A DNA stretch of 64,000 nucleotides from Thermanaerothrix daxensis (GTDB lineage Bacteria > Chloroflexota > Anaerolineae > Anaerolineales > Anaerolineaceae): assembly GCF_001306145.1 (NCBI RefSeq), contig NZ_LGKO01000005.1, positions 434,001-498,000 of the forward strand, read 5' to 3'. This document shows, one piece after another, positions 1 through 64,000 of the stretch. Within the stretch, counting starts at the first letter, position 1; each line of letters starts with the position of its first letter. The notes below the pieces were generated by a model. The model searched no databases, had not been told where the DNA came from, and was given only the letters and a program-made list of their open reading frames with translations. The position numbers and the translations under genes are program-made.

Positions 1-807
1 GTTGTTTATCTCCTGGCGCGCGAATTCTTTGAAAACGAAGTTGCCTTTCTTGCAACGTTTACATTTGCTTTGCTCGTTCCGGGTTATCAGTGGTTAATCG
101 TGGGTGGGGGGCTGACTCGTTCACCTGCCTTCTTTACCGGAACCATTGCCCTGTGGGTGTCTCTTAAATGGTTTAAGTCCGGGCATCTTCGCTATGCCGT
201 TCTCACAGGTCTTTGCTTGGGGGTAACTCTCCTTTTCCACCTGGAGATCGCCTGGGTTACATTCGTAAGTACGGTGGTGATCGGGTTTTTCAAGGGGCGT
301 TTAAAGCGAATACTGCGTGGAACTCTGATCGCCGTTCCTGTTATGCTAATGGTATCAGCGCCTTATTGGCTAACAATGCTAGCACGTTATGGTGTATCCA
401 TCTTTGCCCGTGCTATGGGAACAGGGAATTTGTTTGCATTTAACATCATCCTGACCAAACTTATCTTTAATAATTACACCCAGGAATCTTATTTCACGCC
501 CTTTGCAGTTTTTGCTTTATTGGGGTGGATCTACAGCCTGATGTATGGGGAAAAATGTCTCTCTATTTGGGTGCTGGTACTTTTATTTCTTGGTCCGCGA
601 AGCATAAATCGCTCGATTTCGATTCCGGTGGCCTACTTGAGTACGGTGGGTATCGTCAATGTGTTGTCGCCCGTGTTTCGTGCACCTCGGGGACAGTATT
701 CGACAGGCTCTCCTTTGCCAGGGAGCGTCTTTGCCGGTACCTCTCCATTGTTTATAAGGAATGGTCCTTATATCCTACGTGACATTAATTTTCAATGCCT
801 ACTATAA
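1..807 (+). CDS. Membrane glycosyltransferase-like protein, N-terminal part (5' truncated, frame broken)
   Basis: The reading frame is open from base 1, so the true start lies outside the window. The translated part is a hydrophobic polytopic membrane protein. It carries a short GGGLTRS stretch after the first visible span and further spans up to about base 660, in the style of Chloroflexota dolichyl-phosphate-mannose-type or ArnT-like glycosyltransferases. From about base 690 the frame stops looking like membrane protein and ends at 807, while a sensible continuation appears in another frame from 761. I read this as one gene broken by one or two frameshifts. The donor and acceptor are unknown. 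A sequencing error cannot be separated from a real mutation here. Confidence 0.6.
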   Translation, partial: VVYLLAREFFENEVAFLATFTFALLVPGYQWLIVGGGLTRSPAFFTGTIALWVSLKWFKSGHLRYAVLTGLCLGVTLLFHLEIAWVTFVSTVVIGFFKGRLKRILRGTLIAVPVMLMVSAPYWLTMLARYGVSIFARAMGTGNLFAFNIILTKLIFNNYTQESYFTPFAVFALLGWIYSLMYGEKCLSIWVLVLLFLGPRSINRSISIPVAYLSTVGIVNVLSPVFRAPRGQYSTGSPLPGSVFAGTSPLFIRNGPYILRDINFQCLL

Positions 808-1309
808 CCCTGTTTTGGACGATCCGCTTAAGCACCTGCCTAAGGCTGACCTGGCTGCCTTTGGGTGGCTATCCTCAAATATTCCCATGGAAAGTGAGGT
901 TTGGGTGGTCAGTTGTGCTTCAGATTGGGCTGTAGATCTAGTTTCCGAGTGGTTTCCGGCGCTTGCTCGGCGCAAGAGCATTCTAACAGTCCAGGGGACT
1001 GAATGGTTGCCCAATGGAGAGTTTGCCAGGATGGGAAAGGCCTGGGCTGAAATTAGATTTTGTTATCGAGATGAGAATGCTCTGAGTTGCCTTGAAGAAT
1101 ATGCCAGGAAACACGCTTTAAATTACACTCACATTTACCTGTCCGCCCCGGACTCTTCGTGGAGTTGTTCGGATGGCGGAAATTTATATCGTCTGAAGCA
1201 CCAGTTGGAGCAGGCGGCGCATTATCGCAAGATTTACTCGGAGAAACAGGTGGTTATTTTTGCCAGGGAAGAACAGAACACTTTAGAGACCGATTCATCA
1301 AAACAATAG
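761..1309 (+). CDS. C-terminal soluble part of the same glycosyltransferase-like protein
   Basis: This frame opens with the rest of a transmembrane span (about 15 hydrophobic residues). It continues into a soluble tail with the pattern LKHLPKADLAAFGWLSSNIP, then a DLVSEWFPALARR and a TVQGTEWLP segment. Such tails (an aspartate after a proline, A-x-x-W-L, then EWFP and GTEW) are typical of the extracytoplasmic end of large bacterial membrane glycosyltransferases. No ribosome binding site precedes the ATG at 761, and an in-frame stop lies at 755, so independent translation is doubtful. It is better read as the displaced C-terminus of the gene that begins before the window. It ends about 30 bases before the alpha-glucosidase gene. 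Confidence 0.5.
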   Translation: MVLISYVTLIFNAYYNPVLDDPLKHLPKADLAAFGWLSSNIPMESEVWVVSCASDWAVDLVSEWFPALARRKSILTVQGTEWLPNGEFARMGKAWAEIRFCYRDENALSCLEEYARKHALNYTHIYLSAPDSSWSCSDGGNLYRLKHQLEQAAHYRKIYSEKQVVIFAREEQNTLETDSSKQ

Positions 1310-1339
1310 ACCCCTTGAAGCGTGGAGGCAGGCGACATT

Positions 1340-2950
1340 ATGGAAAACCCTACTGATTTTCTCTGGTGGCGAGATGGCGTCATCTACCAGATTTACCCAC
1401 GTTCGTTCGCCGATAGCAATGGGGATGGTATTGGTGACCTGCCGGGTTTAATCTCCCGACTTGACTATTTGGCGGATTTGGGAGTAGATGCCATTTGGCT
1501 TTCACCCATTTATCCATCTCCCGATGTTGATTTTGGTTACGATGTGGCAGATTATCTCTCCATTGATCCACGTTTTGGCAGGATGGAGGATTTTGATCGT
1601 CTGATCGAAGCGGCTCATCACCGTGGCATTCGGGTGATTTTAGATCTGGTGCTCAATCACACCTCTGATCGTCATCCCTGGTTCCAGGAATCGCGGCGCT
1701 CACGGGATAATCCCTATCAGGATTGGTATCTCTGGCGCGATCCGCGCCCCGGGGGGCGTCCCCCAAATAACTGGGCATCTGTGTTTGGGGGAAGGGGGTG
1801 GGAATTCGAGCCCCAGCGTGGTCAGTTCTATTTCCACATGTTCTACAAGGAGCAGCCGGATTTGAATTGGCGCAATCCGAAAGTGCGCCAGGCCATGTTG
1901 GATGTGTTTCGTTTCTGGTTGGAACGAGGTGTGGATGGCTTTCGCCTGGACGTTTTCAATGTCTACTTTAAGCATCCTGAATTCCCTAATAATCCATTCC
2001 GCCTCGGATTACGGGCGTTTGATTGCCAGCATCATATCTACGACATTGATCAGCCTGAAATGATCCCCCTGCTGCGCGAGATTCGGGCTATTTTGGATGC
2101 CTACCCTGAGCGGTATGCGGTTGGAGAGACATTTTTGAGCACACCCGAAAAGGCAGCGCGCTACTGTGCTCCTGGCTTGCTCCACGCCACGTTCGATTTC
2201 ACTTTCTTGCATTGCCCCTGGCGCCCTGAGTGCTTCCTGCGGGCGATTCAGACCTGGGAGCATGCACTTGGGGCCGAGTCCTGGCCTACTTATGTCTTGA
2301 ATAACCATGACAACCCACGTGCAGCGACCCGATACGTCCGAGGCGAGAACGATGCACGCCTGAAAGTTGCTGCCACATTGTTGCTGACCCTGCGGGGAAC
2401 TCCGTTTATGTACTACGGTGAGGAAATCGGAATGCGAGATATCCGCGTTTCACGGGCGGAGATTAAGGACCCCATCGGAAAACGTTATTGGCCTTTCTAC
2501 AAAGGGCGGGATGGTTGTCGTTCGCCAATGCAGTGGGATGGCTCTTCCCATGCCGGGTTCACCACCGGGGTCCCCTGGTTGCCGGTGCACCCCAACTACC
2601 GTTGGCGGAATGTGGAAGCTCAATTGCAGGATGAACGCTCGCTACTGAATCACTACCGGCGCTTGCTCCGCTTGCGGAAGGACAAAGTGGCCCTACGGCG
2701 GGGGCTCTTTCAGCCTCTGAGTTTTGAGCCGCGCCGCTTGCTGGCCTACTTGCGCCAGTTTGAAAACCAGACGATCCTGGTGGCCTTGAACTTCAGCACG
2801 CGCCCCGTGCGTCTGGCGCTGGGTGGAACGCTGCGAGCTGCACGTTGGAGGCCGCTTTTTTCCACCTATGGTGATGAACCAGCGATGCCCCGAGACGGTT
2901 TCCTGGCTTTACGCGGGGATGAGGCTGTTATCCTAGAGCGAGAAGATTAA
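1340..2950 (+). CDS. GH13 alpha-glucosidase / oligo-1,6-glucosidase-like enzyme
   Basis: This cytoplasmic glycoside hydrolase of the alpha-amylase family (536 residues, normal for the oligo-1,6-glucosidase group) probably cleaves short alpha-glucosides. A (beta/alpha)8 barrel starts at WWRDGVIYQIYPRSF. The nucleophile aspartate lies in GFRLDVFN near residue 204, the acid/base glutamate in VGETFL near 262, and the third carboxylate in NNHDN near 323. QPDLNW marks the alpha-glucosidase subgroup rather than true alpha-amylases. A small beta-sandwich closes the protein. I chose the ATG at 1340 because GGAGGC lies about ten bases upstream; a GTG at 1322 is in frame but lacks such a site. No signal peptide is visible. 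Trehalose-related activity is possible. Confidence 0.85.
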   Translation: MENPTDFLWWRDGVIYQIYPRSFADSNGDGIGDLPGLISRLDYLADLGVDAIWLSPIYPSPDVDFGYDVADYLSIDPRFGRMEDFDRLIEAAHHRGIRVILDLVLNHTSDRHPWFQESRRSRDNPYQDWYLWRDPRPGGRPPNNWASVFGGRGWEFEPQRGQFYFHMFYKEQPDLNWRNPKVRQAMLDVFRFWLERGVDGFRLDVFNVYFKHPEFPNNPFRLGLRAFDCQHHIYDIDQPEMIPLLREIRAILDAYPERYAVGETFLSTPEKAARYCAPGLLHATFDFTFLHCPWRPECFLRAIQTWEHALGAESWPTYVLNNHDNPRAATRYVRGENDARLKVAATLLLTLRGTPFMYYGEEIGMRDIRVSRAEIKDPIGKRYWPFYKGRDGCRSPMQWDGSSHAGFTTGVPWLPVHPNYRWRNVEAQLQDERSLLNHYRRLLRLRKDKVALRRGLFQPLSFEPRRLLAYLRQFENQTILVALNFSTRPVRLALGGTLRAARWRPLFSTYGDEPAMPRDGFLALRGDEAVILERED

Positions 2951-2978
2951 TCAAGCGCCTGAGTCTCCGCTGTTGGTT

Positions 2979-4088
2979 TCACTCGGCATCTAGTTCTGCT
3001 TCGCGTTCGCCCAGCGGCTCCAAATTAAAGGGCACACCGACCTGCTCGCCGCCTTCACGCAGTGATTTGACCACTTCGGTCAACAAGGGTACGCCTTCAC
3101 GCGCATACCGTTCGGCGTTTTCAAATTCCTTTTCACCATGAATGAAAATACGGTCTTCCCCCTCGGCCTTGGGGGACTCTCTTATCATGCGGATCAGGCG
3201 ATCCATGTCGGCTTTGAACTCATCCACCGGACGGAGTGCATCCACGCGGATGGCGGCAAAAAAGTGCCCCACATTTGCCGGCCGTCCTTCACCCGGTTGC
3301 GCCACTTCAATGCTGTAGGCGGCTCCCGAAAGCACGCCGGAAAGGATATCTACTACCATTGACAAGCCGTAGCCTTTATAGCCGCGCATCAGAGCCGTGC
3401 CTCCCAAAGGGAGCAGGGCCCCGCCCTTTAAAACGGCTTTGGGGTCCGTAGTGACTTTCCCACTAGAATCAATACCCCAACCTTCTGGAATGGGCAGACC
3501 GGCTTTATCGTATACCGTGATCTTGCCGATGGGCACGATACTGGTGGCCATATCCAGTACGAAGGGACGTTCCTGGCCGGCTGGTGCGGCAACAGCGATG
3601 GGGTTGGTGCCAAGCATTGCCTTACGCCCGTAGGTGGGAGCCACCAGGGGTTGCGAATTGGTCAGGCTAATGCCGATCATGTCATGGGGCAGGGCCATCA
3701 TGGCGTAGTAACCCGCAATGCCGTAGTGATTGCTGTTGCGCACGGTGACCATGGCCATTCCAACTTCGCGCGCCTTTTCGATGCAGCGTTGCATAGCACG
3801 GTATGCCACAACCTGCCCTAATCCGCGTCCACCGTCTAGAAGTAGGGTGGCGGGGGTTTCACGAATCACCTGAAGGGGGGAGTGAACGTCAATCAGTCCT
3901 TTGCGGATGCGATTGCCGTAATAAGTGTGGAGCCGGATGATTCCGTGAGAGGCTACGCCTCTCAAGTCAGCAGCCAGCAGTACATCGGCCGCAATGTGGG
4001 CGTCCTCTGCGGGGACGCCCATGTGGGTGAAGAAGCGCACCATATAATCTTTCAGCGCATTGGCCTGGAAAAGCAAGACACGTGGCAT
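2979..4088 (-). CDS. Malate/L-lactate dehydrogenase family protein (Ldh2/YlbC type)
   Basis: A 369-residue NAD(P)-dependent 2-hydroxyacid or ketimine oxidoreductase of the Ldh2 superfamily, unrelated to the classical Rossmann lactate dehydrogenases. Family marks are DLRGVASHG near residue 42, RNSNHYGIAGYY near residue 115 with the conserved histidine, LGTNPIAVAAP near 160, and a GYKGYGLSMVVD stretch near 240 that contributes to the active site. The substrate cannot be read from the sequence: malate, lactate, ureidoglycolate and delta1-piperideine-2-carboxylate are all reduced or oxidised by relatives. GGAGG sits six bases before the ATG. The gene follows gyrB by 32 bases on the same strand and converges on the GH13 gene. 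Confidence 0.85.
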   Translation of the reverse strand: MPRVLLFQANALKDYMVRFFTHMGVPAEDAHIAADVLLAADLRGVASHGIIRLHTYYGNRIRKGLIDVHSPLQVIRETPATLLLDGGRGLGQVVAYRAMQRCIEKAREVGMAMVTVRNSNHYGIAGYYAMMALPHDMIGISLTNSQPLVAPTYGRKAMLGTNPIAVAAPAGQERPFVLDMATSIVPIGKITVYDKAGLPIPEGWGIDSSGKVTTDPKAVLKGGALLPLGGTALMRGYKGYGLSMVVDILSGVLSGAAYSIEVAQPGEGRPANVGHFFAAIRVDALRPVDEFKADMDRLIRMIRESPKAEGEDRIFIHGEKEFENAERYAREGVPLLTEVVKSLREGGEQVGVPFNLEPLGEREAELDAE

Positions 4089-4120
4089 GGACTACCTCCA
4101 AAAAAAGCCCTATGCCTATA

Positions 4121-6079
<1,959 letters not shown>

Positions 6080-7075
6080 TCATTGGCTTTTAGCGGCGAT
6101 ATTAGCGGCCGTGCGTTGAACTAAAAATTGCATCCACTGGATACCGCGACGATAATAGACGAAACTGGCTGCCAGGATAGCAGAATAGATAAAAGCATGG
6201 CCTAGAATGCCCACAAGGGTCAGCCAGGAATCAGTTGGTGCGGAGCGCCAGAGCAGATCCAGCCCCTGTCCTAAGATCAGCGCCATCAGGATGAAGATGG
6301 GCAGACCGGGCAGGAAAGGTTGAACTAATACCATGCTCTTAAGGGCAGCCTGGATGGGGTTAAGGTTCAGGGCAAAAATTCCATGGGGCGTAAAGACCAG
6401 AGGAAACAAGATCATGATGACGAGCAGCCCACCGACGAAGAAAGCCACATTTCCTAAACCAGGCAAGAGCCATGCAACCAATCCGACCAGTAAAAAGGCG
6501 GGCACACTCAAAATGGCCAGGAGAATGTAAAAGAGGATAGAAAATCCCAACGCCGAGGGCACCTGATGACCGATGAAACGCGTGAGTTCAAGATCAGGTG
6601 CTTCTGCTGTTGCATTGGCCAGCAAGGCGAAGTACAGACAGCCCAGCACAAAGCCCAATGCCAGGAGCAAAACCCCTACGCTGAGCAGTTCTCCCAGGCT
6701 TGTGATTTGTAGATTGCGGGCCATTCCCAATGGAGTAAGGTTATCCGAAAGGCCGCCGAACAAACTGGGAACTCCGATGGGAAATGTTCTGAGCAGTCCC
6801 ATGAGGTTGATCTCTTTCAGCAAGGCTTCCCAGGCTTCTGCAAACGATGTAGATGAAGGTGGGTTGCCATAGTGCTCAAGAGAGGCAATCATAGCCCGAA
6901 TGGCAGGTGTAAAGATCTGTTCTACTCTCAATCTAGGGGCAAGCCATAAGAGCAAATCCACACCTACTGGGAGCAGAATCAAATAAAGATGACTGGCTAC
7001 CGTATTGAAGCCAGCAATAAAAGCCGCCATTATGTTTGGCGGTTGTTCACGTACCGATTCAGGAGAAACAGCCAT
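6080..7075 (-). CDS. Polytopic membrane protein of unknown function
   Basis: I do not recognise this 331-residue protein. It has a first hydrophobic span near residue 30, a soluble extracytoplasmic-like loop between about 50 and 120, then about five strongly hydrophobic stretches (near 135, 175, 205, 265 and 295) and a short basic tail. This resembles Anaerolineae proteins of unknown role encoded near gyrB. Transcription probably starts at a TAAAAT box (bases 7085-7090) only nine bases before the ATG, so the message may be leaderless. It lies 36 bases upstream of gyrB on the same strand and may be cotranscribed with it. Confidence 0.6.
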   Translation of the reverse strand: MAVSPESVREQPPNIMAAFIAGFNTVASHLYLILLPVGVDLLLWLAPRLRVEQIFTPAIRAMIASLEHYGNPPSSTSFAEAWEALLKEINLMGLLRTFPIGVPSLFGGLSDNLTPLGMARNLQITSLGELLSVGVLLLALGFVLGCLYFALLANATAEAPDLELTRFIGHQVPSALGFSILFYILLAILSVPAFLLVGLVAWLLPGLGNVAFFVGGLLVIMILFPLVFTPHGIFALNLNPIQAALKSMVLVQPFLPGLPIFILMALILGQGLDLLWRSAPTDSWLTLVGILGHAFIYSAILAASFVYYRRGIQWMQFLVQRTAANIAAKSQ

Positions 7076-7084
7076 ACGTGTTAC

Positions 7085-7090
7085 ATTTTA
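7085..7090 (-). promoter_or_regulatory. -10 box directly before the membrane protein start
   Basis: TAAAAT on the minus strand lies nine bases before the ATG at 7075. Initiation about seven bases downstream would leave a leader of only a few bases. No convincing -35 box is seen. Confidence 0.4.
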
Positions 7091-7171
7091 CCACACGCCA
7101 ATAACAAAGCCCTGAACAGAAAGCGTTTGCATGACCGCTTTGTACGCCTGCCCTTCTTAAACCTTGCGTGC

Positions 7172-7177
7172 TATAAT
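7172..7177 (+). promoter_or_regulatory. -10 box for the HNH gene
   Basis: A consensus TATAAT lies 36 bases before the ATG at 7213. No good -35 box is found at 17 bases, so this rests mainly on the -10 match and on the location in the divergent intergenic region. Confidence 0.45.
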
Positions 7178-7212
7178 GAAGGCGTAATTCTTTCGCGCCT
7201 GCGATTTGAGCG

Positions 7213-7716
7213 ATGTCTGAGAGTGTTCTGGTTTTAAATGCCAATTTTGAGCCTATCAATGTGTGCAACCTTCAGCGTGCTATCGGGTTGATATTGACGA
7301 ACCGGGCGACGCTGGTGTTGAACGGTCGCGGGGAGATTCACACGGTTAATCGAGTTTTCCCACGTCCTTCCATCATCCGGTTGCAGCACATGGTGCACCG
7401 TCCCCGCCCTAAAGTTAAACTGACTCGGCGTGAAGTCTTCCGGCGGGATAATTACACCTGTCAGTATTGTGGTCGGCGCACGAATGATCTCACGGTAGAT
7501 CATGTGGTCCCCCGTCACATGGGGGGACAGCATACCTGGACCAATGTTGTCACAGCGTGTGCGGCTTGTAATCATCGCAAGGGCGGGCGCACTCTGGCTG
7601 AGGCGGGTATGACCCTTTTACGCCAACCGACCGAGCCGCCCAACACTGCACTCTACATCTTTGGGCGCCATCTCAGCGAATATGCTGAATGGGCTCCGTT
7701 TCTCTCCGGTTGGTAG
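7213..7716 (+). CDS. HNH endonuclease family protein
   Basis: A 167-residue protein with a conserved N-terminal beta region (SVLVLNANFEPINV) found in many stand-alone bacterial HNH proteins, and a C-terminal HNH metal-finger nuclease domain. The finger has CQYCG near residue 83, the catalytic VDHVVPRHMGG near 97, an asparagine in WTNVV, and the second zinc pair CAACN near 117. A metal-dependent DNA nick or cut is the expected chemistry; the physiological target is not known for this class. No intein, intron or mobile element surrounds it, so a homing function is unlikely. The upstream ribosome site is weak. It converges on the MBL hydrolase with five bases between stops. Confidence 0.8.
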   Translation: MSESVLVLNANFEPINVCNLQRAIGLILTNRATLVLNGRGEIHTVNRVFPRPSIIRLQHMVHRPRPKVKLTRREVFRRDNYTCQYCGRRTNDLTVDHVVPRHMGGQHTWTNVVTACAACNHRKGGRTLAEAGMTLLRQPTEPPNTALYIFGRHLSEYAEWAPFLSGW

Positions 7717-7721
7717 CCCCA

Positions 7722-8468
7722 TTACACCATAATTTGCATTAAATCGCGTGCCAGTGAGACTGGGCCGGTAAAGGCCTTACGTGCGCGTGCTACCCAGGCT
7801 TCGGGCTGGGTTAGAGGGGGGGTGTGGATAAGGTAGAGCGCCCCAACCTGCGCCTGAGCGGCAATGTGCCCGGCCTGTTCAGGAGAGGTGTGACCGGGCC
7901 CCTCACCGGTGGCTTCGTGCAGGAGGACATTGACCCCCTGAGCCAGGCGGATTACATTCTCGCAGGGCTCTGTGTCGCTGGAGTAGGCAAGGCTCCCGTT
8001 TGCCAGTTCGATGCGCAGCCCCAGGGTGGGCAGGAAATGCTTAACTGGGGCCGCATAAACCCGCCAGAGGGGAGTGTGAATGAAACAAGTCATGGCCTCT
8101 TCGGGTACATGGATATATTCCACCGGATAGAAACCCGGCCATTTCTCCCACTCATAAAGGTCCATCATGGACTGCAGGCGTTCCATTGCGTGAGCCGGTC
8201 CGTAAACCTTAAGGGGATCCTGCCGCCCGAGGAGCCATAGATCCATCAGCAGCAAGGGCACCCCAGACACATGATCCGGGTGAAAGTGCGTGATGATCAG
8301 GCTGTTAATGTGACGCCAGGAGAGACCCGCGCGCATTAAGCGAGCAATGGGGCTCCCGGGGGCATCAATCAATAGAATCTGATCCTCTTCAACGATTGCC
8401 AGGTGAGTATTTTCGCGATGTTCATCGGCAACCGCATAGGCCGAACCCAGGATTACAATGCGTCCCAT
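7722..8468 (-). CDS. MBL-fold metallohydrolase, ribonuclease Z-like
   Basis: A 248-residue cytoplasmic metallo-beta-lactamase-fold hydrolase. The zinc motif THFHPDHVSG lies near residue 60, further ligands are in SSDTEP near 155 and LLHEATG near 175, and HTP near 222 completes the site. The order and length match short ribonuclease Z-like or arylsulfatase-like proteins, but the RNase Z exosite is not evident, so the substrate may be an ester rather than a tRNA precursor. It is the last gene of a long minus-strand run, 48 bases after the ABC permease. Confidence 0.75.
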   Translation of the reverse strand: MGRIVILGSAYAVADEHRENTHLAIVEEDQILLIDAPGSPIARLMRAGLSWRHINSLIITHFHPDHVSGVPLLLMDLWLLGRQDPLKVYGPAHAMERLQSMMDLYEWEKWPGFYPVEYIHVPEEAMTCFIHTPLWRVYAAPVKHFLPTLGLRIELANGSLAYSSDTEPCENVIRLAQGVNVLLHEATGEGPGHTSPEQAGHIAAQAQVGALYLIHTPPLTQPEAWVARARKAFTGPVSLARDLMQIMV

Positions 8469-8516
8469 GAGTCAATTCTCCTTCTCGATTTGCTTGGGTG
8501 TTGCTCCTATTGGAGT

Positions 8517-9944
8517 TTAGCGGAAAAGCAGGTAGCGGGCAATTTGGGGGGTGATCCAGGTTTCAATGAGGGCCGCCAGCACCAGGAGTGGGATGACCGC
8601 ACCCAGCATGATTTTAAACCACCGGGCAATGCCGGCCAACAGAGCCTCGCTGAATGTTTTACCGCGCTGGGGGGTGATCATCCCCAGGCCAATTTCCAGG
8701 GTGGCTGTGGTGGCTAACCACAGTGCTGGCACCTCAAAAAGGCCATGGGGGAGGATGGCTCCCACAATGAATAAGGAGGGTGCAAAGCCGTTATTGCTCA
8801 GTGCCTGGATTAAGAAGCCGACTATGCCCATGGTAGCCAGCATGGGAAGCACGCCCAACACACCAAATGAAAAACTACCCAGGATCAGCCCCAGGAATAG
8901 CGCGCGCAGATTTTGACCGAGGATCGCGGTAAATGTACCGGGTGATCCCATCGGCCAGAGGGTGGTCCATTGTGAAAGGCGCTGATTCACCTGAGTTTGG
9001 TTGAGATCGAGTTGCAGGGGGAAGCGATGGGCTAAGTGAGCACCCAGGCCCAAACCAACCAGCGCCAGCACTGCGGCTATCAGCAGTGTCCAGCGCATCT
9101 CTGCCAGGGTGCGTGGGATTTCTGTCCGGATCCAGGAGAGCACACTGCGAGCCTCACCGCGGAAGTGCCGCACAAAGGTCCGCCAGCCCCAGGCCAGATC
9201 CAGGGTATCCAATTCACGCCCCAGGAGTTCTTCGCGTTGGAAATGGGCCAGGCCCACCCGCACCAGCAAGATTGCCAGCACCAGAAGACCGAACACGGCC
9301 CACCACAAGATTGTGTTCTGTCGCCCCCAGAACATGATGGCAGTTTCTCCCTGGATGAGCAAGGCCATGGGGATCACAATAAAACTGGCCAGCAGGTTGG
9401 CGGCACGTACCGAGGTGGCTTGACTGGACGCTACTACTGCCCCGCTGACCATAACCAGGGCGTGGAAGAAGGTCAGACTGAATACCTGAAGCACCACCTC
9501 CACAGGTGGTAAAGTCACTCGATTGAGCGCCAGACCCAGCGTGTACACTCCCATCCCCAGGAAGGCGGCCATCAAGGGTAGCACCATCGAGGAAAGTAAT
9601 TTGCCGGTATATAGTTGCCAGTCCTCAAGGGGGGTGCTCAGCAGGGGTTCGATGCTCCCACGCTCCTTCTCGCCCACAAAACTTTCCAGGGCGATCACCA
9701 GTGAGATGGAAATGGGGAAGAATCCCACCACAAGCATTAAGAAGGGCACCATGCGTTCGCCAACCAGTTCGGCGCCATACTGGCGGACGAAATTGAGCAT
9801 TTGCTGGGCGAAGAAGTTCATCAGGAAAGGAAAGAACGCCGTGAGAAAGAAAATAGGCGTTAGAATGCGCCAGTCGCGAAATTGATCGCGAATCTCTCGC
9901 CGGGCGATGATCCAGACAGGTTGCAAGGCTTCACGCCATGGCAT
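8517..9944 (-). CDS. ABC-2 type permease fused to a SpoIIM/DUF95-like membrane domain
   Basis: A 475-residue integral membrane protein in two parts. Residues 1 to about 250 look like an ABC-2 or NatB-type exporter permease: a cytoplasmic amphipathic start (WIIARREIRDQFRD), six spans, and an ESFVGEKERGSIEPLLSTPL segment typical of this family. Residues about 270-475 resemble the stage II sporulation protein M family, with a long extracytoplasmic loop followed by FTAILGQNLRAL and ILPHGLFEVPAL. The start overlaps the ATPase gene by 14 bases, so the two are translationally coupled and should form one exporter. Substrate unknown. The two halves are usually separate proteins. Confidence 0.75.
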   Translation of the reverse strand: MPWREALQPVWIIARREIRDQFRDWRILTPIFFLTAFFPFLMNFFAQQMLNFVRQYGAELVGERMVPFLMLVVGFFPISISLVIALESFVGEKERGSIEPLLSTPLEDWQLYTGKLLSSMVLPLMAAFLGMGVYTLGLALNRVTLPPVEVVLQVFSLTFFHALVMVSGAVVASSQATSVRAANLLASFIVIPMALLIQGETAIMFWGRQNTILWWAVFGLLVLAILLVRVGLAHFQREELLGRELDTLDLAWGWRTFVRHFRGEARSVLSWIRTEIPRTLAEMRWTLLIAAVLALVGLGLGAHLAHRFPLQLDLNQTQVNQRLSQWTTLWPMGSPGTFTAILGQNLRALFLGLILGSFSFGVLGVLPMLATMGIVGFLIQALSNNGFAPSLFIVGAILPHGLFEVPALWLATTATLEIGLGMITPQRGKTFSEALLAGIARWFKIMLGAVIPLLVLAALIETWITPQIARYLLFR

Positions 9945-10863
9945 GAGGCTCCTCCATTGTCATAGCACGCAGATAGGCTTCTTCCAGGCTGCGCGGTAAC
10001 TCGCTGAAAGTGAGGAGGGGCATTTTCGCTGCGGTCAACGCACCCAGGAGAAGGGGGTTGGTCCGGTGTGGCTCTTCAATTCGAAAATGAATCCAATCAG
10101 ACCCGCGGCCAACTACCTCAACGCCGGGTGGCAGGGTGGGAAGAGGATCGTTCCAGGGTTGAGCAAAACGGATCTCATACAGGGGGGCCCCCAGCAGATG
10201 GCGCTTAAGTGCCTCGGGGGTGTCGTTGAAAAGGATGCGGCCGCGGCGAATGATGGCAATGCGGTCCGCTAATGCTTCTGCCTCGGTCAGGTTGTGTGTG
10301 CAGAGGACAATGGAATGCTGGGCTTTGCGTAAACTGTGAATGGTTTCGCGCACAATGCGTGCGTTTTCGGGGTCCATGGCTGAGGTGGGCTCGTCCAGTA
10401 GCAGGACCGGGGGTGAATGTAGGAGAGCACGCACCAGGGCCAGTTTCTGACGCATGCCCTTGGAGTACTCACCGATGCGCCGGCGGGCGGCTTCTTCCAA
10501 TCCAAATTGTTCCAGTAGGGTGTGTACGCGCCGGCGGCTGTTTTCTCCCTTCAGACCATAGAGCTCGGCAAAGAAGAGCAGGTACTCCTCCCCGCTCATT
10601 CGTGCATAAAGTCCATGGTGCTCGGTTAACACCCCCACGTTGGCACGTACTTTTTGGGGGTGCTGAATCACGTCAAAACCAGCCACCCACGCGCGGCCGC
10701 GCGTGGGGCGCAACACCGAGGTCAGCAGGCGCACTGTAGTGGTCTTGCCGGCGCCGTTGGGGCCCAGCAGGGCCAGCACCTCGCCCGTTTCGACGCGGAG
10801 GTTAACGCCATCCACGGCGACAAACTCCCCGAATGCTTTACTCAAATCCTCGGTTTGTATCAT
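9931..10863 (-). CDS. ABC transporter ATP-binding protein
   Basis: A 310-residue nucleotide-binding subunit of an ABC-2 exporter. Walker A GPNGAGKTT lies near residue 36, the signature YSKGMRQK near 133, Walker B VLLLDEPTS near 155, and the switch histidine in CTHNL near 190. Beyond residue 215 is a C-terminal extension of about 95 residues common to NatA/CcmA-like exporters. Its partner is the permease-SpoIIM fusion encoded next, with a 14-base overlap. It lies 19 bases downstream of lgt, but nothing links its cargo to lipoproteins. Confidence 0.9.
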   Translation of the reverse strand: MIQTEDLSKAFGEFVAVDGVNLRVETGEVLALLGPNGAGKTTTVRLLTSVLRPTRGRAWVAGFDVIQHPQKVRANVGVLTEHHGLYARMSGEEYLLFFAELYGLKGENSRRRVHTLLEQFGLEEAARRRIGEYSKGMRQKLALVRALLHSPPVLLLDEPTSAMDPENARIVRETIHSLRKAQHSIVLCTHNLTEAEALADRIAIIRRGRILFNDTPEALKRHLLGAPLYEIRFAQPWNDPLPTLPPGVEVVGRGSDWIHFRIEEPHRTNPLLLGALTAAKMPLLTFSELPRSLEEAYLRAMTMEEPHAMA

Positions 10864-10882
10864 TCCCCCTGCTCCTGGTGAC

Positions 10883-11698
10883 TCAAGCCGTCGGTTGGGA
10901 AGATTGTGCCTGTGGGCGATGGCGAAGGAATAAAGCCAGGGCCGCTGCCAGGGCGACTACCGCCATCAGGGTCTGGTTGATATTCAGCCCTGCGACAGGT
11001 GAAGGGTCGAGGCGCAAGAATTCAAGCAGGAAGCGCCCAATGGGGTAGATGATCAGATATACCAGGAATAAATCACCGGGTTTGCGTTGTGTGGCGAAGC
11101 GGCGCTCCACCCACAGGATGACGGCAATGTTCATCAGGTTCCACAAACCCTCATAGGCGAAGAGAGGGTGATAGTAGGCCTGATCCATGAATTCAGGCAG
11201 GCGATGGGCTGGATCAATGTAAATGGCCCAAGGCAGTTGTGTGGGCATGCCGTAGAGTTCCTGGTTGAAAAAATTGCCGAAGCGCCCGATGATCTGAGCC
11301 AGCGCCAGGCAGGGGGCGATAATGTCCGTCCACGTAGCAAAAGACATGCCGTGTTTCCGAGTATAGAGATAGAGCGCCACGACTCCGCCGATCACTGCCC
11401 CGGGAATCCCCAGGCCGCCGTGCCAGATAGCGATGGCATCTAGCGGATGGGTCAGGTAGTACCCGGTTGTGATGCCTTGTTTGACCAGGGAGGCAGGGGG
11501 AGTCAGGATGTGCCACAGACGGGCACCGATGACCCCCGCAATGAACACCCAAAACAGCATGTCCCACGCGGCTTCGGGGTTTTCTCCATAGCGACGGGCA
11601 CGCCGACTGGCCAACCAAGTGGCCAGCATGGCACCCCCAACAATCAAGAGTCCGTAAAAGCGAACGGTGATCGGGCCAATATTAAAACCGGAAGGCAT
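10883..11698 (-). CDS. lgt: Phosphatidylglycerol-prolipoprotein diacylglyceryl transferase
   Basis: Membrane enzyme that transfers diacylglycerol from phosphatidylglycerol to the lipobox cysteine of prolipoproteins, the first step of lipoprotein maturation. It has 271 residues with seven likely spans. The family signature IGRFGNFFNQELYG lies near residue 140, and HGGLGIPGAVIGG near 95 matches the conserved HGG(L/M) block. An arginine-rich GRFLLEFLRLD end is also typical. A phosphatidyltransferase gene sits six bases upstream and may help supply phospholipid. lspA, which acts next in this pathway, is encoded near 23.6 kb. Confidence 0.95.
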   Translation of the reverse strand: MPSGFNIGPITVRFYGLLIVGGAMLATWLASRRARRYGENPEAAWDMLFWVFIAGVIGARLWHILTPPASLVKQGITTGYYLTHPLDAIAIWHGGLGIPGAVIGGVVALYLYTRKHGMSFATWTDIIAPCLALAQIIGRFGNFFNQELYGMPTQLPWAIYIDPAHRLPEFMDQAYYHPLFAYEGLWNLMNIAVILWVERRFATQRKPGDLFLVYLIIYPIGRFLLEFLRLDPSPVAGLNINQTLMAVVALAAALALFLRHRPQAQSSQPTA

Positions 11699-11704
11699 TG
11701 GGGT

Positions 11705-12355
11705 TCACTCCTGAGAGGAAGTAGTGGGGTTGACAGGGGGGAGACTTGAAGCCTGGCGAAATACGATCCACAAACGCTGAAGGGCGGTGAAATTGGCCAG
11801 GATCGCGATGACCCACATGGCGATAAGGGGGCGATTGAGGAGAAGGCATGGCACCAGGATCAAAAAGCGTTCTACCCGCGTTAGCAGTCCGCCCTCGACT
11901 CGAAACCCTTGGGCTTCACCGCGCGCTTTGGTGTAAGACACCATGAGGGAACCGCCGGCTGCAAGGTAAATCAGGAGAATGGCGGTGGGGTTTGCTTGAT
12001 TCAAATAATAAACCAACAAGCCGCCCCAAACAAGTAATTCGGCATAACGGTCTGCCACCGAATCTAGAACGCCGCCGAAGGGGGTGGGGGCCCCCCGTAG
12101 GCGTGCCAATGCTCCATCCAGCGCGTCCAACGGCCAAATGAAGAGCAACAGCCAACCCGCCCAGGTTATTCGGCCCTGAGCCAACCAAAGGGCAGCCAAC
12201 ACGTTCCCGGCCAACCCCAACGAGGTGACCATGTTAGGCGTCACACCTAGGTGGGCTAGTCCACGTGCCAAGCGCTCCAGGAGGGGTTTGAAGCGTTGGC
12301 GTAAAAAAGCCGTCAGTGTTTGGGGGGAATTCTCGGAAGCCTTAGGGGACACCAT
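11705..12355 (-). CDS. CDP-alcohol phosphatidyltransferase
   Basis: Membrane enzyme that exchanges CMP of CDP-diacylglycerol for an alcohol in phospholipid synthesis. The complete catalytic motif DG-x2-AR-x8-G-x3-D-x3-D is visible as DGALARLRGAPTPFGGVLDS followed by VADRY, near residues 80-103, with about five more hydrophobic spans. The alcohol (glycerol phosphate, inositol phosphate or other) cannot be told from the motif. I chose ATG 12355 because AAGGAG lies five bases upstream; an upstream TTG-type start would add 21 residues without a ribosome site. It sits six bases before lgt, so PgsA is an attractive but unproven reading. Confidence 0.85.
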   Translation of the reverse strand: MVSPKASENSPQTLTAFLRQRFKPLLERLARGLAHLGVTPNMVTSLGLAGNVLAALWLAQGRITWAGWLLLFIWPLDALDGALARLRGAPTPFGGVLDSVADRYAELLVWGGLLVYYLNQANPTAILLIYLAAGGSLMVSYTKARGEAQGFRVEGGLLTRVERFLILVPCLLLNRPLIAMWVIAILANFTALQRLWIVFRQASSLPPVNPTTSSQE

Positions 12356-12457
12356 CACATCTCCTTCCTGCCAGGCAGTGATGTCCCGAATGCTATCCCA
12401 GCGGAGAGAAAAAGTCAAGTTTGAGTTTCAGGAATGGCCCGGCAATCAAGAGGTTTC

Positions 12458-14632
12458 TTAGCCGGTATCGGCATCCTGATCTTCGTCTTCCGGTGGTATC
12501 AGGACTTCACGTTCCCGCCCGCCCCCTTGGGCCGGCCCGACAATTCCCATGGCCTCCAATTCGTCCAGAAGCCGCGCTGCCCGGGGATAGCCAACGCGCA
12601 GGCGGCGCTGCAGAAGTGAAGCACTGGCGCGCTGGGTGCGACGCACCAGCGCAATGGCCTGCTCCAGCAAGTCGTCATCCTCGTTTTCCTCTTCCTGCAA
12701 GAGGGCCTCCCAGGGGGCTTCTTCGGGTTCATCTGCCAGACGATGCCAGTACGCCACTACGCGGTTGATCTCCGAATCCTTGAGGATGACCCCCTGAGCG
12801 CGGATAGGACTACCCACCTCCGGGTTCAAGAACAGCATATCTCCGCGCCCTAACAGGGATTCGGCCCCGTTAGCGTCCAGGATCACGCGCGAATCAACCG
12901 AGGAGGCAACGGCGAAAGCGATGCGCGCCGGAAAGTTGGCTTTGATCAGTCCGGTCAGTACATCGGTGCTGGGGCGCTGTGTGGCAATCACCAGGTGGAT
13001 GCCCGTGGCGCGGGCCAGCTGGGCCAGGCGCACCAGGCTGTGCTCCGTCTGGTCGGGCGCCGACATCATCAGATCCGCCAGTTCGTCAATGATGATGACG
13101 ATGCGAGGTAACCCGGGTTGATTCTTGCGCGTCTGTTTGGCGTTGTAGGCGTTCAAATCACGGGCGCGGGCGGCTTCAAACAGGCGGTAACGCTGGTCCA
13201 TCTCGTTCAGCGCCCAGCGCAGTACGGCCAACATGCGCTCGATTTCGGTTTCAACTCGTCCCAGGATGTGGGGCAAGCCGTCGAAGCGTGCCAGTTCCAC
13301 CATTTTGGGATCCATGATGGCCAGGCGGAGCTGTTCGGGGGTGTTGTTCATTACCAGGCAGGTGATCAGGCTGGCCAGACAGACAGATTTTCCCGAACCG
13401 GTGGTACCGGCGATCAGCAAATGCGGCATGCGCTCCAGGTCGGCCACAACAGGCTGTCCGGAGACATCTCGGCCCAGGGCCAGTGCCAAGGGAGAGCGCA
13501 GGCGTTGGAAGGCCTCGGATTCAAGAATGGGGCGGAGGCGTACCGGAGTTGTGGTTGTATTGGGTACCTCAATACCCACGTAAGAGCGGCCGGGCACCGG
13601 GGCTTCGATGCGCAAGCGTTCGGCGGCCAGCGCCAGGGCCAGGTCGCGGCTCAGGGCAGAAATTTGCGAGACGCGCACCTTCTGACGCATGGGTTGGCCA
13701 TCTGGTCCAGGGCGCTCAATGTAACCCGGCTCAACAGCAAACTGGGTCACGGTTGGGCCGCGCCGGTAGCCCACCACCTGGGCAGGGATGCCGAACTCCG
13801 CCAGCGTCTGTTCGATTTTACGCGCCACTGCCAGAATGCGCTCTTCATCAATCCCGTTGGTTTCCTCCTGGGTCAGCAGACTTAAAGGTGGCAGACGCGG
13901 ATCACGGGTGGCGCTGACAATGGCCACCGGAATCCCCTCAGCGCCCGATGAAGGGGAGGGGGAAACCCTTTCCGTGGGCGGAAAGGCTGGCTTTTCAGAA
14001 AGTGCGGTGGATTGGGTTGGACGCTGCCACTCGCGCTCTACCCAGGCTTTGAAGGCCGTGGTGGCTCGTTTCCACAATCCCAGTCCTATCAAAGCCAATC
14101 CAATCCACAGAAGGAACCAGAGCAAGGCGTTAAGAGGAACAGGAAGAACGCGAGCAGTGAGAGTTCCAAGCCCCCAGCCGATGATTCCGCCATCCAGGCC
14201 GGCTTCTGCGCGTTCCAAATCCAGCCCTTCCATGATGGACAGCCAGGTCATCCAGGCAAAAAGGGCACCTTCCAGAGCCAGGATGCGCTTGAGCAACTTA
14301 ACCGGAGCGGTGGCTGTCCCACCGCGTAGTACCCATCCCCCTAAATAAGCCAGGAATAGAACCAGCCCATATCCTCCCAGACCCAGGCCACGCTTGAGCA
14401 ACAGGCCCCAGGGGGTGATGAGGCTGCCCTGGCTGAGAGAGGTCATGCCGATTAGGCTGAGCGCGGCCAGGACAAGTAGCCCCAGGCCCAGCGCATCACG
14501 CCCAAAGCGGTCCAGGTAGGCCATGGCCTTGCCCAGCCTACCAAGCCAGGAGGCCGAACGTCTCTGTTCGGATGGAATGGAGGGTGAAGATCCCGGACGC
14601 GACTCAGGACGCGGACGAGGGGTTACACTCAT
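12458..14632 (-). CDS. ftsK: FtsK/SpoIIIE-family DNA translocase
   Basis: Septal ATP-driven double-stranded DNA pump that moves chromosome ends during division. The 724 residues are arranged as an N-terminal membrane part with four spans (residues 35-190), a short charged linker, the alpha/beta motor, and a C-terminal winged-helix gamma domain (about 655-720, AIALVRRTQRASASLLQRRL). The motor has Walker A IAGTTGSGKSV near 408, LAIMDPKMVEL, Walker B IVIIIDELADLMM near 520, and ATQRPSTDVLTG. The linker is short, as in SpoIIIE/SftA-like forms rather than E. coli FtsK. Its ATG overlaps the stop of the S1-domain gene as ATGA. Confidence 0.95.
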   Translation of the reverse strand: MSVTPRPRPESRPGSSPSIPSEQRRSASWLGRLGKAMAYLDRFGRDALGLGLLVLAALSLIGMTSLSQGSLITPWGLLLKRGLGLGGYGLVLFLAYLGGWVLRGGTATAPVKLLKRILALEGALFAWMTWLSIMEGLDLERAEAGLDGGIIGWGLGTLTARVLPVPLNALLWFLLWIGLALIGLGLWKRATTAFKAWVEREWQRPTQSTALSEKPAFPPTERVSPSPSSGAEGIPVAIVSATRDPRLPPLSLLTQEETNGIDEERILAVARKIEQTLAEFGIPAQVVGYRRGPTVTQFAVEPGYIERPGPDGQPMRQKVRVSQISALSRDLALALAAERLRIEAPVPGRSYVGIEVPNTTTTPVRLRPILESEAFQRLRSPLALALGRDVSGQPVVADLERMPHLLIAGTTGSGKSVCLASLITCLVMNNTPEQLRLAIMDPKMVELARFDGLPHILGRVETEIERMLAVLRWALNEMDQRYRLFEAARARDLNAYNAKQTRKNQPGLPRIVIIIDELADLMMSAPDQTEHSLVRLAQLARATGIHLVIATQRPSTDVLTGLIKANFPARIAFAVASSVDSRVILDANGAESLLGRGDMLFLNPEVGSPIRAQGVILKDSEINRVVAYWHRLADEPEEAPWEALLQEEENEDDDLLEQAIALVRRTQRASASLLQRRLRVGYPRAARLLDELEAMGIVGPAQGGGREREVLIPPEDEDQDADTG

Positions 14633-15579
14633 TCAGCGCACACAAAACCCAAACCCAGGCGGCGGCGATCTACGTCAATGTGCAAAATGCGCACCTGAAC
14701 CGCCTGCCCTACCTGGAGAAAGTGATTGGGGGATTTCACGCTGGTGGGAAGATTCATCGAGGAGACATGGATTAGACCTTCCACACCTTCCTCCAGGCGG
14801 GCGAAAGCCCCGTAGGGGGCAACGGCGGTGATCCAGGCGGGGACAACGTCTCCTGGTTTGTAACGAGCCGCCAGCGTGAGCCAGGGGTTGGGCATCAGCC
14901 GTTTGAGACTCAGGGCGATGCGCGCATTCTCTTCAGAGACCTGTAAAACCAAAACCCGCACTTCATCCCCCACCTGGACAATATCGCGGGGGTGTTGCAC
15001 GCGTCCCCAAGAGAGTTCGGAAACGTGTATCAATCCCTCTACGCCTCCCAAATCTACGAAGACGCCGAAATCGGTGATGTTGGTTACGCGCCCGGTAACC
15101 ACGGCGCCTTCTTTGAGGGTATCAAAGAGGGCACGGCGGCGCCCCTCGCCCGCAAGGGCGGCTCGCTCTGAAAGCACAATGCGATTCTGAGCCGGTTCGC
15201 ACTCGATCACCTTCAGGCGCAGGGTGCGATTCAGGTAGGCTGAGAGAGCGGCGCGCCGCTTTTCCCCTTCGAGATTGCCATTGATTTCCACCAGATGAGA
15301 GATGGGAACAAACCCCTGGATACGTTCACCCTGCACGAGCAGGCCCCCCCGGTTGAAACCGTAGACACGCAAGGTCAGTACCTCATCGTTCTCAAACACC
15401 TGCTGCACGTATTTCCAATCGGTTTCGCTTAGATCCGCTTGAAGCATAGGCCGGATCTCATACGTGCGGCAGTCTGGCATGATGGCTGCCTCGTTGGATA
15501 ATACTGATGCCCACCATCCTTCATCAAGCGGTTCGGGTGATGAGGCTCTGGTCGTTGAGACCATACGTTTAGTGACCAT
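14629..15579 (-). CDS. S1 RNA-binding domain protein (RpsA-like)
   Basis: A 316-residue protein with about three S1 OB-fold repeats and a variable acidic N-terminus of about 35 residues. The best repeats are GRVTNITDFGVFVDLGGVEG with LIHVSELSWGRV (about residues 160-230) and AWITAVAPYGAFARLEEGVE with LIHVS (about 245-315); a weaker one spans 55-125. It should bind single-stranded RNA and may act as a short ribosomal protein S1 in translation initiation, as in other bacteria with truncated S1. ATG 15579 is preceded by GGGGAGGAATTT; the longer open frame upstream lacks such support. It is coupled by ATGA to ftsK. Confidence 0.8.
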   Translation of the reverse strand: MVTKRMVSTTRASSPEPLDEGWWASVLSNEAAIMPDCRTYEIRPMLQADLSETDWKYVQQVFENDEVLTLRVYGFNRGGLLVQGERIQGFVPISHLVEINGNLEGEKRRAALSAYLNRTLRLKVIECEPAQNRIVLSERAALAGEGRRRALFDTLKEGAVVTGRVTNITDFGVFVDLGGVEGLIHVSELSWGRVQHPRDIVQVGDEVRVLVLQVSEENARIALSLKRLMPNPWLTLAARYKPGDVVPAWITAVAPYGAFARLEEGVEGLIHVSSMNLPTSVKSPNHFLQVGQAVQVRILHIDVDRRRLGLGFVCAE

Positions 15580-15638
15580 AAATTCCTCCCCGACGAACAC
15601 AAATAAAAACCGATCGTATGATCGGGTTCCCCCCACAA

Positions 15639-17525
15639 CTAAGAGATTTGGGATTGACGCTGGTTTTGTTCTTCCATTTCCAGGAGAGCACGGGCAACCG
15701 CTTCAATGGCTACCTTTTGTTTCCGATAAAGATCTGCTTCCGACATGGCCAGGCGCGCTGCCACCTCACGCACCTTTTTACCTTGCACAAATTTTAACTC
15801 GAGAATATTATACAACACCCACTCAGCTGTGAAGCGTCTTTCACCCTCTGGTCGCACTCTTTCGATGGCTTCTTTCAGTACGGCTCGCAGGGCATTGGAG
15901 ACATTCCCATCATAAGCCTCAATGGCACGTTGGACCACGCTCAGGCGCAGAAGCGGGCTCTGGGTTAACTTGGGACCTCCCCAGTAATGCGATAGCGCCT
16001 CGCGCACCCATTGGGTTAGGTCTGCCGGCTCTGGCGGGATGTTCTGGAGCACGGTATTTTGGTGGTAGCGTCCAACTGCCCGCAATCGCTGTATGAACTC
16101 GGTTTGCGTGGTCAGAGTACGTAGGGATTCAAACACCTCACGTTGAAGACGGTAGTCTTGCAGCGCCAGCGCCATGCGAGCGGTCAGAGTCTCAAGGGCT
16201 TGCTCTTGCTCGCTATCCATTTCCATGTCCCCTGCTTTGCAAATGCCTAAGAACCCCAGCAATTGGGGGTTGCCCGCTTCATCTTCATCCAGTAGGGGCA
16301 CCAGCATGTCTTGGCCCCAACGGAAGCGTCCGCTCAGACTGCCGTTTTGCGCCAGAACCTGGTTGAGAGAGGCTTCGGTGGGGTTGTTTTCCAGGTTGGT
16401 TTGCCCCACCTGGACTAAAAGTTCCAGGCCTTGAGGGTCGAGCGCGGCTACATAAGCCCCCGGCACCTGCAGGCGATCGCAAATGGCAGCCAGCAGGGCT
16501 TCCAGGAACTGGCGCAGGTCATTGCGTGTTAGCAGGCGCGTTTCCAGGCGGCGCAGAAGTTCCAGGTCGTTTTTGTCTTTTCCGTCAAAGAGCCATTGCT
16601 CCAGGAGGGGGAAGAATAATGTGATCAGGTACTCGCTCAGCAGAATGGTGGCGACCATGATGATGGGCACCAGGGTGGAGTAGGGGTTGCCAAATTGCTC
16701 TCCCGCTCGGCGCACGATGGTGACGGCAGCCAGGGTCAGGCTGGCAGTGACCGGGCCGCGCAGAATCCATTTCAAAAGGCGGCTTTTCACCGTTCGATCA
16801 GGCCAACCCACACCGAAGAAGGCGACCGCATAGGCCATGACCACTACCAGCCCGCCCACCAGGAAAGTGTTGAGCACCGAGAAGACCCAGAAAAGCCCCA
16901 CATGACGCGCTGCCAGGGCCGAGCCAAAGAGCAAGTACGGAAACGAGCCGAGCGCAGGTGCAATGGATCCTACCAGCAGGTAGAACATGCGGCGTCGGCC
17001 CGTTGAGGTGGTGGAGCGCCGAAATGCGCGCACCAGGTTATAGCCGCTAATTCCCATTGCCAGCGCGTAGCAAAAGGTGAAAAAATCGGTCAGTGGCGTA
17101 GGTTTGAGGTGGGGGGCCGGCAATCCGTTGCGGACCAGGGGGCCAATGAACCAGGGGGTGGGAAGTAGGAGCAGGAAGATTAACGAAGCGACGTAGGCCA
17201 GGCGTACGAAGAAGCGCCGACGCCCTCGGCTGGGTTTACCGGTGGTTTCCAGTAGCGCGTCCGAGAAGTGCAGGTAACACGCTGGTAGCAGGATAATCCC
17301 GACCCACTGAGCGCGCAGCCAGAGTTCTTGCTGTGCAGGTTGGGCAGCCACACTGGCGAGCGCCTCAGCCGTGTAAATGATCACAACCGCGACCAGAATC
17401 AGCGCAAAGGAACGGGCGACCCGATCACGTAAGTTGAAAGCCAGCGCATATAAAAGCAGGGCAAAGGCGGTGATGGCAACGCCGGCAACCAGAATCTGGT
17501 TCAAAGTAATCAATACAGATAACAT
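15639..17525 (-). CDS. Membrane-bound GAF-domain regulator with C-terminal helix-turn-helix-like region
   Basis: A 628-residue protein, probably a sensory regulator. Residues 1-285 hold about eight to nine membrane spans, resembling the 7TM/histidine-kinase-associated N-terminal region of Chloroflexota sensors. Residues about 325-465 read as a GAF-like domain. There is no histidine kinase, GGDEF or phosphatase motif after it. The C-terminal 150 residues are helical and end with VREVAARLAMSEADLYRKQK, a helix-turn-helix-like stretch similar to the end of sigma-factor region 4. The signal and output are unknown. It stands 33 bases after a GNAT gene and 59 bases before the S1-domain gene on the same strand. 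Confidence 0.6.
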   Translation of the reverse strand: MLSVLITLNQILVAGVAITAFALLLYALAFNLRDRVARSFALILVAVVIIYTAEALASVAAQPAQQELWLRAQWVGIILLPACYLHFSDALLETTGKPSRGRRRFFVRLAYVASLIFLLLLPTPWFIGPLVRNGLPAPHLKPTPLTDFFTFCYALAMGISGYNLVRAFRRSTTSTGRRRMFYLLVGSIAPALGSFPYLLFGSALAARHVGLFWVFSVLNTFLVGGLVVVMAYAVAFFGVGWPDRTVKSRLLKWILRGPVTASLTLAAVTIVRRAGEQFGNPYSTLVPIIMVATILLSEYLITLFFPLLEQWLFDGKDKNDLELLRRLETRLLTRNDLRQFLEALLAAICDRLQVPGAYVAALDPQGLELLVQVGQTNLENNPTEASLNQVLAQNGSLSGRFRWGQDMLVPLLDEDEAGNPQLLGFLGICKAGDMEMDSEQEQALETLTARMALALQDYRLQREVFESLRTLTTQTEFIQRLRAVGRYHQNTVLQNIPPEPADLTQWVREALSHYWGGPKLTQSPLLRLSVVQRAIEAYDGNVSNALRAVLKEAIERVRPEGERRFTAEWVLYNILELKFVQGKKVREVAARLAMSEADLYRKQKVAIEAVARALLEMEEQNQRQSQIS

Positions 17526-17558
17526 GCCCGACCTGTTGGCTTGCCTGTCTTTACAATA

Positions 17559-18098
17559 CTAACGCAAGAGCCGACTGAAGAAAAGGGCAATGTCTTGATT
17601 GGCATAATACCGATCATGAAAACCACTAAACTCAAAACCTGATTTAAGCGCCAGGCGGATGGCGGGGGTATTTTTTGAACTCATCTCAAGTACCATTTTG
17701 CGCAACCCGCGCGGCAAGGCCCAGGCTTCTGCGGCCAGCAGGAGAGCAGTAGCAATGCCCTGGCGGCGATGGGGAGTATCTACAACCAGGTCCAGCACCC
17801 AGGCGGTGGCAGGGGCTCGTTCATCGCTCAAGGTCAGGTAACCCACCGGCCTTCCACCCAGCAGGGCTACCAAACCACCGCTGCGTGTTGACCATTCCTG
17901 AAGCAGTAGAGCGGGCGAGCGCGGATACTGCAAGCGCGCCGTGCGTGGCAGGCGCACTTCGCGGAATCCCACGTTAACCTGTCCCTCTTCCAGAGAACGT
18001 TCCATTTGCCAGACGTATTGAATTTCAACCGAGTGGTCCATGGCGACCAGGTATTGCAAATCGGCAGAAAGTGCGGGACGAACCTCGATTTGAGGCAT
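17559..18098 (-). CDS. GNAT-family N-acetyltransferase
   Basis: A 179-residue acetyl-CoA-dependent acyltransferase of the GNAT fold. The acetyl-CoA pyrophosphate loop is RRQGIATALLLAAEAWA near residue 110, preceded by the beta4 strand AWVLDLVVD. The following helix-strand KMVLEMSSKNTPAIRLALKS near 135-153 matches motif B. The ending GFEFSGFHDRYY resembles RimI-like enzymes. The acceptor cannot be predicted. It begins five bases after the membrane-anchored protein encoded upstream, suggesting cotranscription. Confidence 0.8.
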   Translation of the reverse strand: MPQIEVRPALSADLQYLVAMDHSVEIQYVWQMERSLEEGQVNVGFREVRLPRTARLQYPRSPALLLQEWSTRSGGLVALLGGRPVGYLTLSDERAPATAWVLDLVVDTPHRRQGIATALLLAAEAWALPRGLRKMVLEMSSKNTPAIRLALKSGFEFSGFHDRYYANQDIALFFSRLLR

Positions 18099-18103
18099 GC
18101 GGA

Positions 18104-18814
18104 TTAACCTCCATCAGGGGCAAGGATGCGAACCGGTACAATGCAGGCAGGAAAAGGCTGATTGGTATTGTCATAAACGACCAGGCGCAACTCGTAGTCG
18201 CCGGGGGTCACCATTTCGGTATCCCATTCGCCACTGCCCTCGCCGCCCAGGGGCTGGTCCACGATGGGGCGATTGCCGGCGGCAATGGTCAGCCAGTCCT
18301 GGGTGCCAACTGCCCGGTATTCATACTTGTAGAAACCCAGGTTGGGCACGTTAATCGTTCCCCGCAACACCACTTTTCCCTGCAAGACGTCCCCGGCTTG
18401 TGGATAGGTCCATTCAATCTGGCCAGGAAGGCACCCTTCGCTGGTTGGGGTGGCTGGCGAAGGGGTGGAAGCGCCCATGGCCGGGGCGCTGGTGGAGGTA
18501 GAAGCGGGAAGTGAAAATGGCGTTTCCAACAAAGTTACCGTGGGCGTGGGCAGCGGCTGAAAAAAGGCGACTGCGGTGGGGTACACAAACGACACCGTGA
18601 TGAATTCGAGCAGGGCCAGGCCCGTGGTGAAGACCAGGAGCGTTACTGCGCTGCGTAAACGCAGTAAGGCACTCTCGCGTTCCAGCCCAAAGACGGCGCT
18701 GCGCCATGCCTCCCAGGCGCGCACAAGATTGCGCAGCCCAATCAGGGCGGCTATTCCTAGGAAGGCGTAAATCCATCCTTCATAGGTCTTCAGGAAGCGC
18801 AGCAGATCTTCCAT
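18104..18814 (-). CDS. Membrane-anchored protein with extracytoplasmic Ig-like domain
   Basis: A 236-residue protein not recognised as a named family. Two hydrophobic spans lie near residues 12-32 and 55-78. After them is a linker rich in threonine, serine, proline and alanine (about 85-130), typical of surface linkers, and a C-terminal beta-rich module (130-236) with GQIEWTYPQAGDVLQG, an LRGTI strand and GDYELRLVVYDNTNQP, which looks like an immunoglobulin-like fold. Two cysteines (in EGCLPG and PACIVP) could form a disulfide. The likely layout is a membrane anchor displaying the domain outside. It lies between purine nucleoside phosphorylase and GNAT genes, with no clear functional link. 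Confidence 0.55.
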   Translation of the reverse strand: MEDLLRFLKTYEGWIYAFLGIAALIGLRNLVRAWEAWRSAVFGLERESALLRLRSAVTLLVFTTGLALLEFITVSFVYPTAVAFFQPLPTPTVTLLETPFSLPASTSTSAPAMGASTPSPATPTSEGCLPGQIEWTYPQAGDVLQGKVVLRGTINVPNLGFYKYEYRAVGTQDWLTIAAGNRPIVDQPLGGEGSGEWDTEMVTPGDYELRLVVYDNTNQPFPACIVPVRILAPDGG

Positions 18815-18856
18815 GGCTCCTGGTCGGGTGCTGCGATCGGGGATGACCCGGCAGGC

Positions 18857-19696
18857 TCACACATGGATGCGTTGGAGCACACCCCGGATCAAAGCGGTCA
18901 ATTTGGGCACCAGGATCTTTCCGGCTTGAAGCACCTCCTCATGCGTGGTGAGGGTGTTCCCGTCCAGGTTGGCTTTGTTGCTGATGCCCGAAAGCCCTAA
19001 TACCCGCATGCCGCCGTGGCGAGCGACTGTCACCTCAGGTACCGTGGACATGCCCACGGCATCGGCGCCGATCAGGCGCAGGAAGCGCAGGTCGGCGGGG
19101 GTTTCAAAGGAGGGGCCAGCCAGGCAGATATAAACCCCTTCCCGTAGGGTCAGCCCGGCTTCATTGGCGACGGCACGACAGTGGCTCATGAGTTCACGGT
19201 CGTAGGCCTGACTCATGTCGGGAAAACGTTCCCCAAAAGCGTCCAGGTTGGGGCCTCGTAGTGGGTTAAGTCCGGCCATTCCAATCAGGTTAATATGATC
19301 GGTGATTAACATCACATCACCGGGCTCAAAGGCGGGGTTAACGGCCCCTGCCGCGTTGGTGACCATCAAAATCTGAACGCCCAGGCTTTGCATGACGCGA
19401 ATGGGGAAGGTGACCTGTGCCATGGTGTAGCCTTCGTAATAGTGGGCACGGCCCTGCATGACCATGACTGCCTTGCCCTCTAATTCACCTACGACCAACC
19501 GTCCGCTATGGCCTTGTACCGTCGAGACCGGCCAGTGGGGAATCTCCCGATATTCGAGATGGGTGGGATGAGCAACCTGGTCGGCTAAGCCGCCTAGTCC
19601 CGAGCCCAGAATCAGGCCAATCCGGGGTTGAAGGTGAATCTTGGAGCGTACATAGTCACGCGCCTGATAGATGGTTTCTAACGTATGGGTTTCCAT
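18857..19696 (-). CDS. Purine nucleoside phosphorylase (trimeric, type I)
   Basis: Cleaves guanosine, inosine and related purine nucleosides with phosphate for salvage. The 279 residues contain LILGSGLGGLAD near 30 (phosphate site), VQGHSGRLVVG near 62, HYYEGY near 84, VTNAAGAVNP near 115, and the base-site block LAGPSFETPAD near 192 followed by VGMSTVPEV and SGISNKAN. This matches the trimeric family (human PNP or DeoD2/PunA type), not hexameric DeoD. GGA within AAGGATTG precedes the ATG by about ten bases. A TATAAT sits about 87 bases upstream (19783-19788). This is the first gene of the long minus-strand run. Confidence 0.92.
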   Translation of the reverse strand: METHTLETIYQARDYVRSKIHLQPRIGLILGSGLGGLADQVAHPTHLEYREIPHWPVSTVQGHSGRLVVGELEGKAVMVMQGRAHYYEGYTMAQVTFPIRVMQSLGVQILMVTNAAGAVNPAFEPGDVMLITDHINLIGMAGLNPLRGPNLDAFGERFPDMSQAYDRELMSHCRAVANEAGLTLREGVYICLAGPSFETPADLRFLRLIGADAVGMSTVPEVTVARHGGMRVLGLSGISNKANLDGNTLTTHEEVLQAGKILVPKLTALIRGVLQRIHV

Positions 19697-19782
19697 GCGA
19701 TTTCAATCCTTCTTTTCGAGAGAATCATCTAGGAACACACCCGTGGTGATGCCGTTTTTCTATACCATCCCTGCCGTGCACG

Positions 19783-19788
19783 ATTATA
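19783..19788 (-). promoter_or_regulatory. -10 box upstream of purine nucleoside phosphorylase
   Basis: TATAAT on the minus strand about 87 bases before the start codon. The -35 region is poor, so this is a tentative promoter for the minus-strand run starting at 19696. Confidence 0.4.
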
Positions 19789-19868
19789 ACAGAAAAGCCC
19801 TGGGCCTTTTTTGCGGAGCCAACCGTGAAGAGAATATGAAAACGCTTCCATCGGATTTTAAAGTGGTA

Positions 19869-19879
19869 TATAATATAAT
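19869..19879 (+). promoter_or_regulatory. Overlapping -10 boxes for the diguanylate cyclase
   Basis: Two overlapping TATAAT hexamers (19869-19874 and 19874-19879). TTCCAT, 17 bases upstream of the first, is the best -35 candidate. Initiation would fall close to the ATG at 19894, giving a very short leader. Confidence 0.45.
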
Positions 19880-19893
19880 GGTAAGCAAATTGT

Positions 19894-21639
19894 ATGCGTT
19901 CATTGTCCAGACATTCTATGGCGTCCCGGTTCCGCCTCCCCCTAACCCCCCGGCACCGCTCTCCAAACCCACAGCGTGCTGATCTTGTCTGGCCGTGTGT
20001 ACTAACCGCCCTGGTCCTTAGCGGGGTGCTGGTGGGATATGCTCTCCTAGCGCCGCTTTCCCCTCCGGTACAGCGTATCAATCTTGTGTTTGGGTTGAGT
20101 GGCTTGATTCTTACCATCATCGCTTCTCGGTGGCTGCTACCCTATAGCCAAAACCCGCTTAATATGTACCTGGGATTGGCACTGAATGCGCTGGTCATTT
20201 TGCTGGCGTTTTATTTCCACAACTTCCTTTTGCCGGGCTATACTACAGTCCTGGGGATTACCCTGATTACGCTTACGGCGGTGCTGTACGGGCGATGGGC
20301 AACCTATGGGCTGTTTGGTGTTGTGACCCTGGTGGCAAGTGGTCTGTATGCCATGGGATGGCTACGGGTGGAACGCCTGTGGCAGCAGGCCACGTTGTTT
20401 TTGCTAACCAGCGCATTGCTGGCTGAGACAATTTTACGTCTTCGGCATTCCTTTATTCAGCAACTGGCGCATCTAAATATTCTCAATCGGGCCGCCCAGG
20501 CACTGGCTTCCACAATTGAGTATCATCAGGTTATCAACCTGGCCTGTAGCCTGGTGCAGGAAGCCGTGCAGGCCGATGGGTACTATTTGGGCTTGTTGCA
20601 GGGTGATAGATTACGCCTGGAATTGATCTACGACTCCGGAGAGCACTTTCCGCCTACTGAGGTCTCTCTCGATGACACCCTGGTGGTTCAGGTTATTCAC
20701 CAGGGCAAGCCTCTCTTGATCCAAGACATGGAAACCGAGAGATGGAAGTATCGGAAGGGTATACGCTATGTGGGGCAGCCCCGCATGTCCCAATCCTGGT
20801 TAGGCGTGCCCATGATTGTGGGTGGGAAGGTGATAGGCGCCATCGTGGTGGCGTCATACCGTAAACATGCCTTTACCCTGCATGAGGTGTGGTTGCTCGA
20901 GAATCTGGCGCGACAAGCGGCACTGGCAATTGAGAATGCCCGGCACCATCTGCAGGTTGAGGAACGAGCCCGTCTGGATAGTCTGACCCAGGTACTCAAT
21001 CACAATGCGTTTCTCGAGGTACTCGAGAAAGAACTGGTTCAAGCGCGCCTTTCAGGAGCGCCCCTCAGTCTGATTATGCTGGACGTGGATTATTTCAAGG
21101 ACTATAACGACACGTTTGGCCACCTGCTGGGTGATCAGGTGTTGCAGCGTGTCATTGAGGTCATTCGCCAGCATCTCAAGCGCACGGATTGGGTGGGGCG
21201 CTGGGGTGGGGAGGAGTTCGTTGTTGCTTTGCCGAATGCGACGGGAGCGCAGGCCTATCAAGTTGCGCAGCGTATACGGGAGGCATTGCGTAAGATCTGC
21301 CTTACCGATCCATCCGGTCGTCCGGTTGTACCGCCCACGGTCAGCCAGGGCATCGCCGTATTTCCGGATGAAGCCGAGGAGGTACTTACCCTCATTGATC
21401 TGGCCGACCAGCGCCTTTACCAGGTGAAAAGCCGGGGGCGCGATCAAATTGAGCCCGGCCCGGCACATTGGTCAGTGGAAGGCACTTCTGACTCCATCGC
21501 CGCATCCGTGGAACCTGGGCGGGAAACGCTTGAAGTGCCCCCCGAGTCGTTTGTTGATCTTATTGAAGGAGCGCGAGCACGTCCTCAAAAGCGGCCAGGG
21601 TTTGAGCAACCTCGGCGTCGCCGATCCAGTAGTGCGTGA
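19894..21639 (+). CDS. Membrane GAF-GGDEF diguanylate cyclase
   Basis: Makes cyclic di-GMP from two GTP in response to an input signal. The 581 residues start with a basic tail, about six membrane spans (residues 30-190), then a GAF domain (about 205-355) and a GGDEF domain (about 370-530). The catalytic loop is RWGGEEF, an active GGEEF variant, with the metal aspartate in LDVDYFKDYN. The inhibitory RxxD site five residues before the loop reads KRTD, so product inhibition may be weak. A 50-residue tail of low complexity ends in arginines and serines. No EAL domain is present. ATG 19918 is another possible start, as neither has a clear ribosome site. The last 80 bases overlap threonine aldolase on the other strand. 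Confidence 0.85.
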   Translation: MRSLSRHSMASRFRLPLTPRHRSPNPQRADLVWPCVLTALVLSGVLVGYALLAPLSPPVQRINLVFGLSGLILTIIASRWLLPYSQNPLNMYLGLALNALVILLAFYFHNFLLPGYTTVLGITLITLTAVLYGRWATYGLFGVVTLVASGLYAMGWLRVERLWQQATLFLLTSALLAETILRLRHSFIQQLAHLNILNRAAQALASTIEYHQVINLACSLVQEAVQADGYYLGLLQGDRLRLELIYDSGEHFPPTEVSLDDTLVVQVIHQGKPLLIQDMETERWKYRKGIRYVGQPRMSQSWLGVPMIVGGKVIGAIVVASYRKHAFTLHEVWLLENLARQAALAIENARHHLQVEERARLDSLTQVLNHNAFLEVLEKELVQARLSGAPLSLIMLDVDYFKDYNDTFGHLLGDQVLQRVIEVIRQHLKRTDWVGRWGGEEFVVALPNATGAQAYQVAQRIREALRKICLTDPSGRPVVPPTVSQGIAVFPDEAEEVLTLIDLADQRLYQVKSRGRDQIEPGPAHWSVEGTSDSIAASVEPGRETLEVPPESFVDLIEGARARPQKRPGFEQPRRRRSSSA

Positions 21640-22600
21640 CCAAGCGGAACTGACGTGGACCCACCACCCCTACTCGCACGCCGCGCTCGGCCAGGCGGGC
21701 GGCAAAGGCCGTGGCATCCAGAGGGAGGCTCTCGTCCAGATTGAGGAATACCATATTGGTGGCCGGCAGGCCCATGGGCAAGTAGAGCCCTGGCAAACGT
21801 GCCAGCCCTTGTGCCAGTTCGCGGGCGCGGCGGTGATCCTCAGCCAGGCGTTCAATCATGGTTTCCAATGCCACAATGCCGGCTGCTGCCAGGATACCGG
21901 CCTGGCGCATCCCACCCCCCAGTTGTTTACGGATGCGCCGCGCTTGCTCGATAAAAGCATGCGATCCGCACAACACGGAGCCAACCGGAGCGCATAGCCC
22001 TTTGCTCAGGCAAAAAGTGACGGTATCGGCTGGGGCGGCCAGGGCTTTTGCGCTGACTCCCAGCGCAACTGCGGCGTTGAAGATACGCGCCCCGTCCAAA
22101 TGCAGTCTCAGCCCGCGCGCATGGATGGTTTCACCGACCTGGCGGGTGTACTCCACGCTCAGAGGTACCCCGCCGCAGCGATTGTGTGTGTTTTCCAGGA
22201 CCACCAGGCGGGTGATTGGATGGTGGACATCTGAAGGGCGAATGGCAGCTAGGATGTCTTCCAGGCGCAGGGTGCCATCCGGTTGGTTAGGTAGGGTGTG
22301 CACGAACACACCTCCCAGGGCCGAGACGCCCCCGACCTCAAAGAGGAATGTGTGGCCCAGGTGTCCCATGATCACTTCATCGCCGCGCTGGCAGTGTCCT
22401 AGCACGCCGATCAGGTTTCCCATTGTCCCGGAGGGCACAAACAGACCTGCTTCTTTGCCCATGAGATCGGCCGCCATGGCTTCCAGGCGATTGACGGTCG
22501 GATCTTCGCGATAGACATCATCACCGACCTCGGCGCGAGCCATGGCTTCGCGCATGGCGGGTGTGGGGTGGGTTACGGTATCGGAGCGCAGATCAATCAT
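21560..22600 (-). CDS. Low-specificity L-threonine aldolase
   Basis: PLP enzyme that splits threonine and allo-threonine into glycine and acetaldehyde, or runs in reverse. The 346 residues begin with the hallmark MIDLRSDTVTHP; the active-site lysine lies in FCLSKGLCAPVGS near 200, and LHLDGARIFNAA near 168 provides the aspartate that holds the PLP nitrogen. ATG 22600 was chosen because this is where family proteins begin; the open frame extends 38 codons upstream without similarity. AGGGAA lies a few bases upstream. The gene follows rluD by 25 bases and overlaps the diguanylate cyclase tail convergently. Confidence 0.92.
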   Translation of the reverse strand: MIDLRSDTVTHPTPAMREAMARAEVGDDVYREDPTVNRLEAMAADLMGKEAGLFVPSGTMGNLIGVLGHCQRGDEVIMGHLGHTFLFEVGGVSALGGVFVHTLPNQPDGTLRLEDILAAIRPSDVHHPITRLVVLENTHNRCGGVPLSVEYTRQVGETIHARGLRLHLDGARIFNAAVALGVSAKALAAPADTVTFCLSKGLCAPVGSVLCGSHAFIEQARRIRKQLGGGMRQAGILAAAGIVALETMIERLAEDHRRARELAQGLARLPGLYLPMGLPATNMVFLNLDESLPLDATAFAARLAERGVRVGVVGPRQFRLVTHYWIGDAEVAQTLAAFEDVLALLQ

Positions 22601-22625
22601 GGCGGTTCCCTCTACAATGCATAGT

Positions 22626-23564
22626 TCAAGCGGATTGGTACCGACGCAGCCATTCCAGCAGGGCTTGCAGGTCTGCGGGAAGGGGGGCTTCGAACGTGCA
22701 GGGTTCGCGTTCACCTGGCAGGCGTAGGGTCAGGCGAGCCGCGTGCAAAAAGTGGCGCTGTAGGGATAGACTGGGGCGGCGGTGACCGTAAAGGGTATCC
22801 CCCACAAGCGGGCAGCCCAGGAAAGCCATGTGCACCCGAATCTGATGAGTGCGTCCCGTGAGGGGATGCACCTCCAGCAGAGCATGCTGGCGGAACGACT
22901 CGCGCACCCGGTATTCTGTGATTGCCTCACGCCCCTTACCAGGGGGGAGAACGCTCATGCGCTGGCGGTGAGCAGGATCCCGCCCAATGGGGGCTTCAAT
23001 GCGCCCCTGGGGCGTGGGGGGGTGGCCATCTACCAGCGCCAGGTAAGTCTTCTGCACCTGGCGGTTGCGAAACTGCTCCTGCAACCAGCGATGAGCGCGG
23101 TCGTTTTTGGCAACCAACAGCAACCCCGAGGTGTCTTTATCCAGGCGGTGCACAATGCCCGGACGACGTTCCCCGCCCACGCCTTCCAGGTCGGGGTGGT
23201 AAGCCAGAATGCCGTGCACTAGCGTCCCCTGGGCATGCCCGGGTGAGGGGTGTACAACCATCCCCGCCGGTTTGTTTATGATTAGCAGATCCCCGTTTTC
23301 AAAGACAATGTCCAGAGGAATGGGCTCGGGCTGGAGCGAGGAGGGTTCGGGTGGAGGCAGGAGGATCTGAATCTGCTGTCGGGGTTGCACGGCAAAACCC
23401 GTCTTTGTGACGACTCGCCCGTTGAGGCTCACTTTCCCGTCTTTGATCAGACTTTGGAGACGGGCGCGAGAAAACTCAGGCAGTTTCTGCACCAAAACTT
23501 TATCCAGGCGCTCCTCGCCGGGACCCTCATACACGAAAGCAATCACCTGGCTTGACTCATTCAT
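22626..23564 (-). CDS. RluA/RluD-family ribosomal large subunit pseudouridine synthase
   Basis: Isomerises uridines in 23S rRNA (RluD targets in helix 69 would be expected) to pseudouridine. It has 312 residues: an N-terminal S4-like RNA-binding domain (about 15-80, LDKVLVQKLPEFSRARLQSL) and the catalytic domain with the conserved HRLDKDTSG near 145, whose aspartate is the nucleophile, then LTGRTHQIRVHM and DTLYG. The start overlaps the stop of lspA as ATGA, a very common bacterial pair. Confidence 0.92.
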   Translation of the reverse strand: MNESSQVIAFVYEGPGEERLDKVLVQKLPEFSRARLQSLIKDGKVSLNGRVVTKTGFAVQPRQQIQILLPPPEPSSLQPEPIPLDIVFENGDLLIINKPAGMVVHPSPGHAQGTLVHGILAYHPDLEGVGGERRPGIVHRLDKDTSGLLLVAKNDRAHRWLQEQFRNRQVQKTYLALVDGHPPTPQGRIEAPIGRDPAHRQRMSVLPPGKGREAITEYRVRESFRQHALLEVHPLTGRTHQIRVHMAFLGCPLVGDTLYGHRRPSLSLQRHFLHAARLTLRLPGEREPCTFEAPLPADLQALLEWLRRYQSA

Positions 23565-24103
23565 GGCTGATCATTGGGGCTGGAAGGCAGGCTTTCCCCC
23601 GGTAGATTGGAATTTGAGAGCGCATTTGCCGAGCGTTCACGGCGTTCTTGTAGCCAAACGCTCAATATCAGAAGCCCGGTACCAATGGTTATACTGGCAT
23701 CCGCCAAATTAAAGACCGGGAATGTGCCCACCGAGATGAAGTCGGTGACATGCCCGAGAGTCAGTCGGTCAATCAGATTGCCGATGGCTCCTCCCAATTG
23801 CAGGCTCAGCGCCAGGCGGAGCCACTTCTCGCTCGTCGGAATGCGTGGGAAGTAATATAAGATGGCCAGGGCGACCAAGACGGCCAGAACGGCAAAAAGT
23901 TTTCCACGTTCTTGAAGGAGGCCGAAGGCCACACCGGTGTTATACCAGTGCACGATGCGGGCATAAGGGGCTAACCATGGCCAGGGTACCCACACTTCAT
24001 AAAGCGCCAGATGCTGGCGGATCAGTGCTTTGCTAATCTGATCCAGGAGAATGACTCCCCCGGCGATAAAAACCAGCAGACGGTAACGCATCCAGGTTTT
24101 CAC
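23561..24103 (-). CDS. lspA: Lipoprotein signal peptidase (signal peptidase II)
   Basis: Membrane aspartyl protease that removes the signal peptide from diacylglyceryl-modified prolipoproteins, the step after Lgt. The 180 residues form four spans. The two catalytic aspartates lie in GNLIDRL near 120 and NLADASITIG near 140, and NTGVAFG near 62 is the third signature. GTG 24103 is preceded by GGGAGG at six bases. The final 20 residues are a polar tail. It is followed with ATGA overlap by rluD. Confidence 0.95.
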   Translation of the reverse strand: MKTWMRYRLLVFIAGGVILLDQISKALIRQHLALYEVWVPWPWLAPYARIVHWYNTGVAFGLLQERGKLFAVLAVLVALAILYYFPRIPTSEKWLRLALSLQLGGAIGNLIDRLTLGHVTDFISVGTFPVFNLADASITIGTGLLILSVWLQERRERSANALSNSNLPGESLPSSPNDQP

Positions 24104-24172
24104 ATCATGCCTCCCAAGGTATCCCCCTTATTTTAATCCATGGATTGCCATCCCAACGTGAGAATGTGGGGT

Positions 24173-24631
24173 TTAGCCCATGTCAATGAACATGAACTCG
24201 GGGTTGCCAAGATGGTTGGCCAAAGCATTTAGATTGAGTGAAGAGCCAAAATAAATCAGGTGGGCCGGACAACCCTGACCGCAGTCCTGGCTGCCAAACC
24301 CACATACCGGTACCTGGGCTCCTGGGAAGGTGAGGGCTTGCTGAACCCACTGACATTCCGAACGACCGGGGCTTTCGTCGAAAAAAACGGCCACGGGGTG
24401 GGCGTGAGGACGCAGCCAATCCAGATGCCAGTGCGGGGTGGGGTGTAGGCCCAAATGGTGGCGGATACGCGCTGCGATACCGCCGTGGCCGCGTGCACTT
24501 CCCCAGTAAGCATACCAACCGGCCGGAAATTTGTGTTCTCCTAAGCGTCCAACACGAATTTGGCTGGTCTGGGGTAACCACAGGATCAGGCCGTATGTGC
24601 CTTGAGCAGAGGGCCAGGGATTGGGCTTCAT
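24173..24631 (-). CDS. DUF123 (GIY-YIG-like) protein
   Basis: A 152-residue protein of the DUF123 family, related in fold to GIY-YIG nucleases and in some genomes fused to or near endonuclease III. Visible family blocks are QGTYGLILWL near residue 10, GWYAYWGSARGHGGIAARI near 38, HWHLDWLRPHAHPV near 68, and a cysteine-rich end with CGFGSQDCGQGCPAHLIYFG near 118. Biochemical function is not established for the family. ATG 24631 overlaps the stop of the methyltransferase gene as ATGA; the open frame continues upstream inside that gene but that is not used. It is the last gene of the GT4-methyltransferase group. Confidence 0.8.
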   Translation of the reverse strand: MKPNPWPSAQGTYGLILWLPQTSQIRVGRLGEHKFPAGWYAYWGSARGHGGIAARIRHHLGLHPTPHWHLDWLRPHAHPVAVFFDESPGRSECQWVQQALTFPGAQVPVCGFGSQDCGQGCPAHLIYFGSSLNLNALANHLGNPEFMFIDMG

Positions 24632-25569
24632 GGCACACGGAGCAAGAAATCCAGTTGATGGGCCACAAAGATCAGTTCTCCCCGCGCAATCTGCTCTCGG
24701 CGCGCGGTCAGCCACTTCTTTAACAAGTCCGCGGGAAGAAGGGCTTGCCGGGTAAGGCTTTCTTCTACGAAATGTAGGATGCACTCCAAAAAATATGCCT
24801 CCCGGGCCGGATAGCGGCCGTGGTGGGGAAAAACCACCCAGTCGGAGGCGCCGGCAGTCAGAATCTCCAACCCCAAAGCGCGGCTGGTCGTGAAAAGGGC
24901 GCGCCCGGCGGTGCTGCCTCCGGTGGGCAAACCGTGCAGACGGCGTTCGTCCATGCTCTGATGGTAAAGGGCTATGACCTGCTCGTCAAGTTCCTGAGAG
25001 AGTGGGGGCAGGAACAGGCTGAGGCCGTCAAAATTCAGGGTGAGGTAAAGCCATCCACCGGAACGAACACAGGTGCTCAAAGTGGTGAGGCCTGCTTCCA
25101 GGTTGACCAGGTCTAGAACAGTATGGGCGATCAACAGATCGAATTGGGGAAGGTGGAGCGGGAGGCCGCCTGGAACCACTGCATCGGCAGCCAGGAGATC
25201 GAGTCTGAGCCAGCGCTCTCCCTGTTGGAAGAGATAACTTCCCGCGGTCGCGTCGAAGGTTATTCCGGCCTGTCGGGCCCAGTGGGCGAGCCAGCGGCGT
25301 GCGTATTGTAGGTTAGCCATTTCAATATCCAGTGCCAGGTAGGTGGCTTGGTCCACCAGTCCCCATTCCCACACGCGTGGGATCATTGTGCCGATCCCTG
25401 CCCCTATTTCCAGAATTCGTATCGGGCGGCGAGAAACTTGCGCCAGGTGCTGAGCCAGCATTGCCCATACCTGACGGTTAAGCGCCCGGTCATCCACGCT
25501 GCGCTTGGCGTCCAGGTAGTGCTGAAAATTGAAAGAAAAAGAAGATGAGTTCATAGAAGCGGTGATCAT
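24628..25569 (-). CDS. SAM-dependent methyltransferase, class I
   Basis: A 313-residue protein with a Rossmann methyltransferase core: the SAM loop ILEIGAGIGTMIPRV lies near residue 50, the acidic turn LALDIEM near 75, and DLLIAHTVLDLV near 135 fits motif IV. A large C-terminal part (about 190-313) is probably the substrate domain. The substrate is unknown. ATG 25569 overlaps the TAA stop of the glycosyltransferase gene (TAATG), and its own stop overlaps the DUF123 start, so all three are coupled. With the GT4 and pterin-synthase-like genes it may modify a glycosylated small molecule. Confidence 0.75.
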   Translation of the reverse strand: MITASMNSSSFSFNFQHYLDAKRSVDDRALNRQVWAMLAQHLAQVSRRPIRILEIGAGIGTMIPRVWEWGLVDQATYLALDIEMANLQYARRWLAHWARQAGITFDATAGSYLFQQGERWLRLDLLAADAVVPGGLPLHLPQFDLLIAHTVLDLVNLEAGLTTLSTCVRSGGWLYLTLNFDGLSLFLPPLSQELDEQVIALYHQSMDERRLHGLPTGGSTAGRALFTTSRALGLEILTAGASDWVVFPHHGRYPAREAYFLECILHFVEESLTRQALLPADLLKKWLTARREQIARGELIFVAHQLDFLLRVP

Positions 25570-26657
25570 TAAACAAAGGTTTGCAGGAAGTATCGGGCTT
25601 CAGTCATGCTTTGCTCCCAGGTTGGAAATTGCTCAAAGCGCGCCCGTGCGGCTACGCTCATGCGCGCCAGCAGATCGCGCTGGGTAGAAAGATGTTGCAC
25701 CACCTGGGCGAGGGCTTGGGGATTACCGGGTGGAACGAGAAAGCCGTTCACGCCAGAGGTGATGATTTCTGCAGCCCCTCCGCGGGTGGTTGCAATAGGG
25801 ACCAGTCCATAGGCCATGGCTTCAAGATAAACGATGCCAAAGCCCTCATAGTCAGAGGGCATGACCAATGCATGGTGCTGACTCAGTAAGTCGCGCACCG
25901 ATTCCCCGGAACAGGCACCCCAGATGCGAACCGTTGTCTCTAGATTCCTCTGTGAAACGAACTCCTGGACGGCACGGGTTGTTTCGGGTTCCAGGTCTGT
26001 GCGTCCGACGATGCTTAGTGCCCAGGTTTGCATGGGCAGAGTAGCCAGAGCCTGCAGGAGCACATCCAGGCGCTTACGCCGGATGAGATTGCCCAGGAAA
26101 AGGACGCGTAAGGGCCCGGGTTGCTGACTACGTTTCTGCAGCCAATTGCGGTCCGCGATCCCCTCCCCGTGTGCATTACCACCAGGGTAAATCACGCGGT
26201 GGGGCTTGGTCTGCGCTGCTCGGCAAAGACGTTCCACACTCTGGCGAGTGGTTTGGCTGTTGTAAAGAAAACCGTCCAAGGTACTTAGATAGGCCCGCTC
26301 AATCCACCCGTAAAAACGGCGTAGCAAAGGGGCATGATGGGGCTCACTACTGCGAAGATGGTGAACAATGCCAAGAATCGGGTAGTGGATCTTTCTTTTG
26401 AGTCTGGCATTGAGCAGGAAAAGTGACGGGTGGTTCAATTCATCCTGGAGCAACAAATCGAGGGGGGTGTTTTTCAGTCGGCTCTCAATCCGGGGATCGA
26501 GATTTTGGAGCACGGCCCGTCCGTAACCGGGCCAGGGCAACGAGATGATCTCCACTGTATCTCCCTGTGCACGCAGGTGCTGAACCAGGTAACGGTCGTA
26601 GAGGTAACCGCCTGAGAGTGTGTTCAGGTCTCCGTAAATGACCAACCCTACTCGCAT
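25569..26657 (-). CDS. Glycosyltransferase family 4 (GT-B fold)
   Basis: A 362-residue retaining glycosyltransferase of the GT-B class, cytoplasmic or membrane-associated. The C-terminal donor-binding half has RVLFLGNLIRRKRLDVLLQA near 185 and the EX7E region DYEGFGIVYLEAMAYG near 280, followed by PIATTRGGAAEII, all typical of family 4. The N-terminal half starts MRVGLVIYGDLNTLSGGYLY, an acceptor-domain opening. Neither donor nor acceptor can be read. It begins four bases after the pterin-synthase-like gene and overlaps the methyltransferase gene, which suggests that its acceptor is made by these neighbours. Confidence 0.85.
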   Translation of the reverse strand: MRVGLVIYGDLNTLSGGYLYDRYLVQHLRAQGDTVEIISLPWPGYGRAVLQNLDPRIESRLKNTPLDLLLQDELNHPSLFLLNARLKRKIHYPILGIVHHLRSSEPHHAPLLRRFYGWIERAYLSTLDGFLYNSQTTRQSVERLCRAAQTKPHRVIYPGGNAHGEGIADRNWLQKRSQQPGPLRVLFLGNLIRRKRLDVLLQALATLPMQTWALSIVGRTDLEPETTRAVQEFVSQRNLETTVRIWGACSGESVRDLLSQHHALVMPSDYEGFGIVYLEAMAYGLVPIATTRGGAAEIITSGVNGFLVPPGNPQALAQVVQHLSTQRDLLARMSVAARARFEQFPTWEQSMTEARYFLQTFV

Positions 26658-26660
26658 GGA

Positions 26661-27038
26661 TCACAGAGCCATCTCATAAGAAGCCCAGGCATTCTCGTGC
26701 TCCCATAGGCGCACGCGTAGATGAGAGAGGCCCGCGGCAGGTAGACTATGAGCGATATTCTCGCACAAAAGGCGAGCAAAGAATTCTAGCGAGGGATTGA
26801 CCCCGGCAAACTCGGGAAGGTCATTCAGCAGGCGGTTGCGGTAGCGGGCCACCTGACTTTCCAGGGCGGCTTCAAGAGCTACAATGTCCATGAGATAGAA
26901 GTTGGCATCCAATTGTTCTCCGCTGACCTCGACTTCGACCCGGTAAGCATGGGCGTGAGGCAGGTTTTCAGCCCCCCAATCTCCTCCGATCAAAAAGTGC
27001 TGGGCAATGAACGAGCGGGAAACGGCCACGCGATACAT
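26661..27038 (-). CDS. 6-pyruvoyl-tetrahydropterin synthase / QueD homologue with altered active site
   Basis: A 125-residue tunnelling-fold protein. The zinc histidines are visible in IAQHFL near 14 and in LPHAHAYRV near 28 and 30, where ordinary QueD has LHGH. The catalytic cysteine expected four residues before the HxH pair is replaced: the local sequence is GAENLPHAH, with glutamate in that place. The C-terminal VRLWEHENAWASY supplies the glutamate and histidine of the pterin site. Zinc and pterin binding look intact but classical QueD or PTPS chemistry is doubtful. No queC, queE or queF is present nearby; queA lies 35 kb away. First gene of the minus-strand group with GT4 and methyltransferase. 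Confidence 0.75.
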   Translation of the reverse strand: MYRVAVSRSFIAQHFLIGGDWGAENLPHAHAYRVEVEVSGEQLDANFYLMDIVALEAALESQVARYRNRLLNDLPEFAGVNPSLEFFARLLCENIAHSLPAAGLSHLRVRLWEHENAWASYEMAL

Positions 27039-27084
27039 ATCAGAATCCCTTTACCTTGCAAAATGGATATTGGATCTCACCTTT

Positions 27085-27090
27085 TATAAT
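27085..27090 (+). promoter_or_regulatory. -10 box directly before the acyltransferase start (leaderless transcript)
   Basis: A perfect TATAAT ends six bases before ATG 27097. Transcription starting six to seven bases downstream would place the start codon at the 5' end of the message. No Shine-Dalgarno sequence is present. No -35 at the normal distance is clear. Confidence 0.5.
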
Positions 27091-27096
27091 CATAGC

Positions 27097-27981
27097 ATGA
27101 GGACAGACTTGAGCGAAGTGCATGAACAAACTCTAACCGAAATTAATCTTGAAGATGTGCTGGAAGCAATCGGGGTGACGCGGTCTGGTCTGTTAGGGCG
27201 TGGGCTGAGGAAATTACTGCGATCATCAGCCCGGAAGTTTGCCCGCCAGATTTTGACCTTTGATCGTCGTGTAGCCGAAATTGGCTTACATCACGCAGCA
27301 AGTCAATTTATCACCATCTATGTTGAAGAGGTGAGGGTGGTAGGGGATGTGCGAGTGCCTGCTCAGGGGCCGCTGTTGGTGCTCGCAAACCACCCCGGAT
27401 TGAGTGACGCTCTGGCGCTCTTTACTGCCCTGCCTCGTGAGGATCTGCGTATATTGGCAGCTGAACGTCCTTTCTTAGAAGCATTGCCCGCTATCCGGCC
27501 CTACCTGATTAGCGTGCCCATCAGCGAGGCTGCCCGTATGCCGGTCCTTCGGCAAGCAATCCAGCATTTGCGCGCGGGTGGAGCGTTGCTGAACTTTCCC
27601 GCAGGGCGCATCGAACCGGATCCCGCAGTTTTGCCAGGGGCGCGGGAAGCCGTGGGGGCGTGGTCAGAGAGCATCGGGTTGTTTGTGCGTTCGGTGCCCC
27701 AGGCGGTTGTAATGCCCATCATTGTCAGCGGCGTCCTGGCGCGGGCGGCGTTGCATCATCCGTTGACGCGCTTGCGCCGCACCCCCCGTGAGCGCGAGCG
27801 GTTGGCCGCAACGCTGTGGATTCTGTATCAGTTACATCGGCCAGGGCGTTGGCCGGTCAGGGTGGTCGTGCATTTTCTGCCACCCCTGTATGCTGCCCAA
27901 TTAGCCCCGCTGCATGATGTGAGTGCAATCACCCGTGCTGTGATTACGCACATCCAGGCTCACTTTCCGCTTCAGGAGTAA
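27097..27981 (+). CDS. PlsC-like lysophospholipid/glycerol acyltransferase family protein
   Basis: A 294-residue protein of the 1-acylglycerol-phosphate acyltransferase superfamily. The catalytic HX4D motif reads NHPGLSD near residue 98, and NFPAGRIEPDP near 167 corresponds to the FPEG substrate motif, with alanine instead of glutamate. A charged N-terminal stretch of about 80 residues precedes the catalytic core. No clear membrane span is seen. The acyl acceptor may not be glycerol phosphate. ATG 27097 is preferred because TATAAT lies just before it; an upstream in-frame start at 27007 would overlap the divergent pterin-synthase-like gene. The last ten bases overlap the convergent dehydrogenase. 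Confidence 0.7.
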   Translation: MRTDLSEVHEQTLTEINLEDVLEAIGVTRSGLLGRGLRKLLRSSARKFARQILTFDRRVAEIGLHHAASQFITIYVEEVRVVGDVRVPAQGPLLVLANHPGLSDALALFTALPREDLRILAAERPFLEALPAIRPYLISVPISEAARMPVLRQAIQHLRAGGALLNFPAGRIEPDPAVLPGAREAVGAWSESIGLFVRSVPQAVVMPIIVSGVLARAALHHPLTRLRRTPRERERLAATLWILYQLHRPGRWPVRVVVHFLPPLYAAQLAPLHDVSAITRAVITHIQAHFPLQE

Positions 27982-29000
27982 GTCAGGATGACCTGTAAGG
28001 TATCCTCTGGATATTCGTAAAGTAAGCGGAATGCCTCAGCGGCACGTTCAAAGGGAAAGCGGTGAGAGATCCAGAATGAAGGACGCAGCCACTTGAGGGC
28101 TTCAAGAGCCATTTCCAGCCGCCGCTGTTTGTTCCAGCGTCCGCTGAGTTCGGGAGCGATGGTGCTTACCTGGCTGGCAATCATTTGAATGCGGCTGCGG
28201 TGGAAGCGCCCTCCCAGATCTAGAGCCACTGGCTTGCGCCCGTACCAGGAGCCAATCACAATGCGCCCGCTGTAGCCGGTAATCTCGACCGCCTGGTTGA
28301 GCGCACCGGGGGCCCCAGAGACTTCAAACACCAGATCGGCACCCTGGTGGTAACCGAGTGTTTCCAGGATCGAGCGTAACCCTCGCAACACATCTTCGCT
28401 GAGCGGATCAAAAGTGGCTGTGATGCCCAGTTCCATTCCGGCTTTACGGCGAAGTGGGTAGCGGTCCAGGGCGACAATGCGGCTGAGAGGGAAACGCGTC
28501 AATAAGGCGGTGGTGAGCAGTCCTACCATGCCTAGCCCGAAGACGACCACTTGTTCGCCCAGGATGGGGCGGCCATCCTGGACCAGGTTGATGGCTGTTT
28601 CCATGTTGGGAAGGAAGAGCAGATCCTCTTCCCCCAGGCCTTCGGGTAGAGGGATTAGAGACTCGACCGAGGCCACAAAAGCGCTTTCGTGCGGATTGAA
28701 AGCAAACACCTTGCGCCCCAGCCAGGTTTCTGCCACTTCCTTGCCCACTGCGATGACCTCTCCTACGCAGGCGTAGCCGTACTTGAAAGGAAGGGAAAAG
28801 GTGCCCCTTAAGGCGGGCAGTGTTTCATCCAGGCTCAGCCAGGTGGGGATTTGTCCGGTAAAAGCCAGCAGTTCGGTGCCGGTGCTGATCGCGCTATACA
28901 ACGTCTTAACCAGCACTTCGCCCTTGTGCGGGGTGGGGCACTCTTCTTCCCGAATTTCGAGCACGAGCGGGGCTTTGAAGATGAGCGACTGTCGCTTCAT
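27972..29000 (-). CDS. MDR-family dehydrogenase lacking the zinc-site residues (BchC-like)
   Basis: A 342-residue medium-chain dehydrogenase/reductase. The N-terminal GroES-like domain carries the YSAISTGTELL block near residue 30, where alcohol dehydrogenases have the catalytic zinc cysteine; here serine and threonine stand instead, as in the BchC/toxin-pathway-like branch. The nucleotide-binding Rossmann motif is VFGLGMVGLL near 155 followed by IVALDRYPLRR. NAD(P)H-dependent oxidation or reduction is expected with an unknown substrate. ATG 29000 overlaps the stop of the RibD-C gene as ATGA, so the two are coupled and probably act in the same route. Confidence 0.75.
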   Translation of the reverse strand: MKRQSLIFKAPLVLEIREEECPTPHKGEVLVKTLYSAISTGTELLAFTGQIPTWLSLDETLPALRGTFSLPFKYGYACVGEVIAVGKEVAETWLGRKVFAFNPHESAFVASVESLIPLPEGLGEEDLLFLPNMETAINLVQDGRPILGEQVVVFGLGMVGLLTTALLTRFPLSRIVALDRYPLRRKAGMELGITATFDPLSEDVLRGLRSILETLGYHQGADLVFEVSGAPGALNQAVEITGYSGRIVIGSWYGRKPVALDLGGRFHRSRIQMIASQVSTIAPELSGRWNKQRRLEMALEALKWLRPSFWISHRFPFERAAEAFRLLYEYPEDTLQVILTYS

Positions 29001-29743
29001 ATTTGACGTTCGGTAGGCCTCCCCCATAAAACGAGATCATGGTCATAGAGTTCGTGATAAAGGAGCATCAATCCCGGTGCTTGCCGCTCAGGGCTGATCA
29101 GCAACTTGTTTATATAATGATAACCGCCAATCCATACTGGCGCAAGTGTGATGATGGCGGCATCCAGGAGCCGGGCTTCCAAAAAGGCTGTCAGTACCGT
29201 GGCGCCCCCTTCGACCATCAAAGTGCGGATGCCCCGATGCCAGAGGTCATTTAGCAAGCGAGGTAAGGGAATGCGTTCGCCAGGTTCGCTCACCAATGGG
29301 ATCACATGGGCCCCCCGGGTTTCCAAGATATGGCGGCGCCTCTCAGCGGCGCGGATCGAGGTGAAAATCCACGGGGGGTTGGAAGGATGATGCATAACAT
29401 GGCTTTCAAGTGGGGTGCGTAATTGGGTGTCCAGGATGAGCGGTTGGGGATGCGTTCCTTTAATCAGGCGTACCGTCAGGCGGGGGTTATCCGCCAGTAC
29501 CGTACCAATACCGACCAGGATGGCTTGATGTTCGACGCGCAGGCCGTGAGTCAGATGCAGGGCTGCTTCGCCGCTAAGGGCGCTCGGTTGACCCTGGGCG
29601 AAGGTCAGGCTACCATCCAGGCTCTGGGCAAATGCCAGGGTCACCCAGGGACGCTGTTGGGCCTCGCAGTGCGCCTTGCCCTCTTCTTGCCACTCACGGA
29701 TGCGTTTTCTGGCCGTTTCGACCATGGCTGGTAAGGTTTGCAT
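28997..29743 (-). CDS. RibD C-terminal-domain reductase (pyrimidine reductase-like)
   Basis: A 248-residue protein of the dihydrofolate-reductase-like fold found in the C-terminal half of RibD, which reduces the ribosyl group of the pyrimidine intermediate with NADPH. Family blocks are PWVTLAFAQSLDGSLT near residue 32, ILVGIGTVLADNPRLTVR near 75, PLILDTQLRTPL near 102, and LMVEGGATVLTAFLEARLLD near 180. The deaminase half of RibD is absent, so this is not a complete riboflavin enzyme. A 30-residue helical N-terminus precedes the fold. It overlaps ribA upstream by up to 50 bases and the MDR dehydrogenase downstream, so the three form one coupled unit. Confidence 0.82.
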   Translation of the reverse strand: MQTLPAMVETARKRIREWQEEGKAHCEAQQRPWVTLAFAQSLDGSLTFAQGQPSALSGEAALHLTHGLRVEHQAILVGIGTVLADNPRLTVRLIKGTHPQPLILDTQLRTPLESHVMHHPSNPPWIFTSIRAAERRRHILETRGAHVIPLVSEPGERIPLPRLLNDLWHRGIRTLMVEGGATVLTAFLEARLLDAAIITLAPVWIGGYHYINKLLISPERQAPGLMLLYHELYDHDLVLWGRPTERQI

Positions 29744-30353
29744 GGGGCAGCCTTTCTAACTCAAGCCAATGATTCAGGCGCAGGACTTTGCTGCGTAGGT
29801 AAGCCATGTTCTCTGGATAAACGGTAGGTAAGAGGGGAACGCGTTCAACAACTTGAATGTTGTGGGTTTCGAGGTCACGGATCTTGTGGGGGTTGTTGGT
29901 CATTAACCGGACTTTGGTTACCCCCAGGTCTTTCAAGATGAGTGCGGCAATATCGTAACGGCGCGCATCGGCCGGGTGTCCAAGGGCCAGATTGGCCTCT
30001 ACTGTATCCAGGCCTTGATCTTGTAGGTTGTAGGCGCGCAGTTTTTCAATTAAACCGATACCTCGCCCCTCCTGCCGTAGATAGATCAAAATGCCCTGCT
30101 CTGCATCCGCGATCTGATTTAACGCCTGCTGTAACTGCTCTCCACAATCACAGCGCCGCGAGCCCAACACATCCCCGGTGAAGCATTCGGAATGGATGCG
30201 CACAAGGACGGGGAAGGTGGGATCAAGGTGCCCATGAACCAGGGCCAGATGTTCGCGGTGTTCAATGGAGTCGGTATATAGATGCAGGTAAAAATCCCCC
30301 CGGGCGGTGGGCAGGTACGTGCTGACTTCGTGCTTAACCTCTAAGTGACGCAT
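29694..30353 (-). CDS. ribA: GTP cyclohydrolase II
   Basis: Opens GTP to 2,5-diamino-6-ribosylamino-4(3H)-pyrimidinone 5'-phosphate, formate and pyrophosphate. The 219 residues include the zinc site ECFTGDVLGSRRCDCGEQL near 55-75 with its three cysteines, LRQEGRGIGL near 92 and RRYDIAALILKDLGV near 130, then LMTNNPHKI near 152, all as in GTP cyclohydrolase II. The DHBP synthase half (RibB) common in bacteria is absent. Here it is followed by a lone RibD-C reductase and an MDR dehydrogenase, not by ribE or ribH, and no FMN riboswitch is seen upstream, which makes a non-riboflavin role worth considering. Confidence 0.88.
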   Translation of the reverse strand: MRHLEVKHEVSTYLPTARGDFYLHLYTDSIEHREHLALVHGHLDPTFPVLVRIHSECFTGDVLGSRRCDCGEQLQQALNQIADAEQGILIYLRQEGRGIGLIEKLRAYNLQDQGLDTVEANLALGHPADARRYDIAALILKDLGVTKVRLMTNNPHKIRDLETHNIQVVERVPLLPTVYPENMAYLRSKVLRLNHWLELERLPHANLTSHGRNGQKTHP

Positions 30354-30399
30354 AGGAAAACCTCATCGTTGACAGGGTAGGAAACGATGCGGGGTGGTA

Positions 30400-30729
30400 T
30401 CAGGTGCGATCGGTAATCAACACCCCTATCAAAGCGATTTCAATGAGTTTTGTGAAATACCCAAGCGGAGTTCGAGCGCCGATCAAGATCCACAATAGAA
30501 CGGTCAACCCGGTGTAGGCAATAAAGCCATAGCGCACCCAGCGGAAGCGTTCTCCCAGTCTGCTTGGACCTAGCAGGTAAGCCCCCAGCAGAATGAGATA
30601 TCCCAGACCATTGAGGATAAAGACCGGGTCGGGGAAGAGCAAGGAGAAATGAATGGCAGCCGTGGCGACGGTCAACAGGGTTATGACCAGCCTTCGCAAG
30701 AACCGGGTGTCTGAAGTTTTTGAAGCCAT
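30400..30729 (-). CDS. Small polytopic membrane protein
   Basis: A 109-residue protein with a short basic N-terminus and about four hydrophobic stretches (near residues 12-30, 34-52, 66-84 and 90-106). No family is recognised. GGAGCGAAG precedes the ATG. It ends 46 bases before ribA on the same strand and could be its cotranscribed neighbour. The flanking region 30730-30881 holds no gene I can support. Confidence 0.55.
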   Translation of the reverse strand: MASKTSDTRFLRRLVITLLTVATAAIHFSLLFPDPVFILNGLGYLILLGAYLLGPSRLGERFRWVRYGFIAYTGLTVLLWILIGARTPLGYFTKLIEIALIGVLITDRT

Positions 30730-30881
30730 GTTCTTCGCTCCTAATACTAAAGGGAAGCCATGTCATCACCATGATGAAGATCTTGCCCAAGAGGTAAGCC
30801 TTCCACAACGCTCAGGCCCTAGCTTGTCGGTGCTATCTTGACAAATTGTATCAACAAATGGGGTTATTGGGGAATTATGTA

Positions 30882-30914
30882 AAGGCTCGGGCAGACCTGG
30901 AATGCCCGAGCCTT
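30882..30914 (-). terminator. Hairpin after ileS
   Basis: An 11-base-pair stem AAGGCTCGGGC / GCCCGAGCCTT with an 11-base loop lies 36 bases downstream of the ileS stop. On the minus strand it is followed by a short T-containing, AT-rich stretch without a long T-run. It probably ends ileS transcription. Confidence 0.6.
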
Positions 30915-30949
30915 ATGGAAGAGCAAATAGGGGTTATATACCTAAAGTA

Positions 30950-33900
30950 CTATCGCTGGATGCGTTCCAGGGCAATCTGCAATCGCTCGCCGTCGAAGGT
31001 ATCCTCGGCGGCAGGCAGGTTGGCCGGAAGCGGTTGGTTGAGCATTTCCAGGGTCAGGGTTTCGCCCATGATATAGTCCTTGAAGGCAGCCAAGGCCGCT
31101 TCCAGACCGGGTGTGGCCTGGTAGTACAGGCGGATGCGGTCAGCGATGTCCAAATCGGCCTGCTTACGCAACTCCTGTACCCGGCGTACAAACTCGCGAG
31201 CCAGTCCCTCCTGGATCAGTTCCGGAGTGAGATCTGTGACCAGGGCTGCCAGGTAGGGGCCTTCTGAGGCAACGGCAAAGCCCTCTCGCGCCTGGACGCG
31301 GACCTCGACCTCCTCAGGCAGAATGGTATAGGTTTCTCCATCCACGTTAACTTCAATGGGCTGGTTGTTGAGCAGACGCTTGGCGGCTGGCTCAGGGTCA
31401 AGGGCTAGAATTGCCTTGCGGATGGCGGGGAAGCGACTGGCGTATTTTTGTCCCAGTTGTTTGGGCAGGGGGTTGAGGCTGTAGGCCACGGCTTCGCTGG
31501 TGGCATCTAGTACTCGCACACGCTTCACATTCAACTCGTCTGCCAGCAGGTCGGCATATGCTTCGACCACCGGGATTTCCTCAGCATTTCCCACCGCAAA
31601 GGCGGCTTCGGCTAGCGGCTGGCGCACCTTGCGGTTGGCTTTGTTGCGCGCCGCATGCCCGAGTGAAGCTAGACGCATGACCAGTGCCATCTCCCGATTG
31701 AGCCGTTCATCAATGACACTGACGTCATAGGACGGCCATTCAGCCAGGTGCACGGAGAGGGGCGCCTCTTTATCCACGGAGCGCACCAGGTTCTGGTAGA
31801 GGGCCTCCGCCAGGAAAGGCATGGTGGGGGCTAGAAGTTTGCTCAGGGTCACCAGCGCCTCGTAGAGGGTGGCGTAAGCAGCCCGTTTATCGGCATCGGA
31901 TTCGCTCTTCCAGAAGCGGCGGCGCGAACGGCGCAGATACCAGTTAGAAAGTTGGTCCACGAAAGTCTCGATGGGACGCGTGGCTCCCAGTACGTCGTAG
32001 TGTTCCAGGGCGTCGGTGGCTTCTCGCACCAGTGCATGCAGGGTGGAGCGTAACCAGCGGTCCAGGGCGGTATATTCAGGGGTCTCGTCTGGATTGGGCT
32101 GCCAGCCGTCCAGGTTCGCGTAGGTGACAAAGAAGGCGTAGGTATTCCAGAGAGTGAGTACAAAACTGCGCAGCACCTCGGCCACCAAATCGCTGGAGAA
32201 CCGCCGTTCCTGGCCCGGCGGGCTGGCGGTGTAGAGGTACCAGCGCATGGCATCTGCGCCTGTACGGTTGATTACGTCCCACGGATCCACCACGTTCCCG
32301 CGCGATTTGGACATTTTCTGCCCCTGCGCATCCAGGATTAGCCCCAGGCAGATGACGTTCTTGTAGGCAACCTCGCCAAACAAGAGCGTGCTGATGGCAT
32401 GAAGGGAGTAGAACCAACCGCGGGTCTGATCCACCGCTTCGCAGATGTAGTCCGCGGGGAACTGCCGCTTGAACATCTTTTCGTTCTCGAAGGGGTAATG
32501 CCACTGGGCAACCGGCATGGCACCGGAGTCAAACCACACGTCAATCAGTTCGGGCACGCGCTCCATAGTACCTCCGCACTCGGGGCACTTCCAGCGGATT
32601 TCATCCACGTGCGGGCGATGGAGATCCAGCCCAGAAAGATCGCGCCCCGCCTTTTGGGACAGTTCGGCCACCGAACCGATGCACTCCTGGTGGTGACACT
32701 GTTGGCACTCCCAAATAGGAAGGGGAGTACCCCAGTAGCGTTCACGCCCCAGTGCCCAATCAATGTTGTTGGCCAGCCAGTTGCCGAAACGCCCGTACTT
32801 AATATGCTCCGGGTACCAGTTGATTTTCTCGTTCAATGCCACCATTTGCTCTTTAAACTGGCTGGTACGAATGTACCAGGTGGGGCGAGCGTAGTAAAGG
32901 AGCGGGGTGGAGCAACGCCAGCAGAAGGGGTAGGTGTGAGTGTAGGTGCCGGCACGCAAGAGCAGGCCGCGGCGACGCAGGTCTTCGGTAATCTCGGGGT
33001 CTGCCTCTTTGACAAATTTGCCTGCCCAGGGACGCACTTCTGGGATGAAGGCCCCTTCTTCATTCACCGTCATCAGGATGGGCAAATCGTACTCCAAAGC
33101 GGCGCTCATATCCTCGGCACCGAAGGCGGGAGCCATGTGCACCAGGCCGGTTCCTTCCTCGGTGGTCACAAAGTCCCCTAGCACCACATAGTGAGCCGGT
33201 TTATCCACCGGAAGGAAGGTGAACAACGGGTGGTAGCGCTTGCCTTTCAACTGGCGACCCTTCATTCGAGCGACGACCTTTACCGGCTCGTCTCCGAAGA
33301 CAGCCTGCACCAGCGCTTCGGCCAAAATCAAGCGCTCTTTGCCGTTTTCGGGAGTCTCGCGCTCGATAACAACGTAGTCCACGTCCGGGTGAGCCGCCAC
33401 GGCCACATTCGCGGGCAAGGTCCAGGGGGTGGTGGTCCAAATGAGCAGAGAGTTGCCCGGTTCATCCACCAGGGGCAACCGCACATATACCGAGGGATCG
33501 GTGGCTTCATCGTATCCCAAGGCGACCTCATGATCTGAAAGGGGGGTGCCGCAACGCGGACAATAAGGGACGACCTTGAACCCCTGGTAGAGCAGGTTGC
33601 GTTCCCAGAAATTCTTTAAGATCCACCACACCGATTCGATGTAATCGTTGGTATAGGTGATATAAGCCGTATCCAGGTCAACCCAGTAAGCAATGCGTTC
33701 GGTAAGTTTTTCCCACTCGCGGATGTAGGTGAAAGCCGATTTGCGGCACAGTTCGTTAAAGCGCGCGATCCCGTAGGCCTCGATCTCACGCTTGGTATTA
33801 AAGCCAAGTTGTTTTTCTACTTCAATTTCCACCGGCAGTCCGTGGGTATCCCACCCGCCGCGGCGAATGACGTGATAGCCGCGCATTGTTTTGTAACGCG

Positions 33901-34105
33901 GGAAGACATCTTTAAAGGCCCGTGCCAGGACATGGTGGACGCCCGGCTTTCCATTAGCGGTGGGAGGGCCTTCGTAAAAAACATATTCCGGTTGTCCCTC
34001 GCGCTGGCGCAGGGTTTCGTGGAAAATGTCGTGGGTCTTCCAAAAGCGCAGAATGGATTCTTCAAGAGAGACGATGTCGAGTTTCGGCGAGACGGGTCGG
34101 AACAT
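30950..34105 (-). CDS. ileS: Isoleucyl-tRNA synthetase
   Basis: Charges tRNA-Ile with isoleucine. The 1051 residues include the class I signature region EGPPTANGKPG with HHVLARAF near residue 50 (a variant of the HIGH motif), a full CP1 editing domain with TTPWTLPANVAV and GTGLVHMAPAFG, the KMSKS loop GQKMSKSRGNVVDP near 600, and a long C-terminal anticodon-binding part. This is the longer, eukaryote-like group of bacterial IleRS, with a zinc-like CPECGG pair near 510. ATG 34105 follows AGGAG; upstream codons belong to the T-box leader and are not used. Expression is probably controlled by the T-box at 34165-34450. Confidence 0.97.
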   Translation of the reverse strand: MFRPVSPKLDIVSLEESILRFWKTHDIFHETLRQREGQPEYVFYEGPPTANGKPGVHHVLARAFKDVFPRYKTMRGYHVIRRGGWDTHGLPVEIEVEKQLGFNTKREIEAYGIARFNELCRKSAFTYIREWEKLTERIAYWVDLDTAYITYTNDYIESVWWILKNFWERNLLYQGFKVVPYCPRCGTPLSDHEVALGYDEATDPSVYVRLPLVDEPGNSLLIWTTTPWTLPANVAVAAHPDVDYVVIERETPENGKERLILAEALVQAVFGDEPVKVVARMKGRQLKGKRYHPLFTFLPVDKPAHYVVLGDFVTTEEGTGLVHMAPAFGAEDMSAALEYDLPILMTVNEEGAFIPEVRPWAGKFVKEADPEITEDLRRRGLLLRAGTYTHTYPFCWRCSTPLLYYARPTWYIRTSQFKEQMVALNEKINWYPEHIKYGRFGNWLANNIDWALGRERYWGTPLPIWECQQCHHQECIGSVAELSQKAGRDLSGLDLHRPHVDEIRWKCPECGGTMERVPELIDVWFDSGAMPVAQWHYPFENEKMFKRQFPADYICEAVDQTRGWFYSLHAISTLLFGEVAYKNVICLGLILDAQGQKMSKSRGNVVDPWDVINRTGADAMRWYLYTASPPGQERRFSSDLVAEVLRSFVLTLWNTYAFFVTYANLDGWQPNPDETPEYTALDRWLRSTLHALVREATDALEHYDVLGATRPIETFVDQLSNWYLRRSRRRFWKSESDADKRAAYATLYEALVTLSKLLAPTMPFLAEALYQNLVRSVDKEAPLSVHLAEWPSYDVSVIDERLNREMALVMRLASLGHAARNKANRKVRQPLAEAAFAVGNAEEIPVVEAYADLLADELNVKRVRVLDATSEAVAYSLNPLPKQLGQKYASRFPAIRKAILALDPEPAAKRLLNNQPIEVNVDGETYTILPEEVEVRVQAREGFAVASEGPYLAALVTDLTPELIQEGLAREFVRRVQELRKQADLDIADRIRLYYQATPGLEAALAAFKDYIMGETLTLEMLNQPLPANLPAAEDTFDGERLQIALERIQR

Positions 34106-34164
34106 AATCCACTCCTCTAACCTGAGATTTTTAACCGCTTCATCCGCAGAGGGGGAGGCCCTAA

Positions 34165-34450
34165 ATAAAAACCCTCTGTCCACTTCAGGGACGAGAGGGC
34201 TTCTCGCGGTACCACCCTGATTCCTGCCCACAGGCAGGCACTCTGCCAGGTACGCCCGGTTTCCCGTTGATACCTGCGCCGCGGATAACGGCTGGCGAGG
34301 CCGGCGCCCCTACTGACGAACCTGTCGGTTCGCGTTCAGTTTGCAGCTCCGGAAGGATTTTCGGCTCACCGATCTGCCCCGGCTCACACTCTCCCAGGTT
34401 CGCTGACAGCCTCTAATGAGCCTACTCGTTTCCATCATCGCTTTTGAGAT
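34165..34450 (-). promoter_or_regulatory. T-box leader of ileS (tRNA-Ile sensing)
   Basis: On the minus strand the 14-base conserved T-box AGGGTGGTACCGCG is perfect at 34205-34218. It is followed by a terminator hairpin (34171-34198, ACCCTCT paired with AGAGGG in plus-strand terms) and then a T-rich run, so the leader attenuates by transcription termination. Stem I features are present upstream, and the likely specifier is AUC at 34356-34358, within GAAAATCCTTCC, an isoleucine codon that fits the downstream gene. Uncharged tRNA-Ile should bind and favour the antiterminator, raising ileS expression. Confidence 0.92.
34171..34198 (-). terminator. T-box intrinsic terminator
   Basis: Hairpin of about seven base pairs immediately downstream of the T-box sequence, followed on the minus strand by TTTTTATTT. 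It is part of the ileS attenuator. Confidence 0.85.
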
Positions 34451-34456
34451 GCGCAA

Positions 34457-34485
34457 ATTATGCCACGAACCTCAGAAAAAATCAA
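34457..34485 (-). promoter_or_regulatory. ileS T-box promoter
   Basis: On the minus strand TTGATT (34485-34480) and CATAAT (34462-34457) are separated by exactly 17 bases. Initiation a few bases downstream places the start at the 5' end of the T-box leader. Confidence 0.75.
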
Positions 34486-34521
34486 CCGCCGCAAGCTGAG
34501 ATCAACTTGAGCCCGCCTGGA

Positions 34522-34527
34522 TATAAT
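34522..34527 (+). promoter_or_regulatory. -10 box upstream of the TIGR01777 gene
   Basis: TATAAT on the plus strand about 107 bases before the ATG at 34634, in the region between the divergent ileS promoter and this gene. No good -35 hexamer is found. The rest of 34528-34633 shows nothing recognisable. Confidence 0.35.
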
Positions 34528-34633
34528 TCGATAGAGAACAGGTGATTGCAGGACTTGTCCCGGGACACAATTAACGGGGCATATTGATCATTTATTTTAG
34601 AGGTTGAATGAAGCCTACAGAAAGGTGGTGCAC

Positions 34634-35542
34634 ATGAACATTCTGATCATTGGCGGAAGCGGTTTTATTGGGAGCGCCCTGATACCACGGCTATTGGAAG
34701 AAGGACATGCCATCAATGTGCTGAGTCGGCGTCCCCACGCCGTGCGTTTGCCCCCTTCGGTTGCCGTGCACCCCTGGGACGGGCATAGTGGAGCGGCCTG
34801 GGCGGACCTGTTGGCCGGTATGGATGCAGTGATCAATCTTGCGGGGGCAAATTTGGGTGTGGGGCGTTGGACTCAGCAGCGAAAAATGGAATTTTTGGCT
34901 AGCCGTGTCACGAGTGGGCAGGCTGTGGTTGAGGCATTTGCTCTGGCTCCGCGCAAACCTCGTCTCCTAATGCAGGCTTCGGCGATTGGGTATTATGGAC
35001 CCTGTGGAGACGAGGTGATCACCGAATCCTCACCCCCAGGAAGGGATTTCCTGGCTCAACTTTGCGTGCAGTGGGAGGCCAGTACCCAGCCGGTAGAGGC
35101 GTGGGGGGTGCGTCGAGTACTTTTGCGCACCGGAATAGTGTTGGGGCGGGATAGTCTGGTGCTCAAACGTCTGCTATTGCCCTTCCGGCTGGGGGTGGGA
35201 GGACCTTTGGGCAGTGGACGGCAGTGGATGCCCTGGATTCACTTAGCCGATCAGATCGGTGCAATGTTGTTCCTGCTTCATAACGATCAGGCGGTGGGCC
35301 CCTTTAACTTGACGGCACCTAACCCGGTACGCAATGCTGTCTTCGGGCGCATCCTAGCACGTGTGCTACGACGTCCTTACTGGTTACCCGTTCCGGCATT
35401 TGCGCTGAGGTTGGTGCTCGGGGAGATGAGCACCCTGGTGCTGGATGGGCAACGCGCCTTGCCCCAGCGGCTTTTGGATTTGGGTTATCGCTTTGCCTTT
35501 GAGGATTTAGAAGCGGCTCTGCGCGACCTGCTAACCGACTGA
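34634..35542 (+). CDS. TIGR01777-family NAD(P)-binding epimerase-like protein
   Basis: A 302-residue extended SDR-like protein of the YfcH/SulA-homologue family (TIGR01777). The dinucleotide loop is ILIIGGSGFIGSAL near residue 5, followed by INLAGANLGVGRWTQQRK near 72, a conserved family block, and the IGYYGPCGDEVITE region near 117 with the YxxxK-like tyrosine position. VNLG-like C-terminal features include PWIHLADQIGAM and FNLTAPNPVRN. The physiological reaction of this family is not settled. ATG 34634 is preceded by AAAGGTGGTG; the TTG at 34604 has no such site. tyrS follows after 49 bases. Confidence 0.85.
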   Translation: MNILIIGGSGFIGSALIPRLLEEGHAINVLSRRPHAVRLPPSVAVHPWDGHSGAAWADLLAGMDAVINLAGANLGVGRWTQQRKMEFLASRVTSGQAVVEAFALAPRKPRLLMQASAIGYYGPCGDEVITESSPPGRDFLAQLCVQWEASTQPVEAWGVRRVLLRTGIVLGRDSLVLKRLLLPFRLGVGGPLGSGRQWMPWIHLADQIGAMLFLLHNDQAVGPFNLTAPNPVRNAVFGRILARVLRRPYWLPVPAFALRLVLGEMSTLVLDGQRALPQRLLDLGYRFAFEDLEAALRDLLTD

Positions 35543-35560
35543 GATCCGTGTAGTTTTAGG

Positions 35561-35566
35561 TATAAT
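35561..35566 (+). promoter_or_regulatory. -10 box for tyrS
   Basis: TATAAT lies 25 bases before the ATG of tyrS, between it and the previous stop. No strong -35 hexamer is visible. A promoter here would let tyrS and the ECF genes be expressed apart from the upstream gene. Confidence 0.4.
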
Positions 35567-35591
35567 TAACCAACTCACGGAGGACAAGCCC

Positions 35592-36806
35592 ATGAACATT
35601 GATGAACAGGTTGCACTTCTCATGCAGGGAACCGAATACGGGGATGAGGCCCTCAAACAGGCCATGGCGACGGAACTACGCGAACGCCTGATTGAGGCAC
35701 AGCAGGAGGGGCGTCCTTTACGGGTTTATTGCGGTTATGATCCGCGGAAGGCCGATCTGCACCTCGGTCACACGGTAACCATGCGCAAGTTGCGCCAGTT
35801 TCAAGACCTGGGCCATGAGGTGACCTTTCTGATCGGAAACTTTACTTCTTTGATCGGCGATCCTTCGGATAAGGACAAACTGCGCCCCCGGTTGACCCCC
35901 GAGGAAATTGAGGAGAACGCCCGCACCTATGCCGAGCAGGCCTTTCGTATCCTGGATCCTGCGAAGACACGGATACGTTACAATGCAGAGTGGCTTTCCA
36001 AGTTGTCCTTAGCGGACATGATCCCGCTGGCAGCCAATTTCACACTTCAACAATTCCTCACCCGTGAAAATTTCCGCCTGCGCTGGGAGCGCGGCGACCC
36101 GATTTACCTGCATGAAACTTTCTACGCCATCATGCAAGGGTATGACGCTTATATGCTTCAGGCGGACGTTCAGGTAGGCGGTACGGATCAATTGTTTAAT
36201 ATCGTGACCGCCGCGCGCAAAATTATGGCTTTCCTCGGTGCCAAACCCAATATTGCGATCATCATGGGCATCTTGCCGGGTACCGATGGGGTGGTAAAGA
36301 TGAGCAAGTCGTTGGGCAATCACATCCCCATCAACACGACGGCTGAGGATATGTATGGTAAGGTGATGAGCATTCCCGATTTTGTCATGCCCACCTATGC
36401 CAAACTGGTTACCCGGTGGCTGCCTGATGAGGTGGCTGCTTTTGAGAAAGCCCTCGCCGATGGCACTCTGCACCCGCGGGATGCTAAGATGAAACTGGCC
36501 TTCGAGATCACGGCGAACTTTTATGGTGAAGAAGCCGCTCAGCGTGCTCAAGAGGCTTTTGTGCGCCTTTTCCAAAAGCATGATTTGCCTGAGGATGTTC
36601 CAGAATTCCATGCCGAGGCAGGTCAGAGCGTGCTGGAGATTATGGTGAAGGCGCACCTGATCAATAGTAAAAGCGAGGGGCGCCGTCTGATTGAGCAAAA
36701 GGGTGTCCGTCTGGATGGGCAGGTACTGACCGACCCGAACGCCCCGCTACCCCATCCGGGCATCCTGCAGGTGGGGAAGCGCCAGTTCTTACGGGTTATT
36801 TTCTAG
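35592..36806 (+). CDS. tyrS: Tyrosyl-tRNA synthetase
   Basis: Charges tRNA-Tyr. The 404 residues show the class I motifs HLGHTVTMRKL near 55 and VKMSKSLGN near 237, the YDAYMLQADVQVGGTDQLFN active-site block near 185, and a C-terminal S4-like RNA-binding domain (about 345-404, LINSKSEGRRLIEQKGVRLD). The KMSKS form and length match the TyrZ-type branch. GGAGGA precedes the ATG by about nine bases. It leads the ECF transporter genes, 56 bases downstream. No T-box is seen. Confidence 0.95.
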   Translation: MNIDEQVALLMQGTEYGDEALKQAMATELRERLIEAQQEGRPLRVYCGYDPRKADLHLGHTVTMRKLRQFQDLGHEVTFLIGNFTSLIGDPSDKDKLRPRLTPEEIEENARTYAEQAFRILDPAKTRIRYNAEWLSKLSLADMIPLAANFTLQQFLTRENFRLRWERGDPIYLHETFYAIMQGYDAYMLQADVQVGGTDQLFNIVTAARKIMAFLGAKPNIAIIMGILPGTDGVVKMSKSLGNHIPINTTAEDMYGKVMSIPDFVMPTYAKLVTRWLPDEVAAFEKALADGTLHPRDAKMKLAFEITANFYGEEAAQRAQEAFVRLFQKHDLPEDVPEFHAEAGQSVLEIMVKAHLINSKSEGRRLIEQKGVRLDGQVLTDPNAPLPHPGILQVGKRQFLRVIF

Positions 36807-36862
36807 GTCGTTTGGGCGATAAAGAGTGTCTTGGCCAACATTGAGTAAGAAGATGAAACGCG

Positions 36863-38482
36863 ATGTCTGAATTGCCTCTGATTGTTGAAAATTTGACTTT
36901 TCGCTATCGAAGCCGCCATGAGCCGGCGATTCGAAATATCAACTTAAAGGTTCAACCTGGTCAGGTCGTACTGATTGCCGGGGCCAGTGGATGTGGAAAG
37001 ACCACCTTGATTCGCTGCATTAACGGTTTGATCCCACGCAGTTACAAAGGCGAACTGACAGGCAGTATCCGCATCTTCGGGCAGGACACGCAGGGGCTCT
37101 CATTAGCGCGCATTTCTCAGATGGTGGGCACTGTCCTTCAGGACCCGGAGCGTCAAATTCTTGGCTCACGGGTGATCAACGAGGTGGCGTTTGGATTGGA
37201 GAACTTGGGTCTGCCGCGTGAAGAGATCCTGCAACGCTCGCAAGAGGCTTTAGAGCGGTTGAAAATTGCGCACCTGCGTGATCGTGAGACCTTCAGCCTT
37301 TCGGGAGGCGAGAAGCAGAAAGTGGCTCTGGCGGGTGTGTTGGCAATGCGTCCGGGTATCCTGCTGCTGGATGAACCGCTGGCCAGCCTGGACCCGGCCA
37401 GTGCCCAGGATGCGTTGCAGATGATTCGCCAATTAGCCGATGAGGGCATGTCGGTCATCCTGATCGAGCACCGTGTGGAGGATGTCCTCGCCATCCATCC
37501 TGAGCGGGTGCTCTTCATGAGTGATGGGGAGATTAAATTCGATGGTACTGCCGAACAACTGGCGGATTATGTGGACTACCGCGAGGTGAAATTGCCAGCC
37601 CCGATGATCTTGAACCTGGCGGCGCGCGCGGAGCCGCCATCTGAGCCGCACTGGCTTCCCAGCGGGCGAGAGGGTCCCCGTGAACCGCTGGTGGAGTTCC
37701 AGGGGGTGCATTTCGGCTACGAAAACGGGACCGAGATTTTGCACGGCGTGGATCTGACCATTTACCGCGGTGACATCATCGCGGTTTTGGGCCCTAATGG
37801 AGCGGGCAAAACGACTCTGATCAAGCATGCCATTGGGTTGCTCAAACCCAAGCAAGGGCGTGTTCTCATCCGGGGGCGCGATACGCGCCATATGAGCGTG
37901 GCAGAGATTGCCAGCACCCTGGGGTATGTTTTTCAAAGTCCAAGCCATATGCTCTTTGCCCCGACCGTTTACGAAGAGCTGGCATTTGGACCTAGAAACC
38001 TCAATCATGATCCCGAAACCCTGCGAAAGGAGGTGATGGACGCTATCGAGATTGTGAACCTGAGGGGGTATGAGCAGATTCCGCCGCTCTCAATGTCCTT
38101 CGGGCAACAGAAGCGTGTTAGCATCGCCGCCATTCTCTCGATGCGCTCGCGCATCCTGGTCATGGATGAGCCCACGGCCGGGCAGGATTATAAGAACTAC
38201 ATCAGTTTCATGGATTCGATCTTGCAAATGCCCGGCTTTGAGGCGATTCTTTTTATTACTCATGATGTTGATGTGGCCATCCGCTACGCAAACCGGGTGC
38301 TTCTGGTCAATGATGGGCAGGTGGTCGCGGATGGCGCGCCCGAGGAGGTCCTCAGCGATCTGGAGCGGCTGGAAGCCTGCCGCCTGGTTCCAACCTCACT
38401 GCTGCGCCTGAATCTGGAATACCTGTCTGCTACACGTCGTTTTCTCAGTGCGGAGGCGCTGGCCCATTTTTCACTAGCTTGA
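36863..38482 (+). CDS. ECF transporter double ATPase (EcfA-A' fusion, YkoD type)
   Basis: A 539-residue protein with two complete ABC ATPase domains in one chain, driving an energy-coupling-factor vitamin importer. Domain one: Walker A AGASGCGKTT near residue 38, signature SLSGGEKQKVAL near 150, Walker B ILLLDEPLASLDP near 170. Domain two: GPNGAGKTT near 312, MSFGQQKRVSIAA near 418, and VMDEPTAG near 435. Fused pairs like this occur in YkoEDC-like thiamine-precursor systems and CbiO-like systems. The S and T components follow immediately. The ribosome site is weak. Confidence 0.88.
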   Translation: MSELPLIVENLTFRYRSRHEPAIRNINLKVQPGQVVLIAGASGCGKTTLIRCINGLIPRSYKGELTGSIRIFGQDTQGLSLARISQMVGTVLQDPERQILGSRVINEVAFGLENLGLPREEILQRSQEALERLKIAHLRDRETFSLSGGEKQKVALAGVLAMRPGILLLDEPLASLDPASAQDALQMIRQLADEGMSVILIEHRVEDVLAIHPERVLFMSDGEIKFDGTAEQLADYVDYREVKLPAPMILNLAARAEPPSEPHWLPSGREGPREPLVEFQGVHFGYENGTEILHGVDLTIYRGDIIAVLGPNGAGKTTLIKHAIGLLKPKQGRVLIRGRDTRHMSVAEIASTLGYVFQSPSHMLFAPTVYEELAFGPRNLNHDPETLRKEVMDAIEIVNLRGYEQIPPLSMSFGQQKRVSIAAILSMRSRILVMDEPTAGQDYKNYISFMDSILQMPGFEAILFITHDVDVAIRYANRVLLVNDGQVVADGAPEEVLSDLERLEACRLVPTSLLRLNLEYLSATRRFLSAEALAHFSLA

Positions 38483-38495
38483 AAGGAGGAGCAAG

Positions 38496-39428
38496 ATGGA
38501 TAAGCGTTTGCGTTCAATTCTCTTTTCTTTAATCGGTGTTCTGGTTTTCTTCCTGCTGATTGTTTGGATTGGCGGGATGATCAATCCTAACCTGCAACTG
38601 GATGAAACCGGCGTGCTGCGTTTTGCGTTTGTTGGTATTGGTTTGTTAATCGTTTTTGTCATCTACACCCTAACCCGCCAGAGCCCGGTGTGGGAAGTGG
38701 GCACGCGTGAGGTGGTGTACATGGCGATTGGCGCGGCCCTTTATGCCGTGCTCTCTTTCCTTTTCAACGGCACCGTGTTCGCGGTACCTTCGGTCAGCCA
38801 GGTGGCCCTGCGCCCGGCTATTGCCATTCCGATGTTCTTCGGTTATGCCTTTGGCCCGGTAGTGGGCTTTTTTAGCGGCGCGGTGGGCAACATGTTTGGC
38901 GATGCGTTGACCGGTTTTGGCCTCTCTCCTCAGTGGAGCGTGGGGAACGGGCTGGTTGGTTTCGTGGCGGGGTTGGTGCATCTTTTCAAGGATAAACGGC
39001 GCAGTGTGGACACGGTGTTAATCGTCAGTGCCTTGCTTGCTGCATTGGCCACCGTCATTTTCTTCGTCAACCGCAATGTGCCCAACATGATGTTCTTCGA
39101 TCCCGAGGCGGGCATCTTTGGTGATGCCACCATTAGCCTCTTTGCCGGTATCTCGGCGGTGGTGGGCTTTATCCTGGTATTACTGGTGCGCTTCCTCTTC
39201 GCCCAGAATCTGGATGTGGCAGCCGCGGTGACGTGGAGCCTGCTGGGTAATTTCTTGGGCATTGGCTTTGCGGCCATTTCGGATATCTGGATCAATGGCT
39301 ATCCGCCAGCAGTGGCAATTGTGGGAGAGTTCCTGCCTGCGGCGGGTCCGAATGCCATCTTTGCTGCCATCCTGGTACCGTTATTGGTGGTGGCGTTTGC
39401 ATCGGTGCAGCGCCAGACTGGTCGCTGA
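38496..39428 (+). CDS. ECF transporter S component (substrate-binding membrane protein)
   Basis: A 310-residue integral membrane protein with an N-terminal hydrophobic pair (residues 8-60) and a S-component-like core of five to six spans. The core begins REVVYMAIGAALYAVLSFLF near residue 68, continues with LRPAIAIPMFFGYAFGPVVG near 107, a pattern common in ECF S subunits, and ends with IVPLLVVAFASVQ-like helices. Substrate unknown; neighbouring fused ATPase and T subunit recall the YkoE thiamine/HMP system, but no TPP riboswitch is seen. AAAGGAGG precedes the ATG by about seven bases, 13 bases after the ATPase stop. Confidence 0.75.
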   Translation: MDKRLRSILFSLIGVLVFFLLIVWIGGMINPNLQLDETGVLRFAFVGIGLLIVFVIYTLTRQSPVWEVGTREVVYMAIGAALYAVLSFLFNGTVFAVPSVSQVALRPAIAIPMFFGYAFGPVVGFFSGAVGNMFGDALTGFGLSPQWSVGNGLVGFVAGLVHLFKDKRRSVDTVLIVSALLAALATVIFFVNRNVPNMMFFDPEAGIFGDATISLFAGISAVVGFILVLLVRFLFAQNLDVAAAVTWSLLGNFLGIGFAAISDIWINGYPPAVAIVGEFLPAAGPNAIFAAILVPLLVVAFASVQRQTGR

Positions 39429-39447
39429 TAGAACGTGTGGAGCAAAG

Positions 39448-39482
39448 GCAGGTGAGGGGGGCTAAACAACTCCCTCACCTGC
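39448..39482 (+). terminator. Intercistronic hairpin between ECF S and T genes
   Basis: An 11-base-pair stem GCAGGTGAGGG / CCCTCACCTGC closes a 13-base loop between the S and T genes. No T-run follows, so it may be a partial terminator or an mRNA-stabilising hairpin rather than a full stop. Confidence 0.5.
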
Positions 39483-39506
39483 CCCTGAGGAGTCATTAGG
39501 AGTTAT

Positions 39507-40376
39507 ATGCTCGTTACTTGGCGTTACCGACCTCGTAAGTCGCTCATCCAGAGTTTTGACCCGCGTGCCTGGATCATTTTCTTCCTGTGCTACATTGCCT
39601 GCACAGTGCTTTTCTGGGATCTGCGGTATTTGCTGGTCCTTTTTGCCATGGCGCTGGTGGCGGTTTTTACCTCGGGAATCAAATGGCATGAAATGCGCCG
39701 CGCCTGGCTTTTCATTGGCGGTTTTATCCTTTTCTTTTCCTTCCTTACCTTACTGACAGGGCGGGGAGGCATTGAGCTTTATAAGGAAGAACATGTTATT
39801 CGCCGTCTGGCGGCTGGTTTTACCCTCTTCGGTTGGCGCCCCACGCTCATCCTGAGCGCTGAACGCATTGCCTACGCCGTGGCCATGATGGTGCGCGTTT
39901 TCAGCCTGGCCAGCATGACCATCCTTATTCCATATTCACTGAATCCGGCTCTTTACGGGGTGACATTCCGCGGTTTGGGACTGCCTGATAAGGTGGCCTA
40001 CGGCATGGATTTAACCATGCGTTTTATCCCCTCCTTTGGGCGTGATTTTCAGTTGACAATGGATGCCCAACGGGCGCGGGGCTACGAACTGGAGAAGATT
40101 TCTGGAGGGCTGTTCGCTCAGGTGCGCAAACTGGCGCCGCTCATTGTGCCGGTGACGATCCATGCGATTGTGGCTAGCGAGGATATTATTGATGCCATGG
40201 ATCTACGCGCCTTTGGGGTTGGGCCACGCACGTGGGTAGATGAATTGCATTATCGCCCGCGTGACCGTGCCCTGATCGCATTTGGAGTGGTAATGCTGCT
40301 GGTCTGCATTGCCCTCTCCCTGTGGGGGTTTGGAAAGTTCTGGGTGCCGGAATTTTTGCTACGCCTGGCGCAGTAA
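39507..40376 (+). CDS. ECF transporter T component (EcfT/CbiQ family)
   Basis: A 289-residue membrane protein that couples ATP hydrolysis to substrate movement. It has about five spans, a SLIQSFDPRAWIIFFL start, and the CbiQ-family cytoplasmic coupling block DKVAYGMDLTMRFIPSFGRDFQ followed by MDAQRARGYELE near 190, whose ARG turn is the coupling motif seen in EcfT proteins. It follows the S gene after the hairpin at 39448-39482. Together with the double ATPase these three genes make a complete ECF importer. Confidence 0.85.
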   Translation: MLVTWRYRPRKSLIQSFDPRAWIIFFLCYIACTVLFWDLRYLLVLFAMALVAVFTSGIKWHEMRRAWLFIGGFILFFSFLTLLTGRGGIELYKEEHVIRRLAAGFTLFGWRPTLILSAERIAYAVAMMVRVFSLASMTILIPYSLNPALYGVTFRGLGLPDKVAYGMDLTMRFIPSFGRDFQLTMDAQRARGYELEKISGGLFAQVRKLAPLIVPVTIHAIVASEDIIDAMDLRAFGVGPRTWVDELHYRPRDRALIAFGVVMLLVCIALSLWGFGKFWVPEFLLRLAQ

Positions 40377-40404
40377 ATCTCTTTTTCCGATCGGCTAGTG
40401 CCCG

Positions 40405-40432
40405 GCCGCCATTCAGGTCAGATGGCGGCTCA
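40405..40432. terminator. Bidirectional terminator hairpin
   Basis: An eight-base-pair stem GCCGCCAT / ATGGCGGC with a nine-base loop lies between the convergent ECF T and MFS genes. It is followed on the plus strand by TCACTTTTCTTT. On the minus strand it overlaps the very end of the MFS gene. Confidence 0.55.
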
Positions 40433-41623
40433 CTTTTCTTTGGCCTGGGTGCCACGATGACCATCCGGCAAGGCAAAGATGATCGGCAATCCCAGGGTCA
40501 AGATGCCTGCGCTAAGCAGAAAGGCGTTGTGCAATCCCAGGTTGTCGCTGAGCCAGCCCACCCCTAACATGGCAAATGAGCCAACCACAAAGTTGACCGC
40601 CATGAAGGCGCCGTTAGCCAGGGCGCGCTGTTCAGGGTAGTGATCCTGAATGAGGGCCATCAGGATGGGGGTCATGGAGAGCATGGTGGCTCCCAGTCCC
40701 AGTAACGTGACCAGGCGGAGGACCAGTTGGGAAGTAGCAAGAAAGGCAAATGCGAAGGTAGCCGTCCCCAGCCCGGCGGCGATGAGGACGGGTTTGCGCC
40801 CCAGACGGTCACTGAGCGACCCTCCCAGAAATGCACCTCCAATGCCGGCAAATTCCATGATGGTAAGCGAGCCTCCTGCCAGCCAAAGTGTGGCCCCCTC
40901 TTCGGTCAGAAACGTGGGCAGAAATGTGGAGAAGGCCACCTGAGCCAGCGCGCGGGTTATCAGCAGGGCACTCACCGGGATTAAAACCGGTCGTAACAGA
41001 GCCCAGGCTTGTTTCCAGGGGATCGGATCGGGAGGCTGAGCGGGTTGGGCGGGAACATCGCGCAGGCTCCAGTAAACGGCCAGGGAAACCAGAATACCGA
41101 TGCTCATGAGCCATGGTAGCCGCTCTATTCCTAATCCCTGAATGGCAATTACGACGATCAGGGGGCCCAAAGTACGTCCCAATTCACCAGCAGCCATCCA
41201 CAGACTCATCCCCAGTCCCAGCCGGTGAGCCGAGAGCCGCCCGGCAATGGCGGGGCCAATGGCATGGAAACCTGCAGAAGAAAGCCCAACTACAAGGAGT
41301 AAAATCATGGCGGTTGGGTAAGTGGGGGCGACGCCCACCAGGGACATCATAGCGGCTGTGATGGCCGGCCCAAGGAAGAGCAGCAAGCGCAACCCAACCC
41401 GATCTCCCAGATAGCCGATGAAAGGTTGAAGAATGGAAGGGGCCTGAGTGAGGAAGGAGAGTACCCCTGCCTCGGTTTTGGAGAGGGCATAGCGCTGGAT
41501 GAGCAGAGGCAGTAGTGAAGGCAGAAAAGCCGAGTAGGTGTCGTGCACTGCGTGCCCCAGGGCAATGGTGCTTACACGTTCACTTTGAAATCTTTCGGCG
41601 TTCAGGCTCTGGTCTGTGATCAT
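40430..41623 (-). CDS. MFS transporter (fosmidomycin-resistance-like exporter)
   Basis: A 397-residue major facilitator protein with 12 likely spans. The opening IALGHAVHDTYSAFLPSLLP and the AFHAIGPAIAGRLSA segment near residue 100 are typical of the Fsr/NreB-like exporter branch, and GGSLSDRLGRKPVLI near 255 is the central loop motif. The substrate is unknown. ATG 41623 was chosen; an upstream TTG at 41695 has AAGGAG overlapping it but no clear site of its own. It is the last gene of a minus-strand run headed by a response regulator. Confidence 0.75.
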   Translation of the reverse strand: MITDQSLNAERFQSERVSTIALGHAVHDTYSAFLPSLLPLLIQRYALSKTEAGVLSFLTQAPSILQPFIGYLGDRVGLRLLLFLGPAITAAMMSLVGVAPTYPTAMILLLVVGLSSAGFHAIGPAIAGRLSAHRLGLGMSLWMAAGELGRTLGPLIVVIAIQGLGIERLPWLMSIGILVSLAVYWSLRDVPAQPAQPPDPIPWKQAWALLRPVLIPVSALLITRALAQVAFSTFLPTFLTEEGATLWLAGGSLTIMEFAGIGGAFLGGSLSDRLGRKPVLIAAGLGTATFAFAFLATSQLVLRLVTLLGLGATMLSMTPILMALIQDHYPEQRALANGAFMAVNFVVGSFAMLGVGWLSDNLGLHNAFLLSAGILTLGLPIIFALPDGHRGTQAKEK

Positions 41624-41657
41624 GGGGACGAAGGATTGGGTAGACGGGGCGTGTGGT

Positions 41658-41879
41658 TTAAGGATGAGGAGTGCGGCGAATTTCTCCTTCAACAACTAGA
41701 TGAAGGAGAGAATGGGGTGCATTAGTCCCGTATTCCGTAACGTCTTCCAGGGTGATGCGCAGGCGCAGGGGAGAATCACCTGGATGCTGCTCCAAATAGC
41801 GAAGAATGGCCTCATCAGCCTGCACGCCGAAAGTCTTTAGCAGGCGTCGAATATCGTGGTGGCTGATCTCTTCATTCAT
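41658..41879 (-). CDS. Small protein of unknown function, 73 residues
   Basis: Not recognised. It starts with a helical part (HHDIRRLLKTFGVQADEAIL), followed by a possible beta part (LRLRITLEDVTEYG and LLHLVVEGEIRR). No membrane span or cysteine is present. GAGGAGG lies nine bases before ATG 41879, a good site. It sits between two MFS exporter genes on the same strand with gaps of 22 and 34 bases, so it is probably cotranscribed. It may be regulatory. Confidence 0.55.
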   Translation of the reverse strand: MNEEISHHDIRRLLKTFGVQADEAILRYLEQHPGDSPLRLRITLEDVTEYGTNAPHSLLHLVVEGEIRRTPHP

Positions 41880-41901
41880 TGCTGAAATCCTCCTCTCATG
41901 G

Positions 41902-43374
41902 TTACCGACAAACTTTGTGCTTGCCTTCCAGTACCGGGTGAGCGGCGTGCTGTTTGCGCTTTTGTGCATCTATCCAAAGGGCCAGTACGGCCAGCAACGT
42001 CGCGACCAGGATGACAAACGCTGCAATATGGTACGTGCCCCGCAACCCTGCCAGGAGGGCTGAAGGCTCCGCCTGAGTTACTTCAAAGCCAGGAGCAAGG
42101 TTAGCGAAGGCGCGTACCTGGAGGGCAAATAATGTGCCCATGAGGGGAAGCCCTGAAGTTTGCCCCAGAGTTCGCATCAGAGCCAGTAACCCAGAGGCAA
42201 TCCCCAGACGATTGCGGGGCACGGCGCTCATGATGGCGTTATTATTCGGGGATTGGAACATTCCCAGCCCGATACCGAAGGGGATCAGGTGCAGGACAAA
42301 AGCCAGTGGGCTGATTCCGGCACGAATGGAGGCGACCGAAAGGCAGCCAATGATGACCATGATGAGGCCGATAAGACTGATCTCCCGCGAACCATAGCGA
42401 TCTGAGAGCGCGCCAGCGACAGGTGCAACGATGCCCATGGCCACAGGATGAGCCATCATCAACAATCCTACCAGTTGGGTTGGGTAGCCCTGCACCAATT
42501 GGAGGAAGAAAGGCATTAGGAACATTCCGGCCATGACAACGAACACAAGAAAGGCCATTAGCAGATTGATGGAGAACAGAACGTTGCGGAACAGACTCAA
42601 ATCCACCATGGGGTGAGGCTGGCGGTGCTCTACCCATACAAACAAGATCAATCCGATGAGGCTGACCCCCAGGAGAATTTTAGGCCACTGATTGCCAAAG
42701 CCCAAATCCTGTCCCAGGGTCATACCCAGGGCATAGCAGCCCATGGCGATAAAGAGAATCAGGGCCCCCACAGCATCAAAGCCCCCATCGCGCTGGCCAG
42801 GGTGCAGGTTCGGGACAAAGCGGTGCACGATCAACGAGGCGATGATTCCTATGGGGAGGTTAACCAGGAAGACCCAATGCCAGCCGGCCCAGGCGATGAT
42901 CAACCCACCCAGGGGCGGCCCGGCGGCAATGCCGATTGAGACAATGCTTCCGATGGTGCCCAGGGCACGCCCGCGGGATTCGGGCGGGAAGACCTCAGTG
43001 ACTATGGCCGTACCAAGGGCTTGAGTAAAGGCAGCTCCGATGCCCTGAAGCGCACGAAAGACGATGAGCGCCGTAATGGTGGGGGCCAATCCACACAGTA
43101 GCGATCCCAGGGTGAAAATGATTAGCCCTATCTGGTACAGTCGCTTCTTGTTGTAGAGGTCACCCAGTCGTGCCGCGCCAAGCATCAAGGCTGTGACCAT
43201 CAGAACATAGGCCAGGACCACCCACTCCACGGTGGCAAAATCGGTATGGAGGTCTTTGACGAGGGTGGGCAGGGAGATATTTACAATGCTGGCATCGAGC
43301 GTGGCCATCAAAACGCCAGAGCCGACACTTAGCAGGGTTAGCCAGTGCTGGAGGTTAGGGCGAGATGATGTCAT
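41902..43374 (-). CDS. DHA2-family multidrug efflux transporter (14 spans)
   Basis: A 490-residue major facilitator protein of the EmrB/QacA type with 14 predicted spans. Family blocks are MATLDASIVNISLPTL near residue 25, the motif A loop GAARLGDLYNKKRLY near 70, and RALQGIGAAFTQALG near 108 (motif C-like). It likely exports hydrophobic compounds using proton motive force. ATG 43374 is preferred; an alternative TTG four codons upstream is closer to the GGGGC patch. It follows the response-regulator gene by 17 bases, which suggests that the regulator controls efflux. Confidence 0.85.
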   Translation of the reverse strand: MTSSRPNLQHWLTLLSVGSGVLMATLDASIVNISLPTLVKDLHTDFATVEWVVLAYVLMVTALMLGAARLGDLYNKKRLYQIGLIIFTLGSLLCGLAPTITALIVFRALQGIGAAFTQALGTAIVTEVFPPESRGRALGTIGSIVSIGIAAGPPLGGLIIAWAGWHWVFLVNLPIGIIASLIVHRFVPNLHPGQRDGGFDAVGALILFIAMGCYALGMTLGQDLGFGNQWPKILLGVSLIGLILFVWVEHRQPHPMVDLSLFRNVLFSINLLMAFLVFVVMAGMFLMPFFLQLVQGYPTQLVGLLMMAHPVAMGIVAPVAGALSDRYGSREISLIGLIMVIIGCLSVASIRAGISPLAFVLHLIPFGIGLGMFQSPNNNAIMSAVPRNRLGIASGLLALMRTLGQTSGLPLMGTLFALQVRAFANLAPGFEVTQAEPSALLAGLRGTYHIAAFVILVATLLAVLALWIDAQKRKQHAAHPVLEGKHKVCR

Positions 43375-43391
43375 GGCGATGATCAAAGCCC

Positions 43392-44099
43392 CTATTCAGG
43401 TAGGAATATGTACCCCCCCATTGTACTCTGAATCAGGCGGGTTTCGTCAGAGTCGGGCTGCATCTTATAGAGAAGGCTGCGGATGGTGTTTTCTACCAGC
43501 GCTCGTGCGGTTGGTTCAGGCAGAATTTCATTACCCCAGCCCGCGTGGTAAAGGGCTTCCCAGGTGACCTCGTGAAAAGCATTATCCAGCAGGTAGCGCA
43601 GGAGCCGGCTTTCGGTCGGAGTCAGCAGGATGGGCAGATCTTTATACACCAGCAGGTTCTGTTCGACATCCAGGCGGAATTGGGCCTGCCAGGTAGTATC
43701 GGGGATGGGACGAGGCGGAATCTTTTCAGCCAGACGACGCACACGCTCTTTGAGTTGGGTCATAGCAAAGGGTTTGACCAGATAATCGCTGGCTCCCATG
43801 TCGTAACATTGTTGCATGACCCGCGGATCGGAGAGGGCCGTCAGCATCAGAATGGGAGCCTGCGTTTCGCGCCGCAGGGCTTCCAGCAGGGTTAACCCAT
43901 CCAGGTCGGGCATCATAATGTCCAGAATGATGAGATCAACGGCCTCATGCTGGAGCAGGCGCAAGGCCGATTGAGGCTGGGTGGTGGTCAACACCTGGTG
44001 GTTTTCTTTCTCCAGGATGCCGCGTAACAGATCACAAGTGTCACGATCATCGTCTATGATGAGGATCTTCAGTTGAGTGGGAATGGCGTTAAACACCAT
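43392..44099 (-). CDS. OmpR-type DNA-binding response regulator
   Basis: A 235-residue two-component regulator. The receiver domain (about 10-125) has acidic pocket residues IIDDDRD near 16-18, the phosphorylated aspartate at 60 in ILDIMMPDLDG, T/A switch in LMLTALSD near 87, and the lysine in YLVKPF near 107. The C-terminal winged helix (about 135-232) has LTPTESRLLRYLLDN and ends GGYIFLPE. No histidine kinase is adjacent, so it is an orphan here. It heads a minus-strand run with two exporters and the 73-residue protein. AAGGGG precedes the ATG inside the short inverted repeat AAAGGGGTCCCTTT. Confidence 0.88.
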   Translation of the reverse strand: MVFNAIPTQLKILIIDDDRDTCDLLRGILEKENHQVLTTTQPQSALRLLQHEAVDLIILDIMMPDLDGLTLLEALRRETQAPILMLTALSDPRVMQQCYDMGASDYLVKPFAMTQLKERVRRLAEKIPPRPIPDTTWQAQFRLDVEQNLLVYKDLPILLTPTESRLLRYLLDNAFHEVTWEALYHAGWGNEILPEPTARALVENTIRSLLYKMQPDSDETRLIQSTMGGYIFLPE

Positions 44100-44274
44100 A
44101 AAGGGACCCCTTTAAAAAACAATGAGGGATAGAGATCTTTTCTTATTTTAGATTTGGGTGAGGGAAATGGCAAGCGCCCGTCTGATATAATTGCCTTTGA
44201 CCCTGTGGAATTGATAAAATCAATAAAGAAAGGTATATCGTGTATTTTCAAGGAGAACCGGAGGTCAGGTAGCG

Positions 44275-44559
44275 ATGGTGGTGCATTTTTATGCGACATT
44301 TCGCCCGATTGTGGGAGGGAAAACGGTAGAGGTACCGCTGGCCGAGGGCGCAACGGTAGCGCAGGTATTGGAGCATTTGTTTGATCGTTACCCTGAGTTA
44401 CGGGCTCAGATGATGGATGGCCAGGGCAATCTCCTGCCGTATGTGCATTGCTTTGTCAACGGTCGTGATGTTCACTACTTGCCTGAAGGGTTGCAAACGC
44501 CTCTTCGTCTCGAAGATCGCCTGGATATCTTTCCCCCGGTAGGCGGTGGGTGCATTTAG
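44275..44559 (+). CDS. MoaD/ThiS-family ubiquitin-like sulfur carrier
   Basis: A 94-residue beta-grasp protein. It opens with VVHFYATFRPIVGGKTVEV, the first beta hairpin, followed by the helix GATVAQVLEHLFDRYPEL near 30 and the ending RLEDRLDIFPPVGGGCI. MoaD and ThiS end with GG, which is activated by MoeB/ThiF; here two residues, CI, follow the glycines, so processing or an alternative mechanism may be needed. GGAGG precedes the ATG. It converges on aldehyde ferredoxin oxidoreductase, whose tungstopterin cofactor needs a MoaD carrier, and so may be its dedicated partner. Confidence 0.82.
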   Translation: MVVHFYATFRPIVGGKTVEVPLAEGATVAQVLEHLFDRYPELRAQMMDGQGNLLPYVHCFVNGRDVHYLPEGLQTPLRLEDRLDIFPPVGGGCI

Positions 44560-44566
44560 AAAAGCA

Positions 44567-44596
44567 CGAGAGCGTATGGCCTACCATACGCTCTCG
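44567..44596. terminator. Bidirectional terminator between the MoaD-like and AOR genes
   Basis: A perfect 13-base-pair stem (CGAGAGCGTATGG / CCATACGCTCTCG) with a four-base loop. On the minus strand it is followed by GTGCTTTTCT, on the plus strand by TTTGGGGG. It separates the convergent genes. Confidence 0.75.
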
Positions 44597-44616
44597 TTTG
44601 GGGGTGGAGGTGGGGG

Positions 44617-46434
44617 TTAGATAATCTCGAGTTCTTTGAGCTTGCTCTCGGGCACCACGCCGTTGACCCAGCCGCGCTCGTGATAGTATTCTTCGAGCAT
44701 CTTGTCCAGTTCGCAGACATGGCCGAACGAGCCCTGCTCCTGAGAAGGCTCCTCCAGGAAGCGCTTGGGTAAAGTATCGCTCCCCTCCCGGAAGCCGCAC
44801 AGGTTGTTGTAGTAGCGCTCCAGGTTGTAGATGCGCTCACCCGTCTTCAGTACATCCTCAGCGGTGAAGGGCACGCCCACTACAGCCGAGAACTGTGCTG
44901 CATAATCTTCTGCAGCCTCAGCAAAGGCGCTGAATTTGCACAGATCCAGGCTATCTGAGAAGGCGTGCAGGTCCTGCAGTAATTTGAGCAACTTGCCTTT
45001 GCCCTCCCAGGCCAGCGGGTCGGTCTTCAGCGGGATCAGGCCGAGTTCGGAGGCCGGGCTATAGCCGCGCAGGTGACAGGCACCGCGGTTGCTGGTGGCA
45101 TAACCCAGGCCCATCCCTTTTAGACCGCGTGGGTCGTAGGCCGGGATGCCCATTCCCTTAACTGTCATTGCGATCTCGGGGTGGCCGAATTGCTTGGCCG
45201 CTTTTTCGGTACCCTCGGCGAGGATGTCGCCCACGCCTTCGCGGTAGGCAATCTTGCGCATTACCTCGATCATGCCGAACACATCGCCCCACTTCAGGCC
45301 GCCTGTGCCGTTGACATAGCCGCGCTCGGTGGCTTCCATGTACATGGCCAGCACGTCGCCGATTTCAATGGCGTCAAAGCCGTAATCATTGGAGAGGTCA
45401 ATCATCTTGGCGATGGCGGCCGCATCATCGTTTTCGCACATGGCACCCAGCGACCAGGCGGGTTCGTACTCCACCGACTCCATGCGCAAGCCGGCAAAGG
45501 GGCCTTCTTTGATTTCCACTTCTTTCTTGCAGGCGACCGGGCAGGCATGGCAGGTGGGGTCATCTACCAGGATGTGTTCCTTGACCCACTCGCCGCTGAT
45601 CTTCTCAGATCGGGGCGCAAAGGAAGCGCGCTGCGCATTGCGAGTGGGCAATGCCCCCATGGTACTGGTGATGTTCATCAAAACGTTGGTGCCGTAGACC
45701 GAGAGGCCACCCTTGCGCGGGCTGGTCACGTTGGCCGGATCCATGATCTTGGCCAGCGCTTGCTGGTGGGCAGTCTTCCATAGTTCGCGATTTACGGCCT
45801 TAGGCATCTTCTTCTCGGCTTTGATGACAATGGCTTTGAGCAATTTGCTCCCGCCTACGCAGCCGGTACCACCGCGACCACTGGCACGATCGTCTTCGTT
45901 GACCCAGCAGGCAAATTTGACCAGACGTTCTCCGGCTGGGCCGATGGCGAGCACACTCAGATCTTTCTCGCCGTACTTTTCCTGCAGAGCCTTGATGGTC
46001 TCGTGGACCGTCTTGCCCCAGAGTTCTGAAGCGTCGTGAATCTCAACGTTGCCGTTCTCTACATAGAGGTAAACGGGTTTGGCGGCTTTTCCTTTGACAA
46101 TGATCCCATCCAGCCCAGCCCACTTGAGCCGTGCGCCTGACCAACCGCCGTGGTGGCTGTCCATGATAGTGCCTGTCAATGGCGACTTCGTGCAGATCGC
46201 CATGCGGCCGCTCATGGTCACTTCGGTGCCGGTGAGTGGGCCGGTCATAAAGCACAAAATGTTCTCAGGCGAGAGCGGGTCAACCTGATACCCGTTTTCA
46301 AAAACATATTTGTCGCCCAGGCCTCGCCCGCCAATGTATTTCAGCGCCCAATCCTCGCGGATGGGTTCGTAGGTTACTGTTCCTGTGCTCAAATCCACAT
46401 GGGCAATACGATTCGCATAACCTCCGAGTGCCAT
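44617..46434 (-). CDS. Aldehyde ferredoxin oxidoreductase (tungstopterin family)
   Basis: A 605-residue oxygen-sensitive enzyme that oxidises aldehydes to acids with ferredoxin, using a tungsten bis-pterin cofactor and one Fe4S4 cluster. The cluster cysteines are in DDPTCHACPVACKKE near residue 290 and LDLCKFSAF near 497. Pterin-binding blocks include WALKYIGGRGLGDKY near 30, TGPLTGTEVTMSGR near 65, and GPAGERLVKFACWVNEDD near 165. The exact aldehyde is not given by sequence. AAGGAGGGG precedes the ATG. The gene has an untranslated region of about 250 bases upstream. The MoaD-like gene converges on it. Confidence 0.92.
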   Translation of the reverse strand: MALGGYANRIAHVDLSTGTVTYEPIREDWALKYIGGRGLGDKYVFENGYQVDPLSPENILCFMTGPLTGTEVTMSGRMAICTKSPLTGTIMDSHHGGWSGARLKWAGLDGIIVKGKAAKPVYLYVENGNVEIHDASELWGKTVHETIKALQEKYGEKDLSVLAIGPAGERLVKFACWVNEDDRASGRGGTGCVGGSKLLKAIVIKAEKKMPKAVNRELWKTAHQQALAKIMDPANVTSPRKGGLSVYGTNVLMNITSTMGALPTRNAQRASFAPRSEKISGEWVKEHILVDDPTCHACPVACKKEVEIKEGPFAGLRMESVEYEPAWSLGAMCENDDAAAIAKMIDLSNDYGFDAIEIGDVLAMYMEATERGYVNGTGGLKWGDVFGMIEVMRKIAYREGVGDILAEGTEKAAKQFGHPEIAMTVKGMGIPAYDPRGLKGMGLGYATSNRGACHLRGYSPASELGLIPLKTDPLAWEGKGKLLKLLQDLHAFSDSLDLCKFSAFAEAAEDYAAQFSAVVGVPFTAEDVLKTGERIYNLERYYNNLCGFREGSDTLPKRFLEEPSQEQGSFGHVCELDKMLEEYYHERGWVNGVVPESKLKELEII

Positions 46435-46797
46435 ACTCCCCTCCTTGTTGGCATAACTTCATTTGTTTGTTGAAAATCAGGGCTCGCGGAGAAAGACCTT
46501 TTCCTCACCTCCTTTCCTGACCCGGCCGAGATGAGGCAGTGATGAAAAAGGTATTCCATTGGCTGGCTTTAATGGCGATGATGGGGATAGCAGAGTTGAG
46601 AGCAGAATGTACAATAAGCGGCAACCAGCCTTGCCACTATGTTAAGTCTAGCCAATTACTGGTTTGAATTCAAGTGACATTTGTCAATTTTTGTCCCCTT
46701 ATCGGAGGGTTGGGCTCTCATGAGTGGCTGTAGCTCGGCTAATGGTAAAATCAAGGGCACAGTAGGACAACACTTGACCCCATCCAACAGGAGCACG
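46435..46797. promoter_or_regulatory. Divergent intergenic region between AOR and DUF368 genes
   Basis: No gene is supported in these 363 bases. For AOR a candidate promoter reads TTGAAT, 17 bases, TAGACT on the minus strand near 46645-46670, giving a leader of more than 200 bases. That leader contains the purine-rich stretch AGGAAAGGAGGTGAGG. I could not fold it into a known riboswitch. On the plus side a TAAAAT lies near 46743, with AGGAG before ATG 46798. Confidence 0.35.
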
Positions 46798-47784
46798 ATG
46801 AGTTCTTCTTCCCCTCCTCAATCTTCATGGCGTCACTATATTACATTGGTAATCCAGGGTTTTCTCATTGGAAGTGTAGATGCTGTACCCGGCGTCTCCG
46901 GCGGGACAATGGCCTTGCTTCTTGGTTTATATGAGGATCTGATCCGGGCCATTCGCACTCTGGCCGATGTGAAAGTATTTCAACAGCTTCTCAAGCCCCG
47001 TGAATGGAGATGGCTGGTCACCCATCTTCCCTGGCGCTTTTTGCTGGCTGTGGCATTGGGAATTTTGGGTGGGGCATTCACCCTGGCGCACGGACTGCAG
47101 CGGGCCCTATTCCATCATCCGCGGGCTGTGTGGGCGCTCTTTTTTGGATTTGTTCTGGCCTCAACATGGATCGTGAGCCGCCGCATTCGCCGTTGGAAGC
47201 CCTTTTATGGCGGCTTGTTTTTGCTGGGAACGGGCATCTCATTTTCACTGGCCGGGGCCATGGCCCTCTCAACCCCTCAAGCGTTGTGGGCGTTCTTTCT
47301 GAGCGGCTTTGCGGCTATTTGTGCCATGGTCCTGCCTGGCATTTCAGGCGCCCTGGTGCTGGTTCTTCTGGGCAAGTATCAAGATGTGCTTGCGGCGGTG
47401 ACCGGCTTTCAGATAGGGGCTTTGCTGGCCTTCGGGTTAGGAGCCATTCTGGGCTTGGGCTTGATGGCGCGCCTGCTGACGCGTTTGTTGCAACGCCATT
47501 ACGATCCAACACTGGCTTTTTTGTGTGGCTTGATGGCCGGATCACTGCGGCGTTTATGGCCATGGAAGGCCTGGGGGGAGGGCAGTGAAGGTGCTTCTTC
47601 ATTTGTGGAGTCAATTGCCAATGTCTGGCCAGCCTTTGGAGAGATCGAGACATGGGGACTGCTTGGCTTAATTGGGGTGGGGTTTGGTCTGGTTGGTTTG
47701 TTGGAACAGGTGGCTCGTAGGAAAGCCGTTCGGATGAAATCCCAGGCGTCCGAATCCCCTTCAGTTATGTTAGGAGGAGAATAA
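46798..47784 (+). CDS. DUF368 membrane protein
   Basis: A 328-residue polytopic protein of the DUF368 family. The family signature DAVPGVSGGTMALLLGLYEDL lies near residue 23, with another conserved SGF/PGISGALVLVLLGKY block near 180. About eight to nine spans are visible. Related archaeal and bacterial proteins have been implicated in polyprenyl-phosphate flipping across the membrane, but that is family knowledge, not visible here. ATG 46798 follows AGGAG; the longer open frame upstream has no ribosome site. The next gene begins one base after its stop. Confidence 0.8.
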   Translation: MSSSSPPQSSWRHYITLVIQGFLIGSVDAVPGVSGGTMALLLGLYEDLIRAIRTLADVKVFQQLLKPREWRWLVTHLPWRFLLAVALGILGGAFTLAHGLQRALFHHPRAVWALFFGFVLASTWIVSRRIRRWKPFYGGLFLLGTGISFSLAGAMALSTPQALWAFFLSGFAAICAMVLPGISGALVLVLLGKYQDVLAAVTGFQIGALLAFGLGAILGLGLMARLLTRLLQRHYDPTLAFLCGLMAGSLRRLWPWKAWGEGSEGASSFVESIANVWPAFGEIETWGLLGLIGVGFGLVGLLEQVARRKAVRMKSQASESPSVMLGGE

Positions 47785-47785
47785 A

Positions 47786-48730
47786 ATGAGGCCTTCTGAT
47801 TTCTACTCGCGTTTTCCACTGGCGCATACGTTCTCCATTGTTGCTCGCGATCCTCAAAGTGGGTGGATGGGGGTGGCAGTTCAATCGCACTGGTTTTCAG
47901 TGGGTTCGATTGTGGCTTGGGGTGAGGCTGGGGTGGGCGTGGTTGCGACCCAGTCAATGGTGGAAGTCAGTTATGGACCCCGTGGTCTGGCGCTGATGCG
48001 AGTGGGTCTCTCTGCGCCCGTAGCGCTGGAAGCACTTCTCCAAATGGATGAGGGACGTGATGTGCGTCAGGTGGCCATGCTGGATGCGCAAGGGCGGGTG
48101 GCCGTACATACCGGTGTGCGGTGCATTGAGGCAGCGGGACACTATCAGGGAGACGGATTCTCAGTACAGGCAAATATGATGAAAGGGGCTGAGGTGTGGC
48201 CAGCCATGGCCGAAGCCTACACCTCCACCCACGGCGATCTGGCCGACCGGCTTCTGGCAGCGCTGGAGGCAGCTCAGGCGGCCGGGGGAGATATCCGAGG
48301 ACAGCAGTCTGCCTGTATCTTGATTGTCAAAGGCGAGCGTTCAGAACGCCCCTGGGAGGGGGTAATCGTGGACTTGCGGGTGGAGGATCATCCCCAACCC
48401 ATTGCTGAATTGCGACGTCTGGTGACCCTGCATCGCGCTTACCAAGAGATGAATGCCGGAGATGCTCACCTGGCCGAAGGGCGGGTGGAAGCCGCCTTAG
48501 AAGCCTATCGCCGGGCTGCCGAAATGGCCCCTCACTTGGATGAACTTCCTTTCTGGCATGCGGTTACCCTGGCTGAAATGGGCCGTCTGGAAGAAGCGCT
48601 TCCAATCTTCAAACAGGTATTTGCCCGCAATCCGGATTGGGCGGATCTGCTCACTCGGCTACCCGCCGCGGGTCTATTGCGCCAGGATGAGACCATGTTA
48701 CAGGCCATTCTGGCACAACGGACTGGCTAG
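47786..48730 (+). CDS. DUF1028 domain protein with C-terminal TPR-like region
   Basis: A 314-residue protein. The first about 200 residues are a DUF1028 (Ntn-hydrolase-like) domain: HTFSIVARDP near residue 14, VAVQSHWFSVGSIV near 31, and GVGVVATQSMVEVSYG near 50, all family blocks, plus QANMM near 131. The C-terminal part (about 225-314) reads as one to two tetratricopeptide-like helix pairs, GDAHLAEGRVEAALEAYRRA and AEMGRLEEALPIFKQVF. The enzyme activity of DUF1028 proteins is unproven. GGAGG lies about seven bases before the ATG, within the end of the DUF368 gene. Confidence 0.75.
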   Translation: MRPSDFYSRFPLAHTFSIVARDPQSGWMGVAVQSHWFSVGSIVAWGEAGVGVVATQSMVEVSYGPRGLALMRVGLSAPVALEALLQMDEGRDVRQVAMLDAQGRVAVHTGVRCIEAAGHYQGDGFSVQANMMKGAEVWPAMAEAYTSTHGDLADRLLAALEAAQAAGGDIRGQQSACILIVKGERSERPWEGVIVDLRVEDHPQPIAELRRLVTLHRAYQEMNAGDAHLAEGRVEAALEAYRRAAEMAPHLDELPFWHAVTLAEMGRLEEALPIFKQVFARNPDWADLLTRLPAAGLLRQDETMLQAILAQRTG

Positions 48731-48797
48731 AAATGTGGGCTCTGGCATGTTTGTTGCACGAGGGCTAGAGAAAATTGTGGATTGACGTGAGGCGCGT

Positions 48798-51038
48798 GTG
48801 GTGGATTTGGTCGTAATCCCTGGCTCGCAAGCAGAGAACGGAATGCAGGTGGTGCATCACTTGGTAAAGCCACCCCGGCGCGTGGAGCGAGGGCGAGAGC
48901 GCGAGCAGATATGGCTGGCCCTGTGGGCGAGCAAAGGGAGGCAAGCAGAGGAAGCCTTGCTGAAAACCTGGTTGGATCAGGCAGGAGCCCGCTATTACCA
49001 AACCCGTGGTTCGGTGAGTCTGGCTCTGCGCCAGGCATTTGAATATCTTAACCAGCAGGCGCTTGCCCATAACCAGGCCCATGGGCTTTCCACCCCATTT
49101 TTAGTGGTGGCGGCGGTTTTGCGTGGGGAACAAATCTATCTGGCTTTTTGTGGCCCGCTTCATGCCTGGCTGTTTTCAGGGAGGGATGCTACCGATCTTT
49201 TCTCTCCTGAACTGGCGGGTCGGGGGTTAGGGATTGGCCGTGCCTGGACCATGCGCTTTTATCATTGGGCCGCCCAACCACATTCGCGTGGTTTATTCAG
49301 CCTGAGTGCCACATTCCCCTCCGCTCTGGCTGAAACAGGGCACGAGGGTTGGAAAGAGGCTCAAGGAATCTGGATTGAGGTGGTGGCCGGGGATGGGCAA
49401 ATCCGTTATGCGGAAAAGGCCTCAGCCCCTCCGGAGGTAACTTCTGAAGTAGCCCAGCCTGCCGGGTTGGGGAAGGCGACTCAAACAGCCCAGGGGCGCC
49501 CCCCTTCTGTGCGCACTGGCGAGGCGCGGGTGTTGGGAGGAGATCACCTCTCTGCTACGGCCACTCGGATGAGACCCCCTTTGCCTGAAGAGACGCCGAG
49601 CGCATCGCCGGCTGTTGCGCAAACGGCCCGGGCGGGGGGTTCTTCAGCCCCAAGCCGTGCCGAGCCAACTGCACCGCGCAAGCAGAGGCAACCCTCTGTT
49701 CCCTTTGCCGGTGTGGGCCGTGCTCTGGCTGGCGGGGTGTGGGGGATTGGGCAAGGGCTTGAGAAACTTAATCAGCATCTGAGACGCTTTTTGGGTAAAG
49801 TACTACCGCGCTTTTTGCCTACTGATAGCGCGTTGATGCGGGTATCTCCGGGTACTTTGGTATTCCTGGCAATTGCAATCCCGCTAATGGTGGTGACGGT
49901 GGCCCTGGTCGTGTACTGGCGACAAGGGCGTTTGGAGCAACACCGGCTCTATCTCCAGCAAGCCCAGCAAGTGGTCAACCAGGCACTGGGCCAAAGTGAT
50001 CCGGCGTTGAAGCGCGTCAATCTGGAGGCGGCCCTTACCTGGGTGGAAAAGGCCGATCAATATGGGCAAAGTGCCGACTCTAAAGCCTTGCGAATGAGCA
50101 TCTACCAAAACCTGGATGCTCTGGATGGCATCCGGCGGTTGGTTTTCCAGCCCTTACTCCCCGGGGGAGTAGGGGGCAATGTGCAGGTTGGCAAGATGGT
50201 AGCCACCTCCAGCGAGGACCTCTACGTGTTAGATCGTGGGCAGGGGATCATCCTGCGCCTGGTGGCGACGCAAAGCGGTTACGCATTGGATACTCAGTTT
50301 GCCTGCCGGCCGGGGCAAATTGGGTCTCTGATTGTGGGGCCCTTTGTGGATTTGCTGGCCCTGCCGGCTTCCAATTTCCATAATGCCCAGGTGATGGCGA
50401 TTGATGCTAACGGGAATCTGGTTTATTGTGGCTTTAAGGGGAATCAGCCAGTGCTGGATGCGGTAGCACTTCAACCGCCGGATCAGGGATGGGGAGGTGT
50501 GAAGAGCATTACTGTACGCCAGGGCAATCTGGTTGTTTTGGATGCAATGCAGAACGGTCTTTATGAGTATCGGGGTAGCCAATGGGATTTTGTGGATCAG
50601 CCTAAAGCCCTCTTTGGGGCGCAGGTTATTCCCCTTGCTAACGCAGTCGCCCTGGCCGCCTTTCAGGATGACATTTTCATCCTGTATGAAGATGGGCATG
50701 TCAGTCGCTGCAGTGGCCTGGGAAAGGTCGAGTGCCAGGATCCCTTCCCCTTCCGTCTTAGCCAGGATGGGCAGGTTCTGGAGGTAGCGCGGTTGAACGT
50801 TACTTTTACAGATTGGACATTGACCCCGCCTCCCGACCCGGCGCTTTATCTGCTGGACCCTTCCAGTCCCTCAGTCTACTATTTCAGCCTGATGCTTAGC
50901 CTCCAGCAGCAGTATCGCCCTTCTCTAGTGGAAGGGGAACGCCTGCCCGAGCGACCGGCTACAGCATTTACCATCACACCAGGGCGTAACCTGGTGCTGG
51001 CATTTGATAATCTGCTCTATCTGGCAACGCTGCCCTAG
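48798..51038 (+). CDS. Large membrane protein: PP2C-like domain, one span, beta-propeller-like domain
   Basis: A 746-residue protein with no named family. Residues 1-200 resemble a PP2C-type phosphatase fold, with the pattern LSTPFLVVAAVLRGEQIYLA and an FCGPLHAWLF strand where PP2C has VGDS; acidic metal ligands are not visible, so it may be inactive. A proline/alanine-rich linker (about 215-305) and an amphipathic segment lead to one span near 355-375. Residues about 440-746 have repeated beta strands typical of a propeller and lie probably outside the cell. GTG 48798 is a weakly supported start. It ends three bases from the convergent PolX gene. Confidence 0.5.
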   Translation: MVDLVVIPGSQAENGMQVVHHLVKPPRRVERGREREQIWLALWASKGRQAEEALLKTWLDQAGARYYQTRGSVSLALRQAFEYLNQQALAHNQAHGLSTPFLVVAAVLRGEQIYLAFCGPLHAWLFSGRDATDLFSPELAGRGLGIGRAWTMRFYHWAAQPHSRGLFSLSATFPSALAETGHEGWKEAQGIWIEVVAGDGQIRYAEKASAPPEVTSEVAQPAGLGKATQTAQGRPPSVRTGEARVLGGDHLSATATRMRPPLPEETPSASPAVAQTARAGGSSAPSRAEPTAPRKQRQPSVPFAGVGRALAGGVWGIGQGLEKLNQHLRRFLGKVLPRFLPTDSALMRVSPGTLVFLAIAIPLMVVTVALVVYWRQGRLEQHRLYLQQAQQVVNQALGQSDPALKRVNLEAALTWVEKADQYGQSADSKALRMSIYQNLDALDGIRRLVFQPLLPGGVGGNVQVGKMVATSSEDLYVLDRGQGIILRLVATQSGYALDTQFACRPGQIGSLIVGPFVDLLALPASNFHNAQVMAIDANGNLVYCGFKGNQPVLDAVALQPPDQGWGGVKSITVRQGNLVVLDAMQNGLYEYRGSQWDFVDQPKALFGAQVIPLANAVALAAFQDDIFILYEDGHVSRCSGLGKVECQDPFPFRLSQDGQVLEVARLNVTFTDWTLTPPPDPALYLLDPSSPSVYYFSLMLSLQQQYRPSLVEGERLPERPATAFTITPGRNLVLAFDNLLYLATLP

Positions 51039-51041
51039 GGG

Positions 51042-52772
51042 TTAGCCACGCCCCCGCAGCCAGCCCAGCAGACGTTCGGGAGACCAGGTGTTTATGATTT
51101 GAGGTGGCTCTACCCAACCTCGCCGCGCGATCCCAATGCCGTACTCGATCAGATCCAGATCACCCGGCGTATGAGCATCGGTATTCAGCGCCAGGGGGAT
51201 GCCCATTTCCGCGGCGCGACGAGCATATACATCATCCAGGTCTAAGCGGGCGGGGTTGGCGTTGATTTCCAAAGCAGTTCCATGTTTGAGGGCTTCCGCC
51301 AAAACGGTGTCCCAATCCAGATCTGCTCCTTCGCGATTGGGGAGGAGTCGTCCACTGGGGTGTCCAATGATGTCTACGTGGGGGTTACAGATGGCATTAA
51401 GGACACGGCGGGTGATCTCAGACCGTGATTGGCGCAGGCTGACGTGAAGGGAAGCGATGACAAGGTCCAGTTCCGCTAGCACCTCATCCGGGTAATCCAG
51501 TTGGCCATCAGCCCGAATTTCAACCTCAGCCCCCTGGAGGATCAGCAGTTTATCTCCCCAGCGCTGGCGCAAGGCCTCGATCTCTGCCCGTTGCTGATGT
51601 AGCCGTTCGGGGGTGAGCCCATTGGCAATGCCTAAACCGGCTGAATGATCAGTGATGGCAATGACACGCAGACCACGGGCGTAGGCGGCTGCGATCATCT
51701 CCTCAAGGGTTGCAGCGCCATCGCTCCAGGTGGAATGGGTATGCAACTCGCTTTGTAGGTGTTCCTTGCGCAGCAATTCGGGAAGTTGGCCTTTGAGGGC
51801 TGCTTCGATCTCTCCCCGATCCTCACGCAGTTCAGGTGGGATCCAGGGCAACCCCAGTGCCTGATAAAGACTTTCCTCATCGGCAAAGTGCTGTTCGTGC
51901 CCCGTCTCGTCGCTAAGCCCGTGCTCGGAGAGGGAAAGGTTTTGTTTTTGCGCCAGTCCCCGCAGGCGCACATTGTGTTCTTTGGAGCCGGTAGCGTATT
52001 GCCAGAGACTGCCAAATTTTTCGGGAGGCTGGCACCAGAGTTGCAGGCGGGTGCCGCTTTTGGTTTCGATGCTGGCTTTGTTTTCGCCCTGGGCTAGGAC
52101 GCGGTACACGTCGGGATGATGAACGAAGGCGTCCATTAGCGCTTCAGGCTGATGGGAGGCGGCTACCAGATCCAAATCGCCCACCGTGGCACGCCAGCGG
52201 CGCAGGCTTCCAGCCAATTCAACGCGAATAACTCCCGGTTGTTGGCGCAGCCACTCCACCCAGCGCAGAGCCATTGGGCGGGCCATGCCCAGGGGCAAGC
52301 GATGCGAGCGGCGACGCAATGCCTCAATCCCTTCCAGGATGCGGGATTCGGATTTTTCACCCATTCCAGGCAGGGTGCGCAAACGCCCAGCACGCGCGGC
52401 TTCCTCCAGGGCTTCCAATGTGGTAATGCCGGCTTGTTTCCAGAAGAGGGCGGCTCGTTTGGGTCCCACATCTGGAATTTGTAGCAATTCGATCAGGCTA
52501 GGGGGAACCTCTGCTTCCAATCGTTTCAGAAAGCCCAGTTCTCCGGTATCCAGCAGTTCCTCTATCTTTTCGGCAATGGCTTTGCCGACGCCAGGGATTT
52601 CCTGCAAGCGGCCCTGCGCGCGCAACAGGCTGACCTCTTGCCCCAATGTGCGTAAAGTTTCGGCAACGCGGCGGTAGGCCAGCACGCGGTAGGCATTTTC
52701 TCCCTTGATTTCTAAGAGATCGGCAACACGTTCAAATACGGCAGCCAGTTCTTCGTTCGTCATTTGGGACAT
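51042..52772 (-). CDS. PolX-family DNA polymerase/PHP-domain protein with altered polymerase site
   Basis: A 576-residue protein arranged as bacterial PolX: an N-terminal 8-kDa and thumb-like region with helix-hairpin-helix motifs (IPGVGKAIAEKI near 60, IPDVGPKRAALF near 98, LPGMGEKSESR near 133), a polymerase palm, and a C-terminal PHP domain (about 330-576) with HTHSTWSDG, AITDHS, IIGHPSGRLL and NTDAHTPGDL. The first two palm aspartates are present in VGDLDLV near 199. The third, normally in a V-D-L-R strand, is replaced: TRLQLW, with glutamine at about 243. PHP metal ligands look complete, so nuclease activity may remain while polymerase activity is in doubt. Confidence 0.85.
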   Translation of the reverse strand: MSQMTNEELAAVFERVADLLEIKGENAYRVLAYRRVAETLRTLGQEVSLLRAQGRLQEIPGVGKAIAEKIEELLDTGELGFLKRLEAEVPPSLIELLQIPDVGPKRAALFWKQAGITTLEALEEAARAGRLRTLPGMGEKSESRILEGIEALRRRSHRLPLGMARPMALRWVEWLRQQPGVIRVELAGSLRRWRATVGDLDLVAASHQPEALMDAFVHHPDVYRVLAQGENKASIETKSGTRLQLWCQPPEKFGSLWQYATGSKEHNVRLRGLAQKQNLSLSEHGLSDETGHEQHFADEESLYQALGLPWIPPELREDRGEIEAALKGQLPELLRKEHLQSELHTHSTWSDGAATLEEMIAAAYARGLRVIAITDHSAGLGIANGLTPERLHQQRAEIEALRQRWGDKLLILQGAEVEIRADGQLDYPDEVLAELDLVIASLHVSLRQSRSEITRRVLNAICNPHVDIIGHPSGRLLPNREGADLDWDTVLAEALKHGTALEINANPARLDLDDVYARRAAEMGIPLALNTDAHTPGDLDLIEYGIGIARRGWVEPPQIINTWSPERLLGWLRGRG

Positions 52773-52776
52773 CGGC

Positions 52777-53997
52777 TTACGGCATCAGCACCAGGGGCAC
52801 GGGTGTGAAGATCAGGACAAAGATGATCAGCATGATCGCACCCAACAAGCGTCGCTGTCCATCCAATTCAGTGATTTGATCTAGCGGCTCGGCGTAAACG
52901 CGCCCGAAGAAGAAAATCAGCAGGGCCCACAGCCACCAACCGCTCCAGATGAACCCCATTAGAATCAGCACAGCGAGGATGATTGGGAAGAGCGCTTGAG
53001 CTCGTTTGCGCCCGAAAAGCGTGTAAAGGATGTGTCCTCCATCAAGTTGACCCGCGGGGATGAGATTCAGGGCTGTGATCAACAAGCCTCCCCAGCCCGC
53101 CCATGCCACTGGATGCAACACCACATCCAGACCACCGTAGGGCAGGGGCTGCCCGGTCACGAGATAGCGCAGCCAGTAGAGCAGGGGCGGTAAGCCTTGA
53201 TAGGAGACCGGTTCGGGCAACAATCGTCCAAACACTAGAAATTTGAGAAACAAGTAAAGGATGGAGTTACCCTCTAACTGAGCCTGGCCCAGGACACCCG
53301 GCTGGGGAAAGGCCGGCAACGGCTCCAACCGCGAAAGCGAGAGGCCGATTAAAAGAACCGGGATGGCTACCACCAATCCACTGAGGGGGCCGGCGATGCC
53401 AATATCCATTAAGATGCGCCGGTTGCGGGGCACTTCTTTCATGTTTATAAAAGCCCCCATGGTGCCAAACGGGCTGATTGGGAACGGAAGGGGGAGGAAG
53501 TAGGGTAGGGTAACGTGCACGCCGTGGTGACGGCCCATCAGATAGTGTCCGAACTCATGCGCCGCCAGGATGGCCATCATGCTGAGCGCAAAGGGCCATC
53601 CGGCGCGGAGCAGTTGCAGGATGACCTGAGGGGCAGAGCCGCTGAGTTCCCCTTCACTGCCCAGGATTCCGCCAGTAAACCATACACTGAGCAGGGTCAG
53701 AATGAACATGATCAGGTTTACAGCGGGGTTTGAAGGGCGGGCGGAAGGAAGCCCGCGGATGATGTAGATGACGTGACGCTCCTCTTCAGTGCGGAACAGT
53801 GGAGTCAGTCCCAGGGGTTTCAATTGTGTGCTAAGCGTATCGTAAGCAGTGGCGGAGTCCGGTGCTACCAAGCGTCCGCGGTAGCGCACGATATAGGGGG
53901 TGCGTTCACTCCCCAGGGTAACATCCTCGATGTGAAAGATGCGCCGCACATAGGTTTCGACAAGATCCTGACGCTGAAGGTCAAATGTGTAGTCCAT
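52777..53997 (-). CDS. Site-2 protease-like M50 metallopeptidase
   Basis: A 406-residue intramembrane zinc protease. The zinc motif AAHEFGHYL lies near residue 145, with the third ligand in GQLDGGHILY near 320. About seven spans are visible, and the N-terminal 90 residues are a soluble region. This layout matches the cyanobacterial and chloroplast EGY-like group, a broad S2P branch, rather than RseP, as no PDZ domain is seen. Substrate unknown. ATG 53997 follows AAGGGGA by about seven bases. It lies five bases before PolX on the same strand, 62 bases after the selenocysteine tRNA gene. Confidence 0.85.
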   Translation of the reverse strand: MDYTFDLQRQDLVETYVRRIFHIEDVTLGSERTPYIVRYRGRLVAPDSATAYDTLSTQLKPLGLTPLFRTEEERHVIYIIRGLPSARPSNPAVNLIMFILTLLSVWFTGGILGSEGELSGSAPQVILQLLRAGWPFALSMMAILAAHEFGHYLMGRHHGVHVTLPYFLPLPFPISPFGTMGAFINMKEVPRNRRILMDIGIAGPLSGLVVAIPVLLIGLSLSRLEPLPAFPQPGVLGQAQLEGNSILYLFLKFLVFGRLLPEPVSYQGLPPLLYWLRYLVTGQPLPYGGLDVVLHPVAWAGWGGLLITALNLIPAGQLDGGHILYTLFGRKRAQALFPIILAVLILMGFIWSGWWLWALLIFFFGRVYAEPLDQITELDGQRRLLGAIMLIIFVLIFTPVPLVLMP

Positions 53998-54059
53998 AAG
54001 GGATTCCCCTTGTTCGAGTTGCACAGAAAAATCAGCCGTTCATTCACCTCTGCTTGAGG

Positions 54060-54153
54060 CGGGGATGAATGGGAGTCGAACCCACCACGGCTCGCCACGC
54101 GACCCGTCACCGGTTTTGAAGACCGGGGGGCTCACCGGAGCCCTCCCATCCCC
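54060..54153 (-). tRNA. selC: tRNA-Sec (UCA anticodon)
   Basis: Ninety-four bases on the minus strand fold as a bacterial selenocysteine tRNA. The acceptor stem has eight pairs, counting one G-U (GGGGATGG with TCATCCCC). A six-pair D stem GGGCTC / GAGCCC closes a four-base loop. The anticodon stem CCGGT / ACCGG holds the loop CTTCAAA with anticodon UCA. A long variable arm follows, and the T arm GTGGG TTCGACT CCCAT has five pairs. No CCA is encoded. This eight-plus-five geometry and six-pair D stem separate it from a suppressor tRNA-Ser. It implies that UGA is decoded as selenocysteine in this organism. selA, selB and selD are not in the window. Confidence 0.95.
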
Positions 54154-54160
54154 ACCTCTA

Positions 54161-54189
54161 AGGATAATTCAGCCCCTATAATTCGTCAA
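54161..54189 (-). promoter_or_regulatory. selC promoter
   Basis: On the minus strand TTGACG (54189-54184) and TATCCT (54166-54161) are separated by exactly 17 bases. The expected start at about 54154 coincides with the mature 5' end of the tRNA. Confidence 0.8.
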
Positions 54190-54349
54190 CAATTTGCCAA
54201 AGTGCGGGAGCAATCACCGTGCGAGTCACCAAACCTGTCATGGTTGAAGGTTCACCCGCACAGGTCGAAATTTCTCTGATTGTGGTAGAAGATCTGCCTT
54301 ATGCCGTATTTCTGCCTGCGGTGATGCGCTGGGCGGGTTGGCCGTTCAC

Positions 54350-54682
54350 TCAGGGCTGTACGGGCATCTGGCGCATGAACTCTTCGAACATTTGGCTGAA
54401 CTGAGGTGCCAGCAAGAAGCCGACTACTGAATTAACAATGGCAAGTACCAAACCCAGGCCGGAAAGGATTAACCCGGCGATGGCCATGCCCCGGCTGGTA
54501 CTGTTCAACCCCAGAATGCCGGTGATGATGCCGGCGATTGCCAAGGGAGCCCCACAGATGGGCAGACACCAGGCTAGTAACGTGATCAGGCCAAGGACCA
54601 GGGAGGCAACGGCCAGACCAGGGCGATTGGGAGAAACAGATGGTGAAGGGGGCGGGGTTGAGGGAGCGGGTTCGTAACTCAT
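54350..54682 (-). CDS. DUF4190-domain small membrane protein
   Basis: A 110-residue protein. An N-terminal proline- and serine-rich tail (about 25 residues) is followed by two hydrophobic spans, LAVASLVLGLITLLAWCLPI near 25 and IAGLILSGLGLVLAIVNSVV near 68, matching the DUF4190 pattern. Function unknown; such proteins are small inner-membrane proteins of Gram-positive and Chloroflexota genomes. It lies downstream of rnpB by 38 bases on the same strand. The region between it and selC holds nothing I can support apart from the selC promoter. Confidence 0.75.
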   Translation of the reverse strand: MSYEPAPSTPPPSPSVSPNRPGLAVASLVLGLITLLAWCLPICGAPLAIAGIITGILGLNSTSRGMAIAGLILSGLGLVLAIVNSVVGFLLAPQFSQMFEEFMRQMPVQP

Positions 54683-54720
54683 GGTTTGGGGTCTCCTTTG
54701 AATGGGGCCAAAAAACGAAG

Positions 54721-55149
54721 GCTCCAGGTCGGTCTATAAGCCGCATTCTGTCCGTCCGGTGGGTATCTCTGGTCAGCCCAGAGACGGCACCGGCCGGGAT
54801 GATCATCTATCTGGGCGAGCCGTTACCGACTCGCTCTAGCGGCCTACCCGGGGCTCCAGGGAGGCGAGCCACCTCCCGCCCGCTGACGCGGGCTTTGCCC
54901 CTGCTTGGCCTTGCTCCCGGTGGGGGTTACCTAGCCGCCTGTATTACTACAGGCGCTGGTGGTCTCTTACACCACCTTTTCACTATCACCACTCGCTCCC
55001 CCTCAGGGGTGGCGAGGGCTACCTGTTTCTGTGGCCCTATCCGGCGAGTTACCCCGCCCCGGGTATTACCCGGCACCGTGCTCTGTGGAGTGCGGACTTT
55101 CCTCAGTCTCGCGCCTGGCGAGACCGCGATCATCCGACCGGCCTGGAGC
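54721..55149 (-). ncRNA. rnpB: RNase P RNA (class A)
   Basis: Catalytic RNA that removes tRNA 5' leaders. On the minus strand the ends pair as P1 (GCTCCAGG with CCTGGAGC). Near the 5' end the conserved GAGGAAAGTCC block is present, followed by ACAGAA. The 3' region carries the GACAGAATGCGGCTTATAGA block of the universal core. About 430 bases is a normal class A length. The 3' end is followed by a run of six T on the minus strand at 54715-54710, consistent with termination. Confidence 0.95.
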
Positions 55150-55156
55150 ATTTCTT

Positions 55157-55185
55157 ATGATAACGACTTTGAGGCTTGGCGTCAA
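55157..55185 (-). promoter_or_regulatory. rnpB promoter
   Basis: On the minus strand TTGACG (55185-55180), then 17 bases, then TATCAT (55162-55157). The predicted start lies about seven bases downstream, next to the mature 5' end of RNase P RNA. Confidence 0.8.
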
Positions 55186-55312
55186 CTGGATCGCAGGACC
55201 GCTTCTTGAGGTCTATACAATGGCTAAGAAGATTGCATGGAAGGTAACTTTTCAACGAAAAAGGGGTTAAACTTTGGAGAAAAATAATGCATATGCCAAG
55301 GAGGAGCCGTTT

Positions 55313-56170
55313 ATGTCGAAAGTCGCCGTGGTCACCGACAGTACCGCTTACATTCCCAGATCACTGAGCCAGGGCCTGCCCATCTATGTGGTGCCTCTTC
55401 AGGTGGTCTGGGGCGAAGAGACTTACCGCGACGGCATAGATATTCAGCCTCTGGAATTCTACACACGCCTCAAGACCGCCAAAGTGATGCCCAGCACCTC
55501 ACAGCCCTCACCGGAAGCCTTTCGGCAGGTGTACGCCACCTTGCTGGAAGAGGACTATGATATCGTGAGCATTCACATCTCGGCGAAACTCTCCGGTACG
55601 CTGGATTCAGCCATTCAGGCGCGTGAGATGCTCAAGAGCGAACGCATCGCGCTGATAGACTCGAAGGTAACCGCCATGGCCCTGGGATATCATGTGCTCA
55701 GTGTTGCCCGGGCGGCGGCTCAGGGGGCGTCTTTCGAAGCGTGTAAAGACCTTGCTGAACGTGCGGTAAATCACACTGGCGCGGTTTTTGTTGTCAGTAC
55801 TTTGGAGTTTTTGCACCGCGGTGGGCGCATCGGCGGAGCGGCGGCGTTTTTAGGGACGGCCCTCAACCTCAAGCCTCTGCTAGAACTTCGCGATGGTCGG
55901 GTGGAGGCGGTAGAGCGCATTCGAACCATGCGCAAGGCATTGGAGCGATTGTTAGAGCTTCTGGATGAGCGTGTTGGGCAACGTTCTCCCCTGCGCCTGG
56001 CCTGCCTGCACGCCAATGCTCCTGAGGAGGCTGAGGCTCTGATGGAGCGGGTGCGTCAGCGTTACCCCCAGGAGCGGTTGGTTGAATTGGTGATGGCAGA
56101 GGTCAGCCCGGTGATCGGTACGCATACCGGGCCGGGCACCGTTGGCATTGCCTACATGGCCGGCATGTGA
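55313..56170 (+). CDS. DegV-family fatty-acid-binding protein
   Basis: A 285-residue two-domain protein of the DegV/FakB family, which binds fatty acids for phosphorylation by FakA kinases. Opening VAVVTDSTAYIP near residue 5, the TSQPSPEAFRQVY loop near 62, HISAKLSGTLDSAIQA near 85, IDSK near 113, and LEFLHRGGRIGGAA near 160 are all family blocks; the ending IGTHTGPGTVGIAY is also diagnostic. AAGGAGGAGC precedes ATG 55313, which I prefer over the TTG at 55274. No fakA is in the window. Confidence 0.9.
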   Translation: MSKVAVVTDSTAYIPRSLSQGLPIYVVPLQVVWGEETYRDGIDIQPLEFYTRLKTAKVMPSTSQPSPEAFRQVYATLLEEDYDIVSIHISAKLSGTLDSAIQAREMLKSERIALIDSKVTAMALGYHVLSVARAAAQGASFEACKDLAERAVNHTGAVFVVSTLEFLHRGGRIGGAAAFLGTALNLKPLLELRDGRVEAVERIRTMRKALERLLELLDERVGQRSPLRLACLHANAPEEAEALMERVRQRYPQERLVELVMAEVSPVIGTHTGPGTVGIAYMAGM

Positions 56171-56338
56171 GTGCCTCGACCTGAACCAACGTGCTACCAG
56201 TGGTCCGGTGGGTGGCAAAGGGCTGCTTGATCACCCCATATTTATGGGATGGACCCGGTCTTTGGCCTCTGGGGTGGACAAAGTCTGATAGAATCACACT
56301 GCTGACTCTCTCAATCATTCCACCACTCGAGGTCTGCG

Positions 56339-57658
56339 ATGCGAAACTATCCTCACATTGGCGTTCAGATTGCAGATATCTTGCTGCCGAAGCCCGGCAT
56401 TGATCTTCAAAAATGGGCTGTGATTGCCTGCGATCAATTTACCTCCCAGCCAGAATACTGGGAAAAGGTGGCTGCTCTGGTGGGTGAGGCACCCTCAACG
56501 TTTCACATGATCCTGCCCGAGGTGTATTTGGGCACCCCCGAGGAGACACGGCGCATCCAAAGTGCACAGGAAGCCATGCGCCGCTATCTGGAAGCCAACC
56601 TGTTTGAGACCTATAGTGGTCTAATCTATGTAGAGCGCACGGTGGGGGGAAAAACACGCCGGGGCTTAGTCCTGGCCCTTGATTTGGAAAAATACGAATT
56701 TACCCCCGGCGCTCAGTCTCTGATCCGGGCAACCGAGGGTACCATTCTTGAGCGCATTCCACCGCGCATGCGTATCCGCAGGGGGGCGCCACTGGAACTT
56801 CCTCACATCCTGGTGTTGATTGATGACCCAGAGCGGACAGTGATAGAGCCGGTGGCTGAGCAGTCTGAGCGCCTGCCCTTGCTCTACGATTTTGACCTGA
56901 TGCTCGGGAGCGGCCATTTGCGCGGGCGCTGGGTGGATGATCCGGCATTAGAGCAGCAGGTGGTGCAGGCGCTGGAACGCCTGGCTTCACCCGAAGTGTT
57001 TTACACCAAATATGGGGTCGAGCGTGATAAGGGAGTTCTGCTCTTTGCGGTCGGAGATGGTAATCACTCCCTGGCAACTGCCAAGTCGGTTTGGGAGGAA
57101 CTCAAAGCTCAGGTTGGTCCAGACCATCCGGCTCGGTACGCACTGGTGGAAATCGAAAATCTTTACGACGAAGGGCTGGAGTTTGAACCCATTCACCGTG
57201 TGGTCTTCAATGTGCAGTCGGACTTGGTGGCAGACCTAAAAGCCTGGTTTGGAGAGCGTCTCACACTCCAACACTATGCCGATGAAGATGAAATGGTAGA
57301 GCAGGTCCACCGCCTGCCCGTTCAAGGGGAGCATCGTTTCGGTATTATCTCCGCGCAAGGCAACTGGCTGGCAAGCATCCAGCGTCCCGATTCAAATCTG
57401 CCTGTGGGTAGTGTTCAGGCCTTTCTGGATGCCTGGCTCAAAGAGCACAAGGAGGCCAAAATTGACTACATCCACGGGCGCGAAGTGGTCAGCCGCTTGG
57501 GACGCCAGCCGGGGAATTACGGCTTTTATCTGCCCGCCATGCCCAAGACCGAGTTATTCAGGACCGTTATCCTGGATGGCGTGCTCCCCCGCAAGACTTT
57601 CTCGATGGGGGAGGCGATTGAGAAACGTTTCTACATGGAAGCGCGGCGCATCGCCTGA
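56339..57658 (+). CDS. DUF1015-family protein (SerK-like domain family)
   Basis: A 439-residue cytoplasmic protein of DUF1015, a family that includes archaeal ADP-dependent serine kinase SerK. The best family blocks are VIACDQFTSQPEYW near residue 28, and VGDGNHSLATAKSVWE near 240, whose aspartate and histidine are conserved in the family. The C-terminal GREVVSRLGRQPGNYGFYLP near 380 fits a second conserved region. In most bacteria the function is unproven, and a kinase role here is only possible. Upstream 56171-56338 contains no supported gene. It converges on the epimerase gene with 11 bases between stops. Confidence 0.8.
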   Translation: MRNYPHIGVQIADILLPKPGIDLQKWAVIACDQFTSQPEYWEKVAALVGEAPSTFHMILPEVYLGTPEETRRIQSAQEAMRRYLEANLFETYSGLIYVERTVGGKTRRGLVLALDLEKYEFTPGAQSLIRATEGTILERIPPRMRIRRGAPLELPHILVLIDDPERTVIEPVAEQSERLPLLYDFDLMLGSGHLRGRWVDDPALEQQVVQALERLASPEVFYTKYGVERDKGVLLFAVGDGNHSLATAKSVWEELKAQVGPDHPARYALVEIENLYDEGLEFEPIHRVVFNVQSDLVADLKAWFGERLTLQHYADEDEMVEQVHRLPVQGEHRFGIISAQGNWLASIQRPDSNLPVGSVQAFLDAWLKEHKEAKIDYIHGREVVSRLGRQPGNYGFYLPAMPKTELFRTVILDGVLPRKTFSMGEAIEKRFYMEARRIA

Positions 57659-57669
57659 GTGCACGGGCC

Positions 57670-58077
57670 TCAGGAGGTGTACTGGTAGAGTTCAACCAGC
57701 ACCCCGCCTGTGCTTTTAGGGTGGATGAAGGCCATTTTGCGTCCAGGAAGTTCAAGAGGGGATTCGTTGATCAAACGGATCCCCTTTTCTTTGAGGGTGG
57801 CCAGCATCTCCTCAATGTTGTCCACTTCGAAACAGAGGTGGTGCATACCCCCTCCGCGCTCAGCAATGAAGCGCGCTACGCCGGTCTCGCTGCTGGTAGG
57901 TTTGACCAGTTCAACTTCGCTATCACCGACCGGGATGAAAACCACAGTGGCCTGCTGGCTGGGCACATCCTCAATGTGATCAATCTGCAGTCCCAGTGCA
58001 TCCCGCCAGAAGGAAAGCGCAGTTTCAATGTCCGGCACAGCAATGGCAATGTGATTGATCTTTGTGATTTTCGCCAT
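57670..58077 (-). CDS. mce: Methylmalonyl-CoA epimerase
   Basis: Interconverts (R)- and (S)-methylmalonyl-CoA. The 135 residues form two vicinal-oxygen-chelate halves. Metal ligands are H10 in INHIAIAVPD, the glutamate of VELVKP near 57, H80-like in MHHLCFEVD, and the glutamate of VLVELYQ near the end. This order is the family pattern. It is 22 bases downstream of the mutase gene on the same strand, supporting a propionyl-CoA/methylmalonyl-CoA branch. Glyoxalase-like alternatives are less likely because of the pairing. Confidence 0.92.
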   Translation of the reverse strand: MAKITKINHIAIAVPDIETALSFWRDALGLQIDHIEDVPSQQATVVFIPVGDSEVELVKPTSSETGVARFIAERGGGMHHLCFEVDNIEEMLATLKEKGIRLINESPLELPGRKMAFIHPKSTGGVLVELYQYTS

Positions 58078-58099
58078 GTCCTCACCTCATGAAAACAAC

Positions 58100-59755
58100 C
58101 TAGATCCAGTTTGGGGGTTGATATTCGCCCCACACCTGACGCAGGACCCGGCAGATTTCGCCCAGGGTGATGTCATTTTCAACGCACTCGATGAAAAGTG
58201 GCATCAGATTTTCGCTACCACGGGCGGCCTGCTCCAGGCGTGTCAGCAATTCACTCACCCTGGCCGGATCACGTTGGGCGCGCAGTTCAGCCAGCCGTGC
58301 GCGTTGAGTGGCTTCGATGGCGGGGTCAACTGTCAACCGCTCTAAATCCAGTTGTTCCTCGATTTGAAAGGCATTGACCCCCACAATGATCTGCTCCTTG
58401 CGTTCCACGGCTTGTTGATAACGGTAGGCCGATTCCTGAATTTCTTGCTGCATATAACCGTTTTCAATGGCTGCCAAGGCACCCCCCATGGCGTCAATTT
58501 TCTGGATGTAGGTCATAGCCCGCTGGCTGATTTCGTCCGTCAGGTATTCAATGACATAAGAGCCGGCCAGGGGGTCCACCGTATCTGCCACCCCGGATTC
58601 ATAACCGATGATCTGCTGGGTACGCAGCGCAATATGCACTGATTTCTCAGTCGGCAACCAGAGCGCTTCATCCATTGAGTTCGTGTGCAGAGATTGTGTG
58701 CCACCCAGAACAGCGGCCAGAGCCTGGATGGTGACCCGGACGATGTTGTTCTCGGGTTGTTGGGCGGTGAGCGTGGATCCCCCGGTTTGGGTGTGGAAGC
58801 GAAGCATCCAGGACTTGGGGTCTTGGGCGTTAAAGCGTTCGCGCATAATCTGCGCCCACAGGCGCCGGGCAGCCCGGAATTTGGCCACCTCTTCCAGGAA
58901 ATGGTTGTGAGCGGCGAAGAAGAAGGATAATTGAGCCGCAAACTCATCCACCTGTAGACCGGAATCAATGGCGGCCTGCACGTAGGCAATGGCGTTGGCC
59001 AGGGTGAAGGCAACTTCCTGCACCGCATTAGCTCCGGCTTCGCGGATGTGGTACCCGGAGATGCTGATGGTATTCCAGCGTGGCACGTATTGGGCGCAGT
59101 ACTTGAACACATCGGTGATTAAGCGCATAGAGGGCCCGGGGGGGAAGATGTAGGTGCCGCGTGCCACATATTCTTTGAGGATGTCGTTCTGAATCGTGCC
59201 ACGCAACCATTTGGGGTCCACTCCCTGACGTTTGGCAACCGCGATGTACATGGCCAGCAAGATGGCGGCAGGTGCATTGATGGTCATGCTGGTGGAGACT
59301 TTATCCAGGGGGATTTCCTTGAACAGTATCTCCATATCTCGCAGGGAAGAGACCGATACCCCCACTTTGCCCACTTCGCCGGTGGCCATGGGGTCGTCGG
59401 CATCGTAGCCAATTTGGGTGGGCAAGTCGAAAGCAACTGAGAGCCCGGTTTGACCCTGGGAAAGCAAGTAGCGATAGCGCTGGTTGGATTCTTCGGCGGT
59501 GGCGTAGCCGGCGTACTGGCGCATGGTCCACAATCGCCCGCGGTACATGGTGGGCTGAACCCCGCGGGTGAAGGGATACTCACCCGGAAACCCCAACTTT
59601 TGCATGTAATCAAAGTGTTTTGGCGGAAGGGCAACACGAGGCAGTGGAATTTGGGATGAGGTCAAGAATTCCGGTTTGCGCTCGGGATATTTCTCAATCA
59701 AGGGTCGTAACGTCTGGGCTTCCCAACGTTGTTTTTCTTTTTCAAGATCCGTCAT
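58100..59755 (-). CDS. Methylmalonyl-CoA mutase, large (catalytic) chain
   Basis: The catalytic alpha-like TIM-barrel chain of the B12-dependent mutase that turns methylmalonyl-CoA into succinyl-CoA. The 551 residues start with [21 protein letters not shown] near 75, the substrate region that includes the catalytic tyrosine position, then [14 protein letters not shown] near 125, [14 protein letters not shown] near 240 and [13 protein letters not shown] near 365. It ends without a B12-binding domain; that domain is normally a separate small chain in this arrangement and is not in the window. Ethylmalonyl- or isobutyryl-CoA mutase cannot be excluded, but the adjacent epimerase favours methylmalonyl-CoA. 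GGGAG precedes ATG 59755. Confidence 0.9.
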
Positions 59756-59875
59756 AGGATCATCTCCCGATTGACCTGAAGGTTGCGGCAATGCTAGTAT
59801 ACCGTATCCCTCATCTCGGAAAAGATAACAATTTCATGGTAAACTTTGGACAAACTTCCTAAGAGCATAGTCGCC

Positions 59876-61132
59876 ATGACTCCGTTCTTGCAATTTATCC
59901 TTGTGGCCGCCATTATTTTGTTTGCCGCAAAAGTCGGGGGTTACTTAAGCACGCGCCTAGGACAGCCTTCGGTACTGGGTGAGTTGCTGGTGGGGTTGTT
60001 GCTAGGTCCCTCATTGATTGATTTGATTCATTTGCACATTTTCACGGATGTGCATTTAGGGGAATTTGTTTATGAAATTGGCGAATTGGGTGTCCTGATC
60101 CTGATGTTTCTGGCTGGATTAGAGCTGCACATTCGCGACTTTGTCCGCAATACACGGGTTTCTCTCCTGAGCGGATCGTTGGGGGTCATTGTTCCATTGG
60201 GGCTGGGCACCTTAGTGGGCGTGCTCTCCCACCTGCCTCTCAACAGCGCTATCTTCCTGGGGCTGACCCTTGGGGCAACGAGTGTGAGCATCTCGGCACA
60301 GACCCTGATGGAATTGAATGTTCTGCGTACCCGGGTGGGGCTAGGCCTGTTGGGGGCAGCGGTATTCGATGATATTCTAGTGATCTTATTCCTCTCGATT
60401 TTTCTGGCCCTGGGTGATGGGGGCCTGACCACGGCGGCCATTTTGCCGGTGGTACTGCGCATGGCCCTATTTCTGGTGCTTTCCATTGGATTTGGGGTGT
60501 GGGTACTGCCCTGGCTTAGCCGTCGGGTGGCGGTGTTGCCGGTCAGCCAGGCAGCACTCAGTTTTGCAATTGTGATCATGCTGGTATACGGCCTGGCAGC
60601 CGAGATAATAGGTGGGATGGCTGCCATTACGGGAACTTTTCTGGCCGGTCTGATGTTTGCCCGTACTCCTGAAAAGCGGCAAATTGAAAATGGACTGCGT
60701 GCTCTGGGTTATGGCTTCTTCATCCCACTATTCTTTGTCAATGTGGGCCTTGCTGTGGATTTGCATTTGATCCGCGTGGAGACCCTCTGGATCATGCTAG
60801 GGGTGATCTTAGTGGCTATTGTGGGTAAAATTCTGGGAGCGGGGTTGGGGGCGCGCATTTCGGGGTATTCCTGGCTGGAGTCGCTTCAACTGGGGATTGG
60901 GATGGTCTCGCGTGGAGAAGTGGGATTGATTGTGGCAACCGTCGGTTTAGATAATGGCTGGCTCTCGCCGGAAGTCTTTCCAGCCATCGTGGCCATGGTA
61001 TTGGTTACCACCCTGATAACACCGCCGCTGCTACGCGCTACGTTTGTTCAGAAGAAAGAGGCGGGTGAGGTCACTGAAGCTACGGCAGAGTCTTCTGAAG
61101 AATCGGTAATAACTCTAGAGTCCAAAACTTGA
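59876..61132 (+). CDS. Cation:proton antiporter, CPA2/Kef type
   Basis: A 418-residue monovalent cation:proton antiporter domain protein with 12 to 13 spans. The start FLQFILVAAIILFAAKVGGYL, then LGQPSVLGELLVGLLLGPSL near 30 and LFLAGLELHI near 78 are family blocks, and AAVFDDILVILFLSIFLA near 160 carries the DD-like exchange pair. KefB-type cytoplasmic RCK/TrkA-N regions are absent; the tail is short and acidic. The TTG at 59846 has no site and ATG 59876 fits better. A small protein with a possible PII-like fold follows 17 bases later and may be its regulator. Confidence 0.85.
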   Translation: MTPFLQFILVAAIILFAAKVGGYLSTRLGQPSVLGELLVGLLLGPSLIDLIHLHIFTDVHLGEFVYEIGELGVLILMFLAGLELHIRDFVRNTRVSLLSGSLGVIVPLGLGTLVGVLSHLPLNSAIFLGLTLGATSVSISAQTLMELNVLRTRVGLGLLGAAVFDDILVILFLSIFLALGDGGLTTAAILPVVLRMALFLVLSIGFGVWVLPWLSRRVAVLPVSQAALSFAIVIMLVYGLAAEIIGGMAAITGTFLAGLMFARTPEKRQIENGLRALGYGFFIPLFFVNVGLAVDLHLIRVETLWIMLGVILVAIVGKILGAGLGARISGYSWLESLQLGIGMVSRGEVGLIVATVGLDNGWLSPEVFPAIVAMVLVTTLITPPLLRATFVQKKEAGEVTEATAESSEESVITLESKT

Positions 61133-61149
61133 AGAGGTGGTAATCGCTC

Positions 61150-61512
61150 ATGTTTCTCGTTTTGTTCGTTCTCAACGACCCCGAAAATCTAGATCGTCTG
61201 CTGGATGCGTGGGAGAAGGTGGGTGTGGGTGGAGTTACCATCCTGCTCAGCAAAGGGTTGGTGCGCTTTAAGGAGAGCGGTGGGGCGTGGCGGGAGGATT
61301 TCCCCCTTTTTCCTTCGCTTGAAAACTTCAAAGAGCACATTGAGAATACCAACCGTACGTTGTTCTCCATTGTAGAGGATGAAGCCACCGTTGAGCGTTT
61401 GTTGAAAGCCACAGAGCAGGTGGTAGGGAGTCTCTCTCAGCCTAATACCGGGATTATGGCGGTGATTCCCTTGGCGCGCGTGTATGGTCTAAAATATCCG
61501 CGCCGCTCGTAA
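61150..61512 (+). CDS. Small conserved protein, possibly PII-like
   Basis: A 120-residue protein not recognised as a named family. It opens with FLVLFVLNDPENLDRLLDAWEKVG, a strand-helix, then a GVTILL strand. The second half, TLFSIVEDEATVERLLKATEQVVG followed by NTGIMAVIPLARVYG, repeats a strand-helix-strand order. Two beta-alpha-beta units of about 50 residues suggest a ferredoxin-like or PII-like fold, though the PII T-loop motif is not evident. It follows the antiporter gene by 17 bases and probably shares its message. GAGG precedes the ATG. Confidence 0.5.
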   Translation: MFLVLFVLNDPENLDRLLDAWEKVGVGGVTILLSKGLVRFKESGGAWREDFPLFPSLENFKEHIENTNRTLFSIVEDEATVERLLKATEQVVGSLSQPNTGIMAVIPLARVYGLKYPRRS

Positions 61513-61549
61513 TCAGATTGCTGGGTGAAACGAGAACCCGACCAGCATT

Positions 61550-62584
61550 CTAGAGAATGAGCATTGCATCACCAAATGAATAGAAGCGGTAATTGAGGCG
61601 GATGGCTTCGCGGTAGACCTCAAGAATCCGCTCACGTCCAGCAAATGCGCTGACCAGCATCAGCAAGGTAGAGCGGGGCAGGTGAAAGTTGGTCACCAGC
61701 GCATCCACTACGCGAAACTCGAAGCCGGGGAGAATGAAAAGATCGGTTGGGCCCGCAAAAGGGGCAACCCAATCTCCAGGAGCGCCGTGGCGAGCCGCAG
61801 TTTCAAGCGCACGCACACTGGTCGTGCCCACAGCCACCACACGCTTCCCCGCGCGTTTTGTCTCGTTGACCAGCCGTGCTGTCTCGGGGGGGAGTTCGCA
61901 CCACTCGGTGTGGATGTGATGCTGGGTGGGGTCTTCCTCGGTTACTGGTGCAAAGGTATCCAACCCAATATGAAGAATCAGGCCGGCAAAACGGATTCCC
62001 TGTTGCTTGAGGTGTTCGATGAGTTCGGGAGTGAAGTGTAGACCGGCGGTAGGGGCAGCGGCTGAACCAGGTTGGCGAGCAAAGACCGTCTGATAGCGTT
62101 CGGGGTCGCGCAAGGGTTCGTGAATATACGGGGGGAGTGGCATAAGCCCGATGTGAGGTAAATAGGGTTCAATGGGTTCGCTAAAACGGATCAGACGTCG
62201 CGATCCGCCCAAATCGGCTACAACTTCTGCGGTAGGGCCGCCTTCGACTCGGAGACTTAAGAAGGGGCGGATGCGTTTTCCGCCTACCAGGGCCTCCCAG
62301 GCCTCTTCGTTCATCTTTTTAAGCAACAGCAGTTCGACCCTCCCCCCGGATGGCTTACGCGCCCAGATGCGGGCAGGAATCACCCGGGTTTCGTTCACCA
62401 CCAGCAAGTCTCCGGGGGCAAGATAGCGCCCAATGTCCCAAAAACGGGCATGCTCGAGATCGGGCCGATCTCGCCACATGACCAGCAGGCGGGCGTTGTG
62501 GCGCGGTTCAACCGGGGTCTGAGCAATGCGCTCCGGGGGCAGGTCGTAGTCAAAGTCTGAGGTTTTGAGGGGCGATTTCGACAT
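61550..62584 (-). CDS. queA: S-adenosylmethionine:tRNA ribosyltransferase-isomerase
   Basis: Transfers the ribosyl part of SAM to preQ1 in tRNA to form epoxyqueuosine. The 344 residues start with FDYDLPPERIAQTPVEPRHNARLLV, then RVIPARIWARKPSGGRVELLLL near 65, AAPTAGLHFT near 170, and VTEEDPTQHHIHTEW near 213. C-terminal VVAVGTTSVRALETAA and NFHLPRSTLLMLVSAFAG are also family blocks. It implies preQ1 supply elsewhere; the QueD-like protein at 26.7 kb lacks the catalytic cysteine and is a doubtful supplier. It is 43 bases downstream of ruvB. Confidence 0.95.
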   Translation of the reverse strand: MSKSPLKTSDFDYDLPPERIAQTPVEPRHNARLLVMWRDRPDLEHARFWDIGRYLAPGDLLVVNETRVIPARIWARKPSGGRVELLLLKKMNEEAWEALVGGKRIRPFLSLRVEGGPTAEVVADLGGSRRLIRFSEPIEPYLPHIGLMPLPPYIHEPLRDPERYQTVFARQPGSAAAPTAGLHFTPELIEHLKQQGIRFAGLILHIGLDTFAPVTEEDPTQHHIHTEWCELPPETARLVNETKRAGKRVVAVGTTSVRALETAARHGAPGDWVAPFAGPTDLFILPGFEFRVVDALVTNFHLPRSTLLMLVSAFAGRERILEVYREAIRLNYRFYSFGDAMLIL

Positions 62585-62627
62585 GGGTTAGGTAGTTGTT
62601 AGGCATGCATGGACCCGAGTGGTGGTA

Positions 62628-63659
62628 TCAGGTGAACAGCCGTGGCTGCGAATTTTCTTTCGTATAAGGAATGCCGAGGTGGGCATAAGCCAGGGGAGTA
62701 GCAACCCGCCCCTGCGGGGTGCGGTCCAAGAAGCCCAGTTGAAGCAGGTAGGGTTCGACAACGTCCATGATGGTATCGGGTTCCTCGCCGATGGAAGCCG
62801 CAATTGTGTTCAACCCCACCGGTCCCCCATTGTATTTCTCAATCACGGTACGCAATACGCGCTGGTCCACATCATCCAGCCCCAGGGGATCCACATTAAG
62901 CAGATTTAGCGCCTCGCGTGCGATTTCAGCGGTAATTTGACCCGCCGCACGCACTTGCGCATAATCGCGCACCCGACGTAGCAGTCGCAGGGCCACGCGA
63001 GGTGTGCCACGAGAGCGGCGAGCAATTTCTTCAATTCCTGCGGGGTCCGCCTGAACGCCCAGTAACATGGCAGCACGCGTCAAAATCTGGCTGATGGCTT
63101 CGAGCTCATAGTAATCCAGGCGGTAGACCGCCCCAAAGCGTGCTCGCAGAGGTGCGCTCACCAGGGCCAGACGTGTGGTGGCACCGATCAGGGTGAAGCG
63201 AGGGAGCTTCAGGCGAATGGAACGTGCTGATGGCCCTTTGCCAATGACGATATCTAAAGCAAAGTCCTCCATGGCAGGATAGAGGACTTCCTCAACTGCT
63301 TTACCCAGGCGATGGATCTCGTCAATAAAAAGAATGTCACCGGCGCGGAGGTTGGTCAGAATTGCGGCCAGATCGCCAGCGCGTTCGATGGCTGGTCCCG
63401 CGGTTACTTTAATCTCCACCCCCATCTCGTTGGCCAGGACATGAGAAAGGGTGGTCTTGCCCAGGCCAGGGGGCCCATAAAACAAGACGTGCTCAAGCGG
63501 CTCGCCGCGCTGGCGGGCAGCGGCAATGAGGATGGCAAGATTCTCTTTTAGGGTGTCCTGGCCAATAATATCATCCAAACGCCGTGGACGCAGAGCCTGA
63601 TCCAGGCGGTCATCCGGTCGGCTTTCGGGTTGCACCAGGCGTTGCTTGATCTCGTCCAT
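62628..63659 (-). CDS. ruvB: Holliday junction branch migration helicase RuvB
   Basis: AAA+ motor that moves Holliday junctions with RuvA. The 343 residues include Walker [13 protein letters not shown] near 62, Walker [11 protein letters not shown] near 110, [20 protein letters not shown] near 140 (sensor 1 block), [21 protein letters not shown] near 218 (sensor 2), and a C-terminal winged helix ending [20 protein letters not shown] 63659 follows a minus-strand TATAAT by nine bases (63674-63669), suggesting a nearly leaderless message; the longer upstream frame runs through that promoter. ruvA and ruvC are not in the window. Confidence 0.96.
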
Positions 63660-63668
63660 GTCGGTTTG

Positions 63669-63706
63669 ATTATAACCGCTTTCGGCGGGGCGTTTGAGAT
63701 TATAAT
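63669..63706. promoter_or_regulatory. Divergent -10 boxes for ruvB and upp
   Basis: TATAAT occurs on the minus strand at 63674-63669 facing ruvB and on the plus strand at 63701-63706 facing upp, 26 bases apart. Each would use -35 sequence lying in the other promoter, and both -35 regions are weak. Divergent transcription from this short gap could compete. Confidence 0.5.
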
Positions 63707-63734
63707 AAGCAAAATTTGAGGGAAGGAGCCGCAC

Positions 63735-64000
63735 ATGTCTCTCGTTCACGTCTCAAAGCACCCTCTGGTGGCTCATAAACTAACGAAGTTGCGCTCGGTG
63801 GAGACCGAGCCCAAGCGATTTCGCGAGTTGGTGCGCGAATTGAGCGCGCTACTGGCCTATGAGGCAACAGCGGATCTCTTGACCCGTCCGGTCACAGTGC
63901 AAACGCCCATGGGTGTGGCGCAGGGGGCAGAACTGGTGGATACGATTGGGCTGGTCCCAATCCTGCGTGCCGGGTTGGGGATGGTGGAAGGCGTTTGGGA
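63735..64000 (+). CDS. upp: Uracil phosphoribosyltransferase (3' truncated by window end)
   Basis: Converts uracil and PRPP to UMP for pyrimidine salvage. Eighty-eight residues are visible: [19 protein letters not shown] opens the protein as in Upp, followed by a helix ending [17 protein letters not shown], and [16 protein letters not shown] near 72, the conserved Upp block before the PRPP site. The rest, including the PRPP loop, lies beyond the window. GGAAGGAG precedes the ATG by about six bases. Confidence 0.93.

Follow-up and report, generated by a model that had tools for sequence, protein, structure and literature searches.

In eukaryotes, RNA polymerase III starts transcription of the selenocysteine tRNA (tRNA-Sec) at its first base, and the 5′ triphosphate is retained. 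The polymerase and the promoter of that system differ from those of the bacterial case described here. Excerpts of PMC5356446 treat eukaryotic tRNA-Sec as an exception to internal control by A and B boxes. The tRNAs of Nanoarchaeum equitans are described in excerpts of PMC3491384 and PMC10941002 as leaderless, starting at the mature end with a purine as we propose below for one bacterial tRNA. This archaeon lacks RNase P and makes up for it in all its tRNAs. Escherichia coli selC (RF01852) shares its fold, UCA anticodon and partner genes with the tRNA-Sec studied here; unlike the gap of 6 to 7 nt reported below, the sole TATAAT in the 70 bases upstream of selC is about 31 nt away from the tRNA, and a leader is thus expected. 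According to excerpts of PMC3874170, which cite Burkard and Soll 1988 for abnormal cleavage of the selC precursor, the RNase P RNA of bacteria cleaves pre-tRNA-Sec at position -1 and not between two G residues. A transcript starting at G1 of the tRNA would avoid that substrate, which may have been the motive for such a start. We found no description of a leaderless bacterial tRNA-Sec in the open-access literature searched.

Here we argue from comparative sequence analysis that a functional tRNA-Sec of Thermanaerothrix daxensis is quite probably the first cistron of a short unit with an M50 protease gene, its transcription starting at G1 and its 5′ end arising without RNase P. The window that we analyzed is a stretch of 64,000 nt (C2:434001-498000); the genome, 97% complete, comprises 3.01 Mb in 6 contigs. 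Its tRNA-Sec gene lies on the minus strand, and the mature part up to the discriminator G spans positions 54060 to 54153. ARAGORN placed a tRNA-SeC (tca) on the minus strand at 54058-54153, and the Rfam model RF01852 matched 54061-54153 of that strand with 76.9 bits (gathering score, 47; E 4.7e-14). Counted by hand, the acceptor stem has 8 pairs and the T stem 5, 13 together, and the D arm has a 6-pair stem and a 4-nt loop. The anticodon loop CTTCAAA, a long variable arm and the discriminator G were read from the sequence by hand. A preliminary description of this DNA, which had reported a complete tRNA-Sec with UCA anticodon, six-pair D stem and long variable arm, is thus borne out, and the tRNA itself is of an ordinary, known kind. 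Its 3′ end reads GCC-T, with CCA not encoded. This is no special trait of tRNA-Sec, as CCA ends only 1 of the 31 other tRNAs read in the genome (at ARAGORN gene ends).

Upstream of the gene, on the same strand, lie a -35 element TTGACG (54184 to 54189), a 17-nt spacer and a -10 element TATCCT followed by TA (54161 to 54166), with 7 nt between TATCCT and G1. The same description had named this promoter and had placed its start at the mature tRNA end. The elements were confirmed, with matches to the -35 element, the spacer and a TATNCT box in relatives, and the predicted start, G1 at 54153, is supported by spacing conserved across the family. Of the 147 family genomes searched, 107 had a strong tRNA-Sec match, and in 100 of these, which are related by descent and do not give independent counts, TATNCT ends 6 nt (35 genomes) or 7 nt (65 genomes) before G1. 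Greedy grouping reduced the 100 regions to 86 that are at most 80% alike; when the upstream regions were shuffled with their composition kept, TATNCT fell 6 to 7 nt from G1 in 0.4%. Among the 100 promoters, 83 have a 17-nt spacer, TA directly follows the box in 77, and position -1 is a pyrimidine (T or C) in all; the tRNA begins with GGG in 106 of the 107 genomes. Compared with a housekeeping sigma promoter of TTGACA/TATAAT and a 16- to 18-nt spacer, the family promoters fit in their -35 element and spacer, but the -10 element is mostly TATNCT, not TATAAT. Two of the seven exceptions have TATAAT or TATAGT, still 7 nt from G1 (L109 and L211), one has a weaker box at 6 nt (L362), and two have TATNCT at 9 and 8 nt (L183 and L367, the called 5′ end of the latter looking one base off); in the remaining two, no box was found upstream of the tRNA-Sec (L194 and L206). 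Housekeeping RNA polymerase usually starts 7 to 8 nt past the -10 box, and a gap of 6 to 7 nt therefore predicts a start at G1. The two sequence marks of a leaderless tRNA, a purine at mature +1 and a promoter spaced to start there, are thus both present.

The pattern recurred in all 11 genomes read (17 sampled) from a sister family of the order and was absent from L265, the sole genome read from another family of the order. The motif TATNCTTR within 35 nt upstream was found in 90 of the 118 tRNA-Sec genes pooled from the family, order and M50 sets and in 0 of 62 from elsewhere in the phylum. The M50-locus set described below (best 80 of 130 loci), which reaches more distant relatives, has the pattern at 45 of its 60 tRNA-Sec genes and lacks it at 15, several of which have TATAAT at least 12 nt upstream. 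Since the pattern is shared by the family and a sister family and missing in other lineages, the promoter state is lineage bound.

We then compared tRNA-Sec with other tRNAs under one scoring scheme, leaving out genes with fewer than 60 upstream bases. The other tRNAs, of which 83 were scanned and 49 well scored, came from the T. daxensis genome and its relatives; the 118 tRNA-Sec genes scanned were labelled as belonging to the order but include M50 loci (best 80 of 130) that may lie outside it. The gap is 6 to 7 nt in 96 of the 104 well-scored tRNA-Sec promoters versus 0 of the 49 well-scored others, where it is at least 9 nt in 48; tRNA-Sec alone among the scored tRNAs shows the 6- to 7-nt geometry. 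TATNCTTR occurred within 35 nt upstream of none of the 83 other tRNAs, whose -10 boxes are mostly TATAAT (26), TAAAAT (8) and TAGAAT (5). A pyrimidine at -1 is also found in 62 of these 83 and, being common there, is not decisive for a leaderless start.

Our model runs as follows. The housekeeping RNA polymerase would use the promoter TTGNCA, 17 nt, TATNCTTA, the distance between promoter and tRNA would fix the start at G1, and the 5′ end would be made by initiation rather than by RNase P. The transcript would continue into the M50 protease gene, an endonuclease, for instance RNase Z, would release the 3′ end of the tRNA before CCA addition, and SerRS, SelA, SelD and SelB would use the product for decoding UGA as Sec, in SelD at the least. 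We infer the start at G1, cotranscription, a 5′ end made without RNase P, 3′ processing and charging alike; comparative sequence supports leaderless, dicistronic production as the probable mode.

Conventional expression, in which tRNA-Sec is initiated 1 to 4 nt upstream of G1 and RNase P trims this very short leader as it does for the genome's other tRNAs, is a somewhat unlikely alternative. The genome encodes RNase P RNA, and short leaders are also predicted for the family's other tRNAs, with gaps of 9 to 16 nt in 40 of the 49 well-scored cases. Moreover, start-site choice can vary by 1 to 2 nt, and G stands at position -2 in 44 of the 100 family TATNCT promoters; RNase P may therefore trim a leader of 1 to 2 nt. 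By the usual start-site rules, however, a gap of 6 to 7 nt provides almost no leader space, and the contrast between 100 of 107 family tRNA-Sec genes and none of the 49 well-scored other tRNAs argues for initiation at G1.

The preliminary description had the tRNA-Sec gene standing alone. This did not hold, as the M50 metalloprotease gene (52777 to 53997, minus strand, ATG at 53997; PF02163, E 3.7e-19) begins 62 nt downstream on the same strand, and the pairing is common in relatives (57 of the best 80 of 130 M50 loci). Linkage in relatives suggests that it is the second cistron; the nearest named relative of its product, at 96% identity, is from an uncultured Thermanaerothrix, which points to a Chloroflexota bacterium of Anaerolineaceae type. 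We looked for relatives of the M50 protein, obtained 130 loci and analyzed the best 80. Sixty of these best 80 hold an ARAGORN-called tRNA-Sec, always upstream and on the same strand, with a median distance of 45 nt; the distance is 11 to 147 nt in 57 and 1.8 to 2.8 kb in the other 3. The remaining 20 of the best 80 comprise 4 at the end of a contig, of which 3 show the cut end of a tRNA-Sec, the loci L020 and L093, and 14 without a tRNA-Sec just upstream. In the family set (94 loci minus L217 and L340, which had no ARAGORN call), many of the 92 stretches are short; M50 sequence lies downstream of tRNA-Sec in 59 and is absent there in 33.

Two loci and one genus deserve mention. The tRNA-Sec of Leptolinea tardivitalis (L020, 7870-7962) has two anticodon-stem mismatches by hand count and was missed by ARAGORN; we do not regard it as a decayed gene, since Rfam accepts it at 62.9 bits. 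In L093, the tRNA-Sec beside the M50 gene (7847-7927) is without a T arm and the genome holds no other strong tRNA-Sec; this genome looks like G142 (identical match coordinates), which has selB. In one genus (L106, L108, L111), a lipoprotein-like frame about 15 nt after the tRNA-Sec replaces the M50 gene, and its product in L111 (1608-3029), right behind the tRNA-Sec, looks substrate-binding-like by eye.

The pairing could be an accident of gene order, with the M50 gene transcribed separately from a promoter of its own, which we consider unlikely. This reading is favored by the 14 of the best 80 of 130 M50 loci with neither a tRNA-Sec nor a remnant just upstream, and by terminator-like hairpins between tRNA-Sec and M50 in 5 of the 57 linked loci from the same best 80. 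These hairpins, the 3 of 60 loci with a distant tRNA-Sec (again among the best 80 of 130) and the 33 of 92 stretches free of M50 sequence indicate that the pairing is not obligatory. Against separate transcription, the gap is at most 50 nt in 33 of the 57 linked loci (best 80 of 130), tight for a second promoter and a ribosome site, and one relative, L028, retains the promoter without the tRNA.

The L028 genome, whose completeness is not given, has no strong tRNA-Sec match (best, 37.3 bits). Under a promoter model trained on 70 tRNA-Sec promoters, which average 26.3 bits, a promoter of 23.2 bits ends about 32 nt upstream of the ATG of its M50 gene. This is the top non-tRNA match in 2.29 million strand-bases, L068 aside, where the match is a tRNA-Sec itself with a wider gap. 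The nearest genome on the tree, L033 (SH-aLRT 93), has promoter, tRNA-Sec and M50 gene in a row. From the lone promoter in L028 and the full array in L033, we read this as a loss of the tRNA-Sec in which the promoter was apparently retained for the protease. L028 is the only one of the tRNA-less M50 loci tested to have a clear promoter, L072 scoring 7.0 bits and 11 others at most 6.4; L072 and L025 lack the tRNA at the M50 gene yet carry a tRNA-Sec elsewhere in their genomes.

Joining the dicistronic, G1-initiated unit to this history gives a broader proposal, for and against which we find the case evenly balanced: a bacterium with RNase P would exempt tRNA-Sec alone from it. Initiation at a dedicated promoter, conserved in two Anaerolineales families, would set the 5′ end, leaving a triphosphate and avoiding an unusually cut RNase P substrate, the M50 message would lie on the same transcript, and the promoter could outlast the loss of Sec for the sake of the protease. 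Unlike N. equitans, T. daxensis is not RNase P free, a class A RNase P RNA gene being present in the genome, and the geometry is confined to tRNA-Sec among the scored tRNAs. If the proposal is true, it would represent leaderless tRNA production in a bacterium with RNase P RNA, apparently undescribed in the open-access literature searched, and could spare tRNA-Sec a normally universal trimming step. It raises the questions of whether RNase P is needed at all for bacterial tRNA-Sec, whose acceptor stem is long, and whether a 5′ triphosphate is relevant to SelA or SelB.

It is distinctly unlikely that TATNCTTA instead serves an alternative sigma factor or is the binding site of a regulator, which would place the gene in a special regulon and make the spacing to G1 a by-product. 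In favor of this reading, position 5 of the -10 box is C in 96 of the 104 well-scored tRNA-Sec promoters versus 4 of the 49 well-scored other tRNAs, the base directly after the box is T in all of 70, and in the gap-7 set T occupies position -18 in 80%. In contrast, the -35 element is close to the housekeeping TTGACA and mostly at 17 nt, and L109 and L211 keep the 7-nt distance with TATAAT or TATAGT. The genome of T. daxensis contains only 4 sites of this type, that of tRNA-Sec included, which led us to reject a sel regulon on such promoters; two of the 3 others are TATACTTA, ahead of genes whose translations, read by eye, look like a methyltransferase and an aldehyde dehydrogenase, and the third was inspected at the sequence level.

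The preliminary description expected the organism to make selenoproteins and pointed to the absence of selA, selB and selD as the outcome that would speak against this. All three were found full length on contig C1: selA at 438.9 bits, selB at 342.6 bits (curated, 242.25) with a SelB-wing_3 domain, and selD at 356.9 bits (L003, 1471-2517). The selD reading frame contains exactly one TGA, which occupies the Sec position in the active site (context ...TCAG-TGA-ASKL); reading through it yields SelD at 363.2 bits, above the cut-off, and in a single-sequence fold a hairpin starts shortly past the UGA. Given the three genes and the TGA at the Sec position of selD, we predict that T. daxensis produces at least SelD as a selenoprotein, and gene content firmly supports Sec decoding as a predicted capacity of this genome. 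The suggested search for genes with an in-frame TGA and a hairpin succeeded for selD, which has both, but not for its own example, formate dehydrogenase: the two alpha-subunit matches over the curated cut-off have no TGA inside, and we rejected this enzyme as a selenoprotein. The earlier statement that no selenoprotein is evident in the window stands, in that of 44 read-through frames found there, 30 were listed and 7 put to Pfam, and in none of the 7 does a domain span the TGA. That the gene is a relic in a genome that has stopped decoding Sec is scarcely credible, since selA, selB and selD are full-length open reading frames and selD requires UGA decoding; nothing in this genome favors it, the nearest thing being the tRNA-Sec without a T arm in the relative L093.

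Across the 147 family genomes, tRNA-Sec and selB occur together in 98, neither occurs in 26, tRNA-Sec alone in 9 and selB alone in 14, by a hand tally in which three partial selB matches were scored as present. A repeated search of 8 of the 14 selB-only genomes with laxer filters gave nothing above the gathering score of 47.0 bits. Four genomes (G036, G051, G071 and G124) combine a strong selB with no tRNA-Sec above 47.0 bits under these filters, and one of them, G036, is 99% complete.

On the other side of the tRNA-Sec, the RNase P RNA class A gene (54721-55145, minus strand, 253.3 bits) lies about 570 bases upstream of the tRNA 5′ end, with a DUF4190-like gene in between whose DUF4190 match is under the curated cut-off. 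A tie between the two RNA genes was considered and rejected; the neighbor recurs in L014 only, 1 of the 8 relative loci scanned, and we therefore take the adjacency to be chance. Elsewhere in the window, a T-box leader was found at 34184-34447 on the minus strand (98.4 bits).
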